Part shown: positions 1 through 64,000 of the stretch, one piece after another | Numbering within the stretch: position 1 is the stretch's first letter | Layout of the letters: the number at the start of each line of letters is the position of its first letter | Assembly (NCBI RefSeq): GCF_004337705.1 | Contig: NZ_SKBU01000013.1 | Coordinates: 1 to 64,000, forward strand | Reading direction: 5' to 3' | Length of the DNA stretch: 64,000 bases | Source of the DNA: Rubrobacter taiwanensis | Lineage (GTDB): Bacteria > Actinomycetota > Rubrobacteria > Rubrobacterales > Rubrobacteraceae | Notes under the pieces: generated by a model | Told to the model about the DNA's origin: nothing | The model's input: the letters and a program-made list of their open reading frames with translations, nothing else | Databases searched by the model: none | Translations under genes and position numbers: made by a program

Positions 1-224
1 TGCAATGCCAAAGTCTCCACGGCGGTGACCGTCGAGCAGGCCTTTCAGTCTCCTATCTGGCGGAGTGGGGTCTGCAATAGGAGCCGGCCGTGAGCAGCGA
101 GCGCGCCGGCCGCGTCTTTCAGTCTCCTATCTGGCGGAGTGGGGTCTGCAATATCCCGGTTGATGATGGCTTCCTGGCCGAAGACCACTTTCAGTCTCCT
201 ATCTGGCGGAGTGGGGTCTGCAAT
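1..224 (-). CRISPR. CRISPR array, leader-proximal end (continues left)
   Basis: Three identical 37-base repeats lie at 42-78, 116-152 and 188-224, and the last six bases of a fourth repeat are at 1-6. Spacers are 7-41 (35 nt), 79-115 (37 nt) and 153-187 (35 nt). Read on the minus strand the repeat begins ATTGCAGACC and ends GAGACTGAAAG, the GAAA-type 3' end seen in many type I and III repeats. The array is therefore probably transcribed leftward from an AT-richer leader at 225-490. All repeats are identical, as expected at the leader end. No cas gene is visible in the window, so the subtype cannot be assigned. Confidence 0.95.
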
Positions 225-490
225 GGACCCTTGAAACACTTTGTGAGTAACTTATATTCTGCAAGTTTTCTGCAGTTTTCAAGGATCTGTGGTATCTCGA
301 AGAACAATAACATACCGGAGTTCGCCGGACCAGGTTTCGCAGACATGGTTTCTGCCGGTAGGTTAGAGGGGTTTGCGAAAGGCTGTTTTGTGGGGATTTG
401 CAGGCAGAATGCGCAAGCAAAAGTTTTTGAAGTGCCACCGGGTATTGATTTGCAACGCCTTGTAACTGTGGTTTGCGAATGTGATGTGTA
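225..490 (-). promoter_or_regulatory. probable CRISPR leader
   Basis: This stretch has no credible gene and is clearly richer in A and T than the flanks, with runs such as TTTGTGAGTAACTTATATTC next to the last repeat. Its position at the 5' side of the repeats, read on the minus strand, fits a leader with the array promoter and integration site. It ends just after the stop of the neighbouring GH63 gene. The assignment rests on repeat orientation and composition; no leader motif was matched. Confidence 0.6.
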
Positions 491-493
491 GGA

Positions 494-1798
494 TCACTCT
501 TCGAGCAGCACATCGAGCAGCAGGGCTGCCGTCCAGGAGAAGAAGTCCGAGCCGTGGCCCCGGCCGGTGAGCGGGTTGAAGTACTCGTAGAAACCGCGAT
601 CCCGTACGAGGCGGATCGTGGTCGCGCGCAGATGGTCGGCTTGTTCGGTGAAGCCGTAGCGCTCGAAGCCGCGCAGTAAGAACCAGTTTATGTTGATCCA
701 GACCGGTCCCCGCCAGTACTGCACCGGGGAGAAGCCGTAGCCGTACATATCGTAGCTCGGGGCGCAGATTCCGCCGCTCTTCGCTGGGTAGAAGCCGTGG
801 TGTTCCATGCTTCGAAGCATACTCTGGGCCTGGTTTCCGTCCGGGATGCCGGCGAAGAGCGGCAGGTAGCCGGAGGCTGCATAGACGCGGATGAGGGTTC
901 CAGATCGGAGGTCGTAGTCCAGGTAGGTGCCGTGCTTCTCATCCCAGAGCTTCCCGTTCATGGCGCGGGCGGTCTTCGCGGCCCGGATCTCGAAGCGGGT
1001 GGGGTCTTCGCCGAGCGCGCGGGCTAGTTCGGCCAGATCCCGCTCGGCCCGGCAGAGAAGGGCGTTGAAGAGGACGTTCTGTACCAGGAAGGGGGAGGAG
1101 TTCCGGATCTCCGCCTCGTCGTATCCATATCCGGCAAAGAGGCGGATCAGGTACGCATAGCGGTCGTAGGCGGACATTTCGGGACGATCCTCGGGGTCCA
1201 CGATGTGGGTGTCGGCGCGCTGGTAGGCCGGGATTTCCTCCGGGGAGAGCTGCATGCCGAGCAGGATCGGGTCCCATATCGGGGAGTTGTCCATGCCGCT
1301 CTCCCAGGGGTGGCGGATGTAGACGAGCCCTTCTCCTTCCGGGTCGCGTTCGCGGTAGAGGTAGTCGTGCCAGGCGGCAAGCTTCGGGAAGAGCTCCGTA
1401 AGGAACGGGCGGGCATCCTCACCGAGGCGGCGGTACAGCTCCAGCGCTGCGGTGGCGTGGACCGGGGGCTGCACCACGCCGGAGGTCTGGTGGTCGTCGG
1501 GCGAGTCGGGGCTGAGGTGAGCGTCCCAGAAGCCGATGCCGGGGAAGTACTCGGAGAAGCCCGGGTCGAAGACGACGTGGGGCAGGAGGCCGTTCTTCCA
1601 CTGGCTGCGGAAGAGGTGCAGGAGCTCCTGTGCGGCGCGCTCCGGCGCGTAGCGGGAGTAGCCGATGGAGATCAAGGCCGAGTCCCACGACCACTGGTGC
1701 GGGTAGAGCCGGGGGCCGGGGCGCGTGTACTCGCCGGTCCAGTTGAACTCCAGCACCATCTTCGCCTGCCGGATAAGTATTCGGTCTAGATGTTCCAT
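494..1798 (-). CDS. GH63 glycoside hydrolase, probable mannosylglycerate hydrolase
   Basis: A 434-residue cytoplasmic (alpha/alpha)6-barrel hydrolase without signal peptide. Sequence seen: HQWSWDS near residue 34, HPWESGMDNSP near 163-173 and YEYFNP...GSDFFSW near 404-424. In mannosylglycerate hydrolases of GH63 the general acid is the Asp of the WESGMDNSP motif (here D170) and the base is the Glu of the YEYFNP motif (here E405); both are present. Length matches the Thermus and Rubrobacter enzymes that cut the compatible solutes mannosyl- or glucosylglycerate. The ATG is preceded by AGAGG. The substrate is inferred from family resemblance; a related trehalase- or glucosidase-like specificity is possible. 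The 3' end is partly duplicated at 3232-3345. Confidence 0.8.
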   Translation of the reverse strand: MEHLDRILIRQAKMVLEFNWTGEYTRPGPRLYPHQWSWDSALISIGYSRYAPERAAQELLHLFRSQWKNGLLPHVVFDPGFSEYFPGIGFWDAHLSPDSPDDHQTSGVVQPPVHATAALELYRRLGEDARPFLTELFPKLAAWHDYLYRERDPEGEGLVYIRHPWESGMDNSPIWDPILLGMQLSPEEIPAYQRADTHIVDPEDRPEMSAYDRYAYLIRLFAGYGYDEAEIRNSSPFLVQNVLFNALLCRAERDLAELARALGEDPTRFEIRAAKTARAMNGKLWDEKHGTYLDYDLRSGTLIRVYAASGYLPLFAGIPDGNQAQSMLRSMEHHGFYPAKSGGICAPSYDMYGYGFSPVQYWRGPVWININWFLLRGFERYGFTEQADHLRATTIRLVRDRGFYEYFNPLTGRGHGSDFFSWTAALLLDVLLEE

Positions 1799-1921
1799 AT
1801 GCCTCTTGTGCTCTTCTTCGGAGCGTACCCCGGTAGTATAGTTTGTCGGCGCGGGATGCTATGGCGAAGAGCGTAAGATACGGGCCTCTTGAAGGAGATG
1901 GGGCTCGTTGAGGTGTGTTAA

Positions 1922-2224
1922 ACACACCCCATTTCGCTTGAGAGGGGGCTGCCCGGAGAGCGTCTCGAGGGGTTCCTGGCGCTTCCGGCCCTGCTCATCC
2001 TGCTGCCGCCCTTCCTGCAGGAGGGAGGGGCCCTGGGGGGTATCCTCTCCAGCCGGCTGGCATCCAGGCTGCATCTGGGGCTGCTGGAGCCCAAAGGCGT
2101 GCCCGGAGCCGAGGTCTTCCGCGACTTCGCCCTGATCTACACCTTCGCCGCCGGGGTGTTCCTGTTTATCGGGGCGGCTTCCGACTCGGTCTTGATCCCG
2201 ACACTCAGAGCATACCGATCATAA
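1922..2224 (+). pseudogene. fragment of MgtE/SLC41-type divalent cation transporter
   Basis: An open frame of about 100 codons with no start codon in a sensible place. It reads through LPALLILLPPFLQEGGALGG, then ILSSRLASRLHLGLLEP and a hydrophobic FALIYTFAAGVFLFIG stretch. This resembles half of the MgtE integral membrane domain (usually PALLVLIPAF...G.LGS.LSS.LHLG). The cation-transport half and the cytoplasmic N and CBS domains are absent, and the frame stops with TAA. I read it as a decayed remnant in a region of several gene fragments. Identification is by motif resemblance only. Confidence 0.5.
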
Positions 2225-2383
2225 CCGCCAGCGTAGATTTCCTGGGAGCGGTGAGCCTCGTGATATCCCTGGCCGTTTTCGGTCTGGCGGGCTGAGCCGT
2301 ATGGCGGAACGGCTCGTGACCGGCTGGTCCGGTCCTTTCAAAGAGCCCTCGTGGCACCGGGCGGCGAGCTGGTCCATCCGGTC

Positions 2384-3133
2384 CTAACGCCGCTTCTTCT
2401 TGTGCTGCTTCCCCCGCCGAGACTTGCCCGCCTTCGGCCGGGTTTGCGTGCGATCCCCCGCGCTCCGCTGCTCCTCCGGCGCGCGCTCCGTCTCCCTAGG
2501 GCTCCTGTAGATTAGCAGGTTCTGCAGGAGGGTGATGGAGCTTGAGGTGACGTAATAGATCAGCAACGCCGCCGGAAAGCGGCTGAGGAAGGTCGCTATG
2601 GCGATAGGCATCAGGCGCATGATGCGTCGCTGGCGAGGGGCCACGTTGCGGCTCGCCAGCTCCTGGGCGACGAGCATGGTCCCGGCGAAGAGCGCCGGCA
2701 GCACGAAGTACGGGTCGGCGCGGGTGAGGTCGGTGAACCACAGCAGGCCGCCGCTCTCGAAACCGGGAACGTGGGTTTCGAAGTCCCGGATGGTGTAGTA
2801 GAGCGTTATGAAGATCGGCATCTGCACCAGCACCGGCAGACACCCGCCGAGGGGATTGACCTGCCGCTCCCGGTAGAGCTCGGCCAGCTTCTCCTGCTGC
2901 CTCTGGCGGTCGTCTTTGTACTTGTTCCGGATCTTCTCCATCTCCGGCTTTAGCTCCTGCAGAGCGCGCACGCTCTTGACCTGATGCAGGGTGAGTGGGA
3001 AGAGGACGGACCGCACGGAGACCGTCAGGCACACGATGGCCAGCCACCACGGTGCGCCGAGGTCGTGGAAGAAGTTGAGCTCGCCCGAGATCAGGTACGC
3101 CAGCGGAGCGAATATGTCGCCGATCAGACCCAC
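2384..3133 (-). CDS. yidC: YidC/Oxa1-family membrane protein insertase
   Basis: A 249-residue insertase that helps place proteins in the cytoplasmic membrane. Visible features are the amphipathic MGLIGDIFAPLAYLI start, a first membrane segment near WWLAIVCLTVSVRSVLFPLT with the conserved groove arginine, a charged coiled hairpin (ALQELKPEMEKIRNKY), then NPLGGCLPVLVQMPIF, three further hydrophobic segments and a very basic tail (GKSRRGKQHKKKRR) expected to touch the ribosome. The reading frame is open further upstream to 3364, but that part overlaps a GH63 remnant and does not look like YidC, so the GTG at 3131-3133 is preferred. It is not next to rpmH/rnpA and is probably a second copy. Confidence 0.82.
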   Translation of the reverse strand: MGLIGDIFAPLAYLISGELNFFHDLGAPWWLAIVCLTVSVRSVLFPLTLHQVKSVRALQELKPEMEKIRNKYKDDRQRQQEKLAELYRERQVNPLGGCLPVLVQMPIFITLYYTIRDFETHVPGFESGGLLWFTDLTRADPYFVLPALFAGTMLVAQELASRNVAPRQRRIMRLMPIAIATFLSRFPAALLIYYVTSSSITLLQNLLIYRSPRETERAPEEQRSAGDRTQTRPKAGKSRRGKQHKKKRR

Positions 3134-3231
3134 AGAACCTGACGCGCTCTCTTGAGGCGGATGGCAGTGGGATCTTTCTGACCCGGAGTCCTCATGCGAA
3201 ACCCCCGTACTTTGCGGATATCGTTGTCCTC

Positions 3232-3345
3232 CTCTTCCGGCACCACATCCAGGAGCGGGGCTGCGGTCCAGGAGAAGAAGTCCGAGCCGTGGCCCGTCTT
3301 TGTGGTTGGGTCGAAGTACTCGTAGAGCCCCGCCCGCAGCTCGTG
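3232..3345 (-). pseudogene. 3' remnant of a second GH63 gene
   Basis: Minus-strand translation in one frame gives GLYEYFDPTTKTGHGSDFF followed by SWTAAPLLDVVPEE, nearly the same as the last 32 residues of the GH63 protein at 494-1798. A 28-base block is identical between the two copies. Nothing of the N-terminal 90% of the gene is present: the frame enters directly after the TGA that ends the PrsW-like fragment. The remnant runs on past the normal end without a stop until about 3126. It is a relic of a duplication or recombination between GH63 loci. Confidence 0.8.
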
Positions 3346-3360
3346 CGGCGGGCGGCTCTC

Positions 3361-3585
3361 TCACGGCGCCGTGCAGAGCCCTATGGCCGGGACGGGCACC
3401 TCCCAGTTCGGAAGGGTCTCGTAGAGATAGACCGTGAAGGTCACCGGCACGAGGAACGCTCCGAGCAGGATTACCGAGGGGATGAAGTTCGGGTTCTGGG
3501 TCGCTGCGAGCGTGCGCTCGGTGAGGTAGAGCAGTGCCACGCCCGCGATGAAGATCTGAAACCAGCGGCGGCCGAAAAGGCGCAA
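3361..3585 (-). pseudogene. truncated PrsW-like membrane protease N-terminus
   Basis: A 74-codon frame starting with ATG. It carries a membrane segment (FQIFIAGVALLYLTERTL) and the stretch TQNPNFIPSVILLGAFLVPV followed by TFTVYLYE, which resembles the first conserved block of PrsW-family glutamic intramembrane proteases. Full members have about 300-400 residues and catalytic EE and H motifs in later membrane helices; none of these is here. The frame ends at a TGA directly where the GH63 remnant begins, so the gene was probably cut by the same rearrangement. A free-standing small membrane protein cannot be excluded. Confidence 0.55.
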
Positions 3586-3711
3586 GCTATATCTCCTACC
3601 ATCTCAAAACCCCGCCCGGGAGCGGCGTGGCCCTTCCGGGCGACCCATTATACCGGCTCCGGGTGATGGTGTCGCCCGACCTCACCCGTAACAGTCCCGG
3701 CCCGTTCGGAG

Positions 3712-6669
3712 CTACTCGTAGCGCAGCGCCTCGGCGACGGGTATGTTGGCCGCCCGGCGCGCGGGCCAGTAGGTGGCGACGAGAGCGGCGAGGTAGGCGA
3801 TGCCCACGATCACGGCCAGTTGCGTTACCGGCAGGCTGAAGGCTGCGCCCGTGCCGGCGATCTGGTCGTCGGTAAGGAGCAGGTACGCCAGGGAGATGCC
3901 GAGCACCAGCCCGATAGCTATGCCGACCACTGCGATGAACGAGTACTCGATCATGAACGCCGCCTGTACCATCCGGCGCTTGAACCCGATGGCCCGGAGC
4001 ATCCCGATCTGCTGCCTCCGTTCCACCACGCTGCGGATGGAGATGACCCCGAGGGCGGCGATGCCGACGAGCAGCCCCAGGCCCATGAACGCCTGCAGGA
4101 GCGTGTTGAACGTGTCATTGGTGCTGTTCTGTTCCTCGAACTCGGCGGTCATCGAGCTGGCCTGGAGCCCGTTGGTCACGAACGCCGACTCCAGCTCGCG
4201 GGCCGTGGCGACCTCCTCCGCGCCGCTCTTTAGCCGGAAGAGGTACTGGTTTGGCGGGACGGCCATCCCGGCGTAGCGCTCCAACCCGGCCTCGGAGGTG
4301 TAGATGTCGAAGGTGCGGGCGAAGTCCAGCACGCCGATGACCGTGTACTGCGTCTCCTCGCCCGTCTGCGGGTTGCGGGCCGTGATCTCCGTCGGGCGCA
4401 TCGTGTCCTGCTCGTAGGAGACGCTCTTGAGCTGGAAGCCGGTGTCCCCGACGATGAAGGCGTTCTCCATGCGCACGTTCATCGCGCTGACCACGGCGAG
4501 GTTCGGGTCGTCCCGGAGCGCCTCCCAGACCTCCCGGTCGTTCTCGTAGCCTTCGGCGCGGACCTTGATGGGGAACTCGTTCTCCCGCAGGAAGTCCTCG
4601 TCTACGCCCTGGAGTGTGGCCTCGGCGAACTCGCTCTCGCCGCCGGCCTCCCGGACCTCGGCCGGAGCGGTAGAGACGGTGGCGAAGCCTGCCACCCGGT
4701 CGCGCAGCTCCGGGTCCTCGGAGATCGCGGCTTCCAGGTTCTGGGGCGGGTTGTTGGGGTTGGCCGACCCCTGCACCATGTAGCCGCCGGCGTATTCCCG
4801 GATCGCCTCCTCGTCGCCGGAGAACGACTCGGAGATCACGCTCATCATCACCAGCGAGAAGACGATGAGGGCGAACATGCCTAAAGTGAGACCGGTGCGG
4901 AACGGGTAGGCCAGCGGGTAGGAGGTCGCCGTCTTGATGACCGGCGCGAGCGACCGGGAGCGGCGGAAGATCACGGTCGCCAGCGAGAGCACGCTCTGGG
5001 CGTTGTACATCACGAGCCACACGGCCCCGGCGACCAGCATCACGCCGGAGAGGAAGAACATCTCGAAGCCGCCGGAGAGCTCGTAGATCCGCTCCACGCG
5101 GTCGTCGAGCCAGAAGCTGCCGAACCACCAGGCGAGCAGCCCACCGCCCGCTAGCGAGTACGCGACCCGCTCGGAGGCGACGAAGCGCCGCACCAGCACG
5201 GCCGCCGCGACGATGACCGCCGAGGTCCCGAGCCAGAAGGCGGAGCCCCAGATCTGCTGCCAGGCGACCGCGGAGAGCGCGGCTCCCCCGACCAGCGCGA
5301 GCAGCGCGATGACCGTTGAACGGCCGCGCAGGCGGCGGTTCTCCGGCTCCGGCACGTCCCGGATGGCCGCGACGATGTTCAGCCGCGAGACCCGCCAGGA
5401 GCTGAACAGGACGGTTGTGAAGGTGATGATCATGCCTAAAGAGTAGCCGGCGATCAGGCTCCAGGGCGTGATGTCGAAGCTGAAGGTCCAGCCCGGTTCC
5501 AGGGTGGCGAAGATGCGGCCTACGGTGCCTATGAGCAGCCAGGAGACGAGGACGCCGAGCCCGGCCCCCACGGCCGCCGCCAGCAGGGAGTAGAGCGCTC
5601 CCTCGGAGAGGAAGCTCTGGATCAGGTGCCGCCGCTTGGTCCCGACCGCCCGGCTGATGCCCATCTCCGGCTTGCGCTCGGCGGCGAGCATGACGAAGAT
5701 CAGGAAGATGAGCAGCACACCGACCATCACGCTGAAGAGGCCCAGGATCATGAAGATGGAGGTGAACGCGTTGGCGACCTCCTCGGCTCCGCTGAGCCCG
5801 TCCTGCTTGGTCGCTTCCACCGAGAGCCCGGTTCCGGCGGTCGCGGCCTCCAGCGCCTCCACGGCGGCTCCGGTCTCCTCTACCCCGGCCTCCGCGTCGC
5901 CGCGGTTGGAGACGAATATCGCGGAGAGCCGGTCACCGGCTCCGGTCAGCTCCTGCACCGCCTCCAGCGGGGCGAGCATCCTCGGCTCCGTGCCGGCCAG
6001 CCCGCCATCCGGGACGACGCCGGCCACGGTGATCTCCAGGGGTTGCGGCCCGGCGAAGACCTCCACGGTGTCGCCGCTTGCGAGCTCCAGCTCTTCGGCC
6101 AGAGCTTCGTTGACCAGGACCTCGTTCTCGTCCAGGTCCGGGAGGGCGGTGCCGTTCGCGGCCCGCAGCTCCTGCATCTCCTGGTCGGTGGGGAGGCCCA
6201 TCAGCGCCGCACCGGGTGCGTTCCGGTCTCCGGCCCGCACGGCGGCCGGGGCTTCGAGGGCGGGCACGAGCGTCTCTATGGCGGGCTCGCCGGCGACCTG
6301 CACGGCCAGCCCCACGTAGTCCGACTCCGGGAAGAGCGCCAGCCCGCCGCTCTCCTCGTCCTGGCCCTTGACGGTGATGGTCTCGTCTATGGGGCCGAGC
6401 TCGCGGTAGATGTCGGACTTGATGGAGTAGTTCAGCGAGTCCCCGAACCCGAAGGCGCTGGTCATAATGAGGGTCGAGAGCATCAGGCCCAGCACGATCA
6501 GGGCGCTCTGGGCCTTGCGGCGGGGGATGTTGCGCAGGCCGATGCGGAACATGATGCGGTTGAAGAGCAGCGTCCACAACACCGGGACGAGCAGCACGGC
6601 GAGGATGGCGGCCAGCGTGAGGGCCAGCCCGTCCATCGGGATCCCGAAGAGCTTATCCATTGCGGCCAT
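3712..6669 (-). CDS. ABC transporter permease, double FtsX/MacB type
   Basis: A 985-residue permease. After a short N-terminal membrane segment it has the MacB-type start [20 protein letters not shown], a large extracytoplasmic region rich in E and G (about 70-290), an FtsX core of membrane helices (about 300-450), a central set of helices (about 450-590) with a second extracellular domain (about 600-820), and a second FtsX core near the C-terminus containing [20 protein letters not shown]. Duplicated FtsX domains of this size occur in exporters of lipoproteins, lipids or peptides. It overlaps the ATPase gene by 17 bases, so the two are translationally coupled. The substrate is unknown. Confidence 0.88.
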
Positions 6670-7378
6670 CCACGTTCACGATCACGCCGTCGCGCATCCG
6701 CACCACCCGGTCGAGCATGCCGCCTATCCTCGCGTCGTGGGTGACGATCACGAAGGTCTGGCCGTTGGTCTTGTTGAGGTCCAGGATCACGCCCATCACC
6801 TCGTCGGCGGTCTCGGAGTCTAGGTCGCCGGTCGGCTCGTCGGCCCACACGATGGACGGCTCGTTGACGAGCGCCCGGGCTATCGCGACCCGCTGGCGCT
6901 GGCCGCCGGAGAGCTCCGCCGGCCGGTGCCCGGCGCGGTCGGCCATCTGCACCATCTCCAGCGCTGCAAGCGCCCGCTTGCGGGCTTCCTTCGCCCGCGT
7001 GCCGGAGACGAGCAGCGGCAGCTCCACGTTCTCTACCGCCGTGAGGACCGGCAGCAGGTTGTAGAACTGGAAGACGAAGCCCATCTCCTGCGCCCGGTAC
7101 TCCGTCTTCTTGTTGTCCGACATGCCCTTGAGCGGGGTGCCGTCGACGATGATCTCGCCGGAGTCGAAGTCCTCCAGCCCGGCCAGACAGTTAAGCAGCG
7201 TCGTCTTGCCGCAGCCGGAGGGCCCCATGATCCCCACCGTCTCGCCGCGCCGGACGCTCAGGTCCACGCCGCGCAGGGCGTGAACCCGGATCGCGCCGGT
7301 GTCGTAGGTCTTGTTCACGCCGCGGGCGACCACTATCTCGTCCACCGCCGCCCGGCTACTCTTCACGCTCGCCTCCAC
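6653..7378 (-). CDS. ABC transporter ATP-binding protein (LolD/MacB type)
   Basis: A 241-residue ATPase energising the adjacent permease. Motifs seen: Walker [11 protein letters not shown]-loop region [11 protein letters not shown], signature [15 protein letters not shown], Walker [15 protein letters not shown] and switch histidine IVTHD. The sequence [17 protein letters not shown] and the GDLDS D-loop are typical of the LolD/MacB/FtsE group, matching the FtsX-type partner. The start is a GTG preceded by AAAGGAGG four bases upstream. No periplasmic adaptor (MacA-like) gene is beside it. Confidence 0.92.
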
Positions 7379-7477
7379 GCAGCCTCCTTTGCGGGTCCTT
7401 ATCTGTCTGACCTAAAGCTAGCCAACCCGGATTACCTGCGCATCGGCCGGAGGTCCGATTCCGGCACGGCCCGGGGT

Positions 7478-7491
7478 ATGACCGGAGTCAT
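7478..7491. promoter_or_regulatory. ATGAC-N4-GTCAT inverted repeat
   Basis: The sequence ATGACCGGAGTCAT has perfect 5-base arms around a 4-base centre. It lies in the 261-base gap between the divergent ABC exporter operon and the GH16 gene, so it could serve either. The same arms occur at 35499-35512 and, with one mismatch, at 10288-10301. The layout resembles Crp/Fnr-family sites, but the binding protein is not shown. The rest of the gap holds no gene. Confidence 0.45.
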
Positions 7492-7639
7492 GTGCACCTC
7501 CGGCGACCCTCGCGGGGTAGTAGAGTGAGGGCATGAGCCGCACGCTAAAGTTCTTGCCCGGAGCAGCCGATACTCTCCCGGCACAGAGAAAAGCGACCCC
7601 GCCCCGCGGCGGAGCCCCGGACCACCGGGGGGAGAGGAA

Positions 7640-8317
7640 ATGTATATGCGACGTTTGTTGGTGGTGCTGGCGTTAGCTAGCGTGCAAGCGATGCTCCTGG
7701 CGGGAGCCGCCGGAGCTTCATCGGCGAGCTTCTTCGACGGTTTCGCCTACTTCGACGCCGAGCGGTGGTCCAAAGGAGACCATAAGCTGGGCCGCAGCTA
7801 CCTGGACCCGCGCAACGTCAGCGTGGCCGGGGACAACCTGCAGATAAAGCTGCCCGCCCGCACGCTCAACGGCGGCGAGGTCCTCACCAACGAGCTCTAC
7901 GGCTACGGTTCCTACACCGCCCGCATGAAGGTCCCCTACGCGCCGACCTCCATAACCGGCTTCTTCCTCTACAAGAGCCCGGACTACGAGAGCGAGATAG
8001 ACATCGAGGTCTTTAACGACTCCTCGCGCAAGGTCATGTTCACCACCTACGCCAACGGCTCCCAGACCCACACCGAGACCATGCTGCTCCCCTTTGACCC
8101 CACCGCCGGCTATCACGAGTACCGCTTCGACTACGCTCCCGGATACGTCAGGTTCTACGCGGACGACAACCTCATGAAGGAGTGGACCGACGGCATCCCC
8201 CAGACCTCCATGCACCTGATGGTCAACGCCTGGTTCCCCAACTGGCTGGGCGGCAAGAAGCCCCGCAAGGATGCCTACCTCTACGTGGACTCCATCGGCT
8301 ACACGCAACGGTACTGA
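7640..8317 (+). CDS. secreted GH16-family beta-glucanase-like hydrolase
   Basis: A 225-residue exported protein. Residues 1-28 form a signal peptide (RRLLVVLALASVQAMLLAG ending near AGASSA). The mature part is a single jelly-roll domain with the GH16 catalytic signature ESEIDIEVF at 117-125: E119 is the probable nucleophile, D121 the assisting residue and E123 the acid/base. Aromatic residues such as ELYGYGSYTARMK and NAWFPNWLGG fit a lichenase- or laminarinase-like cleft for beta-1,3/1,4-glucan. The ATG is close behind GAGAGG; a second ATG two codons on is possible. It stands alone, convergent with the response regulator. Confidence 0.85.
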   Translation: MYMRRLLVVLALASVQAMLLAGAAGASSASFFDGFAYFDAERWSKGDHKLGRSYLDPRNVSVAGDNLQIKLPARTLNGGEVLTNELYGYGSYTARMKVPYAPTSITGFFLYKSPDYESEIDIEVFNDSSRKVMFTTYANGSQTHTETMLLPFDPTAGYHEYRFDYAPGYVRFYADDNLMKEWTDGIPQTSMHLMVNAWFPNWLGGKKPRKDAYLYVDSIGYTQRY

Positions 8318-8343
8318 CGCAGGCCGGGCTCTGCGGGGGATCT

Positions 8344-9003
8344 CTAGCCGCGCTCGCCCCAGCCGTGCTCGGCGGCGTAGAGGGCGGCCTGGGTGCGGTC
8401 GCGCAGGTCCAGCTTGCGGAGGATGCTGGTGATATGGTTCTTGACCGTGCCCTCGGTGATGTATAGCTTGCGCGAGATCTCTCGGTTCGACGCTCCTGTC
8501 GCCAGCAGCCGCAATACCTCTCTCTCGCGCCCGGAGAGCAGGTCCATATCGGGAGCGTGTTCCCGGGGCGGCGCCAGCCGCCGGAACTCCGAGACGACCT
8601 TGGAGGTGATCGAGCCGCCCAGCACGGCCTCGCCCCGGTGGGCCCGCTCGATGGCGGCTACCAGCTCCTCCGAGGGGGTGTCCTTGAGCAGGTAGCCGCG
8701 CGCGCCGGAGCGCAGGCCCTCGAAGACGTACTCGTCGTCGTCGAAGGTGGTGAGGATGACGGCCGCCACCCCCGGGTAGCGGCGGGAGAGGTAGCCGACG
8801 AGCTCCACGCCGTTCATGCGGGGCATCCGCACGTCAACCAGCACCACGTCGGGGTCTATGGTGGGGAGCAGCGCCAGCGCCTCCACGCCGTCGGCCGCCT
8901 CCCCGACGACCTCCACGCGCTCCTCCAGGTCCAGGAGCGTCTTGAGCCCCTGGCGCATGAGCGCCTGGTCGTCCACGATCATGACCCGGACCGGCTCAAC
9001 CAC
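8344..9003 (-). CDS. NarL/LuxR-family response regulator
   Basis: A 219-residue DNA-binding regulator. The N-terminal receiver domain carries MIVDDQ, the phospho-acceptor D57 in VVLVDVRMPRMNG and the conserved lysine in YLLKD. The C-terminal LuxR-type helix-turn-helix is LSGREREVLRLLATGASN followed by REISRKLYITEGTVKNHI. It starts with GTG and overlaps the kinase gene by eight bases, so the pair forms one two-component system. The target genes are not shown by the sequence; the diverging neighbours give no clear hint. Confidence 0.93.
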   Translation of the reverse strand: MVEPVRVMIVDDQALMRQGLKTLLDLEERVEVVGEAADGVEALALLPTIDPDVVLVDVRMPRMNGVELVGYLSRRYPGVAAVILTTFDDDEYVFEGLRSGARGYLLKDTPSEELVAAIERAHRGEAVLGGSITSKVVSEFRRLAPPREHAPDMDLLSGREREVLRLLATGASNREISRKLYITEGTVKNHITSILRKLDLRDRTQAALYAAEHGWGERG

Positions 9004-10264
9004 CGGCCGGCTCCAGCGGCAGCTCCAGCTCCAGCACGAAACCCTTGCCGGGAGCGTTGGCCGCCCGCAGCGAGCCGTCCAGGGCTGCGGCCCGTTCGCG
9101 CAGGCCCCGCAGCCCGAAGCCGCGCTCGCTCGCGTCCTCCGGCGCGCCCCGGCCGTCGTCCGCGACGGTCAGCCGGACGCTCGGGTTGCCGAAGGCGAGC
9201 GTGGCGCGGACCCGGTCCGCCCCGGAATGCCGGAGCACGTTGGTCAGGGCCTCCTGGAGCGTCCGGTAGAGCGCGAGGGCGGCCTCGGGCGGCAGCTCCC
9301 GCTCCTCGCCGCTAACCTCGAAGGAGACCCGCATGCCGGAGGCTTCGAACTCGCGCACGAGACGCTCCAGGGCCTCCGGGCCCCGTTGTTCCTCCATCGC
9401 GGCGGGCTTGAGGGCGCGCACCGAGCGCCGGACCTCCTGCAGCGCCTGGGAGGAGAGCTCCTTCGCCTTCAGGACCTCCTGGCGGGCACGGTCCGGCTCG
9501 TGGTCGATGAGCTTGCCCGCCGCTTCGAGCTGGACGTTGACGACGGTCAGGTAGTGCCCGAGGGTGTCGTGGATCTCGCGCGCCATCCGGTTGCGCTCCT
9601 CGGAGATGGTGAGGTCGCGCACCCGGTCGGCGTAGCGGCGCAGCTCGGCGTGGGCCGCCTCCAGCTCGGAGAGCAGCTCCTGGGTGCGCTCCTTGCGCCG
9701 CTCGGCGAGCACGGCGATCATGCAGATCCCGATAACGAACGCCAGAGAGGGCAGCACGAGCAGGCTGTTTATCAGGGCGTCGCGGAAACCCAACTCCGGC
9801 ACCAGGACCAGGAGCGCCAAGAAGAAGGCGAGAGTGATCCCGGCGGAGTACGCCAGCGCCCGCAGGAAGCCGAAGAGGAAGACGGCGTTGGCTACCGCAA
9901 TGCCGAGAAAGCCGAAGGCGAAGCCGCCCGTATCTAGGAAAGCTACCGTGAAGGCGGCCGCCAGAAACACCGGTACGAACAACAGCCGGCGGCGGTCGGA
10001 AGGAGGTTCCCACGGCAGGAGAGGCCACAGTACTCCCAGCGCCAGGAACCCGAGAACGACCGGCCAGTCACCCGGAATCGCATCGGACCTGTATACGTGA
10101 AAGAGAAAGGCTCCGGCGAAATACGACCAGAAGATCAAATTGAAGAAGCGGTCCAGGTGCCGGTCTTCGACACGCTCCGGCTCGCTCTCCCGGTGTCTGA
10201 GCAGCTCCTTTATCTTTCCGGCTACCATACCCGGTACTCTACCGCCGTTCCGGCGAGGAGTCAT
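8996..10264 (-). CDS. membrane sensor histidine kinase (HisKA_3 type)
   Basis: A 422-residue kinase. About six hydrophobic segments occupy residues 40-185 and form a membrane sensor without a large extracellular loop, so the signal may be membrane-borne. A coiled linker (190-220) leads to the HisKA_3 box SEERNRMAREIHDTLGHYLT with phospho-accepting H232. The HATPase_c domain shows DDGRGAPEDASERGFGLRGL. The ATG at 10262-10264 follows GGAG. It is coupled to the response regulator by an 8-base overlap. An imperfect ATGAC-N4-GTAAT repeat sits 24 bases upstream. Confidence 0.92.
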   Translation of the reverse strand: MTPRRNGGRVPGMVAGKIKELLRHRESEPERVEDRHLDRFFNLIFWSYFAGAFLFHVYRSDAIPGDWPVVLGFLALGVLWPLLPWEPPSDRRRLLFVPVFLAAAFTVAFLDTGGFAFGFLGIAVANAVFLFGFLRALAYSAGITLAFFLALLVLVPELGFRDALINSLLVLPSLAFVIGICMIAVLAERRKERTQELLSELEAAHAELRRYADRVRDLTISEERNRMAREIHDTLGHYLTVVNVQLEAAGKLIDHEPDRARQEVLKAKELSSQALQEVRRSVRALKPAAMEEQRGPEALERLVREFEASGMRVSFEVSGEERELPPEAALALYRTLQEALTNVLRHSGADRVRATLAFGNPSVRLTVADDGRGAPEDASERGFGLRGLRERAAALDGSLRAANAPGKGFVLELELPLEPAGG

Positions 10265-10287
10265 CGTGCTCCGGTCATGTTCGCGGC

Positions 10288-10301
10288 ATGACCCGGGTAA
10301 T
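10288..10301. promoter_or_regulatory. imperfect ATGAC-N4-GTAAT repeat upstream of the kinase gene
   Basis: The sequence ATGACCCGGGTAAT differs by one base from the perfect palindrome ATGACCCGGGTCAT found upstream of the ferredoxin gene at 35499-35512. It lies in the 40-base gap between the kinase start and the end of the galactose operon, a plausible operator position for the two-component operon. It is a pattern observation only. Confidence 0.35.
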
Positions 10302-10304
10302 GGC

Positions 10305-11309
10305 TTACCCGGCTATTACCTCCGGGCCGTCCGGGCTGAGGATGAAAGTCTCCTCGGCCTTGGCCCCCGGAAGCGAGGGGTTCCAGGCGAACGCCTGGTT
10401 GGCCCGGATCCCGTACGGGCTCTCCGGCGTGGCTATGACCTCCCGCGAGGCGTAGCCGGTGAGGCCGCCCTGGTGGTGGTCCCGCCAGCCCTCGGGGAAA
10501 CCGGCCTCCTCGTAGAACCGCCGGCAGTCGGCGAAGGCTTCGCCGAGGGTGCGGCCGGGGCGGGTGGCCTCCTCGCGCATCCGGTGCAGGATCTCTTCGC
10601 AGGCGGCTAACCGCCGCTCCAGCCCGGCGTCCGGCCGCTCGAAGTGGACGAAGCGGGTAAGGTTGGCGTAGAGGCCGCCGCGCTCGGCGCAGACCACGAG
10701 CATCGCCCGCTCTCCGAGCCGGGCTTCCGGAACCGGGATCGGGTGCCGATAGAGCCGCAGCCGCTCCCAACCGGCGGCCATCAGCACCGGGGCGAACAGC
10801 CCGCGCCGCCGGCCGGCGGCCGCGAGCTGCGCGGCGGCCTCCTGCTCGGTGGTCCCGGGGGTCAGGTATTCGGCCGCCTCCCGCACCGCCGCGGTGGCGT
10901 CCTCGCCCACCCGCCGGTAGCGCTCGATGGCCTCCGGGTCGAGGACGCGCCGCAGCTCCGAGACCTCGGCGGCCAGCTCCGCGCCGGGTTCGTCCGTCCC
11001 GAGCGGCGCGCCGCCGGAGAGCTCCCGGAGCGTGGCGTCCGGCGGCTCGTACCAGGGGTGCTCAGCCACCTCCAGCTCCGGCGTCACCTCCCGCCGGAAG
11101 CGCGGGGCCTCGATGTTATCGGTCAGGACGTACTCGGCCTCCGGGGTAAGCAGGATACCGGCCACACCCGCCGGGGCGGCGTGGTCCACCCGGTTATCCG
11201 CTCCGCCGGTGTACCAGGCGAAGTTGGCCGGGCTCTTGAGGAGCGCGGCTCCAAGCCCCAACCTCTCCAGCAGCTCCCGGACGCGCTCCCGCCGCGACTC
11301 CCGGCTCAT
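10305..11309 (-). CDS. M24 (creatinase/aminopeptidase P-like) protein lacking metal ligands
   Basis: A 334-residue two-domain protein with an N-terminal creatinase-type domain (about 1-125) and a C-terminal pita-bread domain. Of the five metal ligands of M24 peptidases, three positions appear replaced: the first Asp is C207 (MLVVCAERGG), the second Asp is N216 (LYANLTRF) and the first Glu is N310 (FAWNPSLPG). H279 (DHHQGGLTGY) and E320 remain. Creatinase, a metal-free member of the fold, also lacks the set, so this is more likely a non-peptidase hydrolase or a binding protein. It is the last gene of the galactoside operon and overlaps galK by four bases, which ties it to sugar use in an unknown way. 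Confidence 0.75.
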   Translation of the reverse strand: MSRESRRERVRELLERLGLGAALLKSPANFAWYTGGADNRVDHAAPAGVAGILLTPEAEYVLTDNIEAPRFRREVTPELEVAEHPWYEPPDATLRELSGGAPLGTDEPGAELAAEVSELRRVLDPEAIERYRRVGEDATAAVREAAEYLTPGTTEQEAAAQLAAAGRRRGLFAPVLMAAGWERLRLYRHPIPVPEARLGERAMLVVCAERGGLYANLTRFVHFERPDAGLERRLAACEEILHRMREEATRPGRTLGEAFADCRRFYEEAGFPEGWRDHHQGGLTGYASREVIATPESPYGIRANQAFAWNPSLPGAKAEETFILSPDGPEVIAG

Positions 11310-12421
11310 CTCACGACCTCCGCTCCGGCGGCCGGGAGGAAGCGGTAGAAGGCCGGCTCGCGGAACCCGGAGTCCCGGAAACTATTGCGGACGGTCCGTT
11401 CCAGTTCCTCCGCGCGGCTGCTCTCCACCAGGGCGATAGCGCAGCCGCCGAAGCCCGCGCCCGTGAGGCGGGCTCCGGGCGCTTCCGACTCCCGCGCGCA
11501 TTCCACGAACGCGTCCAGCTCCGGGGTGGAGACCTCGTAGTCGTCGCGCAGGGAGCGGTGCGAGGCGTACATCAGCCGGCCGAACTCCGCGAAGTCCCCG
11601 GCTCGCAGCGCTGCGGCTGCGTCCAGGACCCGGGCGTTCTCGGAGATCACGTGCCGGGCGCGCCGGCGCTCCTCGCCGGAGAGCCTCCGCAGGTCTTCTT
11701 CGGCGGCGTCCCGCAGCTCCGCTACTCCCAACGCTGCGGCGGCGCGCTCGCAGGCTGTGCGCCGGTCGTTATAGCCGGTTTTGGCCAGGCCGCGCTTGAG
11801 GCGCGTGTCGCAGACGAGCAGGGCCAGCCCGGCGCTCTCCAGCTCCAGCGGCACCGGCTCGGCTTCGAGGGTGCGGCAGTCCACGAGCAGGGCCGTACCT
11901 GCCTCGCAGAGCAGCGAGGCGTACTGGTCCATGATGCCGCTGTTCACCCCGACGAACTCGTTCTCGGCCCGCTGGCAGAGCCGGGCAAGGTCCTTGCGCC
12001 CGGTACCCAGCTCGAAGAGCGCGTCCAGCGCCAGGGCGGTCGCCGCCTCTATGGCCGCCGAGGAGGAGAGGCCGGAGCCGAGCGGCACGTCCCCGGCGAA
12101 GGCTGCCCGGAAGTCCGGGATCTCGTGGCCCGCAGCCCGCAGGGCCCACAGCACGCCGCGCGGATAGTCCGCCCAGGAGCCCTCCCGCTCGCCGGCGAGC
12201 GGTTTCGTCTCCTCGAAGTTGGCGGAGTAGAGTTCGTTACCGCTGCGCCCGACGGCGGCGGCCACCCGGCGGTCTATGGCGCAGGGGAGCACGAAGCCGC
12301 CGTTGTAGTCGGTGTGCTCGCCTATCAGGTTCAACCGCCCCGGTGCGCTGGCCACGAGTTCGGGGTCTTCGCCGAAGCGCTCCCGGTAGGCGCTGGCGGC
12401 TCGTCTCTCCACCTCTCTCAT
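11306..12421 (-). CDS. galK: galactokinase
   Basis: A 371-residue GHMP kinase that phosphorylates galactose at C1, the first Leloir step. Seen motifs are the galactose signature GRLNLIGEHTDYNGGFVLP near residue 27, the ATP-binding VPLGSGLSSSAAIEAA near 110 and the third GHMP motif LTGAGFGGCAIALVE near the C-terminus. Length is normal. It overlaps galT and the downstream M24-like gene by four bases each (ATGA junctions), so translation is coupled through the operon. Confidence 0.96.
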   Translation of the reverse strand: MREVERRAASAYRERFGEDPELVASAPGRLNLIGEHTDYNGGFVLPCAIDRRVAAAVGRSGNELYSANFEETKPLAGEREGSWADYPRGVLWALRAAGHEIPDFRAAFAGDVPLGSGLSSSAAIEAATALALDALFELGTGRKDLARLCQRAENEFVGVNSGIMDQYASLLCEAGTALLVDCRTLEAEPVPLELESAGLALLVCDTRLKRGLAKTGYNDRRTACERAAAALGVAELRDAAEEDLRRLSGEERRRARHVISENARVLDAAAALRAGDFAEFGRLMYASHRSLRDDYEVSTPELDAFVECARESEAPGARLTGAGFGGCAIALVESSRAEELERTVRNSFRDSGFREPAFYRFLPAAGAEVVR

Positions 12422-13401
12422 CCCGAGCGCTCCACAGCTTCCCGCAGCTGCGTGGCGGTCTCTTCCGGCAGGGCGTCAACGATGAACGCTCCGGCTCCCA
12501 CCTCGCTGCCGGCCAGGTACTTCAGCTTCTCGGCTGTGCGGTTGGGCGGGTAGAACTCGATGTGGAAGTGCGCCGTGCCCGAGTAATCCTTCCCGTCCGT
12601 AGGGGCCTGATGCATGACCATCACGTAGGGCAGCGAGTAGCCGAAGAGTGCGTCGTAGCCCAGCAGGACCCGCTTGAGGGTCCGGGCCAGATCCCACCGC
12701 TCCTCACCATCCAGCTCAGAGATTGCAGGAACGCAGCGCGTGGAATAGATGTGTACTTCGTAGGGATAGCGGGCGTAGAACGGTACGAAGGCCGTGAAGT
12801 GACTGCCCTTAGCCACTATCCGGCGCCCGTCCTCGAGCTCGGCGGCCAGAAGCTCGCAGTGCAGGCAGCGGCCATGCTCTTCTCTGTGTGCTTTTGCGGC
12901 TTCGAGCTCTCTGGCCGGGCGGGGAGGGATGAAGGGGTAGCCGTAGATCTGGCCGTGCGGATGGTGCAGCGTGACCCCCATGACCTCTCCCTTGTTCTCG
13001 AAGATGAAGACGTACTCCACCTCTTCTCTGGAGCCCAGATCCTCATAGCGGTCGGCCCAGACGTGGATCAGGTCGCGGATGCGGCGCGCACTCATCCGGG
13101 CGAGCGTCGTGTCGTGCTCGTCGGAGTAGAGGACCACCTCGCAGATCCCGCGGCCGGGAGCGGTGGGGCTCAGCCGGGTACCCGGCTCTTCCGGTTCAGG
13201 CGCGTCCGGCCTGAAGGAGGGGAACTTGTTCTCGAAAACGACTATCTCGTAGGAGGAGCGGGGGACCTCCGTTGGCGTTCTCCCCTCGCGGGTGGGGCAG
13301 AGGGGACACCACTCCGGAGGGGGCAGGAAGGTGCGCTCCTGGCGGTGGGTGGCATAAGCGACCCACTCTTTGAGGGTCGGGTCCCAGCGCAGCTGGTTCA
13401 T
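12418..13401 (-). CDS. galT: galactose-1-phosphate uridylyltransferase
   Basis: A 327-residue enzyme swapping UMP between UDP-glucose and galactose 1-phosphate. The zinc-binding cysteines appear in EWCPLCPTREG and RCLHCEL, and the substrate segment VTLHHPHGQIYGYPFI precedes them. The catalytic region is SGTAHFHIEFYPP with the histidine pair. The ATG overlaps the TGA of a small upstream ORF. galE is not in this window, so UDP-galactose must be epimerised by an enzyme encoded elsewhere. Confidence 0.95.
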   Translation of the reverse strand: MNQLRWDPTLKEWVAYATHRQERTFLPPPEWCPLCPTREGRTPTEVPRSSYEIVVFENKFPSFRPDAPEPEEPGTRLSPTAPGRGICEVVLYSDEHDTTLARMSARRIRDLIHVWADRYEDLGSREEVEYVFIFENKGEVMGVTLHHPHGQIYGYPFIPPRPARELEAAKAHREEHGRCLHCELLAAELEDGRRIVAKGSHFTAFVPFYARYPYEVHIYSTRCVPAISELDGEERWDLARTLKRVLLGYDALFGYSLPYVMVMHQAPTDGKDYSGTAHFHIEFYPPNRTAEKLKYLAGSEVGAGAFIVDALPEETATQLREAVERSG

Positions 13402-13532
13402 CCTTCGTCCTCCTCGTCCTCTCCTCCCTCCTCGAGGGAGTAGAAGATGATGTAGCGCCCGTCGTCTTTGGGCAGGATCTCTTTCTTCATCCGGCGCTCA
13501 CCATCGGAGGCGGTTTGGGGATGTTCCTCCAC
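13398..13532 (-). CDS. small acidic protein between GH42 and galT
   Basis: A 44-codon frame missed by length cut-offs. It starts at GTG (13530-13532), eight bases after a strong GGAGGAAGG, and its TGA overlaps the galT ATG. The product reads MKKEILPKDDGRYIIFYSLE from residue 15 onward and ends in an acidic run (EEGGEDEEDEG). An internal ATG at residue 15 has no SD sequence, so the GTG is preferred. Coupling on both sides in a tight operon and the excellent SD argue that it is made. The compact ILPKDDGRYIIFY core suggests a short beta-hairpin. I do not recognise a family; function unknown. Confidence 0.7.
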   Translation of the reverse strand: MEEHPQTASDGERRMKKEILPKDDGRYIIFYSLEEGGEDEEDEG

Positions 13533-13536
13533 AGGA

Positions 13537-15534
13537 CTAACCTTCCTCCAGAATCGCGATGCCCCGGGGGGCGAGTTGCAGAGTGTCCCGACGCTCTCCC
13601 GTCAGCAGGTCCCGGGCCGGGTCCTCCAGACGCAGCTCTACCGGCTCTTCGCTGTGGTTAAGCGCGAAGAGAAAGGAGCGCTCGCCGGCCGTCCGGCGCA
13701 CCACTTCGACACCTGCGGGGGCTTCGAGCGGCGGCCGGACACCCGCCTCCTGGCAGATCCCCTCCAGCAGCGAGGCCATATACGCCTCTTCCGGCTGCGT
13801 GCCGAGGTAGTAAGCGGTTCCGCGGCCGAAGCGGTGGCGCGTGATCGCGGGCTGCCCGGAGGAGAAGCCGGATGCGAAGGTCGCGACCGGCTCGGCTCCT
13901 TCCAGGCGGATCACGTCGCTCCACAGGTGTGCCGCGCGGGTGTCTCCGCTCTCCGTTCGCAGCAGGATCTCCTCGTCCGGCGTCGAGGGGGCGAATTCCT
14001 CAACCCGGAGGCCGAGTAGCTTCCGGAGCGGCGCGGGGTAGCCGCCGAGCCAGATGTGGTCGTGCCCGTCCGCGATGCCGGAGAAGAACGAGATCACTAG
14101 CGTTCCCCCGCCGGATACGAACCGCTCCAGGTTGCGGGCCGCCGTTTCGCGCAGCAGGTAGAGGTTCGGGACGAAGACGGCCCGGTAGCGCGAGAGGTCC
14201 CCTTCGGGGTGGGCGAAGTCTACTAGTATGTTCTTGTGCCACAGCGGGGTGTAGTAGCTGCGGAGCTGCTCCAGCAGCCGCACCTCGCAGGAGGGCTTGG
14301 AGCCCAGCTCCAGCGCCCACCAGCTCTCCCAGTCCAGCAGGATCGCGGCCTCGGCCTCGCCGCGCGAGCCGGGCAGAGCGTCCAGCCGCTTCAGCTCGTT
14401 GCCGAGCTGCACCACCTCGCGCCAGACGCGGCTGTCGGTGCCGGCGTGAGGAACCAGAGCGCCGTGAAACTTCTCCGCCCCGGCCTTGGAGGCCCGCCAC
14501 TGGAAGAACATGATCCCGTCCGCCCCGCGGGCAAGGGCCGCATAGCTCCAGAGCCGCATCTGGCCAGGCCTCTTCGGGACGTTCACGGGCCGCCAGTTGA
14601 CGCTGCTCGGGGTCTGCTCCATGAGGACCCAGGGATTCCCGCCGCCGAGCGAGCGCATCAGGTCGTAGGTCATGGCCGCGCCTGCCGGAGCGTCCGGGTC
14701 GGCGGGGTCGGGGTAGCAGTCGTGGGAGACGACGTCCTCGTGCCGGGCCCACTCCCAGTAGTCCAGCGGCTTGAAGAGTCCCATGAAGTTGGTGGTGATA
14801 GGGATCTCGGGTGTGATCTCGCGCAGGATCCCGGCCTCCATCCGGAAGCACTCCAGCAGCGCGTCCGAGGAGAACCTGCGCCAGTCGAGCTGCTGCGTAG
14901 GATTGGGGAAGGTGGGGGTGGGGAGAGGCGGTCCTACCTCCTCCCAGTCCGAGTACTGCTGGCTCCAGAACGCGGTGCCCCAGGCCCGGTTGAGCTCGGC
15001 CAGCGTGCCGTACTTACTGCGGAGCCACTCGCGGAAAGCGGCGGCGGAGGTCCGGCAGTAACACTCGGGGACGTGGCAGCCGTACTCGTTGTTCACGTGC
15101 CACATGGCGAGCGCGGGGTGGTCCTCGTAGCGCTCGGCTATCCGGCGCACGAGAGCAGCGGCCCTCTGCCGGTAGACGGAGCTGCTCGGGCAATACTGCT
15201 GCCGGGAGCCGGGCCGGAGTGTCACTCCCTCCCGCGTGACGGGCAGGGTATCGGGGTAGAGCTTCGCCATCCAGGGCGGGGGAGAGGCGGTTGCGGTGGC
15301 GAGGTTCGCCAGGACGCCGTTTTCGTGCAGCAGGTCCAGGACGCGGTCCAGCCAGGCGAAGTCGTACTCGCCGGGATGTGGCTCCAGCTTCGCCCAGGCG
15401 AAGATCCCGACCGAAACTAAATTGACCCCGGCCTCCCGCATCAGCCGCACGTCTTCGGCCCACACCTCCTCCGGCCACTGCTCCGGATTGTAGTCGGCGC
15501 CGTAGAAGACGTGCGGCAGCTTTTTAGAGATCAT
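13537..15534 (-). CDS. GH42 beta-galactosidase
   Basis: A 665-residue cytoplasmic enzyme releasing galactose from beta-galactosides. Domains in order: TIM barrel with FYGADYNPEQWPEEVW at the start, acid/base E150 in MWHVNNEYG, a zinc-type cysteine cluster (C115 with C153, C158, C160), and nucleophile E306 in WVLMEQTPSSVNW; then a trimerisation domain (about 380-590) and a small C-terminal beta domain. Thermophilic GH42 enzymes often carry this cysteine set. There is no signal peptide, so substrates enter through the upstream ABC importer. The frame overlaps the GH4 stop by four bases. Confidence 0.95.
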   Translation of the reverse strand: MISKKLPHVFYGADYNPEQWPEEVWAEDVRLMREAGVNLVSVGIFAWAKLEPHPGEYDFAWLDRVLDLLHENGVLANLATATASPPPWMAKLYPDTLPVTREGVTLRPGSRQQYCPSSSVYRQRAAALVRRIAERYEDHPALAMWHVNNEYGCHVPECYCRTSAAAFREWLRSKYGTLAELNRAWGTAFWSQQYSDWEEVGPPLPTPTFPNPTQQLDWRRFSSDALLECFRMEAGILREITPEIPITTNFMGLFKPLDYWEWARHEDVVSHDCYPDPADPDAPAGAAMTYDLMRSLGGGNPWVLMEQTPSSVNWRPVNVPKRPGQMRLWSYAALARGADGIMFFQWRASKAGAEKFHGALVPHAGTDSRVWREVVQLGNELKRLDALPGSRGEAEAAILLDWESWWALELGSKPSCEVRLLEQLRSYYTPLWHKNILVDFAHPEGDLSRYRAVFVPNLYLLRETAARNLERFVSGGGTLVISFFSGIADGHDHIWLGGYPAPLRKLLGLRVEEFAPSTPDEEILLRTESGDTRAAHLWSDVIRLEGAEPVATFASGFSSGQPAITRHRFGRGTAYYLGTQPEEAYMASLLEGICQEAGVRPPLEAPAGVEVVRRTAGERSFLFALNHSEEPVELRLEDPARDLLTGERRDTLQLAPRGIAILEEG

Positions 15535-16823
15535 CTAACCCCCTCCGGCAGTGCGCCGCCATGGGTTTCTATCAGGTCGTCTGCCAGGGCCCGGATCTCG
15601 TCCAGTGAGAGCACGCTCGCGGCGTGCCGGTCCAGCATCGCAGCATGGTAGACGTGATCCCGCTTGCCCTCCAGCGCAGCGCGCACGGTAAGCTCCTGCA
15701 CGCTCACGTGCGGCAGGCACATCCCCGCGAGCTGCGGCGGCAGCTCTCCTGCGTGGCAGGGCCTGAGGCCTGCGCCGTCTGCCAGCACCGGCACCTCGAC
15801 GCAGCAGTCCTGCGGCAGGTTGGTTATGAGGTTCGTGTTCCGGACGTTACCGTAGATCACCCGCGGCGTGTTCGTCTCTATGGAGTGGATGATGGGCGCA
15901 GCGTACTCAATGCTCGGCTGCAGCGGGAAGCTCTCCCCGGCGAGCAGCTTCTTGCGGCTCCGCTCGTACTCGCGCAGGTTCTCCTCGCTGCGCCTCAGGT
16001 ACTCGTCCACCGGGATGTCGAATCTCTCTATGAGCCCCTCGTCCTTGAGAAAGTAGGGGGTGTACTCGGCGTTGTGCTCGCTCGACTCGGTGACAAAGTA
16101 CCCGAAGTGGCGCATCAGCTCGAAGCGCACCTTATCCTTCGCATACACCTCCGAATCCTCCATCGCCGCGAACAGGCGCGGGTAGGCGTCTTCGCCGGCC
16201 ACCTCCAGCTTCGTCATCCAGGCGATGTGGTTGATCCCGGCGCACTCGTAGAGCAGCTCCTCCGGCGCGACGCCTATGTAGGAGGCTATCTGCCGTGCGG
16301 TGTACTGCACACTGTGGCAGAGCCCCACCACCTTCAGCTCCGGGTACGCCCGGTAGAAGGCCCACACCAGCATGCTCATCGGGTTGGTGTAGTTCAGAAG
16401 CAGCGCGTCCGGGCAGAGCTCGCGCATCTCCCGGCCTAGCTCCACCACGAATGGTATGGTCCGCAGGCCGCGGAAGATGCCGCCTACCCCCAGAGTATCG
16501 GCGATGGTCTGCTTCAGGCCGTACCTCTTGGGGATCTCAAAGTCTGCAAGGGTAGCCTCGTGCATCCCGATCTGGACCATGTTTATCACGTAGTCTGCGC
16601 CTTCCAGCGCGGAGCGGCGGTCGGAGTGCTCCTCGACCCTCGCCTCGCCGTTCAGTTGCTCCGAGGTCCAACGGGCCATCATCCCCGCCGTCTCCAGGCG
16701 TTCGGGGTCTATGTCGTGTAAGGCGACAGTGGCCCCACGCAGCTCCGGGTAGTGGAAGATGTCGGTCAGCAGAGTCCCGGTGAACTCTACGCTTCCCGCG
16801 CCGATGAATGAGATTTTAATCAC
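15531..16823 (-). CDS. melA: GH4 alpha-galactosidase (MelA-like)
   Basis: A 430-residue NAD- and Mn-dependent GH4 enzyme. The Rossmann start IKISFIGAGSVEFTGTLLTD, then NYTNPMSMLVWAF and the metal-binding CAGINHIAWM (Cys and His) are visible. The MelA-like group within GH4 splits alpha-galactosides such as melibiose; an alpha-glucuronidase or alpha-glucosidase of the same family is possible. The frame is open to 16964, but that would overlap the permease gene; the GTG at 16821-16823, six bases after AAGGAGG, gives the normal family start. With GH42 downstream, the operon handles both alpha- and beta-galactosides. Confidence 0.88.
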   Translation of the reverse strand: MIKISFIGAGSVEFTGTLLTDIFHYPELRGATVALHDIDPERLETAGMMARWTSEQLNGEARVEEHSDRRSALEGADYVINMVQIGMHEATLADFEIPKRYGLKQTIADTLGVGGIFRGLRTIPFVVELGREMRELCPDALLLNYTNPMSMLVWAFYRAYPELKVVGLCHSVQYTARQIASYIGVAPEELLYECAGINHIAWMTKLEVAGEDAYPRLFAAMEDSEVYAKDKVRFELMRHFGYFVTESSEHNAEYTPYFLKDEGLIERFDIPVDEYLRRSEENLREYERSRKKLLAGESFPLQPSIEYAAPIIHSIETNTPRVIYGNVRNTNLITNLPQDCCVEVPVLADGAGLRPCHAGELPPQLAGMCLPHVSVQELTVRAALEGKRDHVYHAAMLDRHAASVLSLDEIRALADDLIETHGGALPEGVR

Positions 16824-16852
16824 TGCAACCTCCTTCTGGCTTAGACGACTGG

Positions 16853-17719
16853 CTACTTCAATCCGGTGCGGGCGATGCCCTGGACGAAATAGCGCTGGAA
16901 AAAGATGAATATGAGCAGCATGGGTAGTATTGAAACCAGAGTCATTGCCATCAAGTAAGTCCACTCTGTGTAATAAGCGCCTTGCATTAGATTGAGGCCA
17001 AGAGGGACAGTGTACGCTTCTTGGTCTTGCAGAACTACTATAGGCCAGGCGAAGTCATTCCACCGCCACATGAAGGTAAAGATTATGAGCACAGCAATGA
17101 CAGGACCTGAGAGCGGCAAGACGACCTTGCGGAAGATTGTAAACTCGCTGGCTCCGTCAATCCTGGCGGCTTCAATTAGCTCGTCGGGAATGCTCATCAT
17201 GAACTGCCGTACCAAAAAGATCCCGAACGCTTCTGCTGCTCGCGGGAAGATTACTCCCCAGTAGGTGTTGACCCATCCGAGTTGAGCTACGATTAGGTAC
17301 TCAGGGACGATATAAACCTGAATTGGGATCATCAGAGTGCTAAGCAGTAGGAGAAAAATAACATTACGACCAGGGAAGTCATATTTGGCAAATGTATATC
17401 CCGCTAGCAAATTAATGAACACAGTGATTACGACTGCGATAAGAGCTATTGCGAAGGAGTTGATATACCATTGGGTGAAAGGTAGTGTGTTCCAAGCTTC
17501 TACAAAATTGCTCCAGACAAACTCAGAAGGCCATAGCTGGACTTCAGGCGCAAAGATCTCTTCTCTGGGACGAACTGCAGTAACGAACATCCAATAGATC
17601 GGGAAGAACATGACCAACGCAGCTACTACTACAGAAACCCAGATAACGGCATTCTTAATCTTTTGGCTCATTTGCCTGTTGTAAGAGACTTTCAACATGA
17701 GCATAACCTTCTCACTCAA
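16853..17719 (-). CDS. sugar ABC transporter permease (MalG type)
   Basis: A 288-residue permease with six predicted helices; the first spans about 29-48 (VVVAALVMFFPIYWMFVTAV). The binding-protein-dependent transport EAA loop is seen around EAARIDGASEFTIFRKVVLP. It pairs with the MalF-type permease encoded just upstream (8-base overlap). Base composition is odd: codons are AT-rich compared with the GH4 gene that follows only 30 bases downstream, which suggests acquisition from a lower-GC organism. No ABC ATPase gene is in the operon, so an MsmK-like shared ATPase is expected elsewhere. Confidence 0.93.
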   Translation of the reverse strand: MSEKVMLMLKVSYNRQMSQKIKNAVIWVSVVVAALVMFFPIYWMFVTAVRPREEIFAPEVQLWPSEFVWSNFVEAWNTLPFTQWYINSFAIALIAVVITVFINLLAGYTFAKYDFPGRNVIFLLLLSTLMIPIQVYIVPEYLIVAQLGWVNTYWGVIFPRAAEAFGIFLVRQFMMSIPDELIEAARIDGASEFTIFRKVVLPLSGPVIAVLIIFTFMWRWNDFAWPIVVLQDQEAYTVPLGLNLMQGAYYTEWTYLMAMTLVSILPMLLIFIFFQRYFVQGIARTGLK

Positions 17720-18644
17720 TCGATTCCCCCTGCCTGGAGATTCGCCACTGTATAGCTGTGAAAGCGAGAATTATGAAGTAGAGCACGACACCCATTGCTG
17801 CTGCATAGCCCATTTGACCGGTTTGGAAGGCTGCTTGATAAATGTACTGAACTATTACAGTAGTTGAGAAGCCCGGACCACCACCGGTCATCACATAGAT
17901 CAAATCAAACACATGGAACGAGTAAATTACGTTAATAATTAGCAAGAAGAAAGTGGTTGGTCCTAGCAGTGGCCAGGTAATGTACCTGAACTGTTTCCAG
18001 CTTGAAGCGCCATCTACTTGAGCCGCATCATAGTAAGAACTAGGTATCGATTGAAGACCTGCAAGGTAAATAACCATGCAGAACCCTATCCTCGTCCAAA
18101 GTGTGGCTATGATCAAAGACGGCATGGCCCAAGTTGGTGAAGATAGCCAAGGGATAGGATCACTGCCCATTTGTCGGAGTGTGTTATTAATTATCCCGTA
18201 GTGATCATTGAATATCCACGAAGCTACTAGAGCTACTGCTACTCCTGAGATAACCACTGGCATGAAAAAGATACTGCGCAGTATTCCCCGAGCTGGAATC
18301 CACCGGTTAAGTAAAATGGCTACACCTAACCCTAAGATCATACTTGTGGGTACTGTGCCAAGAGTGTAAATGGCTGTATTGATCAATACCTGCCAAAATA
18401 AATCATCCTGCATCATGTTAAAATAGTTTCCGAGCCCGATAAATTGGGAAGTTCCGATCAAAGACCAATCGTGAAAGCTTATGTAGAATGCATATAAGAT
18501 TGGAATAAACATGAATGCAGCAAATACAATCATGTTTGGTGTTATGAACAAGTAAGGGATCAAACGGCGCTGATGGCGTTGCCACCAGCGCCGTATCCGG
18601 ATGCGCAGTTCGCCCGTGCCTTTCTGAAGAGGTCGGCGTTGCAT
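17712..18644 (-). CDS. sugar ABC transporter permease (MalF type)
   Basis: A 310-residue permease with about six helices after a basic N-terminal arm (RIRRWWQRHQRR) of about 30 residues. The EAA-type loop is near YYDAAQVDGASSWKQFRYIT. It forms the heterodimeric channel with the MalG-type partner. The line 17881-17940 inside it is only 21/60 G+C, while the codons for the N-terminal arm (about 18555-18644) return to the GC-rich host style. The seam suggests that a foreign transporter was joined to, or adapted at, a host-like 5' end. Confidence 0.93.
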   Translation of the reverse strand: MQRRPLQKGTGELRIRIRRWWQRHQRRLIPYLFITPNMIVFAAFMFIPILYAFYISFHDWSLIGTSQFIGLGNYFNMMQDDLFWQVLINTAIYTLGTVPTSMILGLGVAILLNRWIPARGILRSIFFMPVVISGVAVALVASWIFNDHYGIINNTLRQMGSDPIPWLSSPTWAMPSLIIATLWTRIGFCMVIYLAGLQSIPSSYYDAAQVDGASSWKQFRYITWPLLGPTTFFLLIINVIYSFHVFDLIYVMTGGGPGFSTTVIVQYIYQAAFQTGQMGYAAAMGVVLYFIILAFTAIQWRISRQGESIE

Positions 18645-18680
18645 TATTTAGCCTTTCGCTGCTGTGTGAGTTGAAACAGA

Positions 18681-19988
18681 CTAATTGCCTAATGCATTCG
18701 CAGTACCTTCTTCAATCTTTTGAGCTGTTGTTCGTGGATCCTGGCCTGCTACGAAAGCTAGTTCGAGTTCGTCAGCCATGACCTGGTTAATTTGGTTGAA
18801 TTCCGGAAGCGTTTGTACGCTAGCCATATGCTCTGGAATCGTTCTCGCCTGTTCGAGGAAAATCTCCATAGCATCTGGGCGAATCCGGTAGTCAAGTTCT
18901 TGCTCCAGAAGCGATGTACGAACCGGAATAAATGTTGCAGAAGTAACGAAGTTGCGCATGTTGTCTTCATTAACAACGAATTTTATAAAGTCTGCGGCAA
19001 CTTCTGGATGATTGCTATCCTTGCTCACAGCAAGAGCGTTTCCCCCCATATCAGAGGCTTTCTCAATATTGCACGGCATATAAGTTACACCATACTCAAA
19101 ATTGGTCATATGGTCCTCTAAATACGGCAAATACCAGTCACCGTTGAGCATCATGCCGATTGTGCCATTCGCGAAGAGTGCATGGATTTCTTCAGTGCTC
19201 TTGACTGAGGTGTTTGGGGGAACGAGGTCTTCTTCGAACCAACTTTGAGTCCAGGCGATAGTATCAATGCCTTCAGGGGTATTGATTTGTGGAGCACTCA
19301 GATCATCATTGAGAAACTGTCCACCGCGCTGATAAAGGAATGGCATCCAACGATAAGGATTGCTCTCCTGCCAATTCATGGCGAAACCAAAAGTAGCATT
19401 AGTCTCTTCCTTGATCTGCCGAGCTAGGTTAGTGAACTCTTCCCAAGACCAGCACTCTTCTAGACTTTGAGGTACTTCAACGCCAAGTTGCTCAAAATAG
19501 TCAGCGTTATAGAAAAGCGCAAAGGTGTCAGTGTGATGTGGCAAGCCATAAACTCGATCTTCATAACCTACTGCTTGCCAGAAAGCCGGTTCAAACTCAT
19601 CTCCATCCCCTTCACTGAGGTAGGGAGTTAAGTCTACCAAAGCGCCTTCTGAACTATAGCGACCGATTTGCTGGTATTGCATGCGCACTATATCAGGTGC
19701 GTTACCTGCAGCCAGCCGTGTGTCAAGTTGCTCATAGTAATCAGAGGGAACATGGGTCAGATTAATGGAAACATCAGGGTTTTCTGCTTCATACTGATTG
19801 ATAATGTTCTGGAACGCTTCTAACTCGGCGTCGATACCCCAAGTAGCAAAGTTAAGTTGAATTTCTCCTTCTGCCTCTGAGGTATCTCCGCCGCACCCTC
19901 CCAACAGCACAAGACCAGCCCCGGCCCCCAGGCCGGTGATCAAAAACTCCCGCCGGGTGAGACCACGCCCCCGCACTCCTCTCGCCAT
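18681..19988 (-). CDS. sugar ABC transporter substrate-binding lipoprotein
   Basis: A 435-residue extracellular solute-binding protein (family 1). The N-terminus has a Tat-type motif LTRREFL (R12-R13), a hydrophobic stretch and the lipobox LLGGC (C32), so it is exported folded and anchored to the membrane. The mature domain contains SYLSEG-type and WSWEEFTNLARQIKEET segments normal for this family. It is the first gene of the operon and follows AAGGAGGAG. The codons for about residues 1-42 are GC-rich (44/60 in 19921-19980), whereas the mature part is AT-rich (22/60 in 19081-19140), a sharp change inside one gene. Likely ligands are galactosides, from the operon context. Confidence 0.92.
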   Translation of the reverse strand: MARGVRGRGLTRREFLITGLGAGAGLVLLGGCGGDTSEAEGEIQLNFATWGIDAELEAFQNIINQYEAENPDVSINLTHVPSDYYEQLDTRLAAGNAPDIVRMQYQQIGRYSSEGALVDLTPYLSEGDGDEFEPAFWQAVGYEDRVYGLPHHTDTFALFYNADYFEQLGVEVPQSLEECWSWEEFTNLARQIKEETNATFGFAMNWQESNPYRWMPFLYQRGGQFLNDDLSAPQINTPEGIDTIAWTQSWFEEDLVPPNTSVKSTEEIHALFANGTIGMMLNGDWYLPYLEDHMTNFEYGVTYMPCNIEKASDMGGNALAVSKDSNHPEVAADFIKFVVNEDNMRNFVTSATFIPVRTSLLEQELDYRIRPDAMEIFLEQARTIPEHMASVQTLPEFNQINQVMADELELAFVAGQDPRTTAQKIEEGTANALGN

Positions 19989-20038
19989 CCGCCTGCTCCT
20001 CCTTCACGCAAACTGCACGTACTCGAGAGATTGACACA

Positions 20039-20085
20039 AATTTACCAGCACTCCGAACTAAAGTCAACGATATCAAACAGATATC
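20039..20085 (-). promoter_or_regulatory. promoter of the galactoside operon with paired GATATC sites
   Basis: On the minus strand TTGACT (20062-20067) and TAAATT (20039-20044) are separated by 17 bases, a good sigma70-type promoter 51-74 bases upstream of the binding-protein start. Just upstream of the -35 lie two GATATC boxes (20069-20074 and 20080-20085) spaced by five bases, an arrangement fitting an activator or a dimeric regulator. No regulator gene is adjacent. Assignment is by pattern. Confidence 0.6.
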
Positions 20086-20195
20086 ATGTGGAAAATTTGC
20101 TTGTTTTGCAGAGTACGGGAGCTGGCAGGGGCATCCGGGGCTCTTGCCAGGGGTGTGCGAAGGCGGTGGAGGGGCGTGGTAACATAGCGCCCGAG

Positions 20196-20429
20196 ATGGG
20201 ATCCGAGCGGAATACGATCTTGAGCGCCCTGTACTCGCTAGGGGTGCTGTTCGTCTCCGGGGTTATGCGCTGGATCCTCCTCTACTGGCCGGCCATCTCC
20301 GGGGCTGCGTTCCTGGCTCTGATGGGCTGGGAGCTGGAGAGGACTCTCACCGCCGGCGTCGCCGTCGTGATCCTCCAGGGGACATGGACCCTAATGTATG
20401 TCGTGTACATGAGCAACCGGGAGGTGTGA
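20196..20429 (+). CDS. small two-helix membrane protein
   Basis: A 77-residue protein with two hydrophobic stretches (about 9-34 and 49-71, including [18 protein letters not shown] and [19 protein letters not shown]). The ATG at 20196 is chosen because the region upstream is non-coding and AT-rich; the SD is weak (CCGAG). Its TGA overlaps the dut ATG, so the two genes are coupled. I do not recognise a family. The tight link to dut, the Mut7-C gene and the glycosyltransferase suggests a four-gene operon. Confidence 0.6.
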
Positions 20430-20866
20430 TGGAGGTCTTCTTCCGTCGCCTGCGGCCGGGGGCTGAGGCGCCGGCTCGCGCCCATGCCGGGGATGCGGGC
20501 TACGACCTGCGTGCCGCCGGGAGCGCGGTGCTCCCGCCCGGCGGCCGGGCTCTGGTGGGAACGGGGATAGCCGTCGCCATCCCGGAGGGGTACGGGGGTT
20601 TCGTGCTGCCGCGCAGCGGGCTGGCGGCGAGGCATGGAATCTCGCTCGTCAATGCTCCCGGACTCATAGACTCGGGGTACCGGGGTGAGATCAGGGTCCC
20701 TCTCATCAACCACGACCCGGAGGAGAGCTTCGAGGTGGAACCCGGGATGCGGATCGCCCAGCTCGTCATCCTGCGGGTGGAGGCGGTCCGCTTCGTCGCG
20801 GCGGACTCGCTGGAGGCTGCGGCCGACGGGCGGGGGGAGAAGGGGTTCGGTTCATCGGGGATATGA
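20429..20866 (+). CDS. dut: dUTP diphosphatase
   Basis: A 145-residue trimeric dUTPase hydrolysing dUTP to dUMP. All five motifs are visible: AGYDLRAA (1), [12 protein letters not shown] (2), [20 protein letters not shown] (3), GMRIAQLVI (4) and the C-terminal [10 protein letters not shown] (5). The ATG overlaps the preceding stop, which fixes the start; longer in-frame extensions are not dUTPase-like. It overlaps the following gene by four bases. Confidence 0.95.
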
Positions 20867-21327
20867 AGTTCCTCTGCGACGCCATGCTCGGAGGGCTCGC
20901 GAAGTGGTTGCGGGCCTCCGGGTACGACACCTACTACGCGCGGGAGGGCACCGAGCTGGCCGACGGATTCCTGGTGCGGCTAGCGGCCGATGAGGGCCGG
21001 GCGCTCCTCACCAGCGACGGCGGATTTCTGGAGCGGAAGCCGGTGCGCGACGGCGAGATAGAGTTTCTGCTGCTGCCGCACGGACCCGTGGAGGGACAGC
21101 TGCGGCGGGTGGTGCGGCACTACGGGCTCGTCCGGCGGGAGTCCCGCTGCATGGAGTGCAACGGGGAGCTGCGGCAGGTCTCCGCCGGCGCGGTGTCGGG
21201 CAGGGTGCCCTGCGGGGTCGCGGAGGACCATGACAGGTTCTTCCTGTGCGGGGGCTGCGGGCGCGTATTCTGGCACGGTTCGCACTGGGAGAGGATCGGG
21301 GGGCGGCTGGCGCGGGTCTTCGGATGA
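20863..21327 (+). CDS. Mut7-C RNase domain protein
   Basis: A 154-residue protein of the Mut7-C (DUF82) group. It begins [20 protein letters not shown], the PIN-like acidic core, followed by [17 protein letters not shown]. The C-terminal half carries a zinc ribbon with C-x2-C pairs ([10 protein letters not shown] and [16 protein letters not shown]). Similar stand-alone bacterial proteins are predicted ribonucleases. It overlaps dut and the next gene through ATGA junctions. Confidence 0.88.
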
Positions 21328-22454
21328 GGATCTGCATCGTCTCTCCCTACTCCTGGGCCTTCCCCGGCGGCGTGGTGGAGCACGTCGACGCTCTGGCGCA
21401 GCATCTGGAGCGGCGGGGGCATGTGGTGCGGGTCATCGCGCCGAACGACCCTCTGGATTTGCGCACAAGGGTCCTGCACCCGCGGCTGGGGCGGCACGGT
21501 GCCCTTCCCTCCCGCGTGATACCCGTGGGACGCTCCATCCCGATCCCCTCCAACGGTTCTCTGGGGAACCTGGCGTTCTCGCCGCGCACCCTGTGGCGCG
21601 TGAAGCGCACGATAAAGCGCATCCGGCCGGAGGTGGTGCATCTGCACGAGCCGCTATTGCCCCCGATCTGCTGGCTTGCGAGCTGGGCCGTGCAGGAGAT
21701 GGGGATCCCGATCGCGGGCACCTTCCACGCTCACTACCCCGGTGGCTGCTACCATTACCGGCTCTTCAAGCCGCTGCTGGAGCCCCTGGTCGAGGCCCTT
21801 GACGCCCGCATAGCCGTCTCCCCGGCGGCGGCCGCGACGGCCGGGGAGCACTTCCCCGGCGAGTACGCCATCATCCCGAACGGGGTGGACGTGGACCGCT
21901 TCCGGAACGGTGAGACCGGGCGCGACCCTTACCGGGTGCTCTTCGTCGGCCGGCCGGACGAGCGCAAGGGGCTGCCCATCCTGCTGCGCGCGTTCTACGG
22001 CGTGGTGCGCCGGGTGCCGCAGGCCCGGCTTGTTGTGGTCGGGAGCCGCCCGGAGGATGTGAAGGTGCCGAAGGGGTTACTCTCCAGCGTGGAGGTGCGG
22101 GGGATGGTGGACGATGCCGGGCTGGTACGCAGCATGCGTACCGCGGGTGTGCTCTGCGCGCCCTCTACGGGAGGAGAGTCTTTCGGGCTCGTGCTCATCG
22201 AGGCCATGGCCGCCGGGCTTCCGGTCGTGGCGAGCGACATACCCGGCTACGACGCGGTCGTTACCTCCGGGGAGGACGGGCTCTTGGTTCCGCCCGGAGA
22301 GCCCGCCGCGCTGGCGGACGCCCTCGTGCGCGTGCTGAAGGACCGGCGGCTGCGGGAGAAGCTCTCCCGCGCGGGGGAGAGGACCGCCCGCCGCTACGCC
22401 TGGCCGCGGGTAGCGGCGGAGATAGAGCGGGTCTACCTCAGGATTCTGGGCTGA
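21324..22454 (+). CDS. GT4 glycosyltransferase, PimA-like
   Basis: A 376-residue GT-B enzyme. The N-terminus [20 protein letters not shown] with the glycine-rich GGV loop and the later HLHEPLLP match phosphatidyl-myo-inositol mannosyltransferases (PimA) of actinobacteria. The nucleotide-sugar part has VGRPDERKGLPILLRAF and the E-x7-E motif in ESFGLVLIEAMAAG. The start is the ATG overlapping the previous TGA. A role in mannosylating a membrane lipid is likely, but GT4 donors and acceptors cannot be fixed from sequence. Its end overlaps the convergent membrane-protein gene by 22 bases. Confidence 0.85.
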   Translation: MRICIVSPYSWAFPGGVVEHVDALAQHLERRGHVVRVIAPNDPLDLRTRVLHPRLGRHGALPSRVIPVGRSIPIPSNGSLGNLAFSPRTLWRVKRTIKRIRPEVVHLHEPLLPPICWLASWAVQEMGIPIAGTFHAHYPGGCYHYRLFKPLLEPLVEALDARIAVSPAAAATAGEHFPGEYAIIPNGVDVDRFRNGETGRDPYRVLFVGRPDERKGLPILLRAFYGVVRRVPQARLVVVGSRPEDVKVPKGLLSSVEVRGMVDDAGLVRSMRTAGVLCAPSTGGESFGLVLIEAMAAGLPVVASDIPGYDAVVTSGEDGLLVPPGEPAALADALVRVLKDRRLREKLSRAGERTARRYAWPRVAAEIERVYLRILG

Positions 22455-24280
22455 CCACCCTTGGGGGTCAGCAGCACGACCGCCGCCGCAGCCGCCGGGT
22501 AGGCGAGCGTCAGGACCGTGGCGACGAGCCCCGAATCGTTGAGCGCGCCCATCGCCAGCGCCGCGACCGCGCCGCCGAGCATACCGGCTCCGAACGCCGT
22601 GCCGCGCACCCGGAGCCAGCCGGCGCAGGCTATCCCGGCGAAGGCTGCAAAGACGGCGAGCAGCGCCGGGTTCAGGAGGTGTTGGAGGCTCAGAAGCAGC
22701 CTCTGCGCCGCGACCGCCGCGAGGTCCAGCCGGCCGGAGAGCGCCCGGGTACCGTGGGACGCCTCCGGGTCCAGCAGGGCGGAGAGCAAGGATGCCGCCG
22801 CTGCGAGCCCGAGCCCGCCGGCGCTCCAGAGTACGGCTCCTGCCGGACCGTTCCTGCGCATCAGCCCGAGCGTGGCCCCGATCCCGGCCCCGGCCGCCAG
22901 CGAGGCGCCCACGTTCGCTCCCGTGACCGGCAGCCCGAGCACCGGTACGGCCAGGGATCCGGCCACCGCTAGGCTCCAGAAGAGCTGCGGCCGGCGGGCG
23001 CAGAGCGCGCCCAGGCCCACGCAGAGCGCCCCGAGCAGCACGGCCGCGTACTCGTTCCCGATACCGTAGAACCGGGCCCCGTAGGCCGGGTTGAACCCCA
23101 GCGTGCTGTAGCGCATGAGGGCACCGCCGGCGGCGGAGTCGGCTGCTATGGCGAGGGTGGAGATCAGGAACACCAGCGCCAGATGCCCGCTCCACGAGCC
23201 GGAGAGCCGGAGCGCCAGAGCCGCCAAGCCCGCGGCGAACCCCAGCGTCAGGGCAGCCGCGGGTGCGGCGCCGGTCACGGGGAAGGCGGCGGCGAGCAGG
23301 GCCCCTGCGGGCAGTGCGGTGCCGGCGAGTATTGAGTATGCCACCCCATCCCGGCCCCACCGGAGCGCGCTTCCGGCGAGGAGGGGGATGCTCGCGGCGG
23401 CGATCAGAGCCCACACCGCGAACCTCTGCTCCGCTACGAACGCCAACCGCTCCTGCATCCGCTCCACCGGTTCCGGGCCGCCCGGCTCGATGGTCGCCGC
23501 TCTTCCGGTCATCTCCGGCGGGGCGGGGGCGCCGAGCGCCGCGAGCAGCGTCGGCGCTACGTCGGCGCTCGAGATAAGCCCCGCCGTGCGGGTGCCGGGA
23601 GAGTAGAGCGCTCCCGGTTCGCCGTCCGGCTGCAGCAGCGTGAAGGGGGTCAGGTTCGCCGCTCCTTCCGGAGCCAGGGGCGAGGCGACGGCCACCGCGG
23701 CTCCCGCGGCGCGGGCGGCCTCGACGGCTTCGGCCGCCTCCTCCGGACCGGCGGCCTCCAGCGCGATGAAGCCCGCGCCGGCCTCCAGCGCCTCCCCGAG
23801 AATCGCGCCGGGGGGACCCTCCGGGTACCTCAGCGGTACGTTGCCTGCGGAGTCCATGGCTACGAGGAGCGCCCGGTCTCCCACGGCCGCAGCCTTCACC
23901 CCCGATCTCGCGAGCGCGTCGCCCAGAGCTCCGGGGTGCACGGTGGATGCGGGGCCGGTGAACGCCTCTCCGATTCGGGCGGTCGCCCCGGGCAGCTCCC
24001 GGGGGGCTACGGACGTGTCCGCCCGCGCTCCGGCGCCGAGGAAGAGGTAGGGCAGCCGGGGGTCTTGGGGCTTCTCGCCCTGGACGGTGGAGAGGTTCGC
24101 CACCGCTCCCTCCTCGAAGACCGCAGCGAGCTCCGGGTTCTCGCGCACCGCTTCCCAGGAGAGCTCCTCTACCAGCACGAGCACGGCCGGGCGCTCCGGC
24201 GGGGCAGCGGCTGCCGGGTGTGCGGCGCCGGCCAGCAACAGCAGGCAGAAGAGCAGCAGGACGGGGGCTATCTTTCGCAC
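22433..24280 (-). CDS. membrane protein with exported phosphatase-like N-domain
   Basis: A 615-residue protein. A signal peptide (KIAPVLLLFCLLLLAGA) leads to an extracellular domain (about 25-285) with VLVLVEELSW, DPRLPYLFLGAGARAD and SSADVAPTLLAALG, the last resembling the C-terminal DxxPT motif of alkaline-phosphatase-superfamily enzymes. About ten hydrophobic helices follow (295-610). Similar proteins in Firmicutes and actinobacteria are uncharacterised. The first metal-ligand region is not clearly conserved, so activity is uncertain. It is convergent with the PimA-like gene. Confidence 0.6.
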   Translation of the reverse strand: MRKIAPVLLLFCLLLLAGAAHPAAAAPPERPAVLVLVEELSWEAVRENPELAAVFEEGAVANLSTVQGEKPQDPRLPYLFLGAGARADTSVAPRELPGATARIGEAFTGPASTVHPGALGDALARSGVKAAAVGDRALLVAMDSAGNVPLRYPEGPPGAILGEALEAGAGFIALEAAGPEEAAEAVEAARAAGAAVAVASPLAPEGAANLTPFTLLQPDGEPGALYSPGTRTAGLISSADVAPTLLAALGAPAPPEMTGRAATIEPGGPEPVERMQERLAFVAEQRFAVWALIAAASIPLLAGSALRWGRDGVAYSILAGTALPAGALLAAAFPVTGAAPAAALTLGFAAGLAALALRLSGSWSGHLALVFLISTLAIAADSAAGGALMRYSTLGFNPAYGARFYGIGNEYAAVLLGALCVGLGALCARRPQLFWSLAVAGSLAVPVLGLPVTGANVGASLAAGAGIGATLGLMRRNGPAGAVLWSAGGLGLAAAASLLSALLDPEASHGTRALSGRLDLAAVAAQRLLLSLQHLLNPALLAVFAAFAGIACAGWLRVRGTAFGAGMLGGAVAALAMGALNDSGLVATVLTLAYPAAAAAVVLLTPKGGQPRILR

Positions 24281-24337
24281 AGCGAGCTTATCCTAGCAGA
24301 GCGCGGGGGCGGCCGGATGTTGCTAGACTTCTGCTCC

Positions 24338-24892
24338 GTGAACGCGACGACGCACGCCGTTTTCGGAGTGGCGGCTCTGGCGGGGGCCGGGGCCGCTCTG
24401 GGCGTGGAGCCCAGCCCGTACGCGTACCCGGCGGCCGTGGCCGCGGCCTGGCTGCCGGACATAGACAACCCGCGCAGCAGGCTGGGCAACGGCCTGAGCC
24501 GGCTGAAGAGCCCCGTTCTGAACGCCGCAACCCGGCCTCTGAGCTGGGCGCTGCGGACGATCTCCTTCGTGCTGGCGCGGACCGTGGGCCACCGGACCCT
24601 GACACACTCCCTTCTGGGGGGCGCTCTCTTCGCGCTTTTGGTCTCGCCGCTGCGGGAGCTGCTGCCGGGACTCTGGCTGGCACTGGTCGCGGGCTACGCC
24701 TCGCACATCTTCGCCGACGCGCTGAACACCCGCGGCGTGCCGCTCCTGTGGCCGGTGGGGCGGCCGTTCCGGCTGCTGCCCGGCGGCGTGAGATCTGGCG
24801 GGGCGGCGGAGTTGGCGATCGCGGCCGGGACGGCGGTAGTGGCCGGTTACCTACTCTCGGTGGCGCACCCGGAGATCCCGGGCCTCCTCTAG
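24338..24892 (+). CDS. metal-dependent hydrolase-like membrane protein (YdjM/DUF457)
   Basis: A 184-residue membrane protein with the DUF457 layout: THAVFG at the N-terminus, WLPDIDNPRS, GHRTLTHSLLG (histidines proposed to bind metal) and GYASHIFADALNTRG. Related proteins include the SOS-induced E. coli YdjM. I start it at the GTG giving VNATTHAVFG, the usual family start; an in-frame ATG at 24317 would add seven residues. Neither has a clear SD. The 3' end overlaps the convergent yqeK by 42 bases. Confidence 0.8.
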   Translation: MNATTHAVFGVAALAGAGAALGVEPSPYAYPAAVAAAWLPDIDNPRSRLGNGLSRLKSPVLNAATRPLSWALRTISFVLARTVGHRTLTHSLLGGALFALLVSPLRELLPGLWLALVAGYASHIFADALNTRGVPLLWPVGRPFRLLPGGVRSGGAAELAIAAGTAVVAGYLLSVAHPEIPGLL

Positions 24893-25453
24893 CCACTCCA
24901 GGGCGGCGCGGCTGCTGGGGTGGATCTCCCTGCCCTTCGCCTCGATGTGCTCGTTCTGGTCCCGCAGCGTGATAGCGGCCGCTTCGTAGAGATCCCGCTC
25001 CCGCACAACCTCCCGCAGCCGCTCGACGCCGGGGTACCGGCGGCCGGGCTCGGTCTTGTCTGCCAGGTAGAGCACCAGCCCCAGCGGGCTCATCTCCGGG
25101 GCGGTGGTGGTGTGGGTGCGGATGGCGGCCAGGATCTCCGCGTCCTCGAGGCCCAGCTCCCGGCGGACGAGCTCGGCCGCTACCGGGGCGTGCAGGAGGC
25201 CCGGCTGCCGCCGCTCGAATTCTCCGACCGGGATGCTCCACTCTTCGGCCAGCCGCAGCAGCTTCTCCGGCGGGATCTCGCGGGCGGCGTCGTGCAGGAG
25301 GCCGGCGAGGTACGCCCTGTCCGGGTTCGTGCCGTGGATCTTCGCCAGCTCCCGGGCCGCGGCCGCCACCCGCCGGGAGTGACCGCGGCGCTCGCCGGAG
25401 AGCCTGCGGGCTACGTACTTCTCCGCCCGCCGGATGGTTTCGGCAGAAGCCAT
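24851..25453 (-). CDS. yqeK: HD-domain nucleotide hydrolase YqeK
   Basis: A 200-residue HD-superfamily protein. Metal ligands are visible as HSRRV, LLHDAAREIP, LHAPVAAELV, HTT and LADKTEPGR, the last being a mark of YqeK, which splits diadenosine tetraphosphate symmetrically in Firmicutes. YqeK is often next to nadD and rsfS; here it sits alone, divergent from cinA with a 23-base gap. The function is a family assignment. Confidence 0.88.
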   Translation of the reverse strand: MASAETIRRAEKYVARRLSGERRGHSRRVAAAARELAKIHGTNPDRAYLAGLLHDAAREIPPEKLLRLAEEWSIPVGEFERRQPGLLHAPVAAELVRRELGLEDAEILAAIRTHTTTAPEMSPLGLVLYLADKTEPGRRYPGVERLREVVRERDLYEAAAITLRDQNEHIEAKGREIHPSSRAALEWLEEARDLRVRHRE

Positions 25454-25476
25454 GGAGGGAATTGTAGAATACCGGA

Positions 25477-26751
25477 GTGAGTAAAGACCAGCGCACCATA
25501 GAGACCGCGGAGATAATAGCCGTCGGGAGCGAGATGCTGCTGGGCGAGCTGGTGGACACCAACTCCGCCTGGCTGAGCCGGCGGCTCGCCGCGCTCGGGA
25601 TCTCCATCTACCGGCACACCACGGTTGGAGACAACCGGGAGCGCATTACGGCCGTTCTGCGGGAGGCCGCCGCTCGCGCCGACCTCGTCCTCACGACCGG
25701 CGGACTCGGTCCGACCTCCGACGACCTGACGATGGAGTGCCTGGCGCGCGCTGCCGGAAGGGAGCTCGTCGAGTATCCGGAGGCGCGGGAGCACATAGAA
25801 CGGGCGTTCGCCCGGATCGGGTACACCAGCCCGCCGCGGTCTAACTACAAGCAGGCGCTCTTCCCAGAAGGTTCTGCCCTCATCCGCAACCCTTTAGGGA
25901 CCGCGCTGGGGGCGATGGTGGAGCTGGACGGGACGCTCGTCGCCACCTTCCCCGGCGTGCCTGCCGAGATGCAGATCATGTTCGATGAAGAGGTCGAGCC
26001 CGTCATCCGGGCCCGGAGCGCCGGGGGCGTCATCCTCTCGCGCACGCTGTGGTTCGTGGGGATCGGGGAGTCCGCGCTGGCCGAGCGGGTGCAGGATCTC
26101 CTGGACATGTCCGACCCCACGGTCGCACCGCTCGCCGGTCAGGGACGGGTGCGGCTGCGCATAACCGCCCGCGCCGGAACCGAGGAGGAGGCTAAGGAGA
26201 AGATACGGCCGGTGGAGCACGAGATCCTCTCCCGCCTCCGCAAGTACTACTTCGGGGCCGACGACGATACGCTGGAGAGCGTGGTGGGCCGGATGCTGCA
26301 GGAGCGGGGGGCGACGCTCGCGCTGGCCGAGAGCTGCACCGGCGGTCTTCTGGCCAAGCGCTTGACCGACGTGCCGGGCTCCTCCGCGTACTTCAGGGAA
26401 GGCTTCGTCACCTACTCCAACGAGTCCAAAGAGCGCCTGCTCGGCGTCCCGCACGAGCTGCTGGTGCAGCACGGGGCCGTGAGCGAACCGGTCGCCCGCG
26501 CGATGGCCGGGGGCGCGAGGGAGGTGGCCGGCACCGACTACGGCCTCTCGGTCACCGGCGTCGCCGGGCCGGAGGGCGGCACGGAGGAGAAGCCCGTCGG
26601 GCTGGTCTGGATCGGGCTGGCGCACGGGGAGGGCGTCATCACCGAGCGCCTGGATCTCTCCGCCTGGGCGCGCTCGCGGTCCGCCATCCGGGAGCGCAGC
26701 GCCAACCGCGCCTTCGACCTGCTGCGCCGGTACCTTTCTGAACATAATTAA
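25477..26751 (+). CDS. cinA: CinA-family protein (competence/damage-inducible)
   Basis: A 424-residue two-domain protein. The N-terminal MoaB-like domain (about 10-175) carries [20 protein letters not shown] and [13 protein letters not shown], a COG1058 pyrophosphatase type. The C-terminal CinA amidase domain (about 265-420) has [19 protein letters not shown] and [11 protein letters not shown]. Full-length CinA cleaves ADP-ribose and deamidates NMN in NAD recycling. It starts with GTG just after CCGGA and ends TAA. The following bases begin the promoter of the RNA unit. Confidence 0.93.
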
Positions 26752-26767
26752 AATTTTCTTAACGCCC

Positions 26768-26796
26768 TTGTCCGGGTGCGTGGCGGGTAGTACACT
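26768..26796 (+). promoter_or_regulatory. sigma70-like promoter of the orphan RNA unit
   Basis: TTGTCC (26768-26773) and TACACT (26791-26796) are separated by 17 bases, each matching four of six consensus bases. They stand 17-45 bases after the cinA stop, in front of a stretch with no ORF over 22 codons but with strong RNA structure and a terminator. A start of transcription near 26803 is expected. Confidence 0.6.
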
Positions 26797-26802
26797 TCCG
26801 GT

Positions 26803-27030
26803 AGTCGTGAGGCACGATGAAAGGAGGTGATCCAGATCAACGCACCGAGTAGCAGTAGTTGCGGGTGTCTTCTGGGCGAGGTGGTGCTGGCCTAGTCCAG
26901 CGAAAGCCCTGCAGGTCTGGGTCAGCCTCCCGCCTCGCCGGTAGTTGCAGGCGGCGTGCCACGACCAAGGATACCTGCAAGCGCTCGAAGGGTACGGCCC
27001 CCGGGGGATCCGGGGGTCGTTTCTTCTGGC
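26803..27030 (+). ncRNA. orphan structured RNA with 17-base anti-16S segment
   Basis: A transcription unit of about 228 bases with its own promoter and terminator. Bases 26819-26835 (GAAAGGAGGTGATCCAG) are complementary to the canonical 3' end of 16S rRNA over 17 bases, far beyond a normal SD. Two tiny frames cover or follow it: ATG 26817-26852 (MKGGDPDQRTE) and GTG 26827-26895 (22 codons with SSSSCGC). An ATC codon at 26836 in the second frame lies at ideal SD spacing. Stems: 26875-26881 with 26933-26939, inner 26886-26892 with 26920-26926, and 26945-26951 with 26974-26980. No known RNA family was recognised; it could be a leader-peptide RNA, a small mRNA or a ribosome-binding RNA. Confidence 0.55.
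26998..27030 (+). terminator. Rho-independent terminator of the RNA unit
   Basis: A 7-bp all-GC stem (CCCCCGG with CCGGGGG, loop GGGAT, 26998-27016) is followed by TCGTTTCTTCT. The T-rich side is on the plus strand, so it ends the orphan RNA. It lies 19-51 bases from the convergent chaB end but lacks a T tract in that direction. Confidence 0.75.
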
Positions 27031-27048
27031 CGAAGCGGTTTGGCGGCC

Positions 27049-27255
27049 TCAACTCTCCTTGGAGACCCACTTGCCGGTGCGCTCGTCCTTGCGGTACTTG
27101 TTCTTCACCGCGCTCCAGGCCACGCGGTGAGCGCGCTCTTCTTCGCCGTACTGGTCTTCCGCGGAGTTGAAGGCTTCCTTGTAGATCTCCTGCGCGTGTT
27201 TGGGCAGGTGCTCCCGCACGCTGTCGGGCAGGTCGCCGATGTTCTTGTACGGCAT
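27049..27255 (-). CDS. chaB: ChaB-family small protein
   Basis: A 68-residue ChaB-like protein. It opens MPYKNIGDLPDSVREHLPKH, contains AQEIYKEAFNSAEDQY and ends with a charged VKNKYRKDERTGKW segment, matching the ChaB fold named from the E. coli cation-transport locus. Its true role is unclear. The ATG follows AAAGGGGGCGAG. It stands alone: no chaA antiporter is nearby. Confidence 0.88.
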   Translation of the reverse strand: MPYKNIGDLPDSVREHLPKHAQEIYKEAFNSAEDQYGEEERAHRVAWSAVKNKYRKDERTGKWVSKES

Positions 27256-27313
27256 CTCGCCCCCTTTCCTCGCTCGCTCTTACGGAAAGGTACCCCGTAC
27301 GGCGGGCGCTAAA

Positions 27314-28246
27314 CTATCCGAAGTGATCCCAGCCGGAGAGCGGCTCCGCCCGCTCTGCTCCGCGCAGGAACTCTATGCCGCCTTCCGTGATCTCCCCTAT
27401 GACGGTCAGCGGCGGGTCGGTCCGGGCGGCGAGCTCCTCCAGCGTCTTCCGCGGGGCGGCGATGAGCAGTTCGTAGTCCTCACCGGCGGTCGCGGCCAGC
27501 CGCTCCGGCTCGCTGCCCCGGCTCAGCAGGAACTCCCGCGTGTCCGCCGCGACCGGCAGGCGGTCCAGATCTATCCGGCAGCCGGTGCCGCTCTGCTCGC
27601 ATACGTGGCGCGCGTCGGAGGCGAGCCCGTCGGAGAGGTCGATCATGGCGTGGACGCCGAGCCGGGCGGCCTCCAGCCCGGTCTCCACGCGCGGCTCGGG
27701 CCGCAGGTGCTTGCGCACCAGGCGCTCCGGTTCCCGCGCCCCTCCCTCCAGCGCCAGAAAACCCGCGGCGGAGGCTCCGAGCTCGCCGGTCACCGCCAGC
27801 GCGTCGCCGGGCCGGGCGCCAGAGCGCAGCACGGGCCCGCCTTCCAGCTCGCCCAGTATGGCTACGTCTACCGTGAGGTGATCCGCGCGGGTCGTGTCGC
27901 CGCCCAAAGGGTAGACGCCGAACGCCGCGCAGGCTTCTAGCACGCCCCGAAAGCAGCGGAGCGCGGTCCCGGAGTCCGCCGCACCGCCGGAGACGAGCAC
28001 GAAGCGGGGCAGGGCTCCCATCGCGGCCACGTCGGAGACGTTCACCGCGACGGCCTTGTAACCGACCTCCTCCGGCTCCGCCCAGCTGCGGAAGTGGTGC
28101 CCGGCGACGAGCATGTCCGCCGCCGCCACCCACAGCTTCTCCCCGAGGCGCAGCACGGCGCAGTCGTCCCCGATGGGGTGCACGACCTCCGCGGGCTTCT
28201 GCGGCAGGCTCTCCGAGATGCGGGCTATGACCTCGAACTCGTTCAC
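27314..28246 (-). CDS. thiL: thiamine-monophosphate kinase
   Basis: A 310-residue ATP-dependent kinase making thiamin diphosphate from thiamin monophosphate. Motifs: FEVIARISESL start, HPIGDDCAVL, the AIR-synthase-fold ADMLVAGHHFR, VNVSDVAAMGALPRF, GGDTTRAD and DLSDGLASDARH. The frame is open much further upstream, but the real start is the GTG at 28244-28246, overlapping the stop of the double-Nudix gene. It is the last gene of the thi operon. Confidence 0.94.
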   Translation of the reverse strand: MNEFEVIARISESLPQKPAEVVHPIGDDCAVLRLGEKLWVAAADMLVAGHHFRSWAEPEEVGYKAVAVNVSDVAAMGALPRFVLVSGGAADSGTALRCFRGVLEACAAFGVYPLGGDTTRADHLTVDVAILGELEGGPVLRSGARPGDALAVTGELGASAAGFLALEGGAREPERLVRKHLRPEPRVETGLEAARLGVHAMIDLSDGLASDARHVCEQSGTGCRIDLDRLPVAADTREFLLSRGSEPERLAATAGEDYELLIAAPRKTLEELAARTDPPLTVIGEITEGGIEFLRGAERAEPLSGWDHFG

Positions 28247-29094
28247 AGCTCGTCTATGGTAGCCCAGAGGGTGTCCAGCTCCTCCGGCGTGTACCAGGTC
28301 CGCAGCCTGCGCCACTCCGCCTCGGTCGCCCAGCGGCAGGCGTCGTGGGCGGAGCCCTCGAGCCTGACCTCCCCGCCCGCGCAGCGGGCGACGAAGCCCA
28401 CCCCGGCGTACAGCTCCTCGTCTTCCGGGTGCCGCCAGGGCTCGACCCGCGTCCACCAGGCGGCCTCCGGCTCGGCGGGGATGCCGGTCTCCTCCAGCGC
28501 CTCCCGGCGGGCGCACGCTTCGAAGTCCTCGCCGGGCTCCAGCATCCCGCCCGGATTCTCCCAGAGCCCGGCCGGGGGCTTGCGGCGGCGCAGAAGCAGC
28601 GCCCGGCGCTCCGGGTCTACCAGCACCACGCCCGCACCCAGGTTGGCCGAGGCTATGCCGGCCGCCGGGCCGGCGGGCGGCGGGGGGGGCTCCGGGGGCT
28701 CCTCCGGCAGCCGCGCCGCCAGGCGGGCGGCGCGCCGGATGTCCCTCTCGCTCCACCAGCTCGGAAGCTTGCGCCACTCTGCCGCGGTCACCCAGCGGTA
28801 GTCCAGATGCTCTCCGGAGAGCCGCACGCCGCCCTCCGGGGCGCGCCCGATATAGGTGATGCTCGCCAGGCGTTCGCCGCCCGGCCGCTCCCCGACCCAG
28901 GTGGCCGCGATGCGCTGCGGGGACACCAGCAGGCCCGTCTCCTCGTAGACCTCCCGGACCGCGCCCTCCTCGAAGCTCTCGCCCGGCGCGATGCGCCCCG
29001 CGGGCGGGTCCCAGGTCCCGGAGGGGCGCAGCACGAGCAGGAACCGGCCGTCCGGCCGGACGGGGAGGATGCCGCCTGCCAGGTCAGCCTTCAA
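28243..29094 (-). CDS. double-Nudix protein in the thiamin operon
   Basis: A 283-residue fusion of two Nudix hydrolase domains joined by a proline-rich linker (PEEPPEPPPPPAG, about 131-143). Both Nudix boxes are complete: GRIAPGESFEEGAVREVYEE followed by TGLL in the first and GGMLEPGEDFEACARREALE followed by ETGI in the second. It starts with TTG inside the end of thiE and overlaps thiL by four bases, so it is made together with thiamin enzymes. Nudix proteins such as yeast Tnr3 remove damaged thiamin diphosphate analogues; a similar clean-up role is inferred from position only. Confidence 0.85.
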   Translation of the reverse strand: MKADLAGGILPVRPDGRFLLVLRPSGTWDPPAGRIAPGESFEEGAVREVYEETGLLVSPQRIAATWVGERPGGERLASITYIGRAPEGGVRLSGEHLDYRWVTAAEWRKLPSWWSERDIRRAARLAARLPEEPPEPPPPPAGPAAGIASANLGAGVVLVDPERRALLLRRRKPPAGLWENPGGMLEPGEDFEACARREALEETGIPAEPEAAWWTRVEPWRHPEDEELYAGVGFVARCAGGEVRLEGSAHDACRWATEAEWRRLRTWYTPEELDTLWATIDEL

Positions 29095-29710
29095 GGCAGG
29101 AGCGCAGCTCGCGGGCGGCGGCCTCCGGGTCTGCGGCGTCCAGGACGGCGCGCACGACGGCGAATCCCGGCGCCCCGGCGGCGGCCACCTCTTCTGCCGT
29201 CTTTAGCGTGACGCCGCCGATGGCGAACCAGGGCACGGGGATGTCCTGCCGGGCCAGCTCCCGGATAAACTCCAGCCCGGGCACGTCCGCGTCCGGTTTG
29301 GTGGGGGTGGGGTAGACGGAGCCGGCTCCCAGGTAGTCCGCGCCCTCCTCCACGGCCGCAAGAGCCTCCTCTAGCGTCCCCGCCGAGCGGCCCACGACGG
29401 CGTCCCGGCCGAGCACGTCGCGGGCCAGGGAGACGGGGTCGTCCTCCTGGCCGAGGTGCACCCCGGCCGTCCCTGAGAGCCGGGCGAGCCGGATGTCGTC
29501 GTTGACGGTGAAGAGGGCCCCGGCGCGGTCGCACAGCTCCTTCAGCTCGCGCGCGAGCGGCAGCAGCTCCTCGCGCGCGGCGCGCTTGTCCCGGAGCTGC
29601 ACGATGTCCACCCCGCCGCGCAGGGCGGCCGCGACGCGGTCCGTGAGGTCGGGTCTGGGGTCGGTGACCAGTATCAGGCGGGACTCTTGCAGGCGCTGCT
29701 TCGGGTTCAT
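29084..29710 (-). CDS. thiE: thiamine-phosphate synthase
   Basis: A 208-residue TIM-barrel enzyme joining HMP-PP and thiazole phosphate. Seen: LILVTDPRPDL, GGVDIVQLRDKRA, FTVNDDIRLARL, GVHLGQEDDP, the GADYLGAGSVYPTPTKPD phosphate-binding region and WFAIGGV. The ATG at 29708-29710 follows GGAGGGTGAAGTC and overlaps the DUF2071 stop; the frame continues upstream but that part is not ThiE-like. Confidence 0.94.
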   Translation of the reverse strand: MNPKQRLQESRLILVTDPRPDLTDRVAAALRGGVDIVQLRDKRAAREELLPLARELKELCDRAGALFTVNDDIRLARLSGTAGVHLGQEDDPVSLARDVLGRDAVVGRSAGTLEEALAAVEEGADYLGAGSVYPTPTKPDADVPGLEFIRELARQDIPVPWFAIGGVTLKTAEEVAAAGAPGFAVVRAVLDAADPEAAARELRSCLEG

Positions 29711-30471
29711 GACTTCACCCTCCTGGGGAGCCAGGCTACCACGTCGAGCCGCTGCGCGAAGTGCAGAACGGGTGCGGTGTCCGGGAGTTCGACCCCGATC
29801 TGGCCCGTCATCTCCAGCGTTTCGACCTCGGCCTCCGCGTGGCGCAGCGGCCAGGCTTCGTGGTGGATCTCGGCCCGCAGCGGGCGCCCGCCCGGTTCTG
29901 AGGCGTAGAGGCAGTAGCGCTCGGTCAGGAAGTGCTCCAGCGTCCCGGGGCGGCTCTCCGGCAACTTCCGTAGCGGCCGGTAGCGGGCTGCGAAACGGGC
30001 CGGCGGCGCTCCCCGGTGCGTGCGGACGCTGCGGTAGCGGACCTCGCCGCCGGCGGGTTCGCACGACATCTCCGCGTCGAAGTACGGCAGCCTGAAGAGG
30101 GCGCGGGCGAGACGGACGGCCGGCCGGTTGTGTGCGTCCAGCGAGAAGAACCACACGCCGGGCCTGTCTCCGGCGGTGACGTAGGTGCGCACGTTCAGCT
30201 CCGGGAAGGCGGAGAGCCCCGGCATATCCGGGAGGAGGCGGGGCCGGACGCCGCTCATGCGGAACGGCACGACCCCGAGCCAGGCGTTGTTATCGAATGT
30301 GTCCAGCTTTAGCGCGGGCGGGATGAGCGGCCGCAGCTTGCGCTCGGGGACTGGCCAGTGCATGAAGAGCAGGTCGTGCCAGCTCATGCGAATGACCCAC
30401 GGGCTCTCCGGCGGGGGGTATGGCCGGTGATCCGTGTTTCTGAGTGCCGCGTCTGCCATCTTGAGGCGCAT
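29707..30471 (-). CDS. DUF2071 (YqjF-like) protein
   Basis: A 254-residue protein of the DUF2071 family, with TDHRPYPPPESPW, SWHDLLFMHWPVPERKLRPL, NAWLGVVPFRMSGVRPR, FPELNVRTYV and the later LEHFLTERYCLYA. The family has an acetoacetate-decarboxylase-like fold and no assigned reaction. The ATG at 30469-30471 sits one base after the thiW stop; another ATG four codons on is possible. It is embedded in the thiamin operon between thiW and thiE, an unusual context that may hint at a role near thiamin or its precursors. Confidence 0.8.
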   Translation of the reverse strand: MRLKMADAALRNTDHRPYPPPESPWVIRMSWHDLLFMHWPVPERKLRPLIPPALKLDTFDNNAWLGVVPFRMSGVRPRLLPDMPGLSAFPELNVRTYVTAGDRPGVWFFSLDAHNRPAVRLARALFRLPYFDAEMSCEPAGGEVRYRSVRTHRGAPPARFAARYRPLRKLPESRPGTLEHFLTERYCLYASEPGGRPLRAEIHHEAWPLRHAEAEVETLEMTGQIGVELPDTAPVLHFAQRLDVVAWLPRRVKS

Positions 30472-30472
30472 C

Positions 30473-30979
30473 TTAGCATCGGGGACGGGGACCGAGCGCG
30501 CCGGTGCGCCGCAGGGCCTTGAGCAGGATGTAGCCGATGATCGCACCGGGAATGCTGGAGAGGGCGAAGGCTATGGCCAGGGCGATCAGGCCCCCGGCAG
30601 CGCCCTCCATCGCCGGCGCGATGAGCAGCGCGCCGAGCGGCGCTCCGACGAGCACCGTGCCCAGCGGCTCGGCCAGCCCGGCCTCGTCGCGCCGGAGGTA
30701 GCGGTAGGCGAGCCCGACGGCTACCGCGCCGAAGGGGCTGCCGGGCAGCGCGAAGAGGCTGCCCGTGCCGAGCGAGATGCGCAGGATGGCGGTGACCAGC
30801 GCCGAGCCCGCCGCCCACCAGGGTCCGAGCACGACTCCGGCCACGGCGTTGATGGCGTGCTGGAACGGCAGCACCCGCGCGCCGCCCACGGGCACGGCGA
30901 AGAGCGAGAGGAGTACCCCCAGCGCCGCGAACAGGGCCGCCAGCACCAGCCGCCGGGTGAAGGTTCCGGAGCGGTTCAA
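30473..30979 (-). CDS. thiW: thiamin-precursor ECF transporter S component ThiW
   Basis: A 168-residue membrane protein with about five helices. The start RRLVLAALFAALGVLLSLF, then LPFQHAINAVAGVVLGPWWA, RISLGTGSLFALPGSPFGA and PGAIIGYILLKAL are characteristic of ThiW, a putative thiazole or hydroxyethylthiazole uptake component regulated by TPP. It overlaps thiM by four bases, matching salvage of hydroxyethylthiazole by that kinase. The energising ECF module is not in this window. Confidence 0.9.
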   Translation of the reverse strand: MNRSGTFTRRLVLAALFAALGVLLSLFAVPVGGARVLPFQHAINAVAGVVLGPWWAAGSALVTAILRISLGTGSLFALPGSPFGAVAVGLAYRYLRRDEAGLAEPLGTVLVGAPLGALLIAPAMEGAAGGLIALAIAFALSSIPGAIIGYILLKALRRTGALGPRPRC

Positions 30980-31770
30980 GCGGCCTCTTCTATACGGAGG
31001 TTCGCCTCCAGTCCTGCCGGGGACGCTGCGAGCTCCGCCAGCGCGTCCAGCCAGAGCGGCTCGAAGGTTCCGGGACCTGTGGCGTCCTGCGCGGCCAGCT
31101 CTCCGGCCCGTCCGAGGTACGCCAGAGCGTTGGCAACGGTCTCCGCGTCCCCGCCGCCGGCTGCGGCGAAGCAGCCCACGACGGCGGTGGCGGCGCAGCC
31201 GCTGCCCACGACGCGGCCCATCAGGGGATGCCCGTTTCTGACGGCCAGCACCCGCTCGCCGTCGCTCACGTAGTCGGTGGGACCGGTCGCCGCCACGGTT
31301 GCGGAGAGCTTCTCCGCTGCGAGGCGGACGGCCTTCAGCGGGTCGCCGGAGATGCTCTCCACCCCCCGGACCTCGGCGGCGAGCCCGGCGAGGGTGGAGA
31401 TCTCCCCGGCGTTGCCGCAGATGGCGGCTATCTCCAGCCCGGAGAGCAGGCGCCCGGCGGTCTCGGTGCGCAGGGAGGTGGCCCCGGCTCCCACCGGGTC
31501 CAGCACCACCGGGATGCCGCGCCGGTTGGCGCGCCGGCCGGCCAGGATCATGGACTCCACCAGGGCCTCGTCCAGCGTCCCGATGTTTATGACGAGGGCG
31601 GAGGCCGCCTCCTCCATCTCCTCCACCTCGGCGGCGGCGTGGGCCATCACGGGCAGCGCCCCGGTACAGCGGGTTACGTTGGCGACCAGGTTCACCGTCA
31701 CGTAGTTGGTTATGTGGTGCACCAGCGGCCCCTCTGCAGACAGACGTTCCAGCGCCTCCCCGGCTCTCAC
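30976..31770 (-). CDS. thiM: hydroxyethylthiazole kinase
   Basis: A 264-residue ribokinase-fold enzyme phosphorylating the thiazole moiety in thiamin salvage. Motifs: PLVHHITNYVTVNLVANVT near the start, VINIGTLDEALVESM, VLDPVGAGAT, GNAGEISTLAG and the catalytic GRVVGSGCAATAVVG. It overlaps thiD and thiW by four bases each. With thiW and thiE it forms a salvage path. Confidence 0.95.
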   Translation of the reverse strand: MRAGEALERLSAEGPLVHHITNYVTVNLVANVTRCTGALPVMAHAAAEVEEMEEAASALVINIGTLDEALVESMILAGRRANRRGIPVVLDPVGAGATSLRTETAGRLLSGLEIAAICGNAGEISTLAGLAAEVRGVESISGDPLKAVRLAAEKLSATVAATGPTDYVSDGERVLAVRNGHPLMGRVVGSGCAATAVVGCFAAAGGGDAETVANALAYLGRAGELAAQDATGPGTFEPLWLDALAELAASPAGLEANLRIEEAA

Positions 31771-32561
31771 AGGTCTGCTCCTTCCAGGATCGCCCCCAGC
31801 GCGTGGACCGGGCCGGCTCCCTTCCCGATCTCGCCCAGCCCGTACTTCACGGCCTCGCTCGCGATGCGGCGGGCGTTACGGGCGGCCTCCTCAAGATCCA
31901 TACCCCGGGCGAGGAAGCTCGCCAGCGCCGAGGAGTGCGTGCAGCCCGCGCCGTGGGTGTTGTTCGCGGCGTGCACCGGCCCCTCTATGCGGGTGAACCG
32001 CTCGCCGTCGTAGAGGAGGTCCGCGCCGGACTCCGTGTGCCCGCCGGTGATGATGACGGCCCGGGGTCCGAGTTCGTACAAGGCTCTGGCGCAGTCCTCG
32101 ATCCTGCTCTCGTCCCGCTCCTCTCCGATGAGGGCGAACGCCTCGTTCAGGTTGGGCGTGATGGCGGTGGCGAGCGGGAAGAGCTCCTCGCGGTAGGTGC
32201 CGACGGCCTCAGGCTCCAGCAGGACCGCGCCGCTCTCGGCGACCATTACCGGGTCCACGACCAGGTTCGGCAGCTCCAGCCGCCGGATGGTGCCCGCCAC
32301 GGCAGAGATGATACCGGCGTTGAACAGCATGCCGGTCTTCACGGCGTCGGCTCCGATGTCCGAGACGACGGTCTCTATCTGCCGGACCGCGACCTCCGGC
32401 GGGAAGGGGTGGATATCGGTGACCTCGACGGTGTTCTGGGCCGTGGCAGCCACTATGGCCGTCGTACCGTAGACCCCGCAGCGCAGGAAGGCCTTCAGGT
32501 CGGCCTGGATCCCGGCCCCCGCGCCGGAGTCGCTGGTGGCGATGCTCATCACTCGCTTCAT
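31767..32561 (-). CDS. thiD: hydroxymethylpyrimidine (phosphate) kinase
   Basis: A 264-residue kinase producing HMP-PP. Seen: SIATSDSGAGAGIQADLKAF, DAVKTGMLFNAG, VVDPVMVAESGAVLL, ITPNLNEA, VIITGGH and the catalytic NNTHGAGCTHSSALAS. It is the first gene of the operon, 56 bases downstream of the TPP riboswitch on the minus strand. thiC and thiG are not in this window. Confidence 0.95.
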   Translation of the reverse strand: MKRVMSIATSDSGAGAGIQADLKAFLRCGVYGTTAIVAATAQNTVEVTDIHPFPPEVAVRQIETVVSDIGADAVKTGMLFNAGIISAVAGTIRRLELPNLVVDPVMVAESGAVLLEPEAVGTYREELFPLATAITPNLNEAFALIGEERDESRIEDCARALYELGPRAVIITGGHTESGADLLYDGERFTRIEGPVHAANNTHGAGCTHSSALASFLARGMDLEEAARNARRIASEAVKYGLGEIGKGAGPVHALGAILEGADL

Positions 32562-32617
32562 CGAACCCTCCCGGAGGTTGCCGAATGCACCGTTTGCCGG
32601 GAAGGCCGCCGCTCTGA

Positions 32618-32698
32618 GCCTCCCTGCGCCGGAATTACCCGGATCAGGTTCAACGGGTCGGTGCCTTCCGGCACCCTCTCAGCCTCGCGGCTCCCCGG
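32618..32698 (-). promoter_or_regulatory. TPP (THI-box) riboswitch
   Basis: On the minus strand the sequence has the THI-box core: GGGGAGCC, GCTGAGAGGG, then GACCCGTTGAACCTGATC, CGGGTAATTCCGGCG and AGGGAGGCTC closing the P1 stem. It lies upstream of thiD and should shut the whole thi operon when thiamin diphosphate is high. In a high-GC actinobacterium control is often by SD occlusion; no clear terminator is seen between it and thiD. Confidence 0.95.
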
Positions 32699-32717
32699 TT
32701 AGCGGTCCTGGAGGGGA

Positions 32718-33848
32718 TTATATACCCTGGAGGCGCTCGGCGGAGAGCTGTTCGTCCAGCAGCCACCGCTCCCCGTCCCGCACCAGCCGCCAGGTTATGA
32801 GGAAGCGCGGGGTGCCGGTGCGGTCGGTGAAGCTCACATCCACGGTGACCACGGCGACGTCACCTTCCACGCTCTCCACCTCCAGGGAGTTTATCGTTGA
32901 GCTGCGGATAGCGTAGGAGCGCTGGCTGCGGATCCAGCCCTCCCGCGGCACCCGCTGCCGGAAGTCCGGGCTGAAGTGGGAGTAGGCTCCCGCGAAGTCG
33001 CGCGCGCCGATCAGGGCGTAGTGGGATGCCACCGCATCTCCGGCATCCGCTGCGGGCTCTTCCGGAGCGGGCACCGGGATACGCACTCCCAGAGCACCGG
33101 ACTCGCCGGTCTGGCCCCGCTCGTCGGTTGCGCTGGCCTGCAGCGTGTGGTAGCCGGGCTCGCGCGGCGTCCAGAGGAAGGAGATCTCAGGCCCGGAGCC
33201 CGCCCAGATCTCCCGCCCATTCGCCGTCACCACCGCGTGCTCTATCTCCAGCGGGGACTCGACGACCGCACTTACCGGGACCGGCTGCCCCGGCCCGAAC
33301 ACCGAGCGGTCCTGCGGGCTCGTGAAGCTCACCTCCGGCGGCGGTGCCTCCGCCTCCCGCACCGTGACCCTGATGGTATCCGAGGCGAGCTCGCGGCCGG
33401 AGGTATCCCGCAGGATCGCGCCGAGTTCGTACTCCCCGGGTTCTTCGGGGCGCCACTCTGCCGCGTAGGGAGATGCGGCGTCCTCGGCTAGGGGTTCGCC
33501 GTCCACGGTGAAGGCGACCCGGCCCCGCTCCACGATCTGGCTTACCTCGGCGGCGAGCCGCACCCCGCCTGAGTCCGAGAGCTCCACCTCCCGGGGCGTG
33601 GAGAGGCTGATCTCCGGCGGAGCCGGAGGGATGGAGCCCGGCTCCTCCCCGAACAGCGCGTACATGCCCGCGATACTGCTCCCCAGCAACGCCAGCAGCG
33701 CCGCTGCCGCCGCCACGTATACCCAGGGCCTAAGCCGCCGGCGTCCGGGGGGGACGTTCTCCTCCAGCAGGGCGCCGCAGCGGTCGCAATAGACCGCCTC
33801 TCCCGGAACCGTCCGGCGGCAGCGGGGGCACCGGGTGCGGGAGTTCAT
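32718..33848 (-). CDS. zinc-ribbon membrane protein with Ig-like and NTF2-like domains
   Basis: A 376-residue protein. Order: zinc ribbon CPRCRRTVPGEAVYCDRCG (about 6-24), basic stretch, one membrane helix (about 42-62), two extracellular Ig-like repeats (SLSTPREVELSDSGGVRLAA and SFTSPQDRSVFGPGQPVPVS, about 80-265), and a C-terminal NTF2-like domain (ASHYALIGARDFAGAYSHFS). Such proteins are common in actinobacteria and of unknown role. The ATG at 33846-33848 is used; a GTG 21 bases upstream is also possible. It is the last gene before the riboswitch, on the same strand but a separate unit. Confidence 0.7.
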   Translation of the reverse strand: MNSRTRCPRCRRTVPGEAVYCDRCGALLEENVPPGRRRLRPWVYVAAAAALLALLGSSIAGMYALFGEEPGSIPPAPPEISLSTPREVELSDSGGVRLAAEVSQIVERGRVAFTVDGEPLAEDAASPYAAEWRPEEPGEYELGAILRDTSGRELASDTIRVTVREAEAPPPEVSFTSPQDRSVFGPGQPVPVSAVVESPLEIEHAVVTANGREIWAGSGPEISFLWTPREPGYHTLQASATDERGQTGESGALGVRIPVPAPEEPAADAGDAVASHYALIGARDFAGAYSHFSPDFRQRVPREGWIRSQRSYAIRSSTINSLEVESVEGDVAVVTVDVSFTDRTGTPRFLITWRLVRDGERWLLDEQLSAERLQGI

Positions 33849-33974
33849 GGTTTCGAGTCCCGTCCGCACATGGTGCTAACCACGAAGTTTATAACAGGGG
33901 GCTGGCGGCGGCCGGGGGCCGCCGGGAGGAGCGATCGGCACATATTGTGGGGGTTCACTCCCTTCCGCTGCGTG

Positions 33975-34544
33975 TCATCCCGCATCTTGTGGGCGAAGGT
34001 TTTTCCCGAACTGCTGGAGCCGGGTCCAGATCAGGCCCAGCACGGTTGTGGCGGCCGTGATCTCGCCCGAGGCCGCCAGCTCCAGCGCACGCTCCAGCGG
34101 CAGCTCCACCGGCTCTACGAACTCGCCCGGTTCCGGGTGCGGGCCGGACTCCTCCCGCACGGCCCGGCAGCGGAAGAGGTGGCAGACCTCCGTGCTGCGC
34201 CCGATGCTGGTGTGAACGGAGGCCAGGTGGATCAGCTCTTCGGCCCGGTAGCCGGTCTCCTCGAAGAGCTCGCGCTCCGCGGCCGCGGCGGGATCTTCAC
34301 CGGGGTCCACACCCCCGCCGGGCAGCTCCAGTACGAAACCCCCGACCGGCTGGCGGAACTGGTGCACCAGGACCACACCGCCGTCGTCGGTCACCGGGAC
34401 GACGGCGGCGAAGCCCCCGCTCTCCAGCGTGCCGTACTCGATGATCCGGCCGTCCGGCAGGAGCACCTCGTCCAGCCGGAAGGAGCACCAGGGGCTGCGG
34501 TAAAGGTGCCGTTCTCGCAGGGTCTTCCAGGGTTCTTCGGCCAT
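33975..34544 (-). CDS. Nudix hydrolase, ADP-ribose pyrophosphatase-like
   Basis: A 189-residue protein with the ADP-ribose pyrophosphatase pattern: VVLVHQFRQPVGGFVLELPG precedes the Nudix box GGGVDPGEDPAAAAERELFE followed by ETGY, and HTSIGRSTEVCHLF follows. Members hydrolyse ADP-ribose or related sugar nucleotides. It starts with ATG 29 bases from the divergent SRPBCC gene. An upstream in-frame extension overlaps that gene and is rejected. Confidence 0.9.
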   Translation of the reverse strand: MAEEPWKTLRERHLYRSPWCSFRLDEVLLPDGRIIEYGTLESGGFAAVVPVTDDGGVVLVHQFRQPVGGFVLELPGGGVDPGEDPAAAAERELFEETGYRAEELIHLASVHTSIGRSTEVCHLFRCRAVREESGPHPEPGEFVEPVELPLERALELAASGEITAATTVLGLIWTRLQQFGKNLRPQDAG

Positions 34545-34573
34545 GAGGCCAGTATAGATATAATTCCGCGGGC

Positions 34574-35101
34574 ATGGATGCGAGCAGTAAGAACGGTGCG
34601 GAGCGCCGGCGGATCGGGGCGAGCCTCTTGGTCCCCACCGCGCCGGAGCGGGTCTACGCCGCCGTGCTGGACGCACAGAGGTTCCCGGAGTGGGCGGCGG
34701 GCGTCAGAGGCGTGGAGATCCTGCGCCAGTCCGAACCTCCGAATTCTCCCGGCATGGTCTCCGAGTGGGAGGTCTCGGTGCTGGGGGTCCGGCGCAGAGT
34801 GGTGAGCGTTCTGGAGGAGACCGAGGCCCCGCGGCACCTGCGCTGGTCGTACGTCTCCGTACTCGACGGCTGGGGGGAGTGCCGGATCCGGCCGAACGGC
34901 TCCGGTACTCTGGTGGAGTTCGCGACCGAGTTCCGCGTGTGCGAGCCGCACGTGGAGCGGCTGCTCCGCTCTCCCATCTCCGAGAACGTGATGCGCCACT
35001 ACCTGCAGCGCTCGCTGCTGCGGCTGGGCGAGATCTCGCTCCCCGACGGCCAGGGCCGGGACGGGGTCCGGGTCGGCCCCCTCGGCGGCCTGAGAGGATA
35101 G
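34574..35101 (+). CDS. SRPBCC-family (polyketide cyclase/START-like) protein
   Basis: A 175-residue helix-grip protein. It begins like the family (GASLLVPTAPERVYAAVLDA then QRFPEWAAGVRGVEILRQ), continues with beta strands and closes with the long C-terminal helix (SPISENVMRHYLQRSLLRLG). Members bind hydrophobic ligands; no specific function is apparent. It stands alone and ends at a strong hairpin. Confidence 0.82.
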   Translation: MDASSKNGAERRRIGASLLVPTAPERVYAAVLDAQRFPEWAAGVRGVEILRQSEPPNSPGMVSEWEVSVLGVRRRVVSVLEETEAPRHLRWSYVSVLDGWGECRIRPNGSGTLVEFATEFRVCEPHVERLLRSPISENVMRHYLQRSLLRLGEISLPDGQGRDGVRVGPLGGLRG

Positions 35102-35104
35102 AGA

Positions 35105-35128
35105 GAGCGGCCCTTCGCGGGGCCGCTC
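35105..35128 (+). terminator. GC hairpin between convergent genes
   Basis: A 9-bp perfect stem (GAGCGGCCC with GGGCCGCTC) around TTCGCG lies between the SRPBCC gene and the convergent ferredoxin gene. There is no T tract on the plus strand, but the position fits a shared transcription end. Confidence 0.55.
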
Positions 35129-35152
35129 CCCTAAAAACTCAGGCGAGCCCGG

Positions 35153-35398
35153 CTACCTCAGAGCGTCGAAGTCGGTCTCCTCGGCCTCGGTGATGTACTT
35201 CTCCTGGTCCTCGGGAACCTCGTCCTCCGGGTAGATGGCCTCCACCGGGCACTCCGGCTCGCAGGCCCCGCAGTCGATGCACTCCTCCGGATTGATGATG
35301 AACTTCTCACCACCGTCGTAGATGCAGTCGACCGGGCAAACCTCCACGCAGCTCTGGTCCTTGGTCCCGATGCACGGCTCGGTGATCACGTATGTCAA
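35153..35398 (-). CDS. 7Fe-type ferredoxin (3Fe-4S/4Fe-4S)
   Basis: An 81-residue soluble electron carrier. Cysteines appear as [20 protein letters not shown] and [20 protein letters not shown]. The first cluster motif has eight residues (IGTKDQSC lengthened) and VEVCP, as in actinobacterial/Thermus FdxA with one 3Fe-4S and one 4Fe-4S cluster. The acidic C-terminus is usual. The start is TTG after GAAGGAGG. Three inverted repeats 80-136 bases upstream suggest control by the Crp/Fnr-type regulator encoded next to it. Confidence 0.9.
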
Positions 35399-35476
35399 TC
35401 CGGCCTCCTTCGCACTCCGCCTGCAACTCTCCCTGCCCGGACATTACCGCACCGGAAGAGAGATGACCACCGGCCA

Positions 35477-35534
35477 TTGACGGCCGTCAACCGAGATCAT
35501 GACCCGGGTCATGAGGAACCGTGATCCAGATCAC
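35477..35534 (-). promoter_or_regulatory. three tandem Crp/Fnr-like inverted repeats
   Basis: Three palindromes occur within 58 bases: TTGACGGCCGTCAA (35477-35490), TCATGACCCGGGTCATGA (35497-35514) and GTGATCCAGATCAC (35521-35534). TTGAC-N4-GTCAA and GTGA-N6-TCAC match Fnr/Dnr- and Crp-type consensus forms. They lie between the ferredoxin start and the 3' end of the Crp/Fnr gene, upstream of ferredoxin. The remainder of the 35399-35629 gap holds no gene. Confidence 0.7.
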
Positions 35535-35629
35535 GCAGAACAGACCGCCCGGAGATCCGGGGCGCTACTGACAACCGTTATCAAGAGGGAGCATAGCGGG
35601 TATGTGGCTGTGTTGCAACCCCGGCTTTG

Positions 35630-36385
35630 CTAGGGGTCTCCGGTACGCGCCCGCAGGCCGGCGGGTTCGAGGATGATGATGGACTTACCGTCCAGGGCGA
35701 GGATGCCTTCTCTGGCGAGCCGGGAGAGTGTACGGGAGAGGGCTTCGCGTGAGATACCGGTCGCTTCGGCCATCTCGTGTCGGCTGAGGGAGGGTTCGAA
35801 GACCACGCCCTGTTTGGTCACCCGGCCTTCTTCGGTGGCGAGTTTCAGGAGCATTCGGGCCACGCGTTGGGGAGCGCTGTGGAAGACCAGATCTCCGACG
35901 AGCTCTTCCAGTTCGCGGACCTCGCGTGCCAGCACCCGGGAGAGCCGCACGGAGGCGCCCGGGAAGCGCTGCATTATATCCGTCAGTTCGTTGTGGAAGA
36001 TGACGTAGAGCCCGCAGTCGGTGAGGGCGGTTGCGCCGTGGCTGCGGGGTTCGCCTTCGAGCGAGGCTGAGAGTCCCAGCACGGAGCCGTCTCCGAGGAC
36101 GTTCAGGATCTGGGCTCTTCCCCGGCGGGAGGTGCGGTAGAGTTTGATCCGTCCCTCGCGCAGCAGGTACACGCTCCCCGAAGGCTCGCCTTCGCGGTAG
36201 ATGGAGGTGCCCTCGCCGACCTCCAGTGCGGTAACCGCACCTGCCAATGCCTGGAAGAACTCCTCGCCCAGCCCGGCGAACGTTTCGAACTCCTGCAGCC
36301 CTTCCAGCCGGGTCAGATGTTCTATGGCCCGGCAGCGGGCTCCGGGCTGGCGGGTCCAGGCGGGGGGCGCCGTCTCGCGCGACAT
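35630..36385 (-). CDS. Crp/Fnr-family transcription regulator
   Basis: A 251-residue regulator. The cyclic-nucleotide-binding-type beta barrel runs about 25-140 (VGEGTSIYREGEPSGSVYLL then REGRIKLYRTSRRGRAQIL), followed by the dimer helix and a Crp winged helix (SLSRHEMAEATGISREALSR then TLSRLAREG). The cAMP-binding arginine-serine pair is not obvious, and there is no N-terminal Fnr cysteine cluster, so the signal is open. The ATG at 36383-36385 is chosen because CGGAGG stands four bases before it; a longer frame to 36457 lacks an SD. Its likely sites are the palindromes downstream of its own gene, in front of ferredoxin. Confidence 0.88.
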   Translation of the reverse strand: MSRETAPPAWTRQPGARCRAIEHLTRLEGLQEFETFAGLGEEFFQALAGAVTALEVGEGTSIYREGEPSGSVYLLREGRIKLYRTSRRGRAQILNVLGDGSVLGLSASLEGEPRSHGATALTDCGLYVIFHNELTDIMQRFPGASVRLSRVLAREVRELEELVGDLVFHSAPQRVARMLLKLATEEGRVTKQGVVFEPSLSRHEMAEATGISREALSRTLSRLAREGILALDGKSIIILEPAGLRARTGDP

Positions 36386-36523
36386 CAGACCTCCGTCCGG
36401 TGTGTGGGCGACGCAAACATCATCCCCCTTTATACGCCATGCGGGGCGGTTTTGCATGAGCGGTCCCGGGATGGGAGGGTTTAAACTGGTGGGCGTTGCT
36501 GTGCTCGACCGATAGGAGTAGAG

Positions 36524-37234
36524 ATGCTGGAAGGCAAGACCGTTCTCATAACCGGGGCGAGCCGGGGGCTTGGCAAGGCGCTGGCGCTGGCCTGCGCGCG
36601 GGAAGGGGCGGATCTCGTCCTCAACTCCCGGAGCGCGGAGTCGCTGGAGCCGGTGACCGTGGAGGCCACCGGCTTCGGTGTCCGCGTGATGCAGGCTCCG
36701 GGGGACGTGACCGACAGCGGGTTCGTGGAGCGTATGGTTTCGGAAGCGGCGGAGCGCTTCGGGAGGATAGACGTTCTATACAACAACGCTGGCATCCTGG
36801 GCCCGCGGGTCGAGATAGTGGAGTACCCTGAGGACGAGTGGCGGGCGGTGCTGGAGGCGAACCTGACCGGTCCTTTCCTGGTCTCTAAGGCCGTGATCCC
36901 GCACATGCCCGAGGGCGGTTCGATCGTGAACGTCACCAGCGGCGTGAGCGTTGAGGGCCGGGCGAAGTGGGGGGCCTACTCGGTGAGCAAGTTCGGTCTG
37001 GAGGGGCTGACCCAGATCCTGGCCGCCGAGCTCCAGGAGCGCGGCATCCGGGTCAACTCCGTGGACCCGGGCGGGATGCGCACCGAGATGCGGGCCGCCG
37101 CCTACCCGGACGAGGACCCCATGACCCGCATCCCGCCCGAAGAAAACACGGACGTCTTCCTCTATCTGGCCTCCGACGACTCGCGGGGAGTGACGGGCCG
37201 GCGCTTCAAGGCCCAGGAGTTCGGGCGCGGCTGA
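36524..37234 (+). CDS. short-chain dehydrogenase/reductase
   Basis: A 236-residue classical SDR. Cofactor motif ITGASRGLGKALALACA, the NNAG motif as LYNNAGILGP, and the catalytic Ser-Tyr-Lys as NVTSGVSVEGRAKWGAYSVSK are all present. The C-terminus ends in RRFKAQEFGRG. The ATG follows TAGGAGTAGAG. The substrate is unknown. The AbrB-type gene follows 27 bases later. Confidence 0.9.
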   Translation: MLEGKTVLITGASRGLGKALALACAREGADLVLNSRSAESLEPVTVEATGFGVRVMQAPGDVTDSGFVERMVSEAAERFGRIDVLYNNAGILGPRVEIVEYPEDEWRAVLEANLTGPFLVSKAVIPHMPEGGSIVNVTSGVSVEGRAKWGAYSVSKFGLEGLTQILAAELQERGIRVNSVDPGGMRTEMRAAAYPDEDPMTRIPPEENTDVFLYLASDDSRGVTGRRFKAQEFGRG

Positions 37235-37261
37235 CCGGTCCGGCCGGAGGAGGGATCTCTC

Positions 37262-38296
37262 ATCGGTTTCGGACTCATCCTGAGCTTACTGCTCGGCCTG
37301 GCAGGAGCCGTGGCAGGATACCGGCTGGGATTGCCCGCCGGAGTTCTCACGGGAGCTCTGGCGGGAATGGGGCTGGGGAAGGTCGCCATGGGGCTGCCGC
37401 CGGTCCCCGCTCCGCCGGAGGCGAACGCGGTGCTGCAGGTCATGGTCGGCATCATGGTGGGCCTGCGCATGTCGCGGGGCGCGATCCGCTCGGGAGTACG
37501 CTCGCTGGCGCCGGCAGTCCTGGTCTCGGCGGCCATGATCGCCGTGGGCGTCGCGGCGGCGCTCGTGGCTGCGCGGCTGACCTCCCTCGACCCGGTCACC
37601 GCTCTCTTCGCCGCCGCACCCGGCGGGCTGACGGAGATAGTGGTGGTGAGCGCCGCCTTCGGCGCTGACGGGGCGGCCGTCGCGGCGGTGCACCTCGCCC
37701 GGCTGCTGACGGCCATCGCGGGGATCAACCTCCTGCTGGCCTACCTGAACCGTAAGGAGTCCGGAACCAGGCGCAGCGCACCGCCCCTCTGGAGCGAGAG
37801 CAGAGGAGACTGGCGGCGGCTGGGACTGGCCACGGCGGCCGGGGCAGCAGGAGGCACTGCGGGCCTCCTGATCTCCATCCCGGCCGGGGGCGTGATCGGG
37901 GCCCTGGCCGGCTCGGCCGCCTTCCGCCTGCTGACGGAGAACCCCGTCCCCGTGCGCCAGTACGGACTCGGAGTGCAGCTGCTCGGGGGAATGGTTATCG
38001 GGCTTGGCCTCTCGGCGGAGTTCTTCGCCGAACTCGTCTCGCTCGCCGGAGCCGGAGCCATCCTCATCTCTGCCCAGATGCTGCTCTGGATCTCAATGAG
38101 CCTCCTGCTCGCCCGCCTCTTCGGCCAAGATAACCTGACCGCCGCCTTCGCCGCCGCACCCGGCGGGATGGGCGAGGTGATCGCCACCGCAAGCTCGGCC
38201 GGTGCCAACACGGTGGTCGTCGCCTTCATACACCTGGTGCGCCTCAGCACCATTATCGTTGTCGTGCCCGCCCTGATCTCGCTCTTCCCAAACTAG
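37262..38296 (+). CDS. AbrB-family membrane protein (PF05145 type)
   Basis: A 344-residue membrane protein made of two similar halves. Each half carries an AAPGG motif: LFAAAPGGLTEIVVVSAAFGADGA and AFAAAPGGMGEVIATASSAG (about 117 and 300), each followed by VVAFIHLVR-like text. This is the AbrB (AidB-like duplicated membrane) family found near transport and regulatory genes; function unknown. The first membrane helix is encoded from position 37262, but there is no ATG/GTG/TTG there: an ATC lies seven bases after GGAGGAGGG. The next usual start, GTG at 37310, would cut helix 1. Confidence 0.72.
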   Translation: MGFGLILSLLLGLAGAVAGYRLGLPAGVLTGALAGMGLGKVAMGLPPVPAPPEANAVLQVMVGIMVGLRMSRGAIRSGVRSLAPAVLVSAAMIAVGVAAALVAARLTSLDPVTALFAAAPGGLTEIVVVSAAFGADGAAVAAVHLARLLTAIAGINLLLAYLNRKESGTRRSAPPLWSESRGDWRRLGLATAAGAAGGTAGLLISIPAGGVIGALAGSAAFRLLTENPVPVRQYGLGVQLLGGMVIGLGLSAEFFAELVSLAGAGAILISAQMLLWISMSLLLARLFGQDNLTAAFAAAPGGMGEVIATASSAGANTVVVAFIHLVRLSTIIVVVPALISLFPN

Positions 38297-38343
38297 CCCG
38301 TCTTCAGAACCGGTGAGAGCGCAGGCACCCCCATCCCCGACTT

Positions 38344-38353
38344 TTGTATACAA
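38344..38353. promoter_or_regulatory. GntR-type operator half of a pair (TTGTATACAA)
   Basis: A perfect 10-base palindrome TTGTATACAA, matching the core of the longer operator at 38471-38482. The pair lies 127 bases apart in front of the GntR gene and suggests two regulator dimers, possibly with looping. The stretch 38297-38620 contains no other gene. Confidence 0.6.
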
Positions 38354-38442
38354 CCCTTGACGGTCTCCCACCCATCTTCACCGTCCGACCGGGAGTACAC
38401 CCATAATTAAGCGGCATATATAGGAAATTTCTCCCCGGACTC

Positions 38443-38482
38443 TTGACACGAATGTTGCCGCACAGGTATGATTGTATACAAT
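38443..38482 (+). promoter_or_regulatory. promoter and overlapping operator of the GntR operon
   Basis: TTGACA (38443-38448) and TATGAT (38467-38472) are separated by 18 bases, a strong promoter. The perfect palindrome ATTGTATACAAT (38471-38482) overlaps the -10 end and the start of transcription, the classic place for a repressor. ATTGTATACAAT-type boxes are the usual target of FadR-subfamily GntR proteins. Autoregulation of the downstream operon is inferred. Confidence 0.8.
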
Positions 38483-38620
38483 AGCCTTGCGGTCTGGAGG
38501 CAAGGGCCGCATACGGGGAGTGAGTGTAACGGAGGAGCGAGGATATCTTGGGTTCTTCTTTCCCGGCCGGGGGGCTGGAAGTTCGGGCGGTTTTTCGTCC
38601 GGTTTGGCGGCGCGGGCGCT

Positions 38621-39328
38621 ATGCGGGGTGGGGTCTGGGTGGTGAGTGAGGCTCTGCGGGACGGGGGGCGTTCGGGAGTTCTGGAGAGCATCCGGCATTC
38701 GATCTTGGTCGGGGAGTATGGTCCGGGCGAGCGGCTTGTGGAGGAGCAGCTGGCCCGGCGTCTGGGGGTAAGCCGGACTCCGGTCAGGCAGGCTCTTGCG
38801 ATGCTCGAGGCCGAGGGGCTCGTGGAGATAGCGCCCAACCGGGGTGCCATGGTCTGTGGGTTCACCATTGAGGAGGTCTGGGACATCTACGATCTGCGGG
38901 CTGTGCTGGAGGGGCATGCTGCGCGGCGGGCTGCCGCCCGCATCCGGGCGGAGGAGCTGGAGCGGTTGGGAGCGCTTTGTGAGCAGATGGAGAGCGTAAA
39001 GCCCGGCGGCTTCGGCGACCGGGAGGAGGAGATCCGGTGTCTCGTACGGCTCAACAACGACTTCCACGGCGCCATAGTCGAGGCCAGCCGCAACCGGCGG
39101 CTCCGGCATCTGGTGCAGCGCACCGTCCAGCTGCCGCTGGTCTTCAAGGCGTTCTTCTGGTACACGCCCGAGGAGCGGTTCATCTCGAATCACTACCACC
39201 GCCAGATCCTGCGGGCGCTCGAACAGGGGGATGCCGAGCGGGCCGAGATCGTGATGCGCGAGCACGTCTACGAGGGCCGGGACTTCGTCATCCGGGCCCT
39301 GGAGGAGGAGCGAGAGAATGAGAGGTAA
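38621..39328 (+). CDS. GntR regulator, FadR/FCD subfamily
   Basis: A 235-residue repressor-type protein. The winged helix includes LVEEQLARRLGVSRTPVRQA and LAMLEAEGLVEI; the C-terminal all-helical FCD domain shows DIYDLRAVLEGHAARRAA, NNDFHGAIVEASRN and NHYHRQILRALEQGD, with the D/H residues that bind a metal and acid ligands. The ATG at 38621 lies after the promoter/operator; a GTG 21 bases on is also possible. It overlaps the CoA-transferase gene and should respond to a carboxylic acid linked to that pathway. Confidence 0.88.
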   Translation: MRGGVWVVSEALRDGGRSGVLESIRHSILVGEYGPGERLVEEQLARRLGVSRTPVRQALAMLEAEGLVEIAPNRGAMVCGFTIEEVWDIYDLRAVLEGHAARRAAARIRAEELERLGALCEQMESVKPGGFGDREEEIRCLVRLNNDFHGAIVEASRNRRLRHLVQRTVQLPLVFKAFFWYTPEERFISNHYHRQILRALEQGDAERAEIVMREHVYEGRDFVIRALEEERENER

Positions 39329-40520
39329 GCGGCCGCTGGAGGGAGTGCGGGTCGTAGAGATGGGGAGTCTATTGGCCGGGCCGTTCTGTGGCCAGCTGCT
39401 CGGGGACTTCGGGGCGGAGGTCATAAAAGTGGAGCCGCCCGGCAAGGGCGACCCGATGCGGGAGTGGGGCCGGCACCGCAAGGAGGGGCGTACTCTTTGG
39501 TGGCCGGTCATCGCCCGCAACAAGAAGAGCGTGACGCTCAACCTGCGCGAGGCCGAGGGGCAGGAACTGGCCCGGAGGCTGGTAGCCGAGGCCGACGTGC
39601 TGGTCGAGAACTTCCGGCCCGGCACGATGGAGAGGTGGGGCCTCGGCTACGAGAAGCTGCGGGAGATCAACGCCGGCCTTGTAATGGTGCGCGTCTCCGG
39701 GTTCGGGCAGACCGGGCCGTACAGAGACAGGGCCGGCTTCGGGGCCATCGGCGAGGCTATGGGCGGCATCCGGCACGTGACGGGCTTCCCGGACCGGCCG
39801 CCGCCCCGGGTGGGGATCTCCCTGGGCGACTCGCTGGCGGCGACCTTCGGGGCTTTGGGCGCGCTCACCGCCCTATACCACCGGGAGCACAACGGCGGGC
39901 TGGGACAGGTGGTGGACGTCGGGATCTACGAGGCCGTGCTGGCGCTGATGGAGAGCACGATTCCCGAGTACGCCCTCACCGGGCATGTCCGGGGCCGCAC
40001 CGGCAGCGTGCTGCCCTTCGTCGCGCCCTCCAACATCTACCCTACAAAAGACGGGGACTACGTGCTCATCGCGGGTAACGCCGACACTGTTTTCAGGAGG
40101 CTTGCGAAGGCGCTCGGGCATCCGGAGTGGGCTGATGATCCCAAGTACGCCACGCACCACGCGCGGGGCGAGAACATGGAGGAGTTGGACGCCAAGATCT
40201 CGGAGTGGACCGGGGAACGCACCGCCGAAGAGGTGCTCGACACCATGGTCGAGGCCGGGGTTCCGGCGGGCAAGATCTTCACCGCCCGGGACATGATGGA
40301 GGACCCGCACTACGCGGCCCGGGAGAACATCATCCGGGTCGAGGACCCCGAGATAGGCGAGGTCCCGATGCAGAACGTCGTCCCGCGCCTGACCGGGACG
40401 CCCGGCGAGGTCCGCTGGACCGGCCCGGCTCTAGGCCAGCACAACGAAGAGGTATACGGGAAGCTGCTCGGGTTGAGCGGGAAGGAGCAGAGTACGCTCA
40501 AAGAACGGGGGGTCATCTAA
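39318..40520 (+). CDS. class III CoA-transferase (CaiB/BaiF)
   Basis: A 400-residue CoA-transferase. Typical text: EGVRVVEMGSLLAGPFCGQL then LGDFGAEVIKVEPPGKGDPM, the NKKSVTLNLR segment, LVENFRPGTMERWGLGYE and GFGQTGPYRDRAGF. The catalytic Asp lies in the GISLGDSLAATFG region. It moves CoA between carboxylic acids, activating the substrate of the next step. It overlaps the HMG-CoA-lyase-like gene by one base (TAATG). Confidence 0.93.
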   Translation: MRGKRPLEGVRVVEMGSLLAGPFCGQLLGDFGAEVIKVEPPGKGDPMREWGRHRKEGRTLWWPVIARNKKSVTLNLREAEGQELARRLVAEADVLVENFRPGTMERWGLGYEKLREINAGLVMVRVSGFGQTGPYRDRAGFGAIGEAMGGIRHVTGFPDRPPPRVGISLGDSLAATFGALGALTALYHREHNGGLGQVVDVGIYEAVLALMESTIPEYALTGHVRGRTGSVLPFVAPSNIYPTKDGDYVLIAGNADTVFRRLAKALGHPEWADDPKYATHHARGENMEELDAKISEWTGERTAEEVLDTMVEAGVPAGKIFTARDMMEDPHYAARENIIRVEDPEIGEVPMQNVVPRLTGTPGEVRWTGPALGQHNEEVYGKLLGLSGKEQSTLKERGVI

Positions 40521-41413
40521 TGCGCGTCGGGGTAGTCGAGGTGGGGCCGCGCGACGGCCTGCAGAACGAGGAGAAAGTTCTATCTCCGGAGGTGCGGGCG
40601 GAGCTGTGTAACCGGCTGGCCGAGGCTGGGCTGAGCAGGATCGAGGCTGCAAGCTTCGTCCATCCCAGACTGGTGCCGCAGATGGCCGGGGCGGAGGAGG
40701 TGATGTCCGGGCTGCGCCGCAGGGAGGGAGTGATATACGCCGGGCTGGTGCTCAACGAGAAGGGCTACGACCGGGCCGTCGCCGCCGGGGTGGACGAGGT
40801 TCGCTACGCCTTCCCCGTCACCGGGACGTTTGCAAGACGCAACCAGAACACCACAGTTGAGGAGGCCATACAGCTCTCCGGGAAGCTCGCCCGGCGCGCC
40901 AGAGAGGACGGCCTCCGGTTTGGGGTAACGCTCAGCGTGGCGTTCGGCTGTCCGTTTGAGGGGAAGGTGGAGGCGCAGCGGGTACTCGAGATAGCCGCGG
41001 AGGTGGCCCAGGAGATGCCCGGCGAGCTGGTGCTCGCCGACACCATCGGGGTGGGGGTGCCCGGTCAGGTGCGCGAGCTGGTGGAAGGAGTGAAGGGCCT
41101 CGGGGTCAAGGTCGGATGCCACTTCCACGACACGCGCAACACGGGCATCGCCAACGCCCTGGCGGCCCTGGAGTCTGGGGCCGAGGTGCTCGACGCCTCG
41201 GTCGGGGGTACGGGGGGTTGTCCGTTCGCGCCGAGGGCTACGGGCAACATAGCAACGGAGGACCTCGTCTACACGTTGCACGGAATGGGATATGAGACCG
41301 GTATAGATCTCGGTTCCCTCATAGAAGTTGCCTCGTGGCTCGCAGAGCAGCTAGGTAAAGAGCTTCCGGGGCGTGTCTACAAGGCCGGCGGCTTCGCGCC
41401 CGTGGCCGGGTGA
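40520..41413 (+). CDS. HMG-CoA lyase-like enzyme (HMGL family)
   Basis: A 297-residue TIM-barrel lyase. It begins VVEVGPRDGLQNEEKVLSPE and has EAASFVHPRLVPQMAGAEEV, metal-binding HFHDTRNTG and the loop DASVGGTGGCPFAPRATGNI with the catalytic cysteine. These match 3-hydroxy-3-methylglutaryl-CoA lyase and relatives that cleave 3-hydroxyacyl-CoA to acetyl-CoA and a ketone or aldehyde. Pairing with a CoA-transferase suggests thioester formation followed by C-C cleavage. Confidence 0.9.
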   Translation: MRVGVVEVGPRDGLQNEEKVLSPEVRAELCNRLAEAGLSRIEAASFVHPRLVPQMAGAEEVMSGLRRREGVIYAGLVLNEKGYDRAVAAGVDEVRYAFPVTGTFARRNQNTTVEEAIQLSGKLARRAREDGLRFGVTLSVAFGCPFEGKVEAQRVLEIAAEVAQEMPGELVLADTIGVGVPGQVRELVEGVKGLGVKVGCHFHDTRNTGIANALAALESGAEVLDASVGGTGGCPFAPRATGNIATEDLVYTLHGMGYETGIDLGSLIEVASWLAEQLGKELPGRVYKAGGFAPVAG

Positions 41414-41493
41414 GAGCGGGGAGAGATGGGGATCGTCGGGTGGGGTAAGCGCCGGTGGTCTGAGCCGGCGGTTAGATTTTGGAAGGAGAGTAT

Positions 41494-43548
41494 ATGGCGT
41501 ACAACGTGGCCGTGGACGTGGGCGGAACGTTTACCGACGTTCTGATCTTCGACCAGCAGAGTGGGGAGCTGACCGAGGGCAAGGTCCTCTCGACGCCCGA
41601 CGATCCGTCGAGAGGGGTGGTGGAGGGGATAGAGACGGTCTGCCGGAAGGTGGGGATCTCCTTCGAGGACCTCAACCTCCTCTTCCACGGTACGACCGTG
41701 GTGACGAACATGATCCTCACGAACACCGGCTCGCGCGTGGGGCTGCTTACGACGAAGGGCCACGAGCAGATCCTGCTCCTCGCCCGCGCCTGGACGCCGG
41801 GCCCGCTCTACGGCTGGATGTCGCTCCAGAAGCCCGACCCGCCAGCAGACCCGACGGACACCGTCGGCATCAACGAGCGCATCGGCCCGGACGGCGGCGT
41901 CCTGGTGCCGCTCGACGAGGGCGAGGTGCGCGAGGCCGTGGAGAGGCTCGTGGGCCGGGGCGTCGAGTCGCTCGCCATCGGCTTCCTCAACTCCTACGTC
42001 AACCCGGCGCACGAGCGGCGGGCGCGCGAGATCGTGCGCGAGATGTACCCGGACCTCTCGGTCTCGATCTCGGCGGACATCGGGCAGGAGTACGGCGAGT
42101 ACGAGCGCACGCTGACGACCGTGGTGAACACCGCCGTCCAGCCGCGCACGATGCTCTACATGCGCAACTTCGAGAGGAGCATCCGCGAGCGGCGCTTCGG
42201 GGGAGCGCTCTCCATCGTCCGCTCCGACGGCGGGGCGATGAGCACCGAGGCGGTCGCGGAGAGCCCCATACAGATCGCTCTCTCCGGGCCGTCGGGGGGC
42301 GTGACGGGGTCTGCGTACCTGGCGCGCGAGATCGGCATCAAAGACATCCTCACCTTCGATATGGGCGGGACCTCCACGGACGTCTCGCTGTGCCTGAACG
42401 GGGAGACGCCCGTGCGCCGTGACATCCGGCTCGGCTACTTCCAGTTCAAGAGCCCGGCGGTGGACGTCCACAGCGTCGGCGCGGGGGGAGGCTCGATCGC
42501 CTTCGTCTCCGCGAGCGGCGCGCTGCAGGTCGGCCCGGCGAGTGCGGGGGCCGACCCGGGACCGGCGGCCTACGGGCGCGGCGGCGAGGAGCCGACCGTC
42601 ACCGACGCGAACGTCGTGCTCCACCGCATCCCGCCGGGCGTGGCTTTGGGGGGCACGCTGGAGATGGACGAGGAGGCCGCCAGGCGCGCGGTCGGCAAGG
42701 TCGCCGAGCGGCTCGGGATGGGCGTCGAGGAGGCGGCGGAGGCGATCCTGGAGATCGTCAACGAGAACATGCACGCCGCGCTTCGCGTCGTGAGCGTCGA
42801 GCGCGGCCACGACCCGCGGGAGTTCGGGCTCGTGGCCTTCGGCGGGGCCGGGCCGATGCACGCCAACGCCCTCGGGCGCCTGATCCGGTCGCACTCCGTT
42901 ATCGTGCCGCCGACCCCGGGCGTGATGAGCGCCTTCGGCTTCCTCTCCTCGGACATCCAGAACGAGTTCCCCGAGACCTACCTGCGCACCGCCGAGGAGA
43001 CGCCGGCCGCTGAGCTCAGGGCGACCGTTGAGAGGCTTATAGCCCAGGCGAACGAGTGGCTCGACGGCGAGGGGGTGGAGGAGGAAGGGAAGCGCTTCGA
43101 CCTGTACGCCGACTGCCGCTACTACCTGCAGAACATCCAGATCCCCTGCCGCTTCGAGCTCGACGAGCTGACCGGCGAGGACTCGACCTTCCTGCGCGAA
43201 CGCTTCGAGGAGGCCCACCGCCAGCGCTACAACTTCGAGCTTCCGGACTCGCCCCTCGAGATCGCCACCGTCCGGGTCGTCGGGCGCGGCACCATAAGGG
43301 GCGTGAGCCTCGTCGAGAGCGAGGACGGCGCCGGGGCAGACGCCTCGGAGGCCGTGCTGCGCACCGAGAGGGTGTACTTCGGCGGGGAGTGGATGGAGAC
43401 GCCCATCTACGACCGCGGCAGGCTCAGACCCAACCACACCGTGGAAGGTCCTGCCGTCGTGGTTCAGGACGACACCACGACGGTCATAGAACCCGGCTAC
43501 CGGGGCGCGGTGGACCGCTTCGGGAACATCCTGATCGAGGAGGCCTAA
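41494..43548 (+). CDS. hyuA: hydantoinase/oxoprolinase-family subunit A (HyuA)
   Basis: A 684-residue ATP-binding subunit of the ASKHA fold. Seen: AVDVGGTFTDVLIFD at the start, NMILTNTGSRVGLLTTKGHE, ALSGPSGGVTGSAYLA, LTFDMGGTSTDVSLCL and GAGGGSIAFV. The family includes N-methylhydantoinase, 5-oxoprolinase and acetone/acetophenone carboxylases, which share this order of motifs; the reaction cannot be chosen from sequence. The ATG at 41494 follows GGAAGGAGAG. It is six bases from hyuB. Confidence 0.92.
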   Translation: MAYNVAVDVGGTFTDVLIFDQQSGELTEGKVLSTPDDPSRGVVEGIETVCRKVGISFEDLNLLFHGTTVVTNMILTNTGSRVGLLTTKGHEQILLLARAWTPGPLYGWMSLQKPDPPADPTDTVGINERIGPDGGVLVPLDEGEVREAVERLVGRGVESLAIGFLNSYVNPAHERRAREIVREMYPDLSVSISADIGQEYGEYERTLTTVVNTAVQPRTMLYMRNFERSIRERRFGGALSIVRSDGGAMSTEAVAESPIQIALSGPSGGVTGSAYLAREIGIKDILTFDMGGTSTDVSLCLNGETPVRRDIRLGYFQFKSPAVDVHSVGAGGGSIAFVSASGALQVGPASAGADPGPAAYGRGGEEPTVTDANVVLHRIPPGVALGGTLEMDEEAARRAVGKVAERLGMGVEEAAEAILEIVNENMHAALRVVSVERGHDPREFGLVAFGGAGPMHANALGRLIRSHSVIVPPTPGVMSAFGFLSSDIQNEFPETYLRTAEETPAAELRATVERLIAQANEWLDGEGVEEEGKRFDLYADCRYYLQNIQIPCRFELDELTGEDSTFLRERFEEAHRQRYNFELPDSPLEIATVRVVGRGTIRGVSLVESEDGAGADASEAVLRTERVYFGGEWMETPIYDRGRLRPNHTVEGPAVVVQDDTTTVIEPGYRGAVDRFGNILIEEA

Positions 43549-43554
43549 AGAGAG

Positions 43555-45456
43555 ATGGTGCTGCACGAGAGGCAGGAGCTTCCGGACTTCGTCCGGGAGC
43601 ACAACATAGACAACGTCACCCTCGATATCATCGAGAACGCCCTCAAGAACATCCGCCACGAGATGGACCGGGTGCTCGTCACCACGGCCGTCAGCCCGAT
43701 CATCCGCGAGCAGGCCGACGAGTTCCCCCTCATCGCCGACCGGCAGGGGCGCATGGTCGTCGGCCAGTTCGGAAGTCCCGTGGACACCGTCCTTGAGAAC
43801 TCGCCCTACAAGGCAGAGGACCTCAAGGACGGCGACGTTATCGCCCTCAACGACCCGTACATGATGGAGGGGAGCACCTCCCACCTTCCGGACATCCTGC
43901 TGGTGCGCCCGATCTTCTACGAGGGCGACCACGTCGGCTACGCCCTGCAGTGGGGCAACCTGATGGACGTCGGCGGCAAGACCGCCGGTTCCATCCCCAT
44001 CGACGCCCGCTCGATCTACGAGGAGGGCGTCCGGATGCCGCCCGTCAAGCTCTACGACGGCGGCAGGCTGAACGAGGAGGTCCTGCGCTTCTTCTGCCAC
44101 AACTCCCGCACCCCGCGCGAGACCCGCGCGGACATCATGGCGATAGCCGCGGGCACGGCGGCGGGCGCGCAGAGGGTAAAGGACATCTGCGACCGCTTCG
44201 GCAAAGAGACCTACCTGGAGGCGTGCGACGCGCTGCTCGACAGGACGCGCACCAGCATCATAAACCTCATGCGCCAGCTCATCCCCGAGGGCGAGCGCTT
44301 CGAGTTCGAGGACTACACAGACGACGACGGCCTCGGCAACGGCCCCATAAAGCTCAAGCTCGCCATGTGGCGCGAGGGGGACACGCTGCACCTCGACTGG
44401 ACCGGGACCGACGCCCAGGTCCCCGGCCCCGTCAACTTCCTCCTCAACCACCGGATGTTCCAGATGTTCGCCGGCGTCTTCCTGATCTCCGCCGTCGACC
44501 CCACGATCCTCTTCAACGACGGCTACTCCGACGTCATAAAGGTCAACATCCCCGAGGGCTCCGTCCTGCGCCCGGTAGAGCCCGCTCCCCTCTCTAACCG
44601 CCTCGTCGTCATGGCCCGCCTCTTCGACGTGCTCGGCGCGGTCTACGCCAAGGCGATAGGCTTCAACGTCTCGGGCTCCTACGGCACGAGCCCCAACTTC
44701 GTCTACTCCGGCGTGAAGAAGAGCGGCGAGCCGTTCCAGACGATGGAGATCCTGTACGGCGGCATCCCGGCGATCCCCGGCAAGGACGGCCTCGACGGGC
44801 ACTCCTGGTGGCCGGAGTTCCTCGCGGTCCCCGCCGAGTACATGGAGACTTACTACCCGATGATCGTCGAGGAGTACGCCGCCCGCCGCGACTCCTGCGG
44901 CGCGGGGCAGTTCCGCGGCGGCTGCGGGATAAGGAAGGTCTACCGCTTCCTCGCCAACGGGCGCATCACCTACCAGGACGACCGCCACCACACCTATCCC
45001 TACGGGGTGGCCGGCGGCAGGCCCGGCGCCCCCTCAAAGAAGACCCTGATCCGCAAGAGCGGCGCGTCGGTGGAGCTCCCCTCCAAGGTGAGCGACGTCC
45101 CGGTCTTCGAGGGGGACCGGCTCGTCTTCGAGACCGCGGGGGCCGGAGGCGTCGGCGACCCGCTCGAGCGCGACCCCGAGGCCGTCGCCAGGGACGTCCG
45201 CTGGGGCCTCGTCAGTCGCGAGGCCGCCGGGAGCGAGTACGGGGTCGTGATAGGCGAAGACGGCTCCGTGGACGCGGCGGCTACAGAGTCGCGGCGCGAG
45301 CAGATAAGGAGCGCCCGTCCCGAACTGCCCGCCTTCGACCACGGCGACCTTCCTCCGCTCGAGGAGCAGCGACGGGTCATCGCCGAGACGCGCCGTAAGT
45401 TCAACGAGTGGCTCTCGCACGAGCTCGGCGCCGCTCGAGCCAACGGCAGGGGGTGA
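43555..45456 (+). CDS. hyuB: hydantoinase/oxoprolinase-family subunit B (HyuB)
   Basis: A 633-residue catalytic partner of HyuA. It shows DPYMMEGSTSHLPDILLVRP, the LQWGNLMDVGGKTAGSIPID core, EEGVRMPPVKLYDGGRLNEE, VPGPVNFLLNHRMFQ, and GAGQFRGGCGIRKVYRF followed by a YPYGVAGGRPGAPS segment, all usual for the family. The spacing and the shared operon support an A/B complex that uses ATP on an amide, lactam or ketone substrate. Confidence 0.92.
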   Translation: MVLHERQELPDFVREHNIDNVTLDIIENALKNIRHEMDRVLVTTAVSPIIREQADEFPLIADRQGRMVVGQFGSPVDTVLENSPYKAEDLKDGDVIALNDPYMMEGSTSHLPDILLVRPIFYEGDHVGYALQWGNLMDVGGKTAGSIPIDARSIYEEGVRMPPVKLYDGGRLNEEVLRFFCHNSRTPRETRADIMAIAAGTAAGAQRVKDICDRFGKETYLEACDALLDRTRTSIINLMRQLIPEGERFEFEDYTDDDGLGNGPIKLKLAMWREGDTLHLDWTGTDAQVPGPVNFLLNHRMFQMFAGVFLISAVDPTILFNDGYSDVIKVNIPEGSVLRPVEPAPLSNRLVVMARLFDVLGAVYAKAIGFNVSGSYGTSPNFVYSGVKKSGEPFQTMEILYGGIPAIPGKDGLDGHSWWPEFLAVPAEYMETYYPMIVEEYAARRDSCGAGQFRGGCGIRKVYRFLANGRITYQDDRHHTYPYGVAGGRPGAPSKKTLIRKSGASVELPSKVSDVPVFEGDRLVFETAGAGGVGDPLERDPEAVARDVRWGLVSREAAGSEYGVVIGEDGSVDAAATESRREQIRSARPELPAFDHGDLPPLEEQRRVIAETRRKFNEWLSHELGAARANGRG

Positions 45457-45460
45457 GCGG

Positions 45461-46084
45461 ATGCACATAGAGGGCTTCGGCGGACGCGGCGGCTTCGGGC
45501 GCCGCCCCGCCCTCGCCGTCATCGACATGACCCTGGGCTTCACCGACCCGGAGTCGCCGCTGGCCTGCGACCTCGACGGCCCTGTAGAGAACATCCGGAG
45601 GCTGCTGGATGCCGCGCGGGAGGCCGAGATCCCGGTCGTCTTCACGACCATCGCCTACCAGGAGAGCGACAGGCTCACCGCCGCCGCGTTCATAGACAAG
45701 GTGCCCGCCCTCCTCACCCTGGAGGCCGGGAGCCGGTGGGCCGAGATCGACCCGCGAATAGCCCCGCGCGCCTCCGAACCCGTACTGAACAAGCTCTTCG
45801 CCTCGGGCTTCTTCGGGACGCCGCTCGGAGCCTTGCTTACCGCGGCGGGGGTGGACACCCTGATCATCACCGGCGCCTCGACGAGCGGCTGCGTCCGGGC
45901 GACCGCCGTCGACGCCCTCCAGCACGGCTTCCGCCCCGTCGTCCCGCGCGAAGCGGTGGGTGACCGCAACCCGGATGCTCACGAGGCCAGCCTCTACGAC
46001 ATAGACGCCAAGTACGGCGACGTGGTATCTATCGAGGAGGCGCTGCAGTATCTGAAGCGGATGGGAGAGCTAGCAAAACGATGA
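45461..46084 (+). CDS. isochorismatase-family amidohydrolase
   Basis: A 207-residue cysteine hydrolase. The triad is D22 (ALAVIDMT), K111 (VLNKLFASGFFG) and C144 (ITGASTSGCVRATAVDA). The form ASTSGCVRATAVDALQHGFR resembles N-carbamoylsarcosine amidohydrolase, which acts after N-methylhydantoinase in creatinine breakdown. That supports, but does not prove, a hydantoin-type route in this operon. It overlaps the DUF3891 gene by four bases. Confidence 0.9.
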   Translation: MHIEGFGGRGGFGRRPALAVIDMTLGFTDPESPLACDLDGPVENIRRLLDAAREAEIPVVFTTIAYQESDRLTAAAFIDKVPALLTLEAGSRWAEIDPRIAPRASEPVLNKLFASGFFGTPLGALLTAAGVDTLIITGASTSGCVRATAVDALQHGFRPVVPREAVGDRNPDAHEASLYDIDAKYGDVVSIEEALQYLKRMGELAKR

Positions 46085-46869
46085 TAGTTCGCGACGCCGG
46101 AGACGGCTACCAGATCGTCTTCCAGACCGACCACGCCACCCTCTCCGGCCAGCTCGCGGAGCGCTGGGGTAACGAGCGGTTCGCCCGCCCGGAGCCGTTC
46201 GAGCCCATGAAGATCGCCGCCTTCCGCCACGACGACGGCTGGAGCGTCTGGGAGCGCGCGCCGCGCCTGGACGACGAAGGGAGGCCGCAGAACTTCCTGG
46301 ACCGCGACGTGGCCGTGCACCTGCACCTGTACAGGGCGGCCATCGCCGCCGTCTCCGAGGAAGACCGGTACGCCGGGCTGCTGGTCTCAATGCACGGCGC
46401 GGGGCTGTACAAGGGCCGCTATGCAGGCGAGGAGTCGCCGCCGCTGACCGGAGCCGCCTCCGCCCAAGACCTGGTAGACGAATTCGTGCGGGAACAGGAG
46501 GCGCACCGCGGCCGGCTGGTGGAAGAGATGGGGCTGGACGAGACCCGGCTCTGGACCAATTACCGGCTGCTCCAGGTCTACGACCGTCTCTCGCTCTACT
46601 TCTGCATGAACGACCTGGAGGGCGGCGAGCCGGCCTCGCTGGAGGACGTGCCGGTAGACTACTCCGCCGGGCGGGTGGACCTGAAGCTCGCGCCGGCCGC
46701 CCCTTGGCGCGTGCGCGCGCAGCCGTTCCCGTTCGGTGAGTCTCCATCCCGCTTCACGCTGCTCCGCCGGCTCGTACTCAAACGCGACTGGCCGGACCAC
46801 GAGAGCTTCCGCCGGGATCTCTTCTCGGCGGAGCCGGAGGTGGTTGAGATAACCGTGGAGAGCGGGTAG
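46081..46869 (+). CDS. DUF3891-family protein
   Basis: A 262-residue protein of unknown function. Conserved-looking polar motifs are IVFQTDHATLSGQLAERWG, AAFRHDDGWSVWE, VSMHGAGLYKGRYA and the repeated D/H residues, reminiscent of a metal-dependent HD-like hydrolase. It is the last gene of the GntR-controlled operon and overlaps the amidohydrolase gene. It may complete or detoxify the pathway. Confidence 0.75.
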   Translation: MIVRDAGDGYQIVFQTDHATLSGQLAERWGNERFARPEPFEPMKIAAFRHDDGWSVWERAPRLDDEGRPQNFLDRDVAVHLHLYRAAIAAVSEEDRYAGLLVSMHGAGLYKGRYAGEESPPLTGAASAQDLVDEFVREQEAHRGRLVEEMGLDETRLWTNYRLLQVYDRLSLYFCMNDLEGGEPASLEDVPVDYSAGRVDLKLAPAAPWRVRAQPFPFGESPSRFTLLRRLVLKRDWPDHESFRRDLFSAEPEVVEITVESG

Positions 46870-46872
46870 CGG

Positions 46873-48078
46873 CTATTCCCCGGTGCGGGCGGTCTTGCGG
46901 GCCAGCGGCAGGTAGAAGAGCGTGGCGGCGGCCGTCCCGGCGGCGGTGAACAGGAAGGCCGCGGTGTAGGCCTCGGGCGGGTACCGGCCCGCAGCGTCGG
47001 CGGGGAAGAGGTCCACCACCACCCCGATGAGCCACTGCAGGAGGAAGGTGCCGGCGATGCCGGCCAGATTCACCATGGAGACGGCCCGGGCGGTCATCCC
47101 CGGCGGGAAAGCGGTGCGGGCGTGTATCAAGAGCCCCGCTCCCGCCCCGCCAAAGAAGCCGAAGAGGAAGTAGAGCGCCGGGAGCAGCGCGAGCGGAGCC
47201 CGGAGTGCCAGGGCGAGCTGGCAGAGCGCGAAGAGCGCACAACCCGCGAGCACGACGCGGGCCACACCCAGCCGGTCGGCCAGCCAGCCGATGGCTCCGT
47301 ACCCCGCGACCACCCCGATGCCCATGAGTAGTAGTAAGTTGCCGACGGCGATGCTCCCCAGGCCGGCGGCGTCGTAAAGGTACGGCCCCGCCCAGAGCCC
47401 CTGTATCCCGAGCAGCCCGCCGCACATGAAGAAGTTCAGCGCCGCGATGCGCCAGAAGCGTCCGCTGCCGAACACGCGCATGAGCCCGTCGCCGTTGGAG
47501 TCCGCGGACGGCCACGCCGCTCCCGGCGGGGCGTTACGGGCGAAGATGAGAATGACCAGCGCGCTCGCCGCGATCACCAGCGCCCCTCCGGCGAAGACCG
47601 CCCGCCATCCGAAGGTCTCGTTCAGGTATGCCAGCGGCGTGGCGGCGAAGAGCGCTCCCGAGGCCCCGACGCCCATCAGGATGCCCGAGACGGTCGCGAA
47701 CTGGTGCGGCGGAAACCAGAGCGAGAACACCTTAAAGGAGCCCATGAGCACCACCGCCATCCCCACGCCGAGCAGCGCCCGGCCCAGGATCAGCATCGGG
47801 AACGAGTCCGCAGCGGCGAAGACGAGACTGCCCGCCACTCCGGCCGCCATGAACACCGGCACCACCGGCCGCGGTCCCCAGCGGTCCAGGCTCAAGCCCA
47901 CGGGGAGCTGGGCCAGGGCGAAGGCGGCGAAGAAGACGCTGGTCATGAGCCCGAGCTGCGCCGCGTCCAGCGCCAGCTCGCGAGAGAGGTCCGGCGCGAT
48001 GACGGCATTTGCCGAGCGGAAGAAGTACGAGAGAAAGTAGGCGAACGTGAACAGCCCGAAGATGTGAAACCGGTTCAT
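46873..48078 (-). CDS. MFS transporter
   Basis: A 401-residue transporter with 12 predicted helices. It opens FGLFTFAYFLSYFFRSANAV and has LPVGLSLDRWGPRPVVPVFM, the loop-2 motif of the family, repeated as GAIGWLADRLGVARVVLAGC in the second half. The substrate is unknown; its convergent position three bases from the HyuAB operon and divergence from a GntR gene suggest uptake of a related compound. The ATG stands 145 bases from the next gene. Confidence 0.88.
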   Translation of the reverse strand: MNRFHIFGLFTFAYFLSYFFRSANAVIAPDLSRELALDAAQLGLMTSVFFAAFALAQLPVGLSLDRWGPRPVVPVFMAAGVAGSLVFAAADSFPMLILGRALLGVGMAVVLMGSFKVFSLWFPPHQFATVSGILMGVGASGALFAATPLAYLNETFGWRAVFAGGALVIAASALVILIFARNAPPGAAWPSADSNGDGLMRVFGSGRFWRIAALNFFMCGGLLGIQGLWAGPYLYDAAGLGSIAVGNLLLLMGIGVVAGYGAIGWLADRLGVARVVLAGCALFALCQLALALRAPLALLPALYFLFGFFGGAGAGLLIHARTAFPPGMTARAVSMVNLAGIAGTFLLQWLIGVVVDLFPADAAGRYPPEAYTAAFLFTAAGTAAATLFYLPLARKTARTGE

Positions 48079-48190
48079 CTGCCAGGCTCCCCCTCAGAGG
48101 CGTTGCTAACCTCCGCGTCCATACGCGGAACATACAGGCCTGCCGGGCGCTGTCAAGAAGCCGGAGTGCCGGAAGGGCCTCCCGGACATG

Positions 48191-48206
48191 TATAATGGTC
48201 TAGACC
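48191..48206 (+). promoter_or_regulatory. -10 element with overlapping GGTCTAGACC operator
   Basis: A perfect TATAAT (48191-48196) is followed at once by the palindrome GGTCTAGACC (48197-48206). TGGTCTAGACCA is the core of sites bound by HutC/UTRA-type GntR regulators such as DasR/NagR. It lies 17 bases before the GntR start codon, so autoregulation is likely; the divergent MFS gene could be co-regulated. No clear -35 is seen. Confidence 0.7.
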
Positions 48207-48222
48207 GGGTAGAGGAGGTGGA

Positions 48223-48951
48223 TTGGCCGGGATAGACACGAACAGCCCCATACCGAAGTACTACCAGCTGAAGGAGATCATCCGCGGGATGATCGAGTCC
48301 GAGGAGCTTCAGGAGGGGCAGCTCATCCCGTCGGAGCGGGAGCTGTGCGAGCGGTACGGCATCAGCCGGATGACGGCCCGCCAAGCGATAATGGAGCTTG
48401 TGAACGAGGGGGTTCTCTACCGGGAGCAGGGCAAGGGCACGTTCGTCGCCGGGAAGAAGGTACAGCAGGAGGCCGCGCGGCTGACCAGCTTCACCGAGGA
48501 CATGCGCGAGCGGGGGATGGCGGTCTCCAGCACGGTACTGGAGATGGAGGTGGAGCCTGCCGGGCCGGTCGTGGCGCGGTTTCTAAGGGTGGATGAGGGG
48601 GAGCGCATCATCCGGCTCAAGCGGCTCCGGAATGCCGACGGGGAACCGATGGCGCTCGAGACCAGCCACCTCCTCTACGATGTGGCCCGGGGGACGCTGG
48701 AGGTGGATATGTCGAAGAGCTCCCTCTACGAGGAGCTGCGCCGTGGCGGGGTCAGTATCTCGCACGCCGAGCAGAGCTACGAGGCGGCGCTCGTCGGCGA
48801 GGCTGACGCGGAGGTGCTGGGTGTGGCGCCCGGCAGTCCGGCGCTGCTCATCGAGCGGGTGACCTTCGACGCGAAGGGCCGGGCTTTCGAGTATGTCCGG
48901 AGCGTCTACCGGGGCGACCGCTACCGCATAACGAGCGTGCTGCGCGTCTGA
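48223..48951 (+). CDS. GntR regulator, HutC/UTRA subfamily
   Basis: A 242-residue regulator. The N-terminal winged helix reads YYQLKEIIRGMIESEELQEG then SERELCERYGISRMTARQAI; the UTRA effector domain starts near residue 85 (RLTSFTEDMRERGMAVSS) and includes LYEELRRGGVSISHAEQSYE. It begins with TTG five bases after GGAGG. The asparaginase gene starts three bases after its stop, so the regulator probably governs that gene. Confidence 0.9.
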   Translation: MAGIDTNSPIPKYYQLKEIIRGMIESEELQEGQLIPSERELCERYGISRMTARQAIMELVNEGVLYREQGKGTFVAGKKVQQEAARLTSFTEDMRERGMAVSSTVLEMEVEPAGPVVARFLRVDEGERIIRLKRLRNADGEPMALETSHLLYDVARGTLEVDMSKSSLYEELRRGGVSISHAEQSYEAALVGEADAEVLGVAPGSPALLIERVTFDAKGRAFEYVRSVYRGDRYRITSVLRV

Positions 48952-48954
48952 GCC

Positions 48955-49953
48955 ATGGGGGAGCGGGACGGCACCGTAACGGTTCTCGCCACCGGGGGCA
49001 CGATCGCGTCGCTGCCGGGGCCGGAGGGGGGCGTGGTGGCGGCGGCGAGCGGGGAGGAACTGCTGGCGGCGGTTCCGGAGCTGGCGCAGGTCGCCGACTG
49101 CCGTGTGGAGGAGCTGTTCAGGATCGGTGGCTACCTCATGACGCCGCGGGAGATGCTTGTGGTGGCGCAGCGCGTGCGGGAGCTGGAGGCGGAGCGGGGC
49201 GTGAGCGGGATCGTGGTGACCCACGGCACCGACACCATGGAGGAGACAGCGTACCTGGTAGATCTCCTCTACGCCGGGGAGAAGCCCGTGGTCTTCACCG
49301 GGGCGCAGCGCAACGCCGCCGTTCCGGACACCGACGGGCCGCGCAACCTGCGCGACGCTGTGCGGGTCGCGGCAAGCCCGGCGGCGCGGGGACTCGGGGC
49401 GGTTATCGTGATGGGCGGGGTGGTGGAGGCGGCGCGCGAGGCTACCAAGGTTCATACTTCGGACCTACGGGCCTTCGGCTCGCCGGGGGCCGGAAGCCTC
49501 GGCGAGGTGACCGAGGAGGCCGTCCACGTCTTCCGCTCCCGGCCCCGGCCCGGCAACCTGAGCCGAGTGGATGCGCTGCCGTATCGGGTGAGCCTGGTGA
49601 AGCTCTTCGCCGGGATAGACGGAACGTTCATCAGAGCGGCGCGCGAGGCCGGTGATGGGGGGATCGTTCTGGAGTGCTTCGGCATCGGGAACGCGAACCG
49701 CGCCGTGCTCTCGGAGGTGGAGCGCTGCATCGAGTCCGGAATGGCCGTGCTCGTCGTCTCGCGCTGCCCGGAGGGGCGCGTGCGGCCGGTCTACGGCAAC
49801 GGCGGCGGCCACGATCTGGCCGCCGCGGGCGCTATCTTCGGCGGCTCTCTCAGCGGGCAGAAGGCGCGCGTCCTGCTCATGGCCGCGCTCGCGGCGGCCG
49901 GCGAGTCCGGCGGGGCGGTCGAGGAGCTGCTCGCGCCGCACCTGGCGCTGTAG
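48955..49953 (+). CDS. L-asparaginase
   Basis: A 332-residue asparaginase of the bacterial type. Both signature threonine motifs are present: VTVLATGGTIASLPGPEGGV near residue 8 and GIVVTHGTDTMEETAYLVDL near 82-101. There is no signal peptide, so it is cytoplasmic. Asparagine is converted to aspartate and ammonia. Coupling to a UTRA regulator suggests induction by a nitrogen compound. The gap 49954-50104 holds no gene. Confidence 0.93.
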   Translation: MGERDGTVTVLATGGTIASLPGPEGGVVAAASGEELLAAVPELAQVADCRVEELFRIGGYLMTPREMLVVAQRVRELEAERGVSGIVVTHGTDTMEETAYLVDLLYAGEKPVVFTGAQRNAAVPDTDGPRNLRDAVRVAASPAARGLGAVIVMGGVVEAAREATKVHTSDLRAFGSPGAGSLGEVTEEAVHVFRSRPRPGNLSRVDALPYRVSLVKLFAGIDGTFIRAAREAGDGGIVLECFGIGNANRAVLSEVERCIESGMAVLVVSRCPEGRVRPVYGNGGGHDLAAAGAIFGGSLSGQKARVLLMAALAAAGESGGAVEELLAPHLAL

Positions 49954-50104
49954 CGCCGGCGAATTCTTGCGCCCGGCGGGCGTCGGACCGGATAGAGTTG
50001 AGGTAGACGAGAGAGCTGCCGGGAAGAGGAGCGGAGATATCTCTCGGCCTCGGGCGAGAGAAGATTCGCGCTGCCCGCCGGTTCCGACGGAGGAGGAACG
50101 GGAG

Positions 50105-50878
50105 ATGTTGTTCGCCACTATCTTTGTCCTTGTCGGGGTTGCCGTTTGGGTGGCCGCCGGGGTGCTGCTCTACTTCCGGCGCAAGACCCTCCAGAAGACG
50201 GAAGCGATGCGCAGGGTCGAGACCTCCCGGGCTGCAGACGTCTCCCGCATGACCCCCGGCGAGCCGGTCGAGGTCACGGGCACGCTGCGGTGCGGGAGCC
50301 CGCTGACGAGCGAGATGGCCAGGCACACCTGCGCCTACTACCATTCCCGCGTCATCCGGGAGTACGAGGAGCGGTACCGCGACTCCGAGGGGCGCTCCCG
50401 CACTAGCCGGCGCTCAGAGACCGTGGCCTCCAGCGAGCGGTTCGCGCCGTTCGTCGTGGAGGACGAGTCGGGTAAGGTCGGCGTGCACGGCGAGGGCGCG
50501 GAGGTGGACGCCCTAGAGATCATAAACCGCTTCGAGCGCGATCCGGGAAGCGGCTCCAGCATCACCCTCGGCGGGTTCACGGTGAGCCTGGGCGGGGGAG
50601 ACCGCACCATCGGCTACCGCTACGTGGAGAGCGTGCTGAACTCGGACGCGCCGGTCTACGTGCTGGGCGTCGTGCGGCCGGATGGGGAGATCGGGGCTCC
50701 CGGCGAGGACGGAGAGGGGCGCTTTATTATCAGCTACCGCTCCGAGGCGGAGCTGGAGAAGAAGTTCAAGCGTGAGGCGCGGGTGCAGGCCCTGATCTCT
50801 GCGGGCCTCTTCCTCTTCGGGGCGATCTTCGTCGCCGTCGGGGTCGCCGCCGCTACCGGAGCCTTCGGACTCTCATAA
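50105..50878 (+). CDS. GIDE-domain membrane protein
   Basis: A 257-residue protein with one helix at each end (about 4-24 and 230-252) and a GIDE domain between, marked by CAYYHSRVIREYEERYRDSE and VVEDESGKVGVHGEGAEVD. In eukaryotes this domain occurs in MUL1/GIDE ubiquitin ligases, but bacterial forms lack the RING finger, as here. Function unknown. The ATG follows GGAGGAGGAACGGG. Confidence 0.82.
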   Translation: MLFATIFVLVGVAVWVAAGVLLYFRRKTLQKTEAMRRVETSRAADVSRMTPGEPVEVTGTLRCGSPLTSEMARHTCAYYHSRVIREYEERYRDSEGRSRTSRRSETVASSERFAPFVVEDESGKVGVHGEGAEVDALEIINRFERDPGSGSSITLGGFTVSLGGGDRTIGYRYVESVLNSDAPVYVLGVVRPDGEIGAPGEDGEGRFIISYRSEAELEKKFKREARVQALISAGLFLFGAIFVAVGVAAATGAFGLS

Positions 50879-50905
50879 CGGTTGGGGAGCGGCTAGAATC
50901 GGGGC

Positions 50906-52336
50906 ATGCCGGAGCGGGATGTGCACTACGATGCCGTGGTGGTCGGAGCCGGGCCCAACGGGCTAGCGGCCGCCGTGGAGCTGGCCCGTGGTGGCCGGTC
51001 GGTGCTGGTGCTGGAAGCTAACGAGCAGATCGGCGGCGGAACCAGCTCCATGGAGCTGACCCTTCCCGGATTCGTTCACGATCTCGGCTCGGCGATACAC
51101 CCGCTCGGGGTCGGGTCGCCGTTCTTCCGCTCGCTGCCGCTGGAGGAGCACGGTCTGGAGTGGGTACACCCCGCCGCGCCGCTCGCCCACCCGCTCGACG
51201 GCGGCCGGGCCGCCGTCCTCGAACGCTCCATAGAAGAGACGGGCTGCACGCTGGGCGGGGACGCCGCAGCCTACCGCCGCCTCATGCAGCCGCTCGTGCG
51301 GGAGTGGGAGAGGATCATCCCCGCCGTCCTCGGCCCGCCGCGCCCCACGAGGCACGTGCTCGCGCTCGGGCGCTTCGGGTTGCAGGCGATCCGTTCGGCG
51401 CGCAAGCTCGCGGCGGGCGCGTTCCGCGAGGAGCCTGCCCGGGCGCTGTTCGCCGGGAACGCGGCCCACTCCTTCCTGCCGCTGGAGCGGAGTCCGAGCG
51501 CGGCCTTCGGCCTGATACTGGGCCTGCTCGGCCACGCCGTGGGCTGGCCGTTCCCGAAGGGTGGCTCGCAGAGGATAGCCGGCGCGCTGGCGAGCTATCT
51601 CCGCTCTCTGGGCGGCGAGATCCGGACCGGCGTACGCGTGAGCTCCGTGAACGAGCTGCCGCCGGCCCGCGCTTATCTCTTCAACGTCACGCCGCGCCAG
51701 CTCCTGAAGATCGCCGGGGACCGGCTGCCGGCCCGCTACCGGAGCGCCCTCGGGCGCTACCGCTACGGTCCCGGCGCCTTCAAGCTGGACCTCGCCCTCG
51801 ACGGGCCGGTCCCCTGGGAGGCCGAAGAGTGCGCCCGCGCCGGGACCGTGCACCTCGGCGGGACGCTGGAGGAGATAGCCGCCGGGGAGCGGGCCGTCTG
51901 CCGCGGGCAGCACCCGGAGCGCCCGTTCGTATTGCTGGCCCAGCAGAGCCTCTTCGACCCCACGCGCGCGCCGGAGGGCAAGCACACCGTGTGGGCGTAC
52001 TGCCACGTCCCCAACGGCTCGTGGTACGACATGACGGAGAGGATAGAGGCCCAGATAGAGCGCTTCGCCCCTGGCTTCCGGGACCGCATCCTCGCGAAGC
52101 GTCCGACGGGACCGGCGGAGCTGGAGCGCATGAACCCCAACCTCGTCGGCGGGGACATAAACGGAGGGCTCATGGATCTCCGGCAGTTCGTCGCCCGCCC
52201 GGTGGCGAGCCCCACGCCGTACCGGACCCCGGCTCGTGACATCTACATCTGCTCCTCCTCCACCCCGCCGGGCGGCGGCGTGCACGGCATGTGTGGCTAC
52301 CACGCCGCCCGCGCCGTCCTGAGCGACCATCCGTAG
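50906..52336 (+). CDS. FAD-dependent oxidoreductase, phytoene-desaturase-like
   Basis: A 476-residue flavoprotein. The Rossmann start DAVVVGAGPNGLAAAVELAR with the acidic end LVLEANEQIGGGTSS binds FAD, and the C-terminal YICSSSTPPGGGVHGMCGYH is the second flavin-binding block. The group contains carotenoid desaturases and isomerases, but this form (COG1233) is usually uncharacterised. It is not near carotenoid genes in this window. It starts with ATG after GGAGCGGC. Confidence 0.85.
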   Translation: MPERDVHYDAVVVGAGPNGLAAAVELARGGRSVLVLEANEQIGGGTSSMELTLPGFVHDLGSAIHPLGVGSPFFRSLPLEEHGLEWVHPAAPLAHPLDGGRAAVLERSIEETGCTLGGDAAAYRRLMQPLVREWERIIPAVLGPPRPTRHVLALGRFGLQAIRSARKLAAGAFREEPARALFAGNAAHSFLPLERSPSAAFGLILGLLGHAVGWPFPKGGSQRIAGALASYLRSLGGEIRTGVRVSSVNELPPARAYLFNVTPRQLLKIAGDRLPARYRSALGRYRYGPGAFKLDLALDGPVPWEAEECARAGTVHLGGTLEEIAAGERAVCRGQHPERPFVLLAQQSLFDPTRAPEGKHTVWAYCHVPNGSWYDMTERIEAQIERFAPGFRDRILAKRPTGPAELERMNPNLVGGDINGGLMDLRQFVARPVASPTPYRTPARDIYICSSSTPPGGGVHGMCGYHAARAVLSDHP

Positions 52337-52397
52337 AGACCGGCGGGCGCGAAAGAGATATTATTGTGGTGGTTGCAAACGCCGGAAAGGAGGCGGG

Positions 52398-52571
52398 ATG
52401 CCAGAACAGAGGGTTGCCGGGGGTCTCCGGCTCAGCCGCAAGGAGTTCTTCCGGCTGGGCGCCGCCAGCGTGGCGGGCCTCGCCCTGCTGGCCGCCGGCT
52501 GCGGGGCCGGGGAAGGGGAAGACAACGGTGGGGAGGAAGAAGACGACGAGGACGACGAAGGCGGCTATTAG
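52398..52571 (+). CDS. 57-residue Tat-type lipoprotein with acidic tail
   Basis: A very small protein missed by length cut-offs. The ATG follows AAAGGAGGCGGG with good spacing. It has the Tat-like motif LSRKEFFRLG (Arg-Lys instead of Arg-Arg), a hydrophobic core and the lipobox LLAAGC (C35). After the cysteine only 22 residues remain, mainly Glu, Asp and Gly (EDNGGEEEDDEDDEGGY). It resembles the signal region of a binding protein cut short, yet it has a clean stop and strong SD. Either a bona fide micro-lipoprotein or a truncated gene. Confidence 0.6.
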   Translation: MPEQRVAGGLRLSRKEFFRLGAASVAGLALLAAGCGAGEGEDNGGEEEDDEDDEGGY

Positions 52572-52643
52572 AGACGAATTCCCGGTATCAGGGGAAACCG
52601 AGCGCTGACGCTGCGGGTTGCGGCAGGCTCCTGCGGCCCGCTC

Positions 52644-53876
52644 TCATCCCTTCTTCTCCAGCCGGCTCAGAGCCAGCGCCACGATCAGGGAGAGCCCGGC
52701 GATCGCCAGCGCCAGGTAGACGAACGTCGGCCGGATCCCGACGAGCGAGAGCAGCAGGCTGAACGCCAGGGGCTCGATCCAGGTGGCCGAGCGGTTCGCC
52801 AGCACGCGTAGTCCCACGCCTATGCCGCGGTTCTCTTTAGGGGTGTGGTCCGAGATCAGGGCCAGCGTGAGCGGCTGGGTGAAGCCGAGTGCGGCGCCGG
52901 CTACAGCCGCCAGAGCGAACAGAGCCCAGAGCGTCTCGGTGAGGGCCACGCTCCCGATCGCCAGAGCGCCCGTCACAAGCGAGAAGCCCACGACGAGGCT
53001 CGTGCGGAGGCGCCGGAGCAGTGCGGGCAGTATCGGGCGGGACAGGAAGGCGAAGGCGCCGCTGGTGGACAGCAGCAGCCCGATCCAGAGCGGCGAGAAG
53101 CCCACTTCTCCCAGGTAGACGGGGAAGAACGCTATCCGCATGTCTATCAGGAAGAGGGCGAGGAAGGAGATCGCGGCCGTCAGGAACACGCCCTGTTGCC
53201 GCAAGAGGTCCAGCGCTACCCGGTGCGAGTTCAACAACCGGCGCCCGAAGTCTCCGGCGTCCTGCTCCCTCTGGGGCGGGACGGGGTCGCGTATCTGCTG
53301 CGAGGCGAGGGCCACCAGGCCCGAGAGCATCAGGAAGACCGCGAAGCTGCTCCGGTACCCGGCCGCATCCGCGACGAAACCTCCGAGCAGCGGGCCGGCA
53401 AGCTGACCGCCGGAGACGAAGAGGGAGAGGTTCGTTATTCTCTTGTTCCGCTCGTCCACCGAGCCGGTCTCGGTCGCCAGGAAAGTCATGAGCGACTGGA
53501 TGGCGAGCCACATCGCGAGCATCCCGGTTCCGGCTATCACCTGGGAGAGGATCAGAAGTCCCGGACCGTCTAGCAGCACGAGCAGGACGCCGCTCGCCAC
53601 CATCCCCGCGGACCCGAACTGCAGCAGCCTGCGGTTGCCGAAGAAGTCTCCCAGAAACCCCGTCGCGATCGCCAGCAGCGACGGCAGCAGCGAGAAGGCT
53701 CCGACGGCGAGCCCGGCGGTGAGCGGGCTCGCTCCGAGCGTGAGCGCGTAAGGGGCGATGAGGGGGCGCAGCATCGAGTGCGCAACCCAGTACAGGCCCG
53801 CTACCAGAGCGAGCACCATAATCTGTCTTCTCGCTAGAGAGCCCGCGGGAATACCCCCCTTCGGTGCCGCCGACAT
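52644..53876 (-). CDS. MFS transporter
   Basis: A 410-residue transporter with 12 predicted helices. Loop motifs include ATGFLGDFFGNRRLLQFGSA and, in the second half, LSRPILPALLRRLRTSLVVG. The pattern suits a drug- or metabolite-efflux member of the family, but no substrate is evident. It starts at ATG (53874-53876), with 81 bases to the divergent NSS transporter gene. Confidence 0.87.
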   Translation of the reverse strand: MSAAPKGGIPAGSLARRQIMVLALVAGLYWVAHSMLRPLIAPYALTLGASPLTAGLAVGAFSLLPSLLAIATGFLGDFFGNRRLLQFGSAGMVASGVLLVLLDGPGLLILSQVIAGTGMLAMWLAIQSLMTFLATETGSVDERNKRITNLSLFVSGGQLAGPLLGGFVADAAGYRSSFAVFLMLSGLVALASQQIRDPVPPQREQDAGDFGRRLLNSHRVALDLLRQQGVFLTAAISFLALFLIDMRIAFFPVYLGEVGFSPLWIGLLLSTSGAFAFLSRPILPALLRRLRTSLVVGFSLVTGALAIGSVALTETLWALFALAAVAGAALGFTQPLTLALISDHTPKENRGIGVGLRVLANRSATWIEPLAFSLLLSLVGIRPTFVYLALAIAGLSLIVALALSRLEKKG

Positions 53877-53957
53877 CCGCAGAGTCTACACCCCGACCGG
53901 CGCGGAGTAGGTATCATGTGGGGCGGGGAGTGCACACGGTAGCGGGGGTGATGCGGG

Positions 53958-55523
53958 GTGAGGGAGGTATTCGGAAGCCGGTTCGCATTCGTGGCCGCCG
54001 CGATCGGGATGGCGGTCGGGACGGGGAACATATGGAGGTTTCCCCGGGTGGCGGCCGAATGGGGCGGTGGTTCTTTCCTGATAGCGCTGGTGATCGCCAA
54101 CCTGGTGTGGGCGATCCCGATCCTGATGGCCGAATCCTATATGGGGTCCAGGAGCAGGCTGGGGACGATCGGCGCCTTCAGGGATTTTGTGGGCAGGAAG
54201 TTCGCCTGGATGGGCGCGTACATGGGGTTTGTGACCATCGGGATCCTGTTCTACTATTCGGTGGTCTGCGGCTGGGCCATCCGCTACTTCGTCTACGCGA
54301 TCACGGGCACCATCTCCCCGGGAGTGGATACTCAAGCTCTCTGGGATGATTTCACCGCCAACCCGACGCAGACGATATTCTTTCACCTCCTCGCCATCGT
54401 GCTGGTGGGGGCCATAGTCTACCGGGGCCTGAAGGGTGGCTTCGAGAGCATCCTGAGCTTCGCGATCCCGGCCCTGTTCGTGATTCTGGCGGTCCTGACG
54501 GTCCGGGCCGTCACCCTGCCGGGGGCAGCGGAAGGGCTGCGCTATCTCTTCGTGCCCGAGTGGGGGCGTCTGGGAAATTCCCAGGTCTGGCTGCAGGCGT
54601 TCAGCCAGATGGCCTTCTCGACCGGGGCGGGCTGGGGACTCTACCTGACCTACGCCGTATACATGAGAGAGCGCGAAGACGTAGGCCTCAACGCCACCGT
54701 GCTCTGTGCCGGCAACCTGCTCGCCTCTCTGATGGCGGGCACGGCGGTCATCTGCACGATCTTCGCGCTCCGGGCGCAGGGGTTTGCGGAGGAGGCCTTC
54801 GCCGCGGGAAACGAAGGGCTCGCCTTCATCTACTTCAGCCGGCTTCTCGTGGAAATGCCGGGCGGCGCCGTCTTCGCCCCCCTCTTCTACCTGGCGCTCG
54901 CTCTGGCGGGTCTCTCGAGCCTCATAGCCATGGTCGAGCTGGCCACCCGCAACGTCATGGATATGGGTCTCGACCGCCATCGAGCCGTTGTGATCGTGGT
55001 CGCGGTCGCGTTCATGGCGGGCATACCCTCCGCCTACAGCCTCACCTTCCTCAGCAATCAGGACTTCGTCTGGGGCGTGGGGCTGCTGATCGGCGGCCTG
55101 CTTGCCGCACTGGCCATGATGAAGTACGGCCTCGACAGGGCCCGCGCCGGAGCGCCTCCCGAAGGGAGGCCCTCGGGCCTCTCCGCGATCTTCCGCGGCC
55201 TCGACCTCATCCGGGGCGATCTGGACGAGACCAGCGACTTCCGCATCCGGCGGTGGTGGCCGATATGCATCCTGCTCTTCCCCGTCATGTTCGTGGTGCT
55301 GCTCGGGTGGTGGATCTATCAGGCCATCTTCGTCTTCGCCCCGGATACCTGGTGGAACCCGTTCGAGACGTACAGCCTGGCTACCATGGTCGTGCAGTGG
55401 GCGATCCTCTTCGGCGTGCTGTACGTGCTGAACGACCTCCTCGCCGGCCGGATCGGCGGCGGACCGATGTCCGGCTGGCGGGAGGCCCCGGCCGCCGCGA
55501 CCGAAGGGCGCGGCACGAGTTAG
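53958..55523 (+). CDS. NSS-family sodium-dependent transporter
   Basis: A 521-residue neurotransmitter:sodium-symporter homologue with about 12 helices. The helix-1 signature AIGMAVGTGNIWRFPRVAAE WGGGSF forms the sodium and substrate site (written here in two parts). Substrates of bacterial members are amino acids. It starts with GTG. A 55-residue membrane protein follows ten bases later, like the MetP-MetS methionine transporter of Corynebacterium, so methionine or another hydrophobic amino acid is a fair guess. Confidence 0.9.
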   Translation: MREVFGSRFAFVAAAIGMAVGTGNIWRFPRVAAEWGGGSFLIALVIANLVWAIPILMAESYMGSRSRLGTIGAFRDFVGRKFAWMGAYMGFVTIGILFYYSVVCGWAIRYFVYAITGTISPGVDTQALWDDFTANPTQTIFFHLLAIVLVGAIVYRGLKGGFESILSFAIPALFVILAVLTVRAVTLPGAAEGLRYLFVPEWGRLGNSQVWLQAFSQMAFSTGAGWGLYLTYAVYMREREDVGLNATVLCAGNLLASLMAGTAVICTIFALRAQGFAEEAFAAGNEGLAFIYFSRLLVEMPGGAVFAPLFYLALALAGLSSLIAMVELATRNVMDMGLDRHRAVVIVVAVAFMAGIPSAYSLTFLSNQDFVWGVGLLIGGLLAALAMMKYGLDRARAGAPPEGRPSGLSAIFRGLDLIRGDLDETSDFRIRRWWPICILLFPVMFVVLLGWWIYQAIFVFAPDTWWNPFETYSLATMVVQWAILFGVLYVLNDLLAGRIGGGPMSGWREAPAAATEGRGTS

Positions 55524-55532
55524 GGGGAAGAG

Positions 55533-55700
55533 ATGGATTTCGAGGTGATCTTCTGGACCGCCTTCTTCTTCGGAGGAGACCTTCTCGCCGTGATAGGGCT
55601 GCTACTCTGGGCGTTCAAGAAGGATCGTGAGAAGGCCCGCGCGCAGGCGGCGGCCGGGTCCGGACGGCGGGAAGCCGGGAGCCTCGACGAAAGGGGATGA
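55533..55700 (+). CDS. MetS-type small subunit of the NSS transporter
   Basis: A 55-residue single-helix protein. The segment VIFWTAFFFGGDLLAVIGLL, then LWAFKKDREKARAQ, gives one membrane helix followed by a basic, coil-like tail. Position ten bases after an NSS transporter and overall layout match MetS, the small subunit needed by the Corynebacterium methionine symporter MetP. The ATG follows GGGGGAAGAG. It was found by reading the gap, below the usual length limit. Confidence 0.75.
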   Translation: MDFEVIFWTAFFFGGDLLAVIGLLLWAFKKDREKARAQAAAGSGRREAGSLDERG

Positions 55701-55739
55701 GCCCGGCGGGGATGGTTGCTCACGGGTCGAGGCGGCGGA

Positions 55740-56414
55740 TCAGGACCCGTCGGTGATCGCCGGATTCGGCTCCGGACTCACTCTACCGTCCGGAGACTTC
55801 GCCTCGAAGCGGCAGCGGGGCCTCTCGCCGTTATCGCACCGCTCGCGGATCTCCACGCCCGCCAGCTCTCTCAACAGGGTCCCGACCATGTGGCATACCT
55901 CGGGATGGTCCGCGACGGCGGCGGCCAGCGGACAGCTGTAGCCGCGGATGACGAAGCCGCCGGCACACTCTTCGAGCTCCGCAAGCCCTCCCAGCTCGTT
56001 GAGCGCTGCGACCGCCACCTCCGGCCGCCCCCCGTCCGGAGGCGCCCCCCACTCCTCCGCTAGACGCCTCCCGGCAGCCCTCAACAGCACCTCCGTCTCC
56101 CCGGAGCCTAGCTGCTCGAACAGAACCTCCAACAACCCCCGGAGCACCGGCTTATAGGCCCGGGAGAAGAGAGCTTCGGCCTCCGGCGTCAGCTCGTAGA
56201 CGTACGCGGGCTTGCCCCCGCCCTCCCTACGCCGTACCACGCCCCGCTGACGTACGATCCCGTCGCGCCCGAGCGTGGCCAGGTGAGCGCGAACGCCGTT
56301 GTGCGTCAGACCCAGCTCCCCCGCAAGCTCCTCGACGGTGCGGCCCCTGCGTCTGAGCAGCGCAGCGACCTGCCCGCGCGTGCTCTCAAAAAACCTCTGA
56401 TCCCAGCGCACCAT
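55740..56414 (-). CDS. SufR-like Cys-rich transcription regulator
   Basis: A 224-residue regulator. A DeoR/ArsR-like winged helix (AALLRRRGRTVEELAGELGL then THNGVRAHLATLGRDGIV) is followed by a C-terminal domain with cysteines C150, C161, C174, C193 and C201 (RGYSCPLAAAVADHPEVCHM). Such clusters bind an Fe-S centre in SufR and in related nitric-oxide-responsive regulators. The first codon could be TTG at 56417, but the adjacent ATG fits the GGAGAG site. It is divergent from a cytochrome-bd-type gene, its probable target, and no suf operon is nearby. Confidence 0.82.
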   Translation of the reverse strand: MVRWDQRFFESTRGQVAALLRRRGRTVEELAGELGLTHNGVRAHLATLGRDGIVRQRGVVRRREGGGKPAYVYELTPEAEALFSRAYKPVLRGLLEVLFEQLGSGETEVLLRAAGRRLAEEWGAPPDGGRPEVAVAALNELGGLAELEECAGGFVIRGYSCPLAAAVADHPEVCHMVGTLLRELAGVEIRERCDNGERPRCRFEAKSPDGRVSPEPNPAITDGS

Positions 56415-56475
56415 CAACTCTCCTACTTCGGATATCGTCCCAAAATACTAGAGCGGCGCACAACTTACAATAAAA

Positions 56476-56498
56476 CAAATATTTACTTGATTTATTTG
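56476..56498. promoter_or_regulatory. inverted repeat in the AT-rich divergent promoter region
   Basis: CAAATA (56476-56481) and TATTTG (56493-56498) form a 6-base inverted repeat over 23 bases. The segment 56452-56510 is much more AT-rich than the surroundings. It lies between the SufR-like gene and the cytochrome gene, a natural operator place for the regulator. Confidence 0.5.
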
Positions 56499-56589
56499 AC
56501 CGGGTTTCATATCCTCTCTCGCACGGGACCGGGGTGTCTGGTTCTGGGCATAGCGGGCCTGATGGTCGCTGTGGGAGGAGGTGTTACCG

Positions 56590-57912
56590 GTGCCCATAGG
56601 AGACTGGGAGATACCGGTACTCGGCAAGAACGCCACCATCGCCGTACTGGTTCAGACGCACATTCTCATCGCCACCTTCATTCTGGGGGCTATAATCATA
56701 GCTCCGGCTGCGGAGTATCTGGGGTTGATAACCAAGCAGCCCAGGTACGAGCGGTTTGCCCGTTCGCTGGCCCGGTTTGTGGTTCTGCTCTTCGCTTCGG
56801 GTTCTGCGTTGGCGATCACGTTCGTTCTGGCTTTGATCACGCTCTTTCCCATCTTCTTCAGCTACCTGCAGAACATCTTCTTCTGGGTGTTTCTGGTCGA
56901 GGCGTTCATGTTCCTCGCCGTGATAATCATCCTGTATGCCTGGTACAACGTGTGGGACAAGCTGGCCTACCGCAAGAGTCTACACGTGGTCTTCGGGTTT
57001 GTGGCCGGAGCGATAGGGCTTCTGCAGATGACCATGATCAACGCCATAGCCTCTTACATGCTCACCCCCGCCGAGGCTCCGGCCACCGAGGTCGGACAGA
57101 CCTTTTTGAACCCCACCTTCATACCGCTCAACATGCACCGTTTCGTGGGCAACCTCTCCTATGCGGGGTTTTTGATCGCCGGGTGGGCTGCGTGGCGCTA
57201 CCTGCGCTCTGTGCGCGAGGATGACCGGGAGTACTACGACTGGATGGGGCACTGGGGCATGATCTGGGGCTTCGGGTTCCTGATTCTGCAGCCGGTCATC
57301 GGCTACGGCTATCTCAAGGCGATCCGGGAGAGCTCTCCGGAGGCTTTCAACGTCATCATGCTCGGCGACAAGTCGTGGCTCTTCAATCTGCTCATGCTGG
57401 AGCTTGCGGTGATGGGGATAGCCTCCGTAGCCTACTTCGTGCACCGGCTGCGCTTCGCCGTGCGGCCGATGCCGGCCTTCAGGAACATGGCGGTGGGTGC
57501 TCTGGGCTTCACGGCGCTCTTCAGCGCTCTGAACCTGATCCCCTCCAACGCCAGTCTGGTGCCGCAGCTGGGGCTGGTCTTCGCCGACGGGGAGGACACC
57601 CTCATCCCGCTCGGTGCGATGTACCCGTGGAAGTACATCGGGCTTATCGGGATGATGCTCGTCGGCTTTTTCATCATAGCGCTCTATCTGAAGGCCACGG
57701 CCGAGGGGTTCCATTGGGGACGCTCCAGCCGCTGGAGCCAGTGGGCGCTCATGGTGAGCGCAGTGACCGTCGTGCTCACCATGATGACGATGGGCTACAC
57801 CAGGGAGACGGCGCGCCGGCTGGACAACGATCCGGGCTATCTCATCTACAACTGTATAACTCTGGAGCAGGAGATCGTTCAGGAAGGCTGTCCGGGAGCC
57901 ACGGACCGCTAG
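56590..57912 (+). CDS. cytochrome bd-type ubiquinol oxidase subunit I-like
   Basis: A 440-residue membrane protein with about nine to ten helices. H24 in VLVQTHILIATFILGAI and H180-region text in LNMHRFVGNLSYAGFLIAGW are placed like heme ligands of CydA-type proteins, and WGMIWGFGFLILQPVIGYGY is typical. No CydB or CydCD gene is nearby, so it is an orphan subunit-I-like cytochrome. The start is the GTG at 56590 with GGAGGAG nine bases upstream; a GTG at 56581 is too close to the SD. Control by the divergent Fe-S regulator suggests a role under oxygen or NO change. Confidence 0.78.
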   Translation: MPIGDWEIPVLGKNATIAVLVQTHILIATFILGAIIIAPAAEYLGLITKQPRYERFARSLARFVVLLFASGSALAITFVLALITLFPIFFSYLQNIFFWVFLVEAFMFLAVIIILYAWYNVWDKLAYRKSLHVVFGFVAGAIGLLQMTMINAIASYMLTPAEAPATEVGQTFLNPTFIPLNMHRFVGNLSYAGFLIAGWAAWRYLRSVREDDREYYDWMGHWGMIWGFGFLILQPVIGYGYLKAIRESSPEAFNVIMLGDKSWLFNLLMLELAVMGIASVAYFVHRLRFAVRPMPAFRNMAVGALGFTALFSALNLIPSNASLVPQLGLVFADGEDTLIPLGAMYPWKYIGLIGMMLVGFFIIALYLKATAEGFHWGRSSRWSQWALMVSAVTVVLTMMTMGYTRETARRLDNDPGYLIYNCITLEQEIVQEGCPGATDR

Positions 57913-58091
57913 GGCAGATCTCACCGCCGGACGACGGCAGAGACGTCCGGTGAGAAGAGCTTGCCCGAGCTCTGGGAGCGGGGGAGTACTACTGTCCCTG
58001 GTCGTTGCGGCCGGGCGCCTGCGCGAGATCATGCCGGAGAGTAAGCAGTCCGGGTCAGGGTTGTAACGTCAGCAGGAGGAGCGCCCTGCCG

Positions 58092-58136
58092 GGGATCGCC
58101 CGGGCATCCATATGATGTTATGGAAGGGGCGATCCC
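58092..58136. repeat. long hairpin in a 460-base non-coding gap
   Basis: The gap 57913-58373 holds no gene I can support. It contains a 10-base perfect inverted repeat, GGGATCGCCC (58092-58101) and GGGCGATCCC (58127-58136), with a second inner repeat CCATA/TATGG (58108-58112 and 58119-58123) around TGATGT. Closer to the cytochrome gene, CTCACC and GGTGAG arms (about 57921-57955) could end that transcript. The role of the long hairpin is unknown. Confidence 0.6.
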
Positions 58137-58373
58137 GCCTCGGCCAGGAGAACGAGATGCCCTGCCGGATCTTCTTACAGGCAAGCTCCCTTCCCTCAGA
58201 TGCCGTTCTTGCCCGCGAACGCGCGGCCGGACCCAGCGGCACTCAAGAGAGCCCGGAATGACTAAAGGCGGGTTGCGCCGTACTCCTCATCCACCTGCTG
58301 GCGGAAGGCTGCGAGCCGTTTCTCCTGATCTCCCTCTCAATCATCACCGCGTGCCTCACACGTAGCTCGTCGC

Positions 58374-59396
<1,023 letters not shown>

Positions 59397-59416
59397 TTAC
59401 TGACAGGTTTTCCCGA

Positions 59417-60316
59417 TCACGCCTCGGGTATCTCGCGTCCATGCCCTTCGAGGGTGATGCTGGCGGGGTCTGGTCCGCCGCGCACTCCGGTGTCGAGGGC
59501 ATCGATCGCGGCTAACTCCTCGGCGGACAGCTCGAAATCGAAGACGTCGAAGTTCTCTGCGATACGTTCCGGGCGCACCGACTTCGGGATTGCGGAGCGA
59601 CCCTCCTGCAGGTGCCAGCGCAGCATCACCTGCGCGGGCGTCTTGCCATGCTGGCGCGCGATCTTGCCGATGGTCGGGTCTTCGAGCGTGCTGCGCCGCT
59701 CCTCACTGCCCCACCCTGGGTAGAACGTGATCCCACCGATGGGCGACCACGCCTGGGTCACGATGCCCTCTTGGGCGTGCAGTCGCTGCAGCTCCTTCTG
59801 CTGGAAGTATGGATGGAGCTCGATCTGGTTCACGGCGGGTACGACGGACGTCTCATCAAGCAGCCGTTGGAGGTGTTCGGGCATGAAGTTGCTCACCCCG
59901 ATAGCGCGCACCTTGCCATCATCGAGCAGCCTCTCGAGCGCCCGGTAAGCGTCGAGCGTAAGATCGAAGCGGCTTGGCAGCGGCTGGTGCAGGATCAGCA
60001 GATCGATCCGGTCGACGCCGAGCTTGCCGGCGCTCTTGTCGAACGCGTGCAGCGTGGCCTCGTAGCCGTAGTCACTGATCCAGACCTTCGTCTCGATGAA
60101 CACTTCGTCACGAGCAATGCCCGAGCGGCGGACGCCTTCGCCGACCTCACGCTCGTTGAAGTACGCGGCGGCCGTGTCGATATGACGGTAGCCGGCCCGC
60201 AGGGCCTCCTCGACCGCGTCGGCCGTTATATCGGGCGGGGCCTGGAAGACGCCGAGCCCGAGGACGGGCATCTCGACGCCATTATTTAGGGCAATGAGGG
60301 GACTCCTATTAGTCAT
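59417..60316 (-). CDS. aldo/keto reductase (AKR5-like, 2,5-diketogluconate reductase type)
   Basis: A 299-residue reductase. The pattern GVEMPVLGLGVFQAP, catalytic HIDTAAAYFNEREVGEGVRR (D and Y), VFIETKVWIS (K) and LLILHQPLPSRFD (H) matches the AKR5 group, with the C-terminal coenzyme loop IPKSVRPERIAENFDVFDFE. It differs clearly from the neighbouring AKR, so the pair is not a recent duplication. Codon use has slightly lower GC than the neighbour. Confidence 0.93.
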   Translation of the reverse strand: MTNRSPLIALNNGVEMPVLGLGVFQAPPDITADAVEEALRAGYRHIDTAAAYFNEREVGEGVRRSGIARDEVFIETKVWISDYGYEATLHAFDKSAGKLGVDRIDLLILHQPLPSRFDLTLDAYRALERLLDDGKVRAIGVSNFMPEHLQRLLDETSVVPAVNQIELHPYFQQKELQRLHAQEGIVTQAWSPIGGITFYPGWGSEERRSTLEDPTIGKIARQHGKTPAQVMLRWHLQEGRSAIPKSVRPERIAENFDVFDFELSAEELAAIDALDTGVRGGPDPASITLEGHGREIPEA

Positions 60317-60322
60317 TGCTCC

Positions 60323-60625
60323 TTACTCCTTTTCTGTTGTGCGTAATGTCCCGACGTCCGATCCGGCGGCCGTGCCGGTCAGCGTCGTCAGCGGAACGGT
60401 GAACGCGACCAGCACCAACAGCGTCCCCGCCGCTGTGACGGCGAGCGCCCGGTGGCCAGCGGAGGTCAGCCCGTCCGTCGCGGTCTGGAGGGCCGGCTCT
60501 TCGCGGTCGGCGAGCACGACGGCGGCCCCGGACTCGGCGAACGCCCGCGCCGTGGCAAGCCCCATGCCGGAGCCGGCGCCGGTGACGACGGCAACGCGGT
60601 CGTGGAAGTCGTAGGTCGGGTTCAT
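60323..60625 (-). pseudogene. chimeric fragment of a short-chain dehydrogenase
   Basis: A 100-codon frame. Residues 1-62 are a normal SDR N-terminus (VAVVTGAGSGMGLATARAFA, then ADREEPALQTATDGLTSAGH). At RALAV the sequence switches abruptly to a hydrophobic stretch, TAAGTLLVLVAFTVPLTTLT, ending in GTLRTTEKE, which is unlike any SDR. The NNAG, YxxxK and substrate parts are missing. A deletion that joined an SDR 5' end to the end of a membrane-protein gene is the simplest reading. Confidence 0.75.
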
Positions 60626-60664
60626 GTTGTCTCCTGGTGGATCATTGGAGGATCAGGGGAGCGC

Positions 60665-61687
60665 TCACGGGCGCAGGAGCGTCTTGATCGCGCGGCGCTC
60701 GTCCATCGCGCGGTAGCCCTCCGCTACCTCCTCGAGCGGCAGTGTCAGGTCGAAGACCTTGCCGGGCTCGATCTTGCCCTCCCAGATCAGACCTATGAGC
60801 TCGGGCAAAAAGCGCCTCACCGGGGCGGGGCCGCCGTGCAGGTGCACGTGCGAGAAGAAGAACTCCTCGCCCGGGATCTCCACGCCGTGGAGCACGCCGA
60901 CGAACCCGACGTGCCCGCCGGGCCGGGTGGAGCGGATCGCCTGCATCATCGCCTCCTGCGTTCCGACGGCCTCGATGACCGAGTGCGCGCCGAGCCCCTC
61001 CGTCATCTCCTTTATTCGTTCCACGCCCTCATCCCCGCGTTCCTCGACGATGTCGGTCGCGCCGAACTCCCGCGCGAGCTCCTGGCGCGAGGCATGCCGG
61101 CTCATCGCGATGATCCTATCGGCGCCCATCTGCCTGGCGGCGAGCACCGCGAGCAGGCCGACGGCCCCGTCGCCCACCACCGCCACCGTCTTGCCCGGAC
61201 CGGCCTCGGCCGCCACGGCGCCGAACCAGCCGGTACCCAGCACGTCGGAGGCCGCGAGGAGGTGCGGGATCAGCTCCTCGTCCGGGACCTCCGGCGTCGC
61301 CACGAGGGTGCCGTCGGCGAGCGGGATGCGGGCGTACTCTGCCTGCGCGCCGGTGGGGGCGCCGGGCTGCCGGTTGACGCAGGAAGCCTGGTAGCCGGCC
61401 CGGCAGATCTCGCAGGTGTTGTCCGAGGCGAAGAACGACCCCACGACGAACTGGCCCGGCCGGATGTTCCTGACCTCGCTGCCGACCTCCTCAACGATGC
61501 CGGCGTACTCGTGGCCCATCGGAACGGGCTCGGAGACCTCGTCGATGCCCCGGTAGGGCCAGAGGTCCGAGCCGCACACGCAAGTAAAGGGTAAACGGAT
61601 GATGGCGTCCGTCGGCTCGACGATCGTCGGGTCGGGTAGCTCCTCGGAACGCACATCCCTGGGGCCGTAAAGTACAGTTCCTCGCAT
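60665..61687 (-). CDS. zinc-dependent alcohol dehydrogenase family protein
   Basis: A 340-residue medium-chain dehydrogenase. Catalytic zinc ligands are in CVCGSDLWPYRG and the GHEYAGIVEEVG motif; the coenzyme fold has GKTVAVVGDGAVGLLAVLAA. The structural-zinc loop is reduced (DNTCEICRAGYQASCVN holds three of the usual four cysteines). It starts with ATG and is divergent from the AraC regulator gene, so it may be its main target. Confidence 0.92.
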   Translation of the reverse strand: MRGTVLYGPRDVRSEELPDPTIVEPTDAIIRLPFTCVCGSDLWPYRGIDEVSEPVPMGHEYAGIVEEVGSEVRNIRPGQFVVGSFFASDNTCEICRAGYQASCVNRQPGAPTGAQAEYARIPLADGTLVATPEVPDEELIPHLLAASDVLGTGWFGAVAAEAGPGKTVAVVGDGAVGLLAVLAARQMGADRIIAMSRHASRQELAREFGATDIVEERGDEGVERIKEMTEGLGAHSVIEAVGTQEAMMQAIRSTRPGGHVGFVGVLHGVEIPGEEFFFSHVHLHGGPAPVRRFLPELIGLIWEGKIEPGKVFDLTLPLEEVAEGYRAMDERRAIKTLLRP

Positions 61688-61952
61688 GGTAGATTACCTC
61701 CTGTTCCCGATGGGCCGCGGTCTGTATCGTCTACCGGGCAGGGCTTTCTTCCTCTGCGGTCGGCTTCGTACATCACCGGCCGCCATTGGACGAAAGTACG
61801 AACCGTACCCAAATATCAGGGTCGGTTCTCTCCGTCCGGCCCTTATTGTAGGGACGTCGGGCACAGACCGGTATAATGATCGTCCAGAACTCTTGTACTA
61901 TTCTGCAAATCTTTGGAGACGAGGGAGGCGGGAGACTGACGAAGAGGTTGCT
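61688..61952. promoter_or_regulatory. divergent promoter region between the ADH and AraC genes
   Basis: A 265-base gap with no gene. Its right half is AT-richer and contains TATAAT (61872-61877), a likely -10 for the AraC gene, though the -35 is poor. It probably holds AraC-family operators controlling both directions; I could not define direct repeats with confidence. Confidence 0.45.
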
Positions 61953-62900
61953 ATGGATTTAACAGAGCATCAACAGGTGGAACGGGAGTCTGAGGGGGCA
62001 CAGGCTGGCCGCGAGGAGTTGGTTGAGCGCATCGCGCGAACTGTTCGCAGGGATGGTGCCGTCGAGCTGCCGGGAGGTCTGCGTTTGATCCGCCATTCTT
62101 CGCCAACGCCGAAAGACCACGGCGTCTCTTCCGCCGCCTTCTGCGTTATTGCGCAGGGCGCGAAGGAGGTTCTGCTGGGCGATGACCTCTACCGCTACGA
62201 CGCCAACCACTACCTCATCACGGCTGCCGCGCTGCCCACCGCGACCCGCGTTACCGAGGCCTCGGAGGAGCAGCCGTACCTGGGGCTGGTTCTCGGGCTC
62301 GACCCCGCTCTTGTCGGCTCGGTGATGGTCGAGGCCGGCCACCTCGTGCCGGGGGACCGCGCTGCCGTGAGAGCCTTCGACGTCAGCCCGCTGGATGGGG
62401 GGCTGCTGGAGGCCGTCGTGAGGCTCGTTCGGCTTTTGGACGCGCCTGCCGAGGAGGCCCGCTTTCTCCGGCCGCTCATCACCCGGGAGATTGTCTTCCG
62501 GCTCCTCAGAGGGGATCAGGGCGCAAGGCTGCGTCAGATCGCGGTCCTTGGCGGTCACGCCCACCGCATCGCCCGGGCCATAGAGAGGCTGCGCGAAGGT
62601 TTCGACCGTCCGCTACGCATTGAGGAGGTGGCACGAGAAGCCGGGATGAGCGTCTCGAGCTTCCACCACCACTTCAAGGCGGTGACTGCCATGAGCCCCC
62701 TGCAGTTCCAGAAGCAATTGCGGCTGCAGGAGGCCCGGCGGCTCATGCTCGGCGAGGACCTTGATGCTGCGAGTGCCGGACGCCGCGTGGGCTATCGCGA
62801 CCCCTCGCACTTCACCCGCGACTACAAAAGGCTCTTTGGCGAACCTCCGGCGCGGGATGTGCAGCGCCTGCGGGAAACTGCCGTGTTCGGTGGATTCTAG
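61953..62900 (+). CDS. AraC-family regulator with AraC_N domain
   Basis: A 315-residue regulator. An N-terminal AraC_N (cupin-like) domain spans about 25-190 (SSAAFCVIAQGAKEVLLGDD, NHYLITAAALPTATRV). The double helix-turn-helix follows: IEEVAREAGMSVSSFHHHFK and AASAGRRVGYRDPSHFTRDY. The subfamily (YqhC-like) often controls divergent aldehyde/alcohol reductases, matching the ADH and AKR genes here. The ATG follows GAAGAGGTTGCT. Confidence 0.92.
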   Translation: MDLTEHQQVERESEGAQAGREELVERIARTVRRDGAVELPGGLRLIRHSSPTPKDHGVSSAAFCVIAQGAKEVLLGDDLYRYDANHYLITAAALPTATRVTEASEEQPYLGLVLGLDPALVGSVMVEAGHLVPGDRAAVRAFDVSPLDGGLLEAVVRLVRLLDAPAEEARFLRPLITREIVFRLLRGDQGARLRQIAVLGGHAHRIARAIERLREGFDRPLRIEEVAREAGMSVSSFHHHFKAVTAMSPLQFQKQLRLQEARRLMLGEDLDAASAGRRVGYRDPSHFTRDYKRLFGEPPARDVQRLRETAVFGGF

Positions 62901-63015
62901 AGGACAGGCTCCGGGCTTCACCCTGCCGGCTTGCCCTGCTCGGTCGGTGCGGAAGGAAGCGCCCGCAGTAGCAGCGTATGGGAAGCACGACCATAGGAGG
63001 CGGTGAGGATCTTGG

Positions 63016-63290
63016 ATGGCCGGCACGAGGAGGTGGCTTTTCGGCAGGCGTATCCGCCTGGTGGATCTGAGCAGGCCCCTGGGGCCTACGGAGAGCGAGC
63101 CATCCCCGCCACGCCTGCGCCGCATTACCCACCGGGAGGGGGCCGAGCTCTGGGGGCAGATGTTCGGGATACCGCAGAGCGTACTGCCCATGGGCCTGGG
63201 GTTCGCCGGGGAGATCGTGGAGTCCTCGACACACGCCTCAACCCACGTCGACACGCCCTTCCACTACGCTCCGCTCTGCGGCTGGTGGCG
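63016..63290 (+). pseudogene. 5' fragment of a cyclase-family (kynurenine formamidase-like) gene
   Basis: The first 85 or so residues are a good match to a cyclase N-terminus: RLVDLSRPLGPTES, then HREGAELWGQMFGIPQSVLP and SSTHASTHVDTPFHYAP, where the HxxTHxD metal-binding motif is intact. After HYAP the frame becomes CGWWRARKAG-type nonsense, and the rest of the usual 220-260-residue fold is missing in all frames up to the AraC gene. A deletion or frameshift inactivated it. Confidence 0.7.
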
Positions 63291-63511
63291 GGCGAGGAAG
63301 GCTGGGGTGCGGCCCCGCAGGATGTCGGTTGGCGAGTGCCCGTGTATCATCCAGGAATGGTGTGGAGGCTGCTTTCTGGGCTACCTTGGGTCCCGGCCGG
63401 GTGTCTTGGTCCTTCGGTCGGGGCGGAGTCCGGCCCGCCATGGTCCTCGGAGCGCGCCCTTTGCGCTCTGCAGCCCTGGCCGCCCACGGCGGGTGCCGGG
63501 AAGGGGGCCGG

Positions 63512-63931
63512 GTGAGGCTCGAGGATCTTGTGTTGCTGCGCCGGGTCCGCGACCGGATCGACCGGGAGTACGCCCGTCCGCTGGACGTAGAAGCTTTGGC
63601 CCGAGGCGTTCACATGTCGGCCGGGCACCTCAGCCGTCAGTTCAAGCTCGCCTACGGAGAGCCACCCTACAGCTACCTGATGACCCGCCGCATCGAGCGC
63701 GCCATGGCGCTGCTGCGCCACAGCGACCTCAGCGTCACCGAGGTCTGCTTCGCGGTCGGCTTCTCCTCGCTGGGCACCTTCAGCACCCGCTTTACCGAGC
63801 TGGTCGGCGTGCCGCCCAGCGTCTACCGGCGCCAGGCTGACCGGGCGGGCTCGGGGATACCTCCGTGCTTAGAGAAACGGGTGGCGAGACCGATCAGGAA
63901 TCGAGAAGGGTTTGCCACCGGCCGCAGATAG
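63512..63931 (+). CDS. AraC-type helix-turn-helix regulator
   Basis: A 139-residue protein consisting mainly of an AraC DNA-binding domain: VEALARGVHMSAGHLSRQFK and LSVTEVCFAVGFSSLGTFST are the two helix-turn-helix units, followed by FTELVGVPPSVYRRQ. No ligand domain is present. GTG at 63512 is preceded by GGGGGCCG. It stands 52 bases before a new gene start, so it probably regulates that gene (a VOC-type protein in many actinobacteria). Confidence 0.88.
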   Translation: MRLEDLVLLRRVRDRIDREYARPLDVEALARGVHMSAGHLSRQFKLAYGEPPYSYLMTRRIERAMALLRHSDLSVTEVCFAVGFSSLGTFSTRFTELVGVPPSVYRRQADRAGSGIPPCLEKRVARPIRNREGFATGRR

Positions 63932-63983
63932 AATCCGCTCCATGAGTAGACCAGCGCAGGAACAGAAAGGATGACTTACTCTC

Positions 63984-64000
63984 ATGGACCTCACCATACA
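63984..64000 (+). CDS. start of a probable VOC/glyoxalase-family gene (cut by window end)
   Basis: The last 17 bases open a frame MDLTI behind GAAAGGATGACTTACTCTC. Small AraC regulators of this type are very often followed by a glyoxalase/bleomycin-resistance (VOC) gene beginning MDITIH or MDLTIH. Only five codons are seen, so the call is mostly contextual. Confidence 0.4.

Follow-up and report, generated by a model that had tools for sequence, protein, structure and literature searches.

A conserved stand-alone RNA of Rubrobacterales complementary to the whole 16S rRNA tail: a probable divergent relative of Ms_IGR-5 that may be translated for the act of translation

The window (the whole stretch of Rubrobacter taiwanensis DNA analysed here, 64,000 nucleotides) carries at 26768-27030 (+) a stand-alone RNA unit of about 225 bases, with a promoter, a structured transcript and a terminator of its own. 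This unit is conserved within Rubrobacterales, pairs through a Shine-Dalgarno segment (SD1) with the complete 3' tail of 16S rRNA, holds a short frame whose stop codon stands at a fixed distance from a second such segment (SD2), and forms conserved helices. On these features we lean slightly towards reading it as the form that a widespread RNA, present in single copy, takes in Rubrobacterales; it would be translated irrespective of its peptide, and would load a ribosome, park it at the stop codon and refold its own 3' domain. Among the roles that the original prediction had offered, that of an RNA holding 30S subunits fits best, in the form of a translated, ribosome-loading or ribosome-holding RNA.

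The unit is delimited by the following features:

26768-26796 (+): promoter TTGTCC-N17-TACACT (TTGTCC 26768-26773, TACACT 26791-26796), read from the sequence
about 26997-27026 (+): G+C-rich terminator hairpin followed by a T-rich stretch, from the sequence; GGCCCCCGG...CCGGGGG-TTTTTT is conserved in relatives

The promoter, correctly noted in the original prediction, starts directly 3' of the stop (about 26751) of a cinA-like gene (25477-26751), and it is kept among relatives as CTTG...TAGTACACT, TAGTAAAAT or TAGTAGAAT, i.e. TAGTA(CAC/AAA/GAA)T. Downstream lies a chaB-like gene (27049-27255), on the minus strand and convergent to the unit. The end of cinA is found 63-79 nt upstream of the RNA at at least 24 loci, where the downstream genes vary; outside Rubrobacterales, synteny with cinA was looked for and is absent. 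From reading of the encoded proteins, the neighbour is cinA here, gyrA in Patulibacter and an aminodeoxychorismate lyase gene in a mycobacterium. These surroundings bear on the proposal of an attenuator-like leader of a downstream gene. The layout of the RNA (a short ORF overlapping strands of alternative, long-range helices, then a terminator) does resemble that of leader-peptide attenuators; however, the convergent chaB faces the unit, which has its own, apparently constitutive terminator with no regulated gene behind it, neighbours differ between lineages, and the ORF lacks a run of any recognised regulatory codon, so that we regard this reading as extremely improbable.

BLAST against 60 relatives detected the unit in almost every member of the family, with E values as low as 1e-43; no other family gave a comparable match. 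A covariance model built from alignment A2 (R1) retrieved it from 37 family genomes with E values of 1e-45 to 1e-67, in one copy each except for one fragmented assembly; the two family genomes without an R1 match have many contigs, and one of them gave pieces by BLAST. Promoter, SD1, helices and terminator are all conserved among these relatives. No publication on small RNAs of Rubrobacter was found in the open-access literature. Rfam models gave no match to the unit at gathering level, the sole such match in the 64-kb window being a TPP riboswitch (32602-32707 (-), 63.8 bits, with thiamine genes close by at about 29-32 kb). Identity as a tmRNA was rejected, as the tmRNA of this genome lies elsewhere (C56) and ARAGORN finds no tmRNA or tRNA-like domain in the unit. 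Elsewhere in the window, the same program calls a tRNA-Arg (tct) at 24040-24115 (+), which overlaps long ORFs on both strands and is missing from the Rfam list at gathering level, and is possibly a false call.

The 5' part of the RNA is dominated by its first Shine-Dalgarno segment:

26819-26835 (+): SD1, GAAAGGAGGTGATCCAG, 17 bp, complement of the full single-stranded 16S 3' tail from helix 45 onward

The 16S gene of the same genome (L046) terminates in ...GGTGCGGCTGGATCACCTCCTTTCT, and SD1 is the exact complement (17/17) of CTGGATCACCTCCTTTC, the 3' tail of this rRNA; CTGGATCACCTCCTTTC begins at the first base past the helix-45 stem, so the pairing spans the whole single-stranded tail. The 17-base match reported in the original prediction is therefore exact for the organism's own tail; it is also conserved in the family, and a chance SD-like match was rejected on both grounds. 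Besides SD1, the single perfect match found for the 17-mer in this genome is the antisense strand of the 16S gene. No site in the 64 kb is predicted to pair more strongly than SD1, whose duplex with the tail has -33.3 kcal/mol, the window averaging -9.0 (s.d. 3.4) and two ordinary SDs giving -7 and -11 kcal/mol. In the GGTGGTCC form, one A-U pair of the duplex becomes G-U, and pairing along the tail is retained (-30.8 kcal/mol against the tail of this genome). SD1 is mostly open in the predicted fold, with a mean unpaired probability of 0.65.

A frame opens immediately downstream and contains the second segment:

26836-26895 (+): mini-ORF INAPSSSSCGCLLGEVVLA, near-cognate start ATC, 19 codons, stop TAG at 26893-26895
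26878-26884 (+): SD2, GAGGTGG, inside the ORF; its GAGG ends 11 nt before the stop and 8 nt before the last sense codon

Among 35 distinct Rubrobacterales sequences, all start with AUA or AUC, 8 nt past GGAGG (9 in one relative), and all 35 frames are open to a stop at the same place. The product is IDASSSSRGYLLGEVALT and variants of it (INAPSSSSCGCLLGEVVLA in the window copy), 18-19 codons long; the changes in length are multiples of three, which counts little because they are located in an AGT repeat. The original prediction had proposed two tiny frames. Its 22-codon frame is open and its stop is the conserved one (35/35), but the functional start is more likely ATC 26836 (19 codons) than GTG 26827, which lies inside the SD, the start of homologues lying 8-13 nt past the SD. 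Its 11-codon frame, from ATG 26817, was discarded, since the ATG is absent in relatives and the frame is not conserved.

The frame lies within a set of helices that fold the 3' part back onto it:

26811-26816 (+): 5' strand of H1, GGCACG, pairing with 26955-26960; pseudoknotted with H_A; 5/6 pairs invariant
26860-26870 (+): 5' strand of H_A, within the mini-ORF, pairing with about 26969-26979; 100% of cells paired
26874-26884 (+): 5' strand of H_B, covering SD2, pairing with about 26930-26939; 97.4% of cells paired
26888-26895 (+): 5' strand of H_C, covering the stop codon, pairing with 26917-26924; 99.1% of cells paired
26917-26939 (+): 3' strands of H_C (CTGGGTCA) and H_B (CCGCCTCGCC), partners of 26888-26895 and 26874-26884
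26950-26960 (+): GGCGG-CGTGCC, including the 3' strand of H1; nearly invariant in relatives
26969-26979 (+): 3' strand of H_A, GGATACCTGCA, partner of 26860-26870

The structured, terminated unit of the original prediction is borne out, with a conserved terminator and a predicted minimum free energy that beats all 200 shuffles (z -4.05). Over 27 sequences, 98.9% of the cells in the four helices are paired, versus 32-45% in slid controls, and 5 pairs show changes on both sides (two of them in H_A) versus 1.6 in shuffles (0/500). The support per helix is moderate, as many pairs never vary; the outer pair of H1 varies AU/GU/GC across relatives. SD2, H_A and H_B are predicted to be closed (unpaired probability about 0), SD2 being fully paired in the ground state. 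GGCGG (26950-) could alternatively pair with CCGCC 26930-26934; the corresponding hairpin, CCGCCT with AGGCGG (26930-26955), was rejected, as it is always possible and shows no covariation.

The same layout extends beyond the family. When read, weak R1 matches from further actinobacterial families turned out to be genuine (GAAAGGAGGTGGTCC...GGAGGTGGC...TAG); two of the six outside the family (L080, L084) looked like chance. A pattern search retrieved, from many families, a full-tail SD1, a start 8-13 nt on, 10-19 codons, an SD2 (GAGG) and a stop 11 nt further; in the scan of named genomes it occurs in Acidimicrobiia, Patulibacter, Conexibacter, Tsukamurella, Gordonia and Acidobacteriota (Bryobacterales, Terriglobia). 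Nine acidobacterial loci (L135, L147, L151, L162, L164, L177, L178, L180, L192) show SD1, mini-ORF, SD2 and a stop at +11; their products end in ...R(P)REVADC or REVAGS, and terminator-like, G+C-rich hairpins lie downstream.

One sequence from outside the family (L086) passes the gathering score of Rfam Ms_IGR-5 (RF02471), whose model matches 84/396 actinobacterial genomes at E <=0.01 (34 over the cut-off), nearly always once per genome. A family exists where the original prediction had recognised none, although its model misses the window copy: it gave no match in the Rubrobacterales genomes searched, none in the window above the gathering threshold (45 bits), and none on 26700-27060 at E up to 10. 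Ms_IGR-5 is known from mycobacteria and streptomycetes and is transcribed in both Streptomyces and mycobacteria (PMC8079986, PMC8780764, PMC10454040). Like the window RNA, it is a short, single-copy, stand-alone RNA with a full-tail SD near its 5' end and a terminator, a frame of about 12 codons, a stop 11 nt past GAGG, and long-range helices from the middle of the ORF and from SD2. SD1, a start 8-13 nt on and a frame open through GAGGTG are present in 35/35 Rubrobacterales and 29/30 Ms_IGR-5 sequences; these frame, stop-register and long-range-helix criteria for Ms_IGR-5 were found here and are not stated by Rfam. Two long-range helices occur in it: one joins its SD2 region GGUGGCUGC to GCAGYCACC (98.7% of cells paired, double changes in 3 pairs), the other joins GGAC, within the ORF, to GUCC of the terminator loop (87% paired, 14 cells with changes on both sides, 0/500 shuffles). 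In Rubrobacterales, H_A and H_B are placed in the same way with respect to the ORF. For Acidimicrobiia, 100% of the cells in the SD2 helix are paired and 20 double changes are seen; a pairing of SD1 with downstream CGGACCACC was set aside there, as despite 93.6% of cells paired its covariation is hardly above shuffles and the supported partner is SD2. The structure drawn by Rfam for RF02471, filed as non-coding, contains neither long-range helix nor the ORF; the two covarying helices missing from it are seen at the Ms_IGR-5 loci L235-L264, and the entry could be revised.

A model built without Rubrobacterales (R2) finds the window RNA at E 5e-4 in 64 kb through a partial alignment; antisense 16S scores 1e-3. 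Over its own genome, the window RNA is the top match (E 0.023), mostly through SD1, with the antisense 16S close behind. For several relatives, the alignment covers almost the entire length (1e-5 to 2e-4 in 52 kb). Rubrobacterales copies differ from Ms_IGR-5 in their 18-19 codons, AUA/AUC start, extra H_C, H1 pseudoknot and 3' sequences. Its score places the window RNA outside RF02471; its anatomy, with SD1, the frame, the register of the stop, two helices and a stand-alone unit, suggests that it works like Ms_IGR-5, and we consider it a probable, divergent, Rfam-invisible relative, a kinship that sequence alone does not prove.

The position of the stop is nearly constant. It lies exactly 11 nt past GAGG in 35/35 Rubrobacterales, 78/79 other pattern matches and 30/30 Ms_IGR-5; over the 144 sequences from two phyla, part of which were gathered by a pattern requiring SD1 and SD2 but not start, frame or stop, the stop is at +11 in 143/144 and a start in the same frame exists in 142/144. 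Deviating relatives have the stop at +10 (L079 and L096/L082) or +13 (L081 and L083). An AUG, GUG or UUG located 8-13 nt past SD1 and open through SD2 is in the frame of the stop in 93/109 sequences (64/79 non-Rubrobacterales and 29/30 Ms_IGR-5), versus 0/109 in the other two frames. With the stop at +11, the last sense codon is therefore 8 nt from GAGG, and 8 nt is the usual distance of an SD from the P-site codon. The conserved motif at the end of the ORF could nonetheless be retained for helix H_B alone.

Such regularities weigh against the idea of a decoy or storage RNA, in which SD1 would merely sequester free 30S subunits and the ORF would be incidental. Complementarity to the complete tail goes far beyond the needs of initiation (-33 versus -7 to -11 kcal/mol), and SD1 is accessible and near the 5' end, as a decoy would have it; yet a decoy needs neither the stop at +11 from SD2 nor the same-frame start, and we hold it to be unlikely.

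Start codons, for their part, vary inversely with spacing. At 8-9 nt from SD1, none of 64 is AUG (mostly AUA, AUC, CUG and UUG); at 10 nt, they are mostly GUG or UUG; at 11-13 nt, 45/58 are AUG. Without Rubrobacterales, the contrast is 0/29 (8-9 nt) versus 45/58 (11-13 nt). The Fisher value of 5.5e-22 is overstated, as the sequences are related. It looks as if the rate of initiation were tuned.

A micropeptide gene, with a product of 12-19 residues (...EVAxx) as the functional molecule, would also explain a conserved frame, the recurrence of E-V-A and R-T residues in Actinomycetota and of E-V-A in Acidobacteriota, and the ribosome footprints on a mycobacterial homologue. In M. abscessus and M. 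smegmatis, Ms_IGR-5 is reported to carry such footprints, though the authors caution that those on ncRNAs can stem from other, non-ribosomal ribonucleoproteins (PMC4974804). However, pN/pS of the frame in Rubrobacterales is about 0.94, the conserved residues are only those spelled by conserved RNA motifs (SD2, GAGGTGGC, and the helix strand GGAC account for the recurring ones), the other residues and the length vary, and many lineages have weak start codons. The pN/pS value argues for geometry rather than peptide: the peptide itself is under no visible selection, the position of the frame being conserved instead. The micropeptide mRNA of the original prediction, understood as encoding a functional peptide, is judged quite unlikely.

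We thus return to a translated RNA that loads and parks a ribosome, whose cycle may be described as follows. SD1 would capture a 30S subunit along the complete 16S tail, and initiation would take place at the weak, well-spaced AUA or AUC codon, if that codon is used in vivo. In the predicted fold, SD1 is open and SD2 closed, so that a ribosome would have to load at SD1 and read the frame before SD2 is uncovered; in reading about 19 codons, it would unzip H_A and H_B, which otherwise hide SD2. Once the ribosome stands at the stop codon, SD2 would be spaced optimally from the P site and in register to rebind the tail, and this spacing suggests that the terminating ribosome, or its 30S subunit, may be held there. 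A held ribosome would presumably keep the 3' domain refolded, with possible effects in trans.

This last step meets another explanation, that of an sRNA acting in trans through its 3' domain, by pairing with mRNAs or by binding a protein, with translation controlling only its folding or stability. Consistent with it are the independence of the unit, which has a promoter and a terminator of its own, the conserved C-rich 3' strands, which could mask SDs, and the overlap of the ORF with the 5' strands of both helices. Taken by itself it seems improbable to us, and it is compatible with the loading and parking of a ribosome, of which it could be the output step.

Other systems share single elements of this layout. 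At loose thresholds, the best Rfam match is CC2171 (RF01867, a Caulobacter sRNA; E 0.068, 18.4 bits), driven by GAAAGGAGGTGATCCAG and below the gathering threshold (75 bits). CC2171 begins with the same GAAAGGAGGTGATCCAG, and most of its loci that were read have an ATG, GTG or TTG 7 nt past GGAGG with an open short frame; in contrast, these frames have 18-32 codons with mostly canonical starts at 7 nt and no consistent GAGG-to-stop spacing of 11, and shared 3' helices were not seen. As the stop register is not shared, we treat CC2171 as an analogue and keep it apart. Its alphaproteobacterial loci (L267-L274, L276-L280) combine a full-tail SD with short frames such as MSHCHYLRTSEAATWILASGEVSAA and MSHSHRRVGSLAVETQVGVGLLA, and this 'sRNA' may be a micro-mRNA too. 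Sites of the infC/ccpN type likewise associate extended SD pairing with a near-cognate AUA/AUU start, but drive ordinary proteins, whereas the window RNA has no downstream protein gene. In S. aureus, initiation at AUA/AUU behind an extended SD reaches about 10-30% of the AUG level; initiation at such sites is weak and, for ccpN, depends on the medium (PMC13009471).

More broadly, though with less assurance than we place in the account of the window RNA, these relatives may form a class of RNAs in Actinomycetota and Acidobacteriota that are translated for the act of translation itself, with full-tail loading, a tuned weak start and parking at the stop through SD2, and that would report or buffer the state of initiation and termination in the cell. 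In any case, Ms_IGR-5, without an assigned function in the literature found, gains a testable anatomy, that of a frame-locked mini-ORF between two SDs, and the link extends to Rubrobacterales, missed by the Rfam model, and to Acidobacteriota. If parking is true, these RNAs would show in nature both an SD that acts at termination and a start-codon strength balanced against spacing, open to measurement in laboratory strains such as M. smegmatis or S. lividans.
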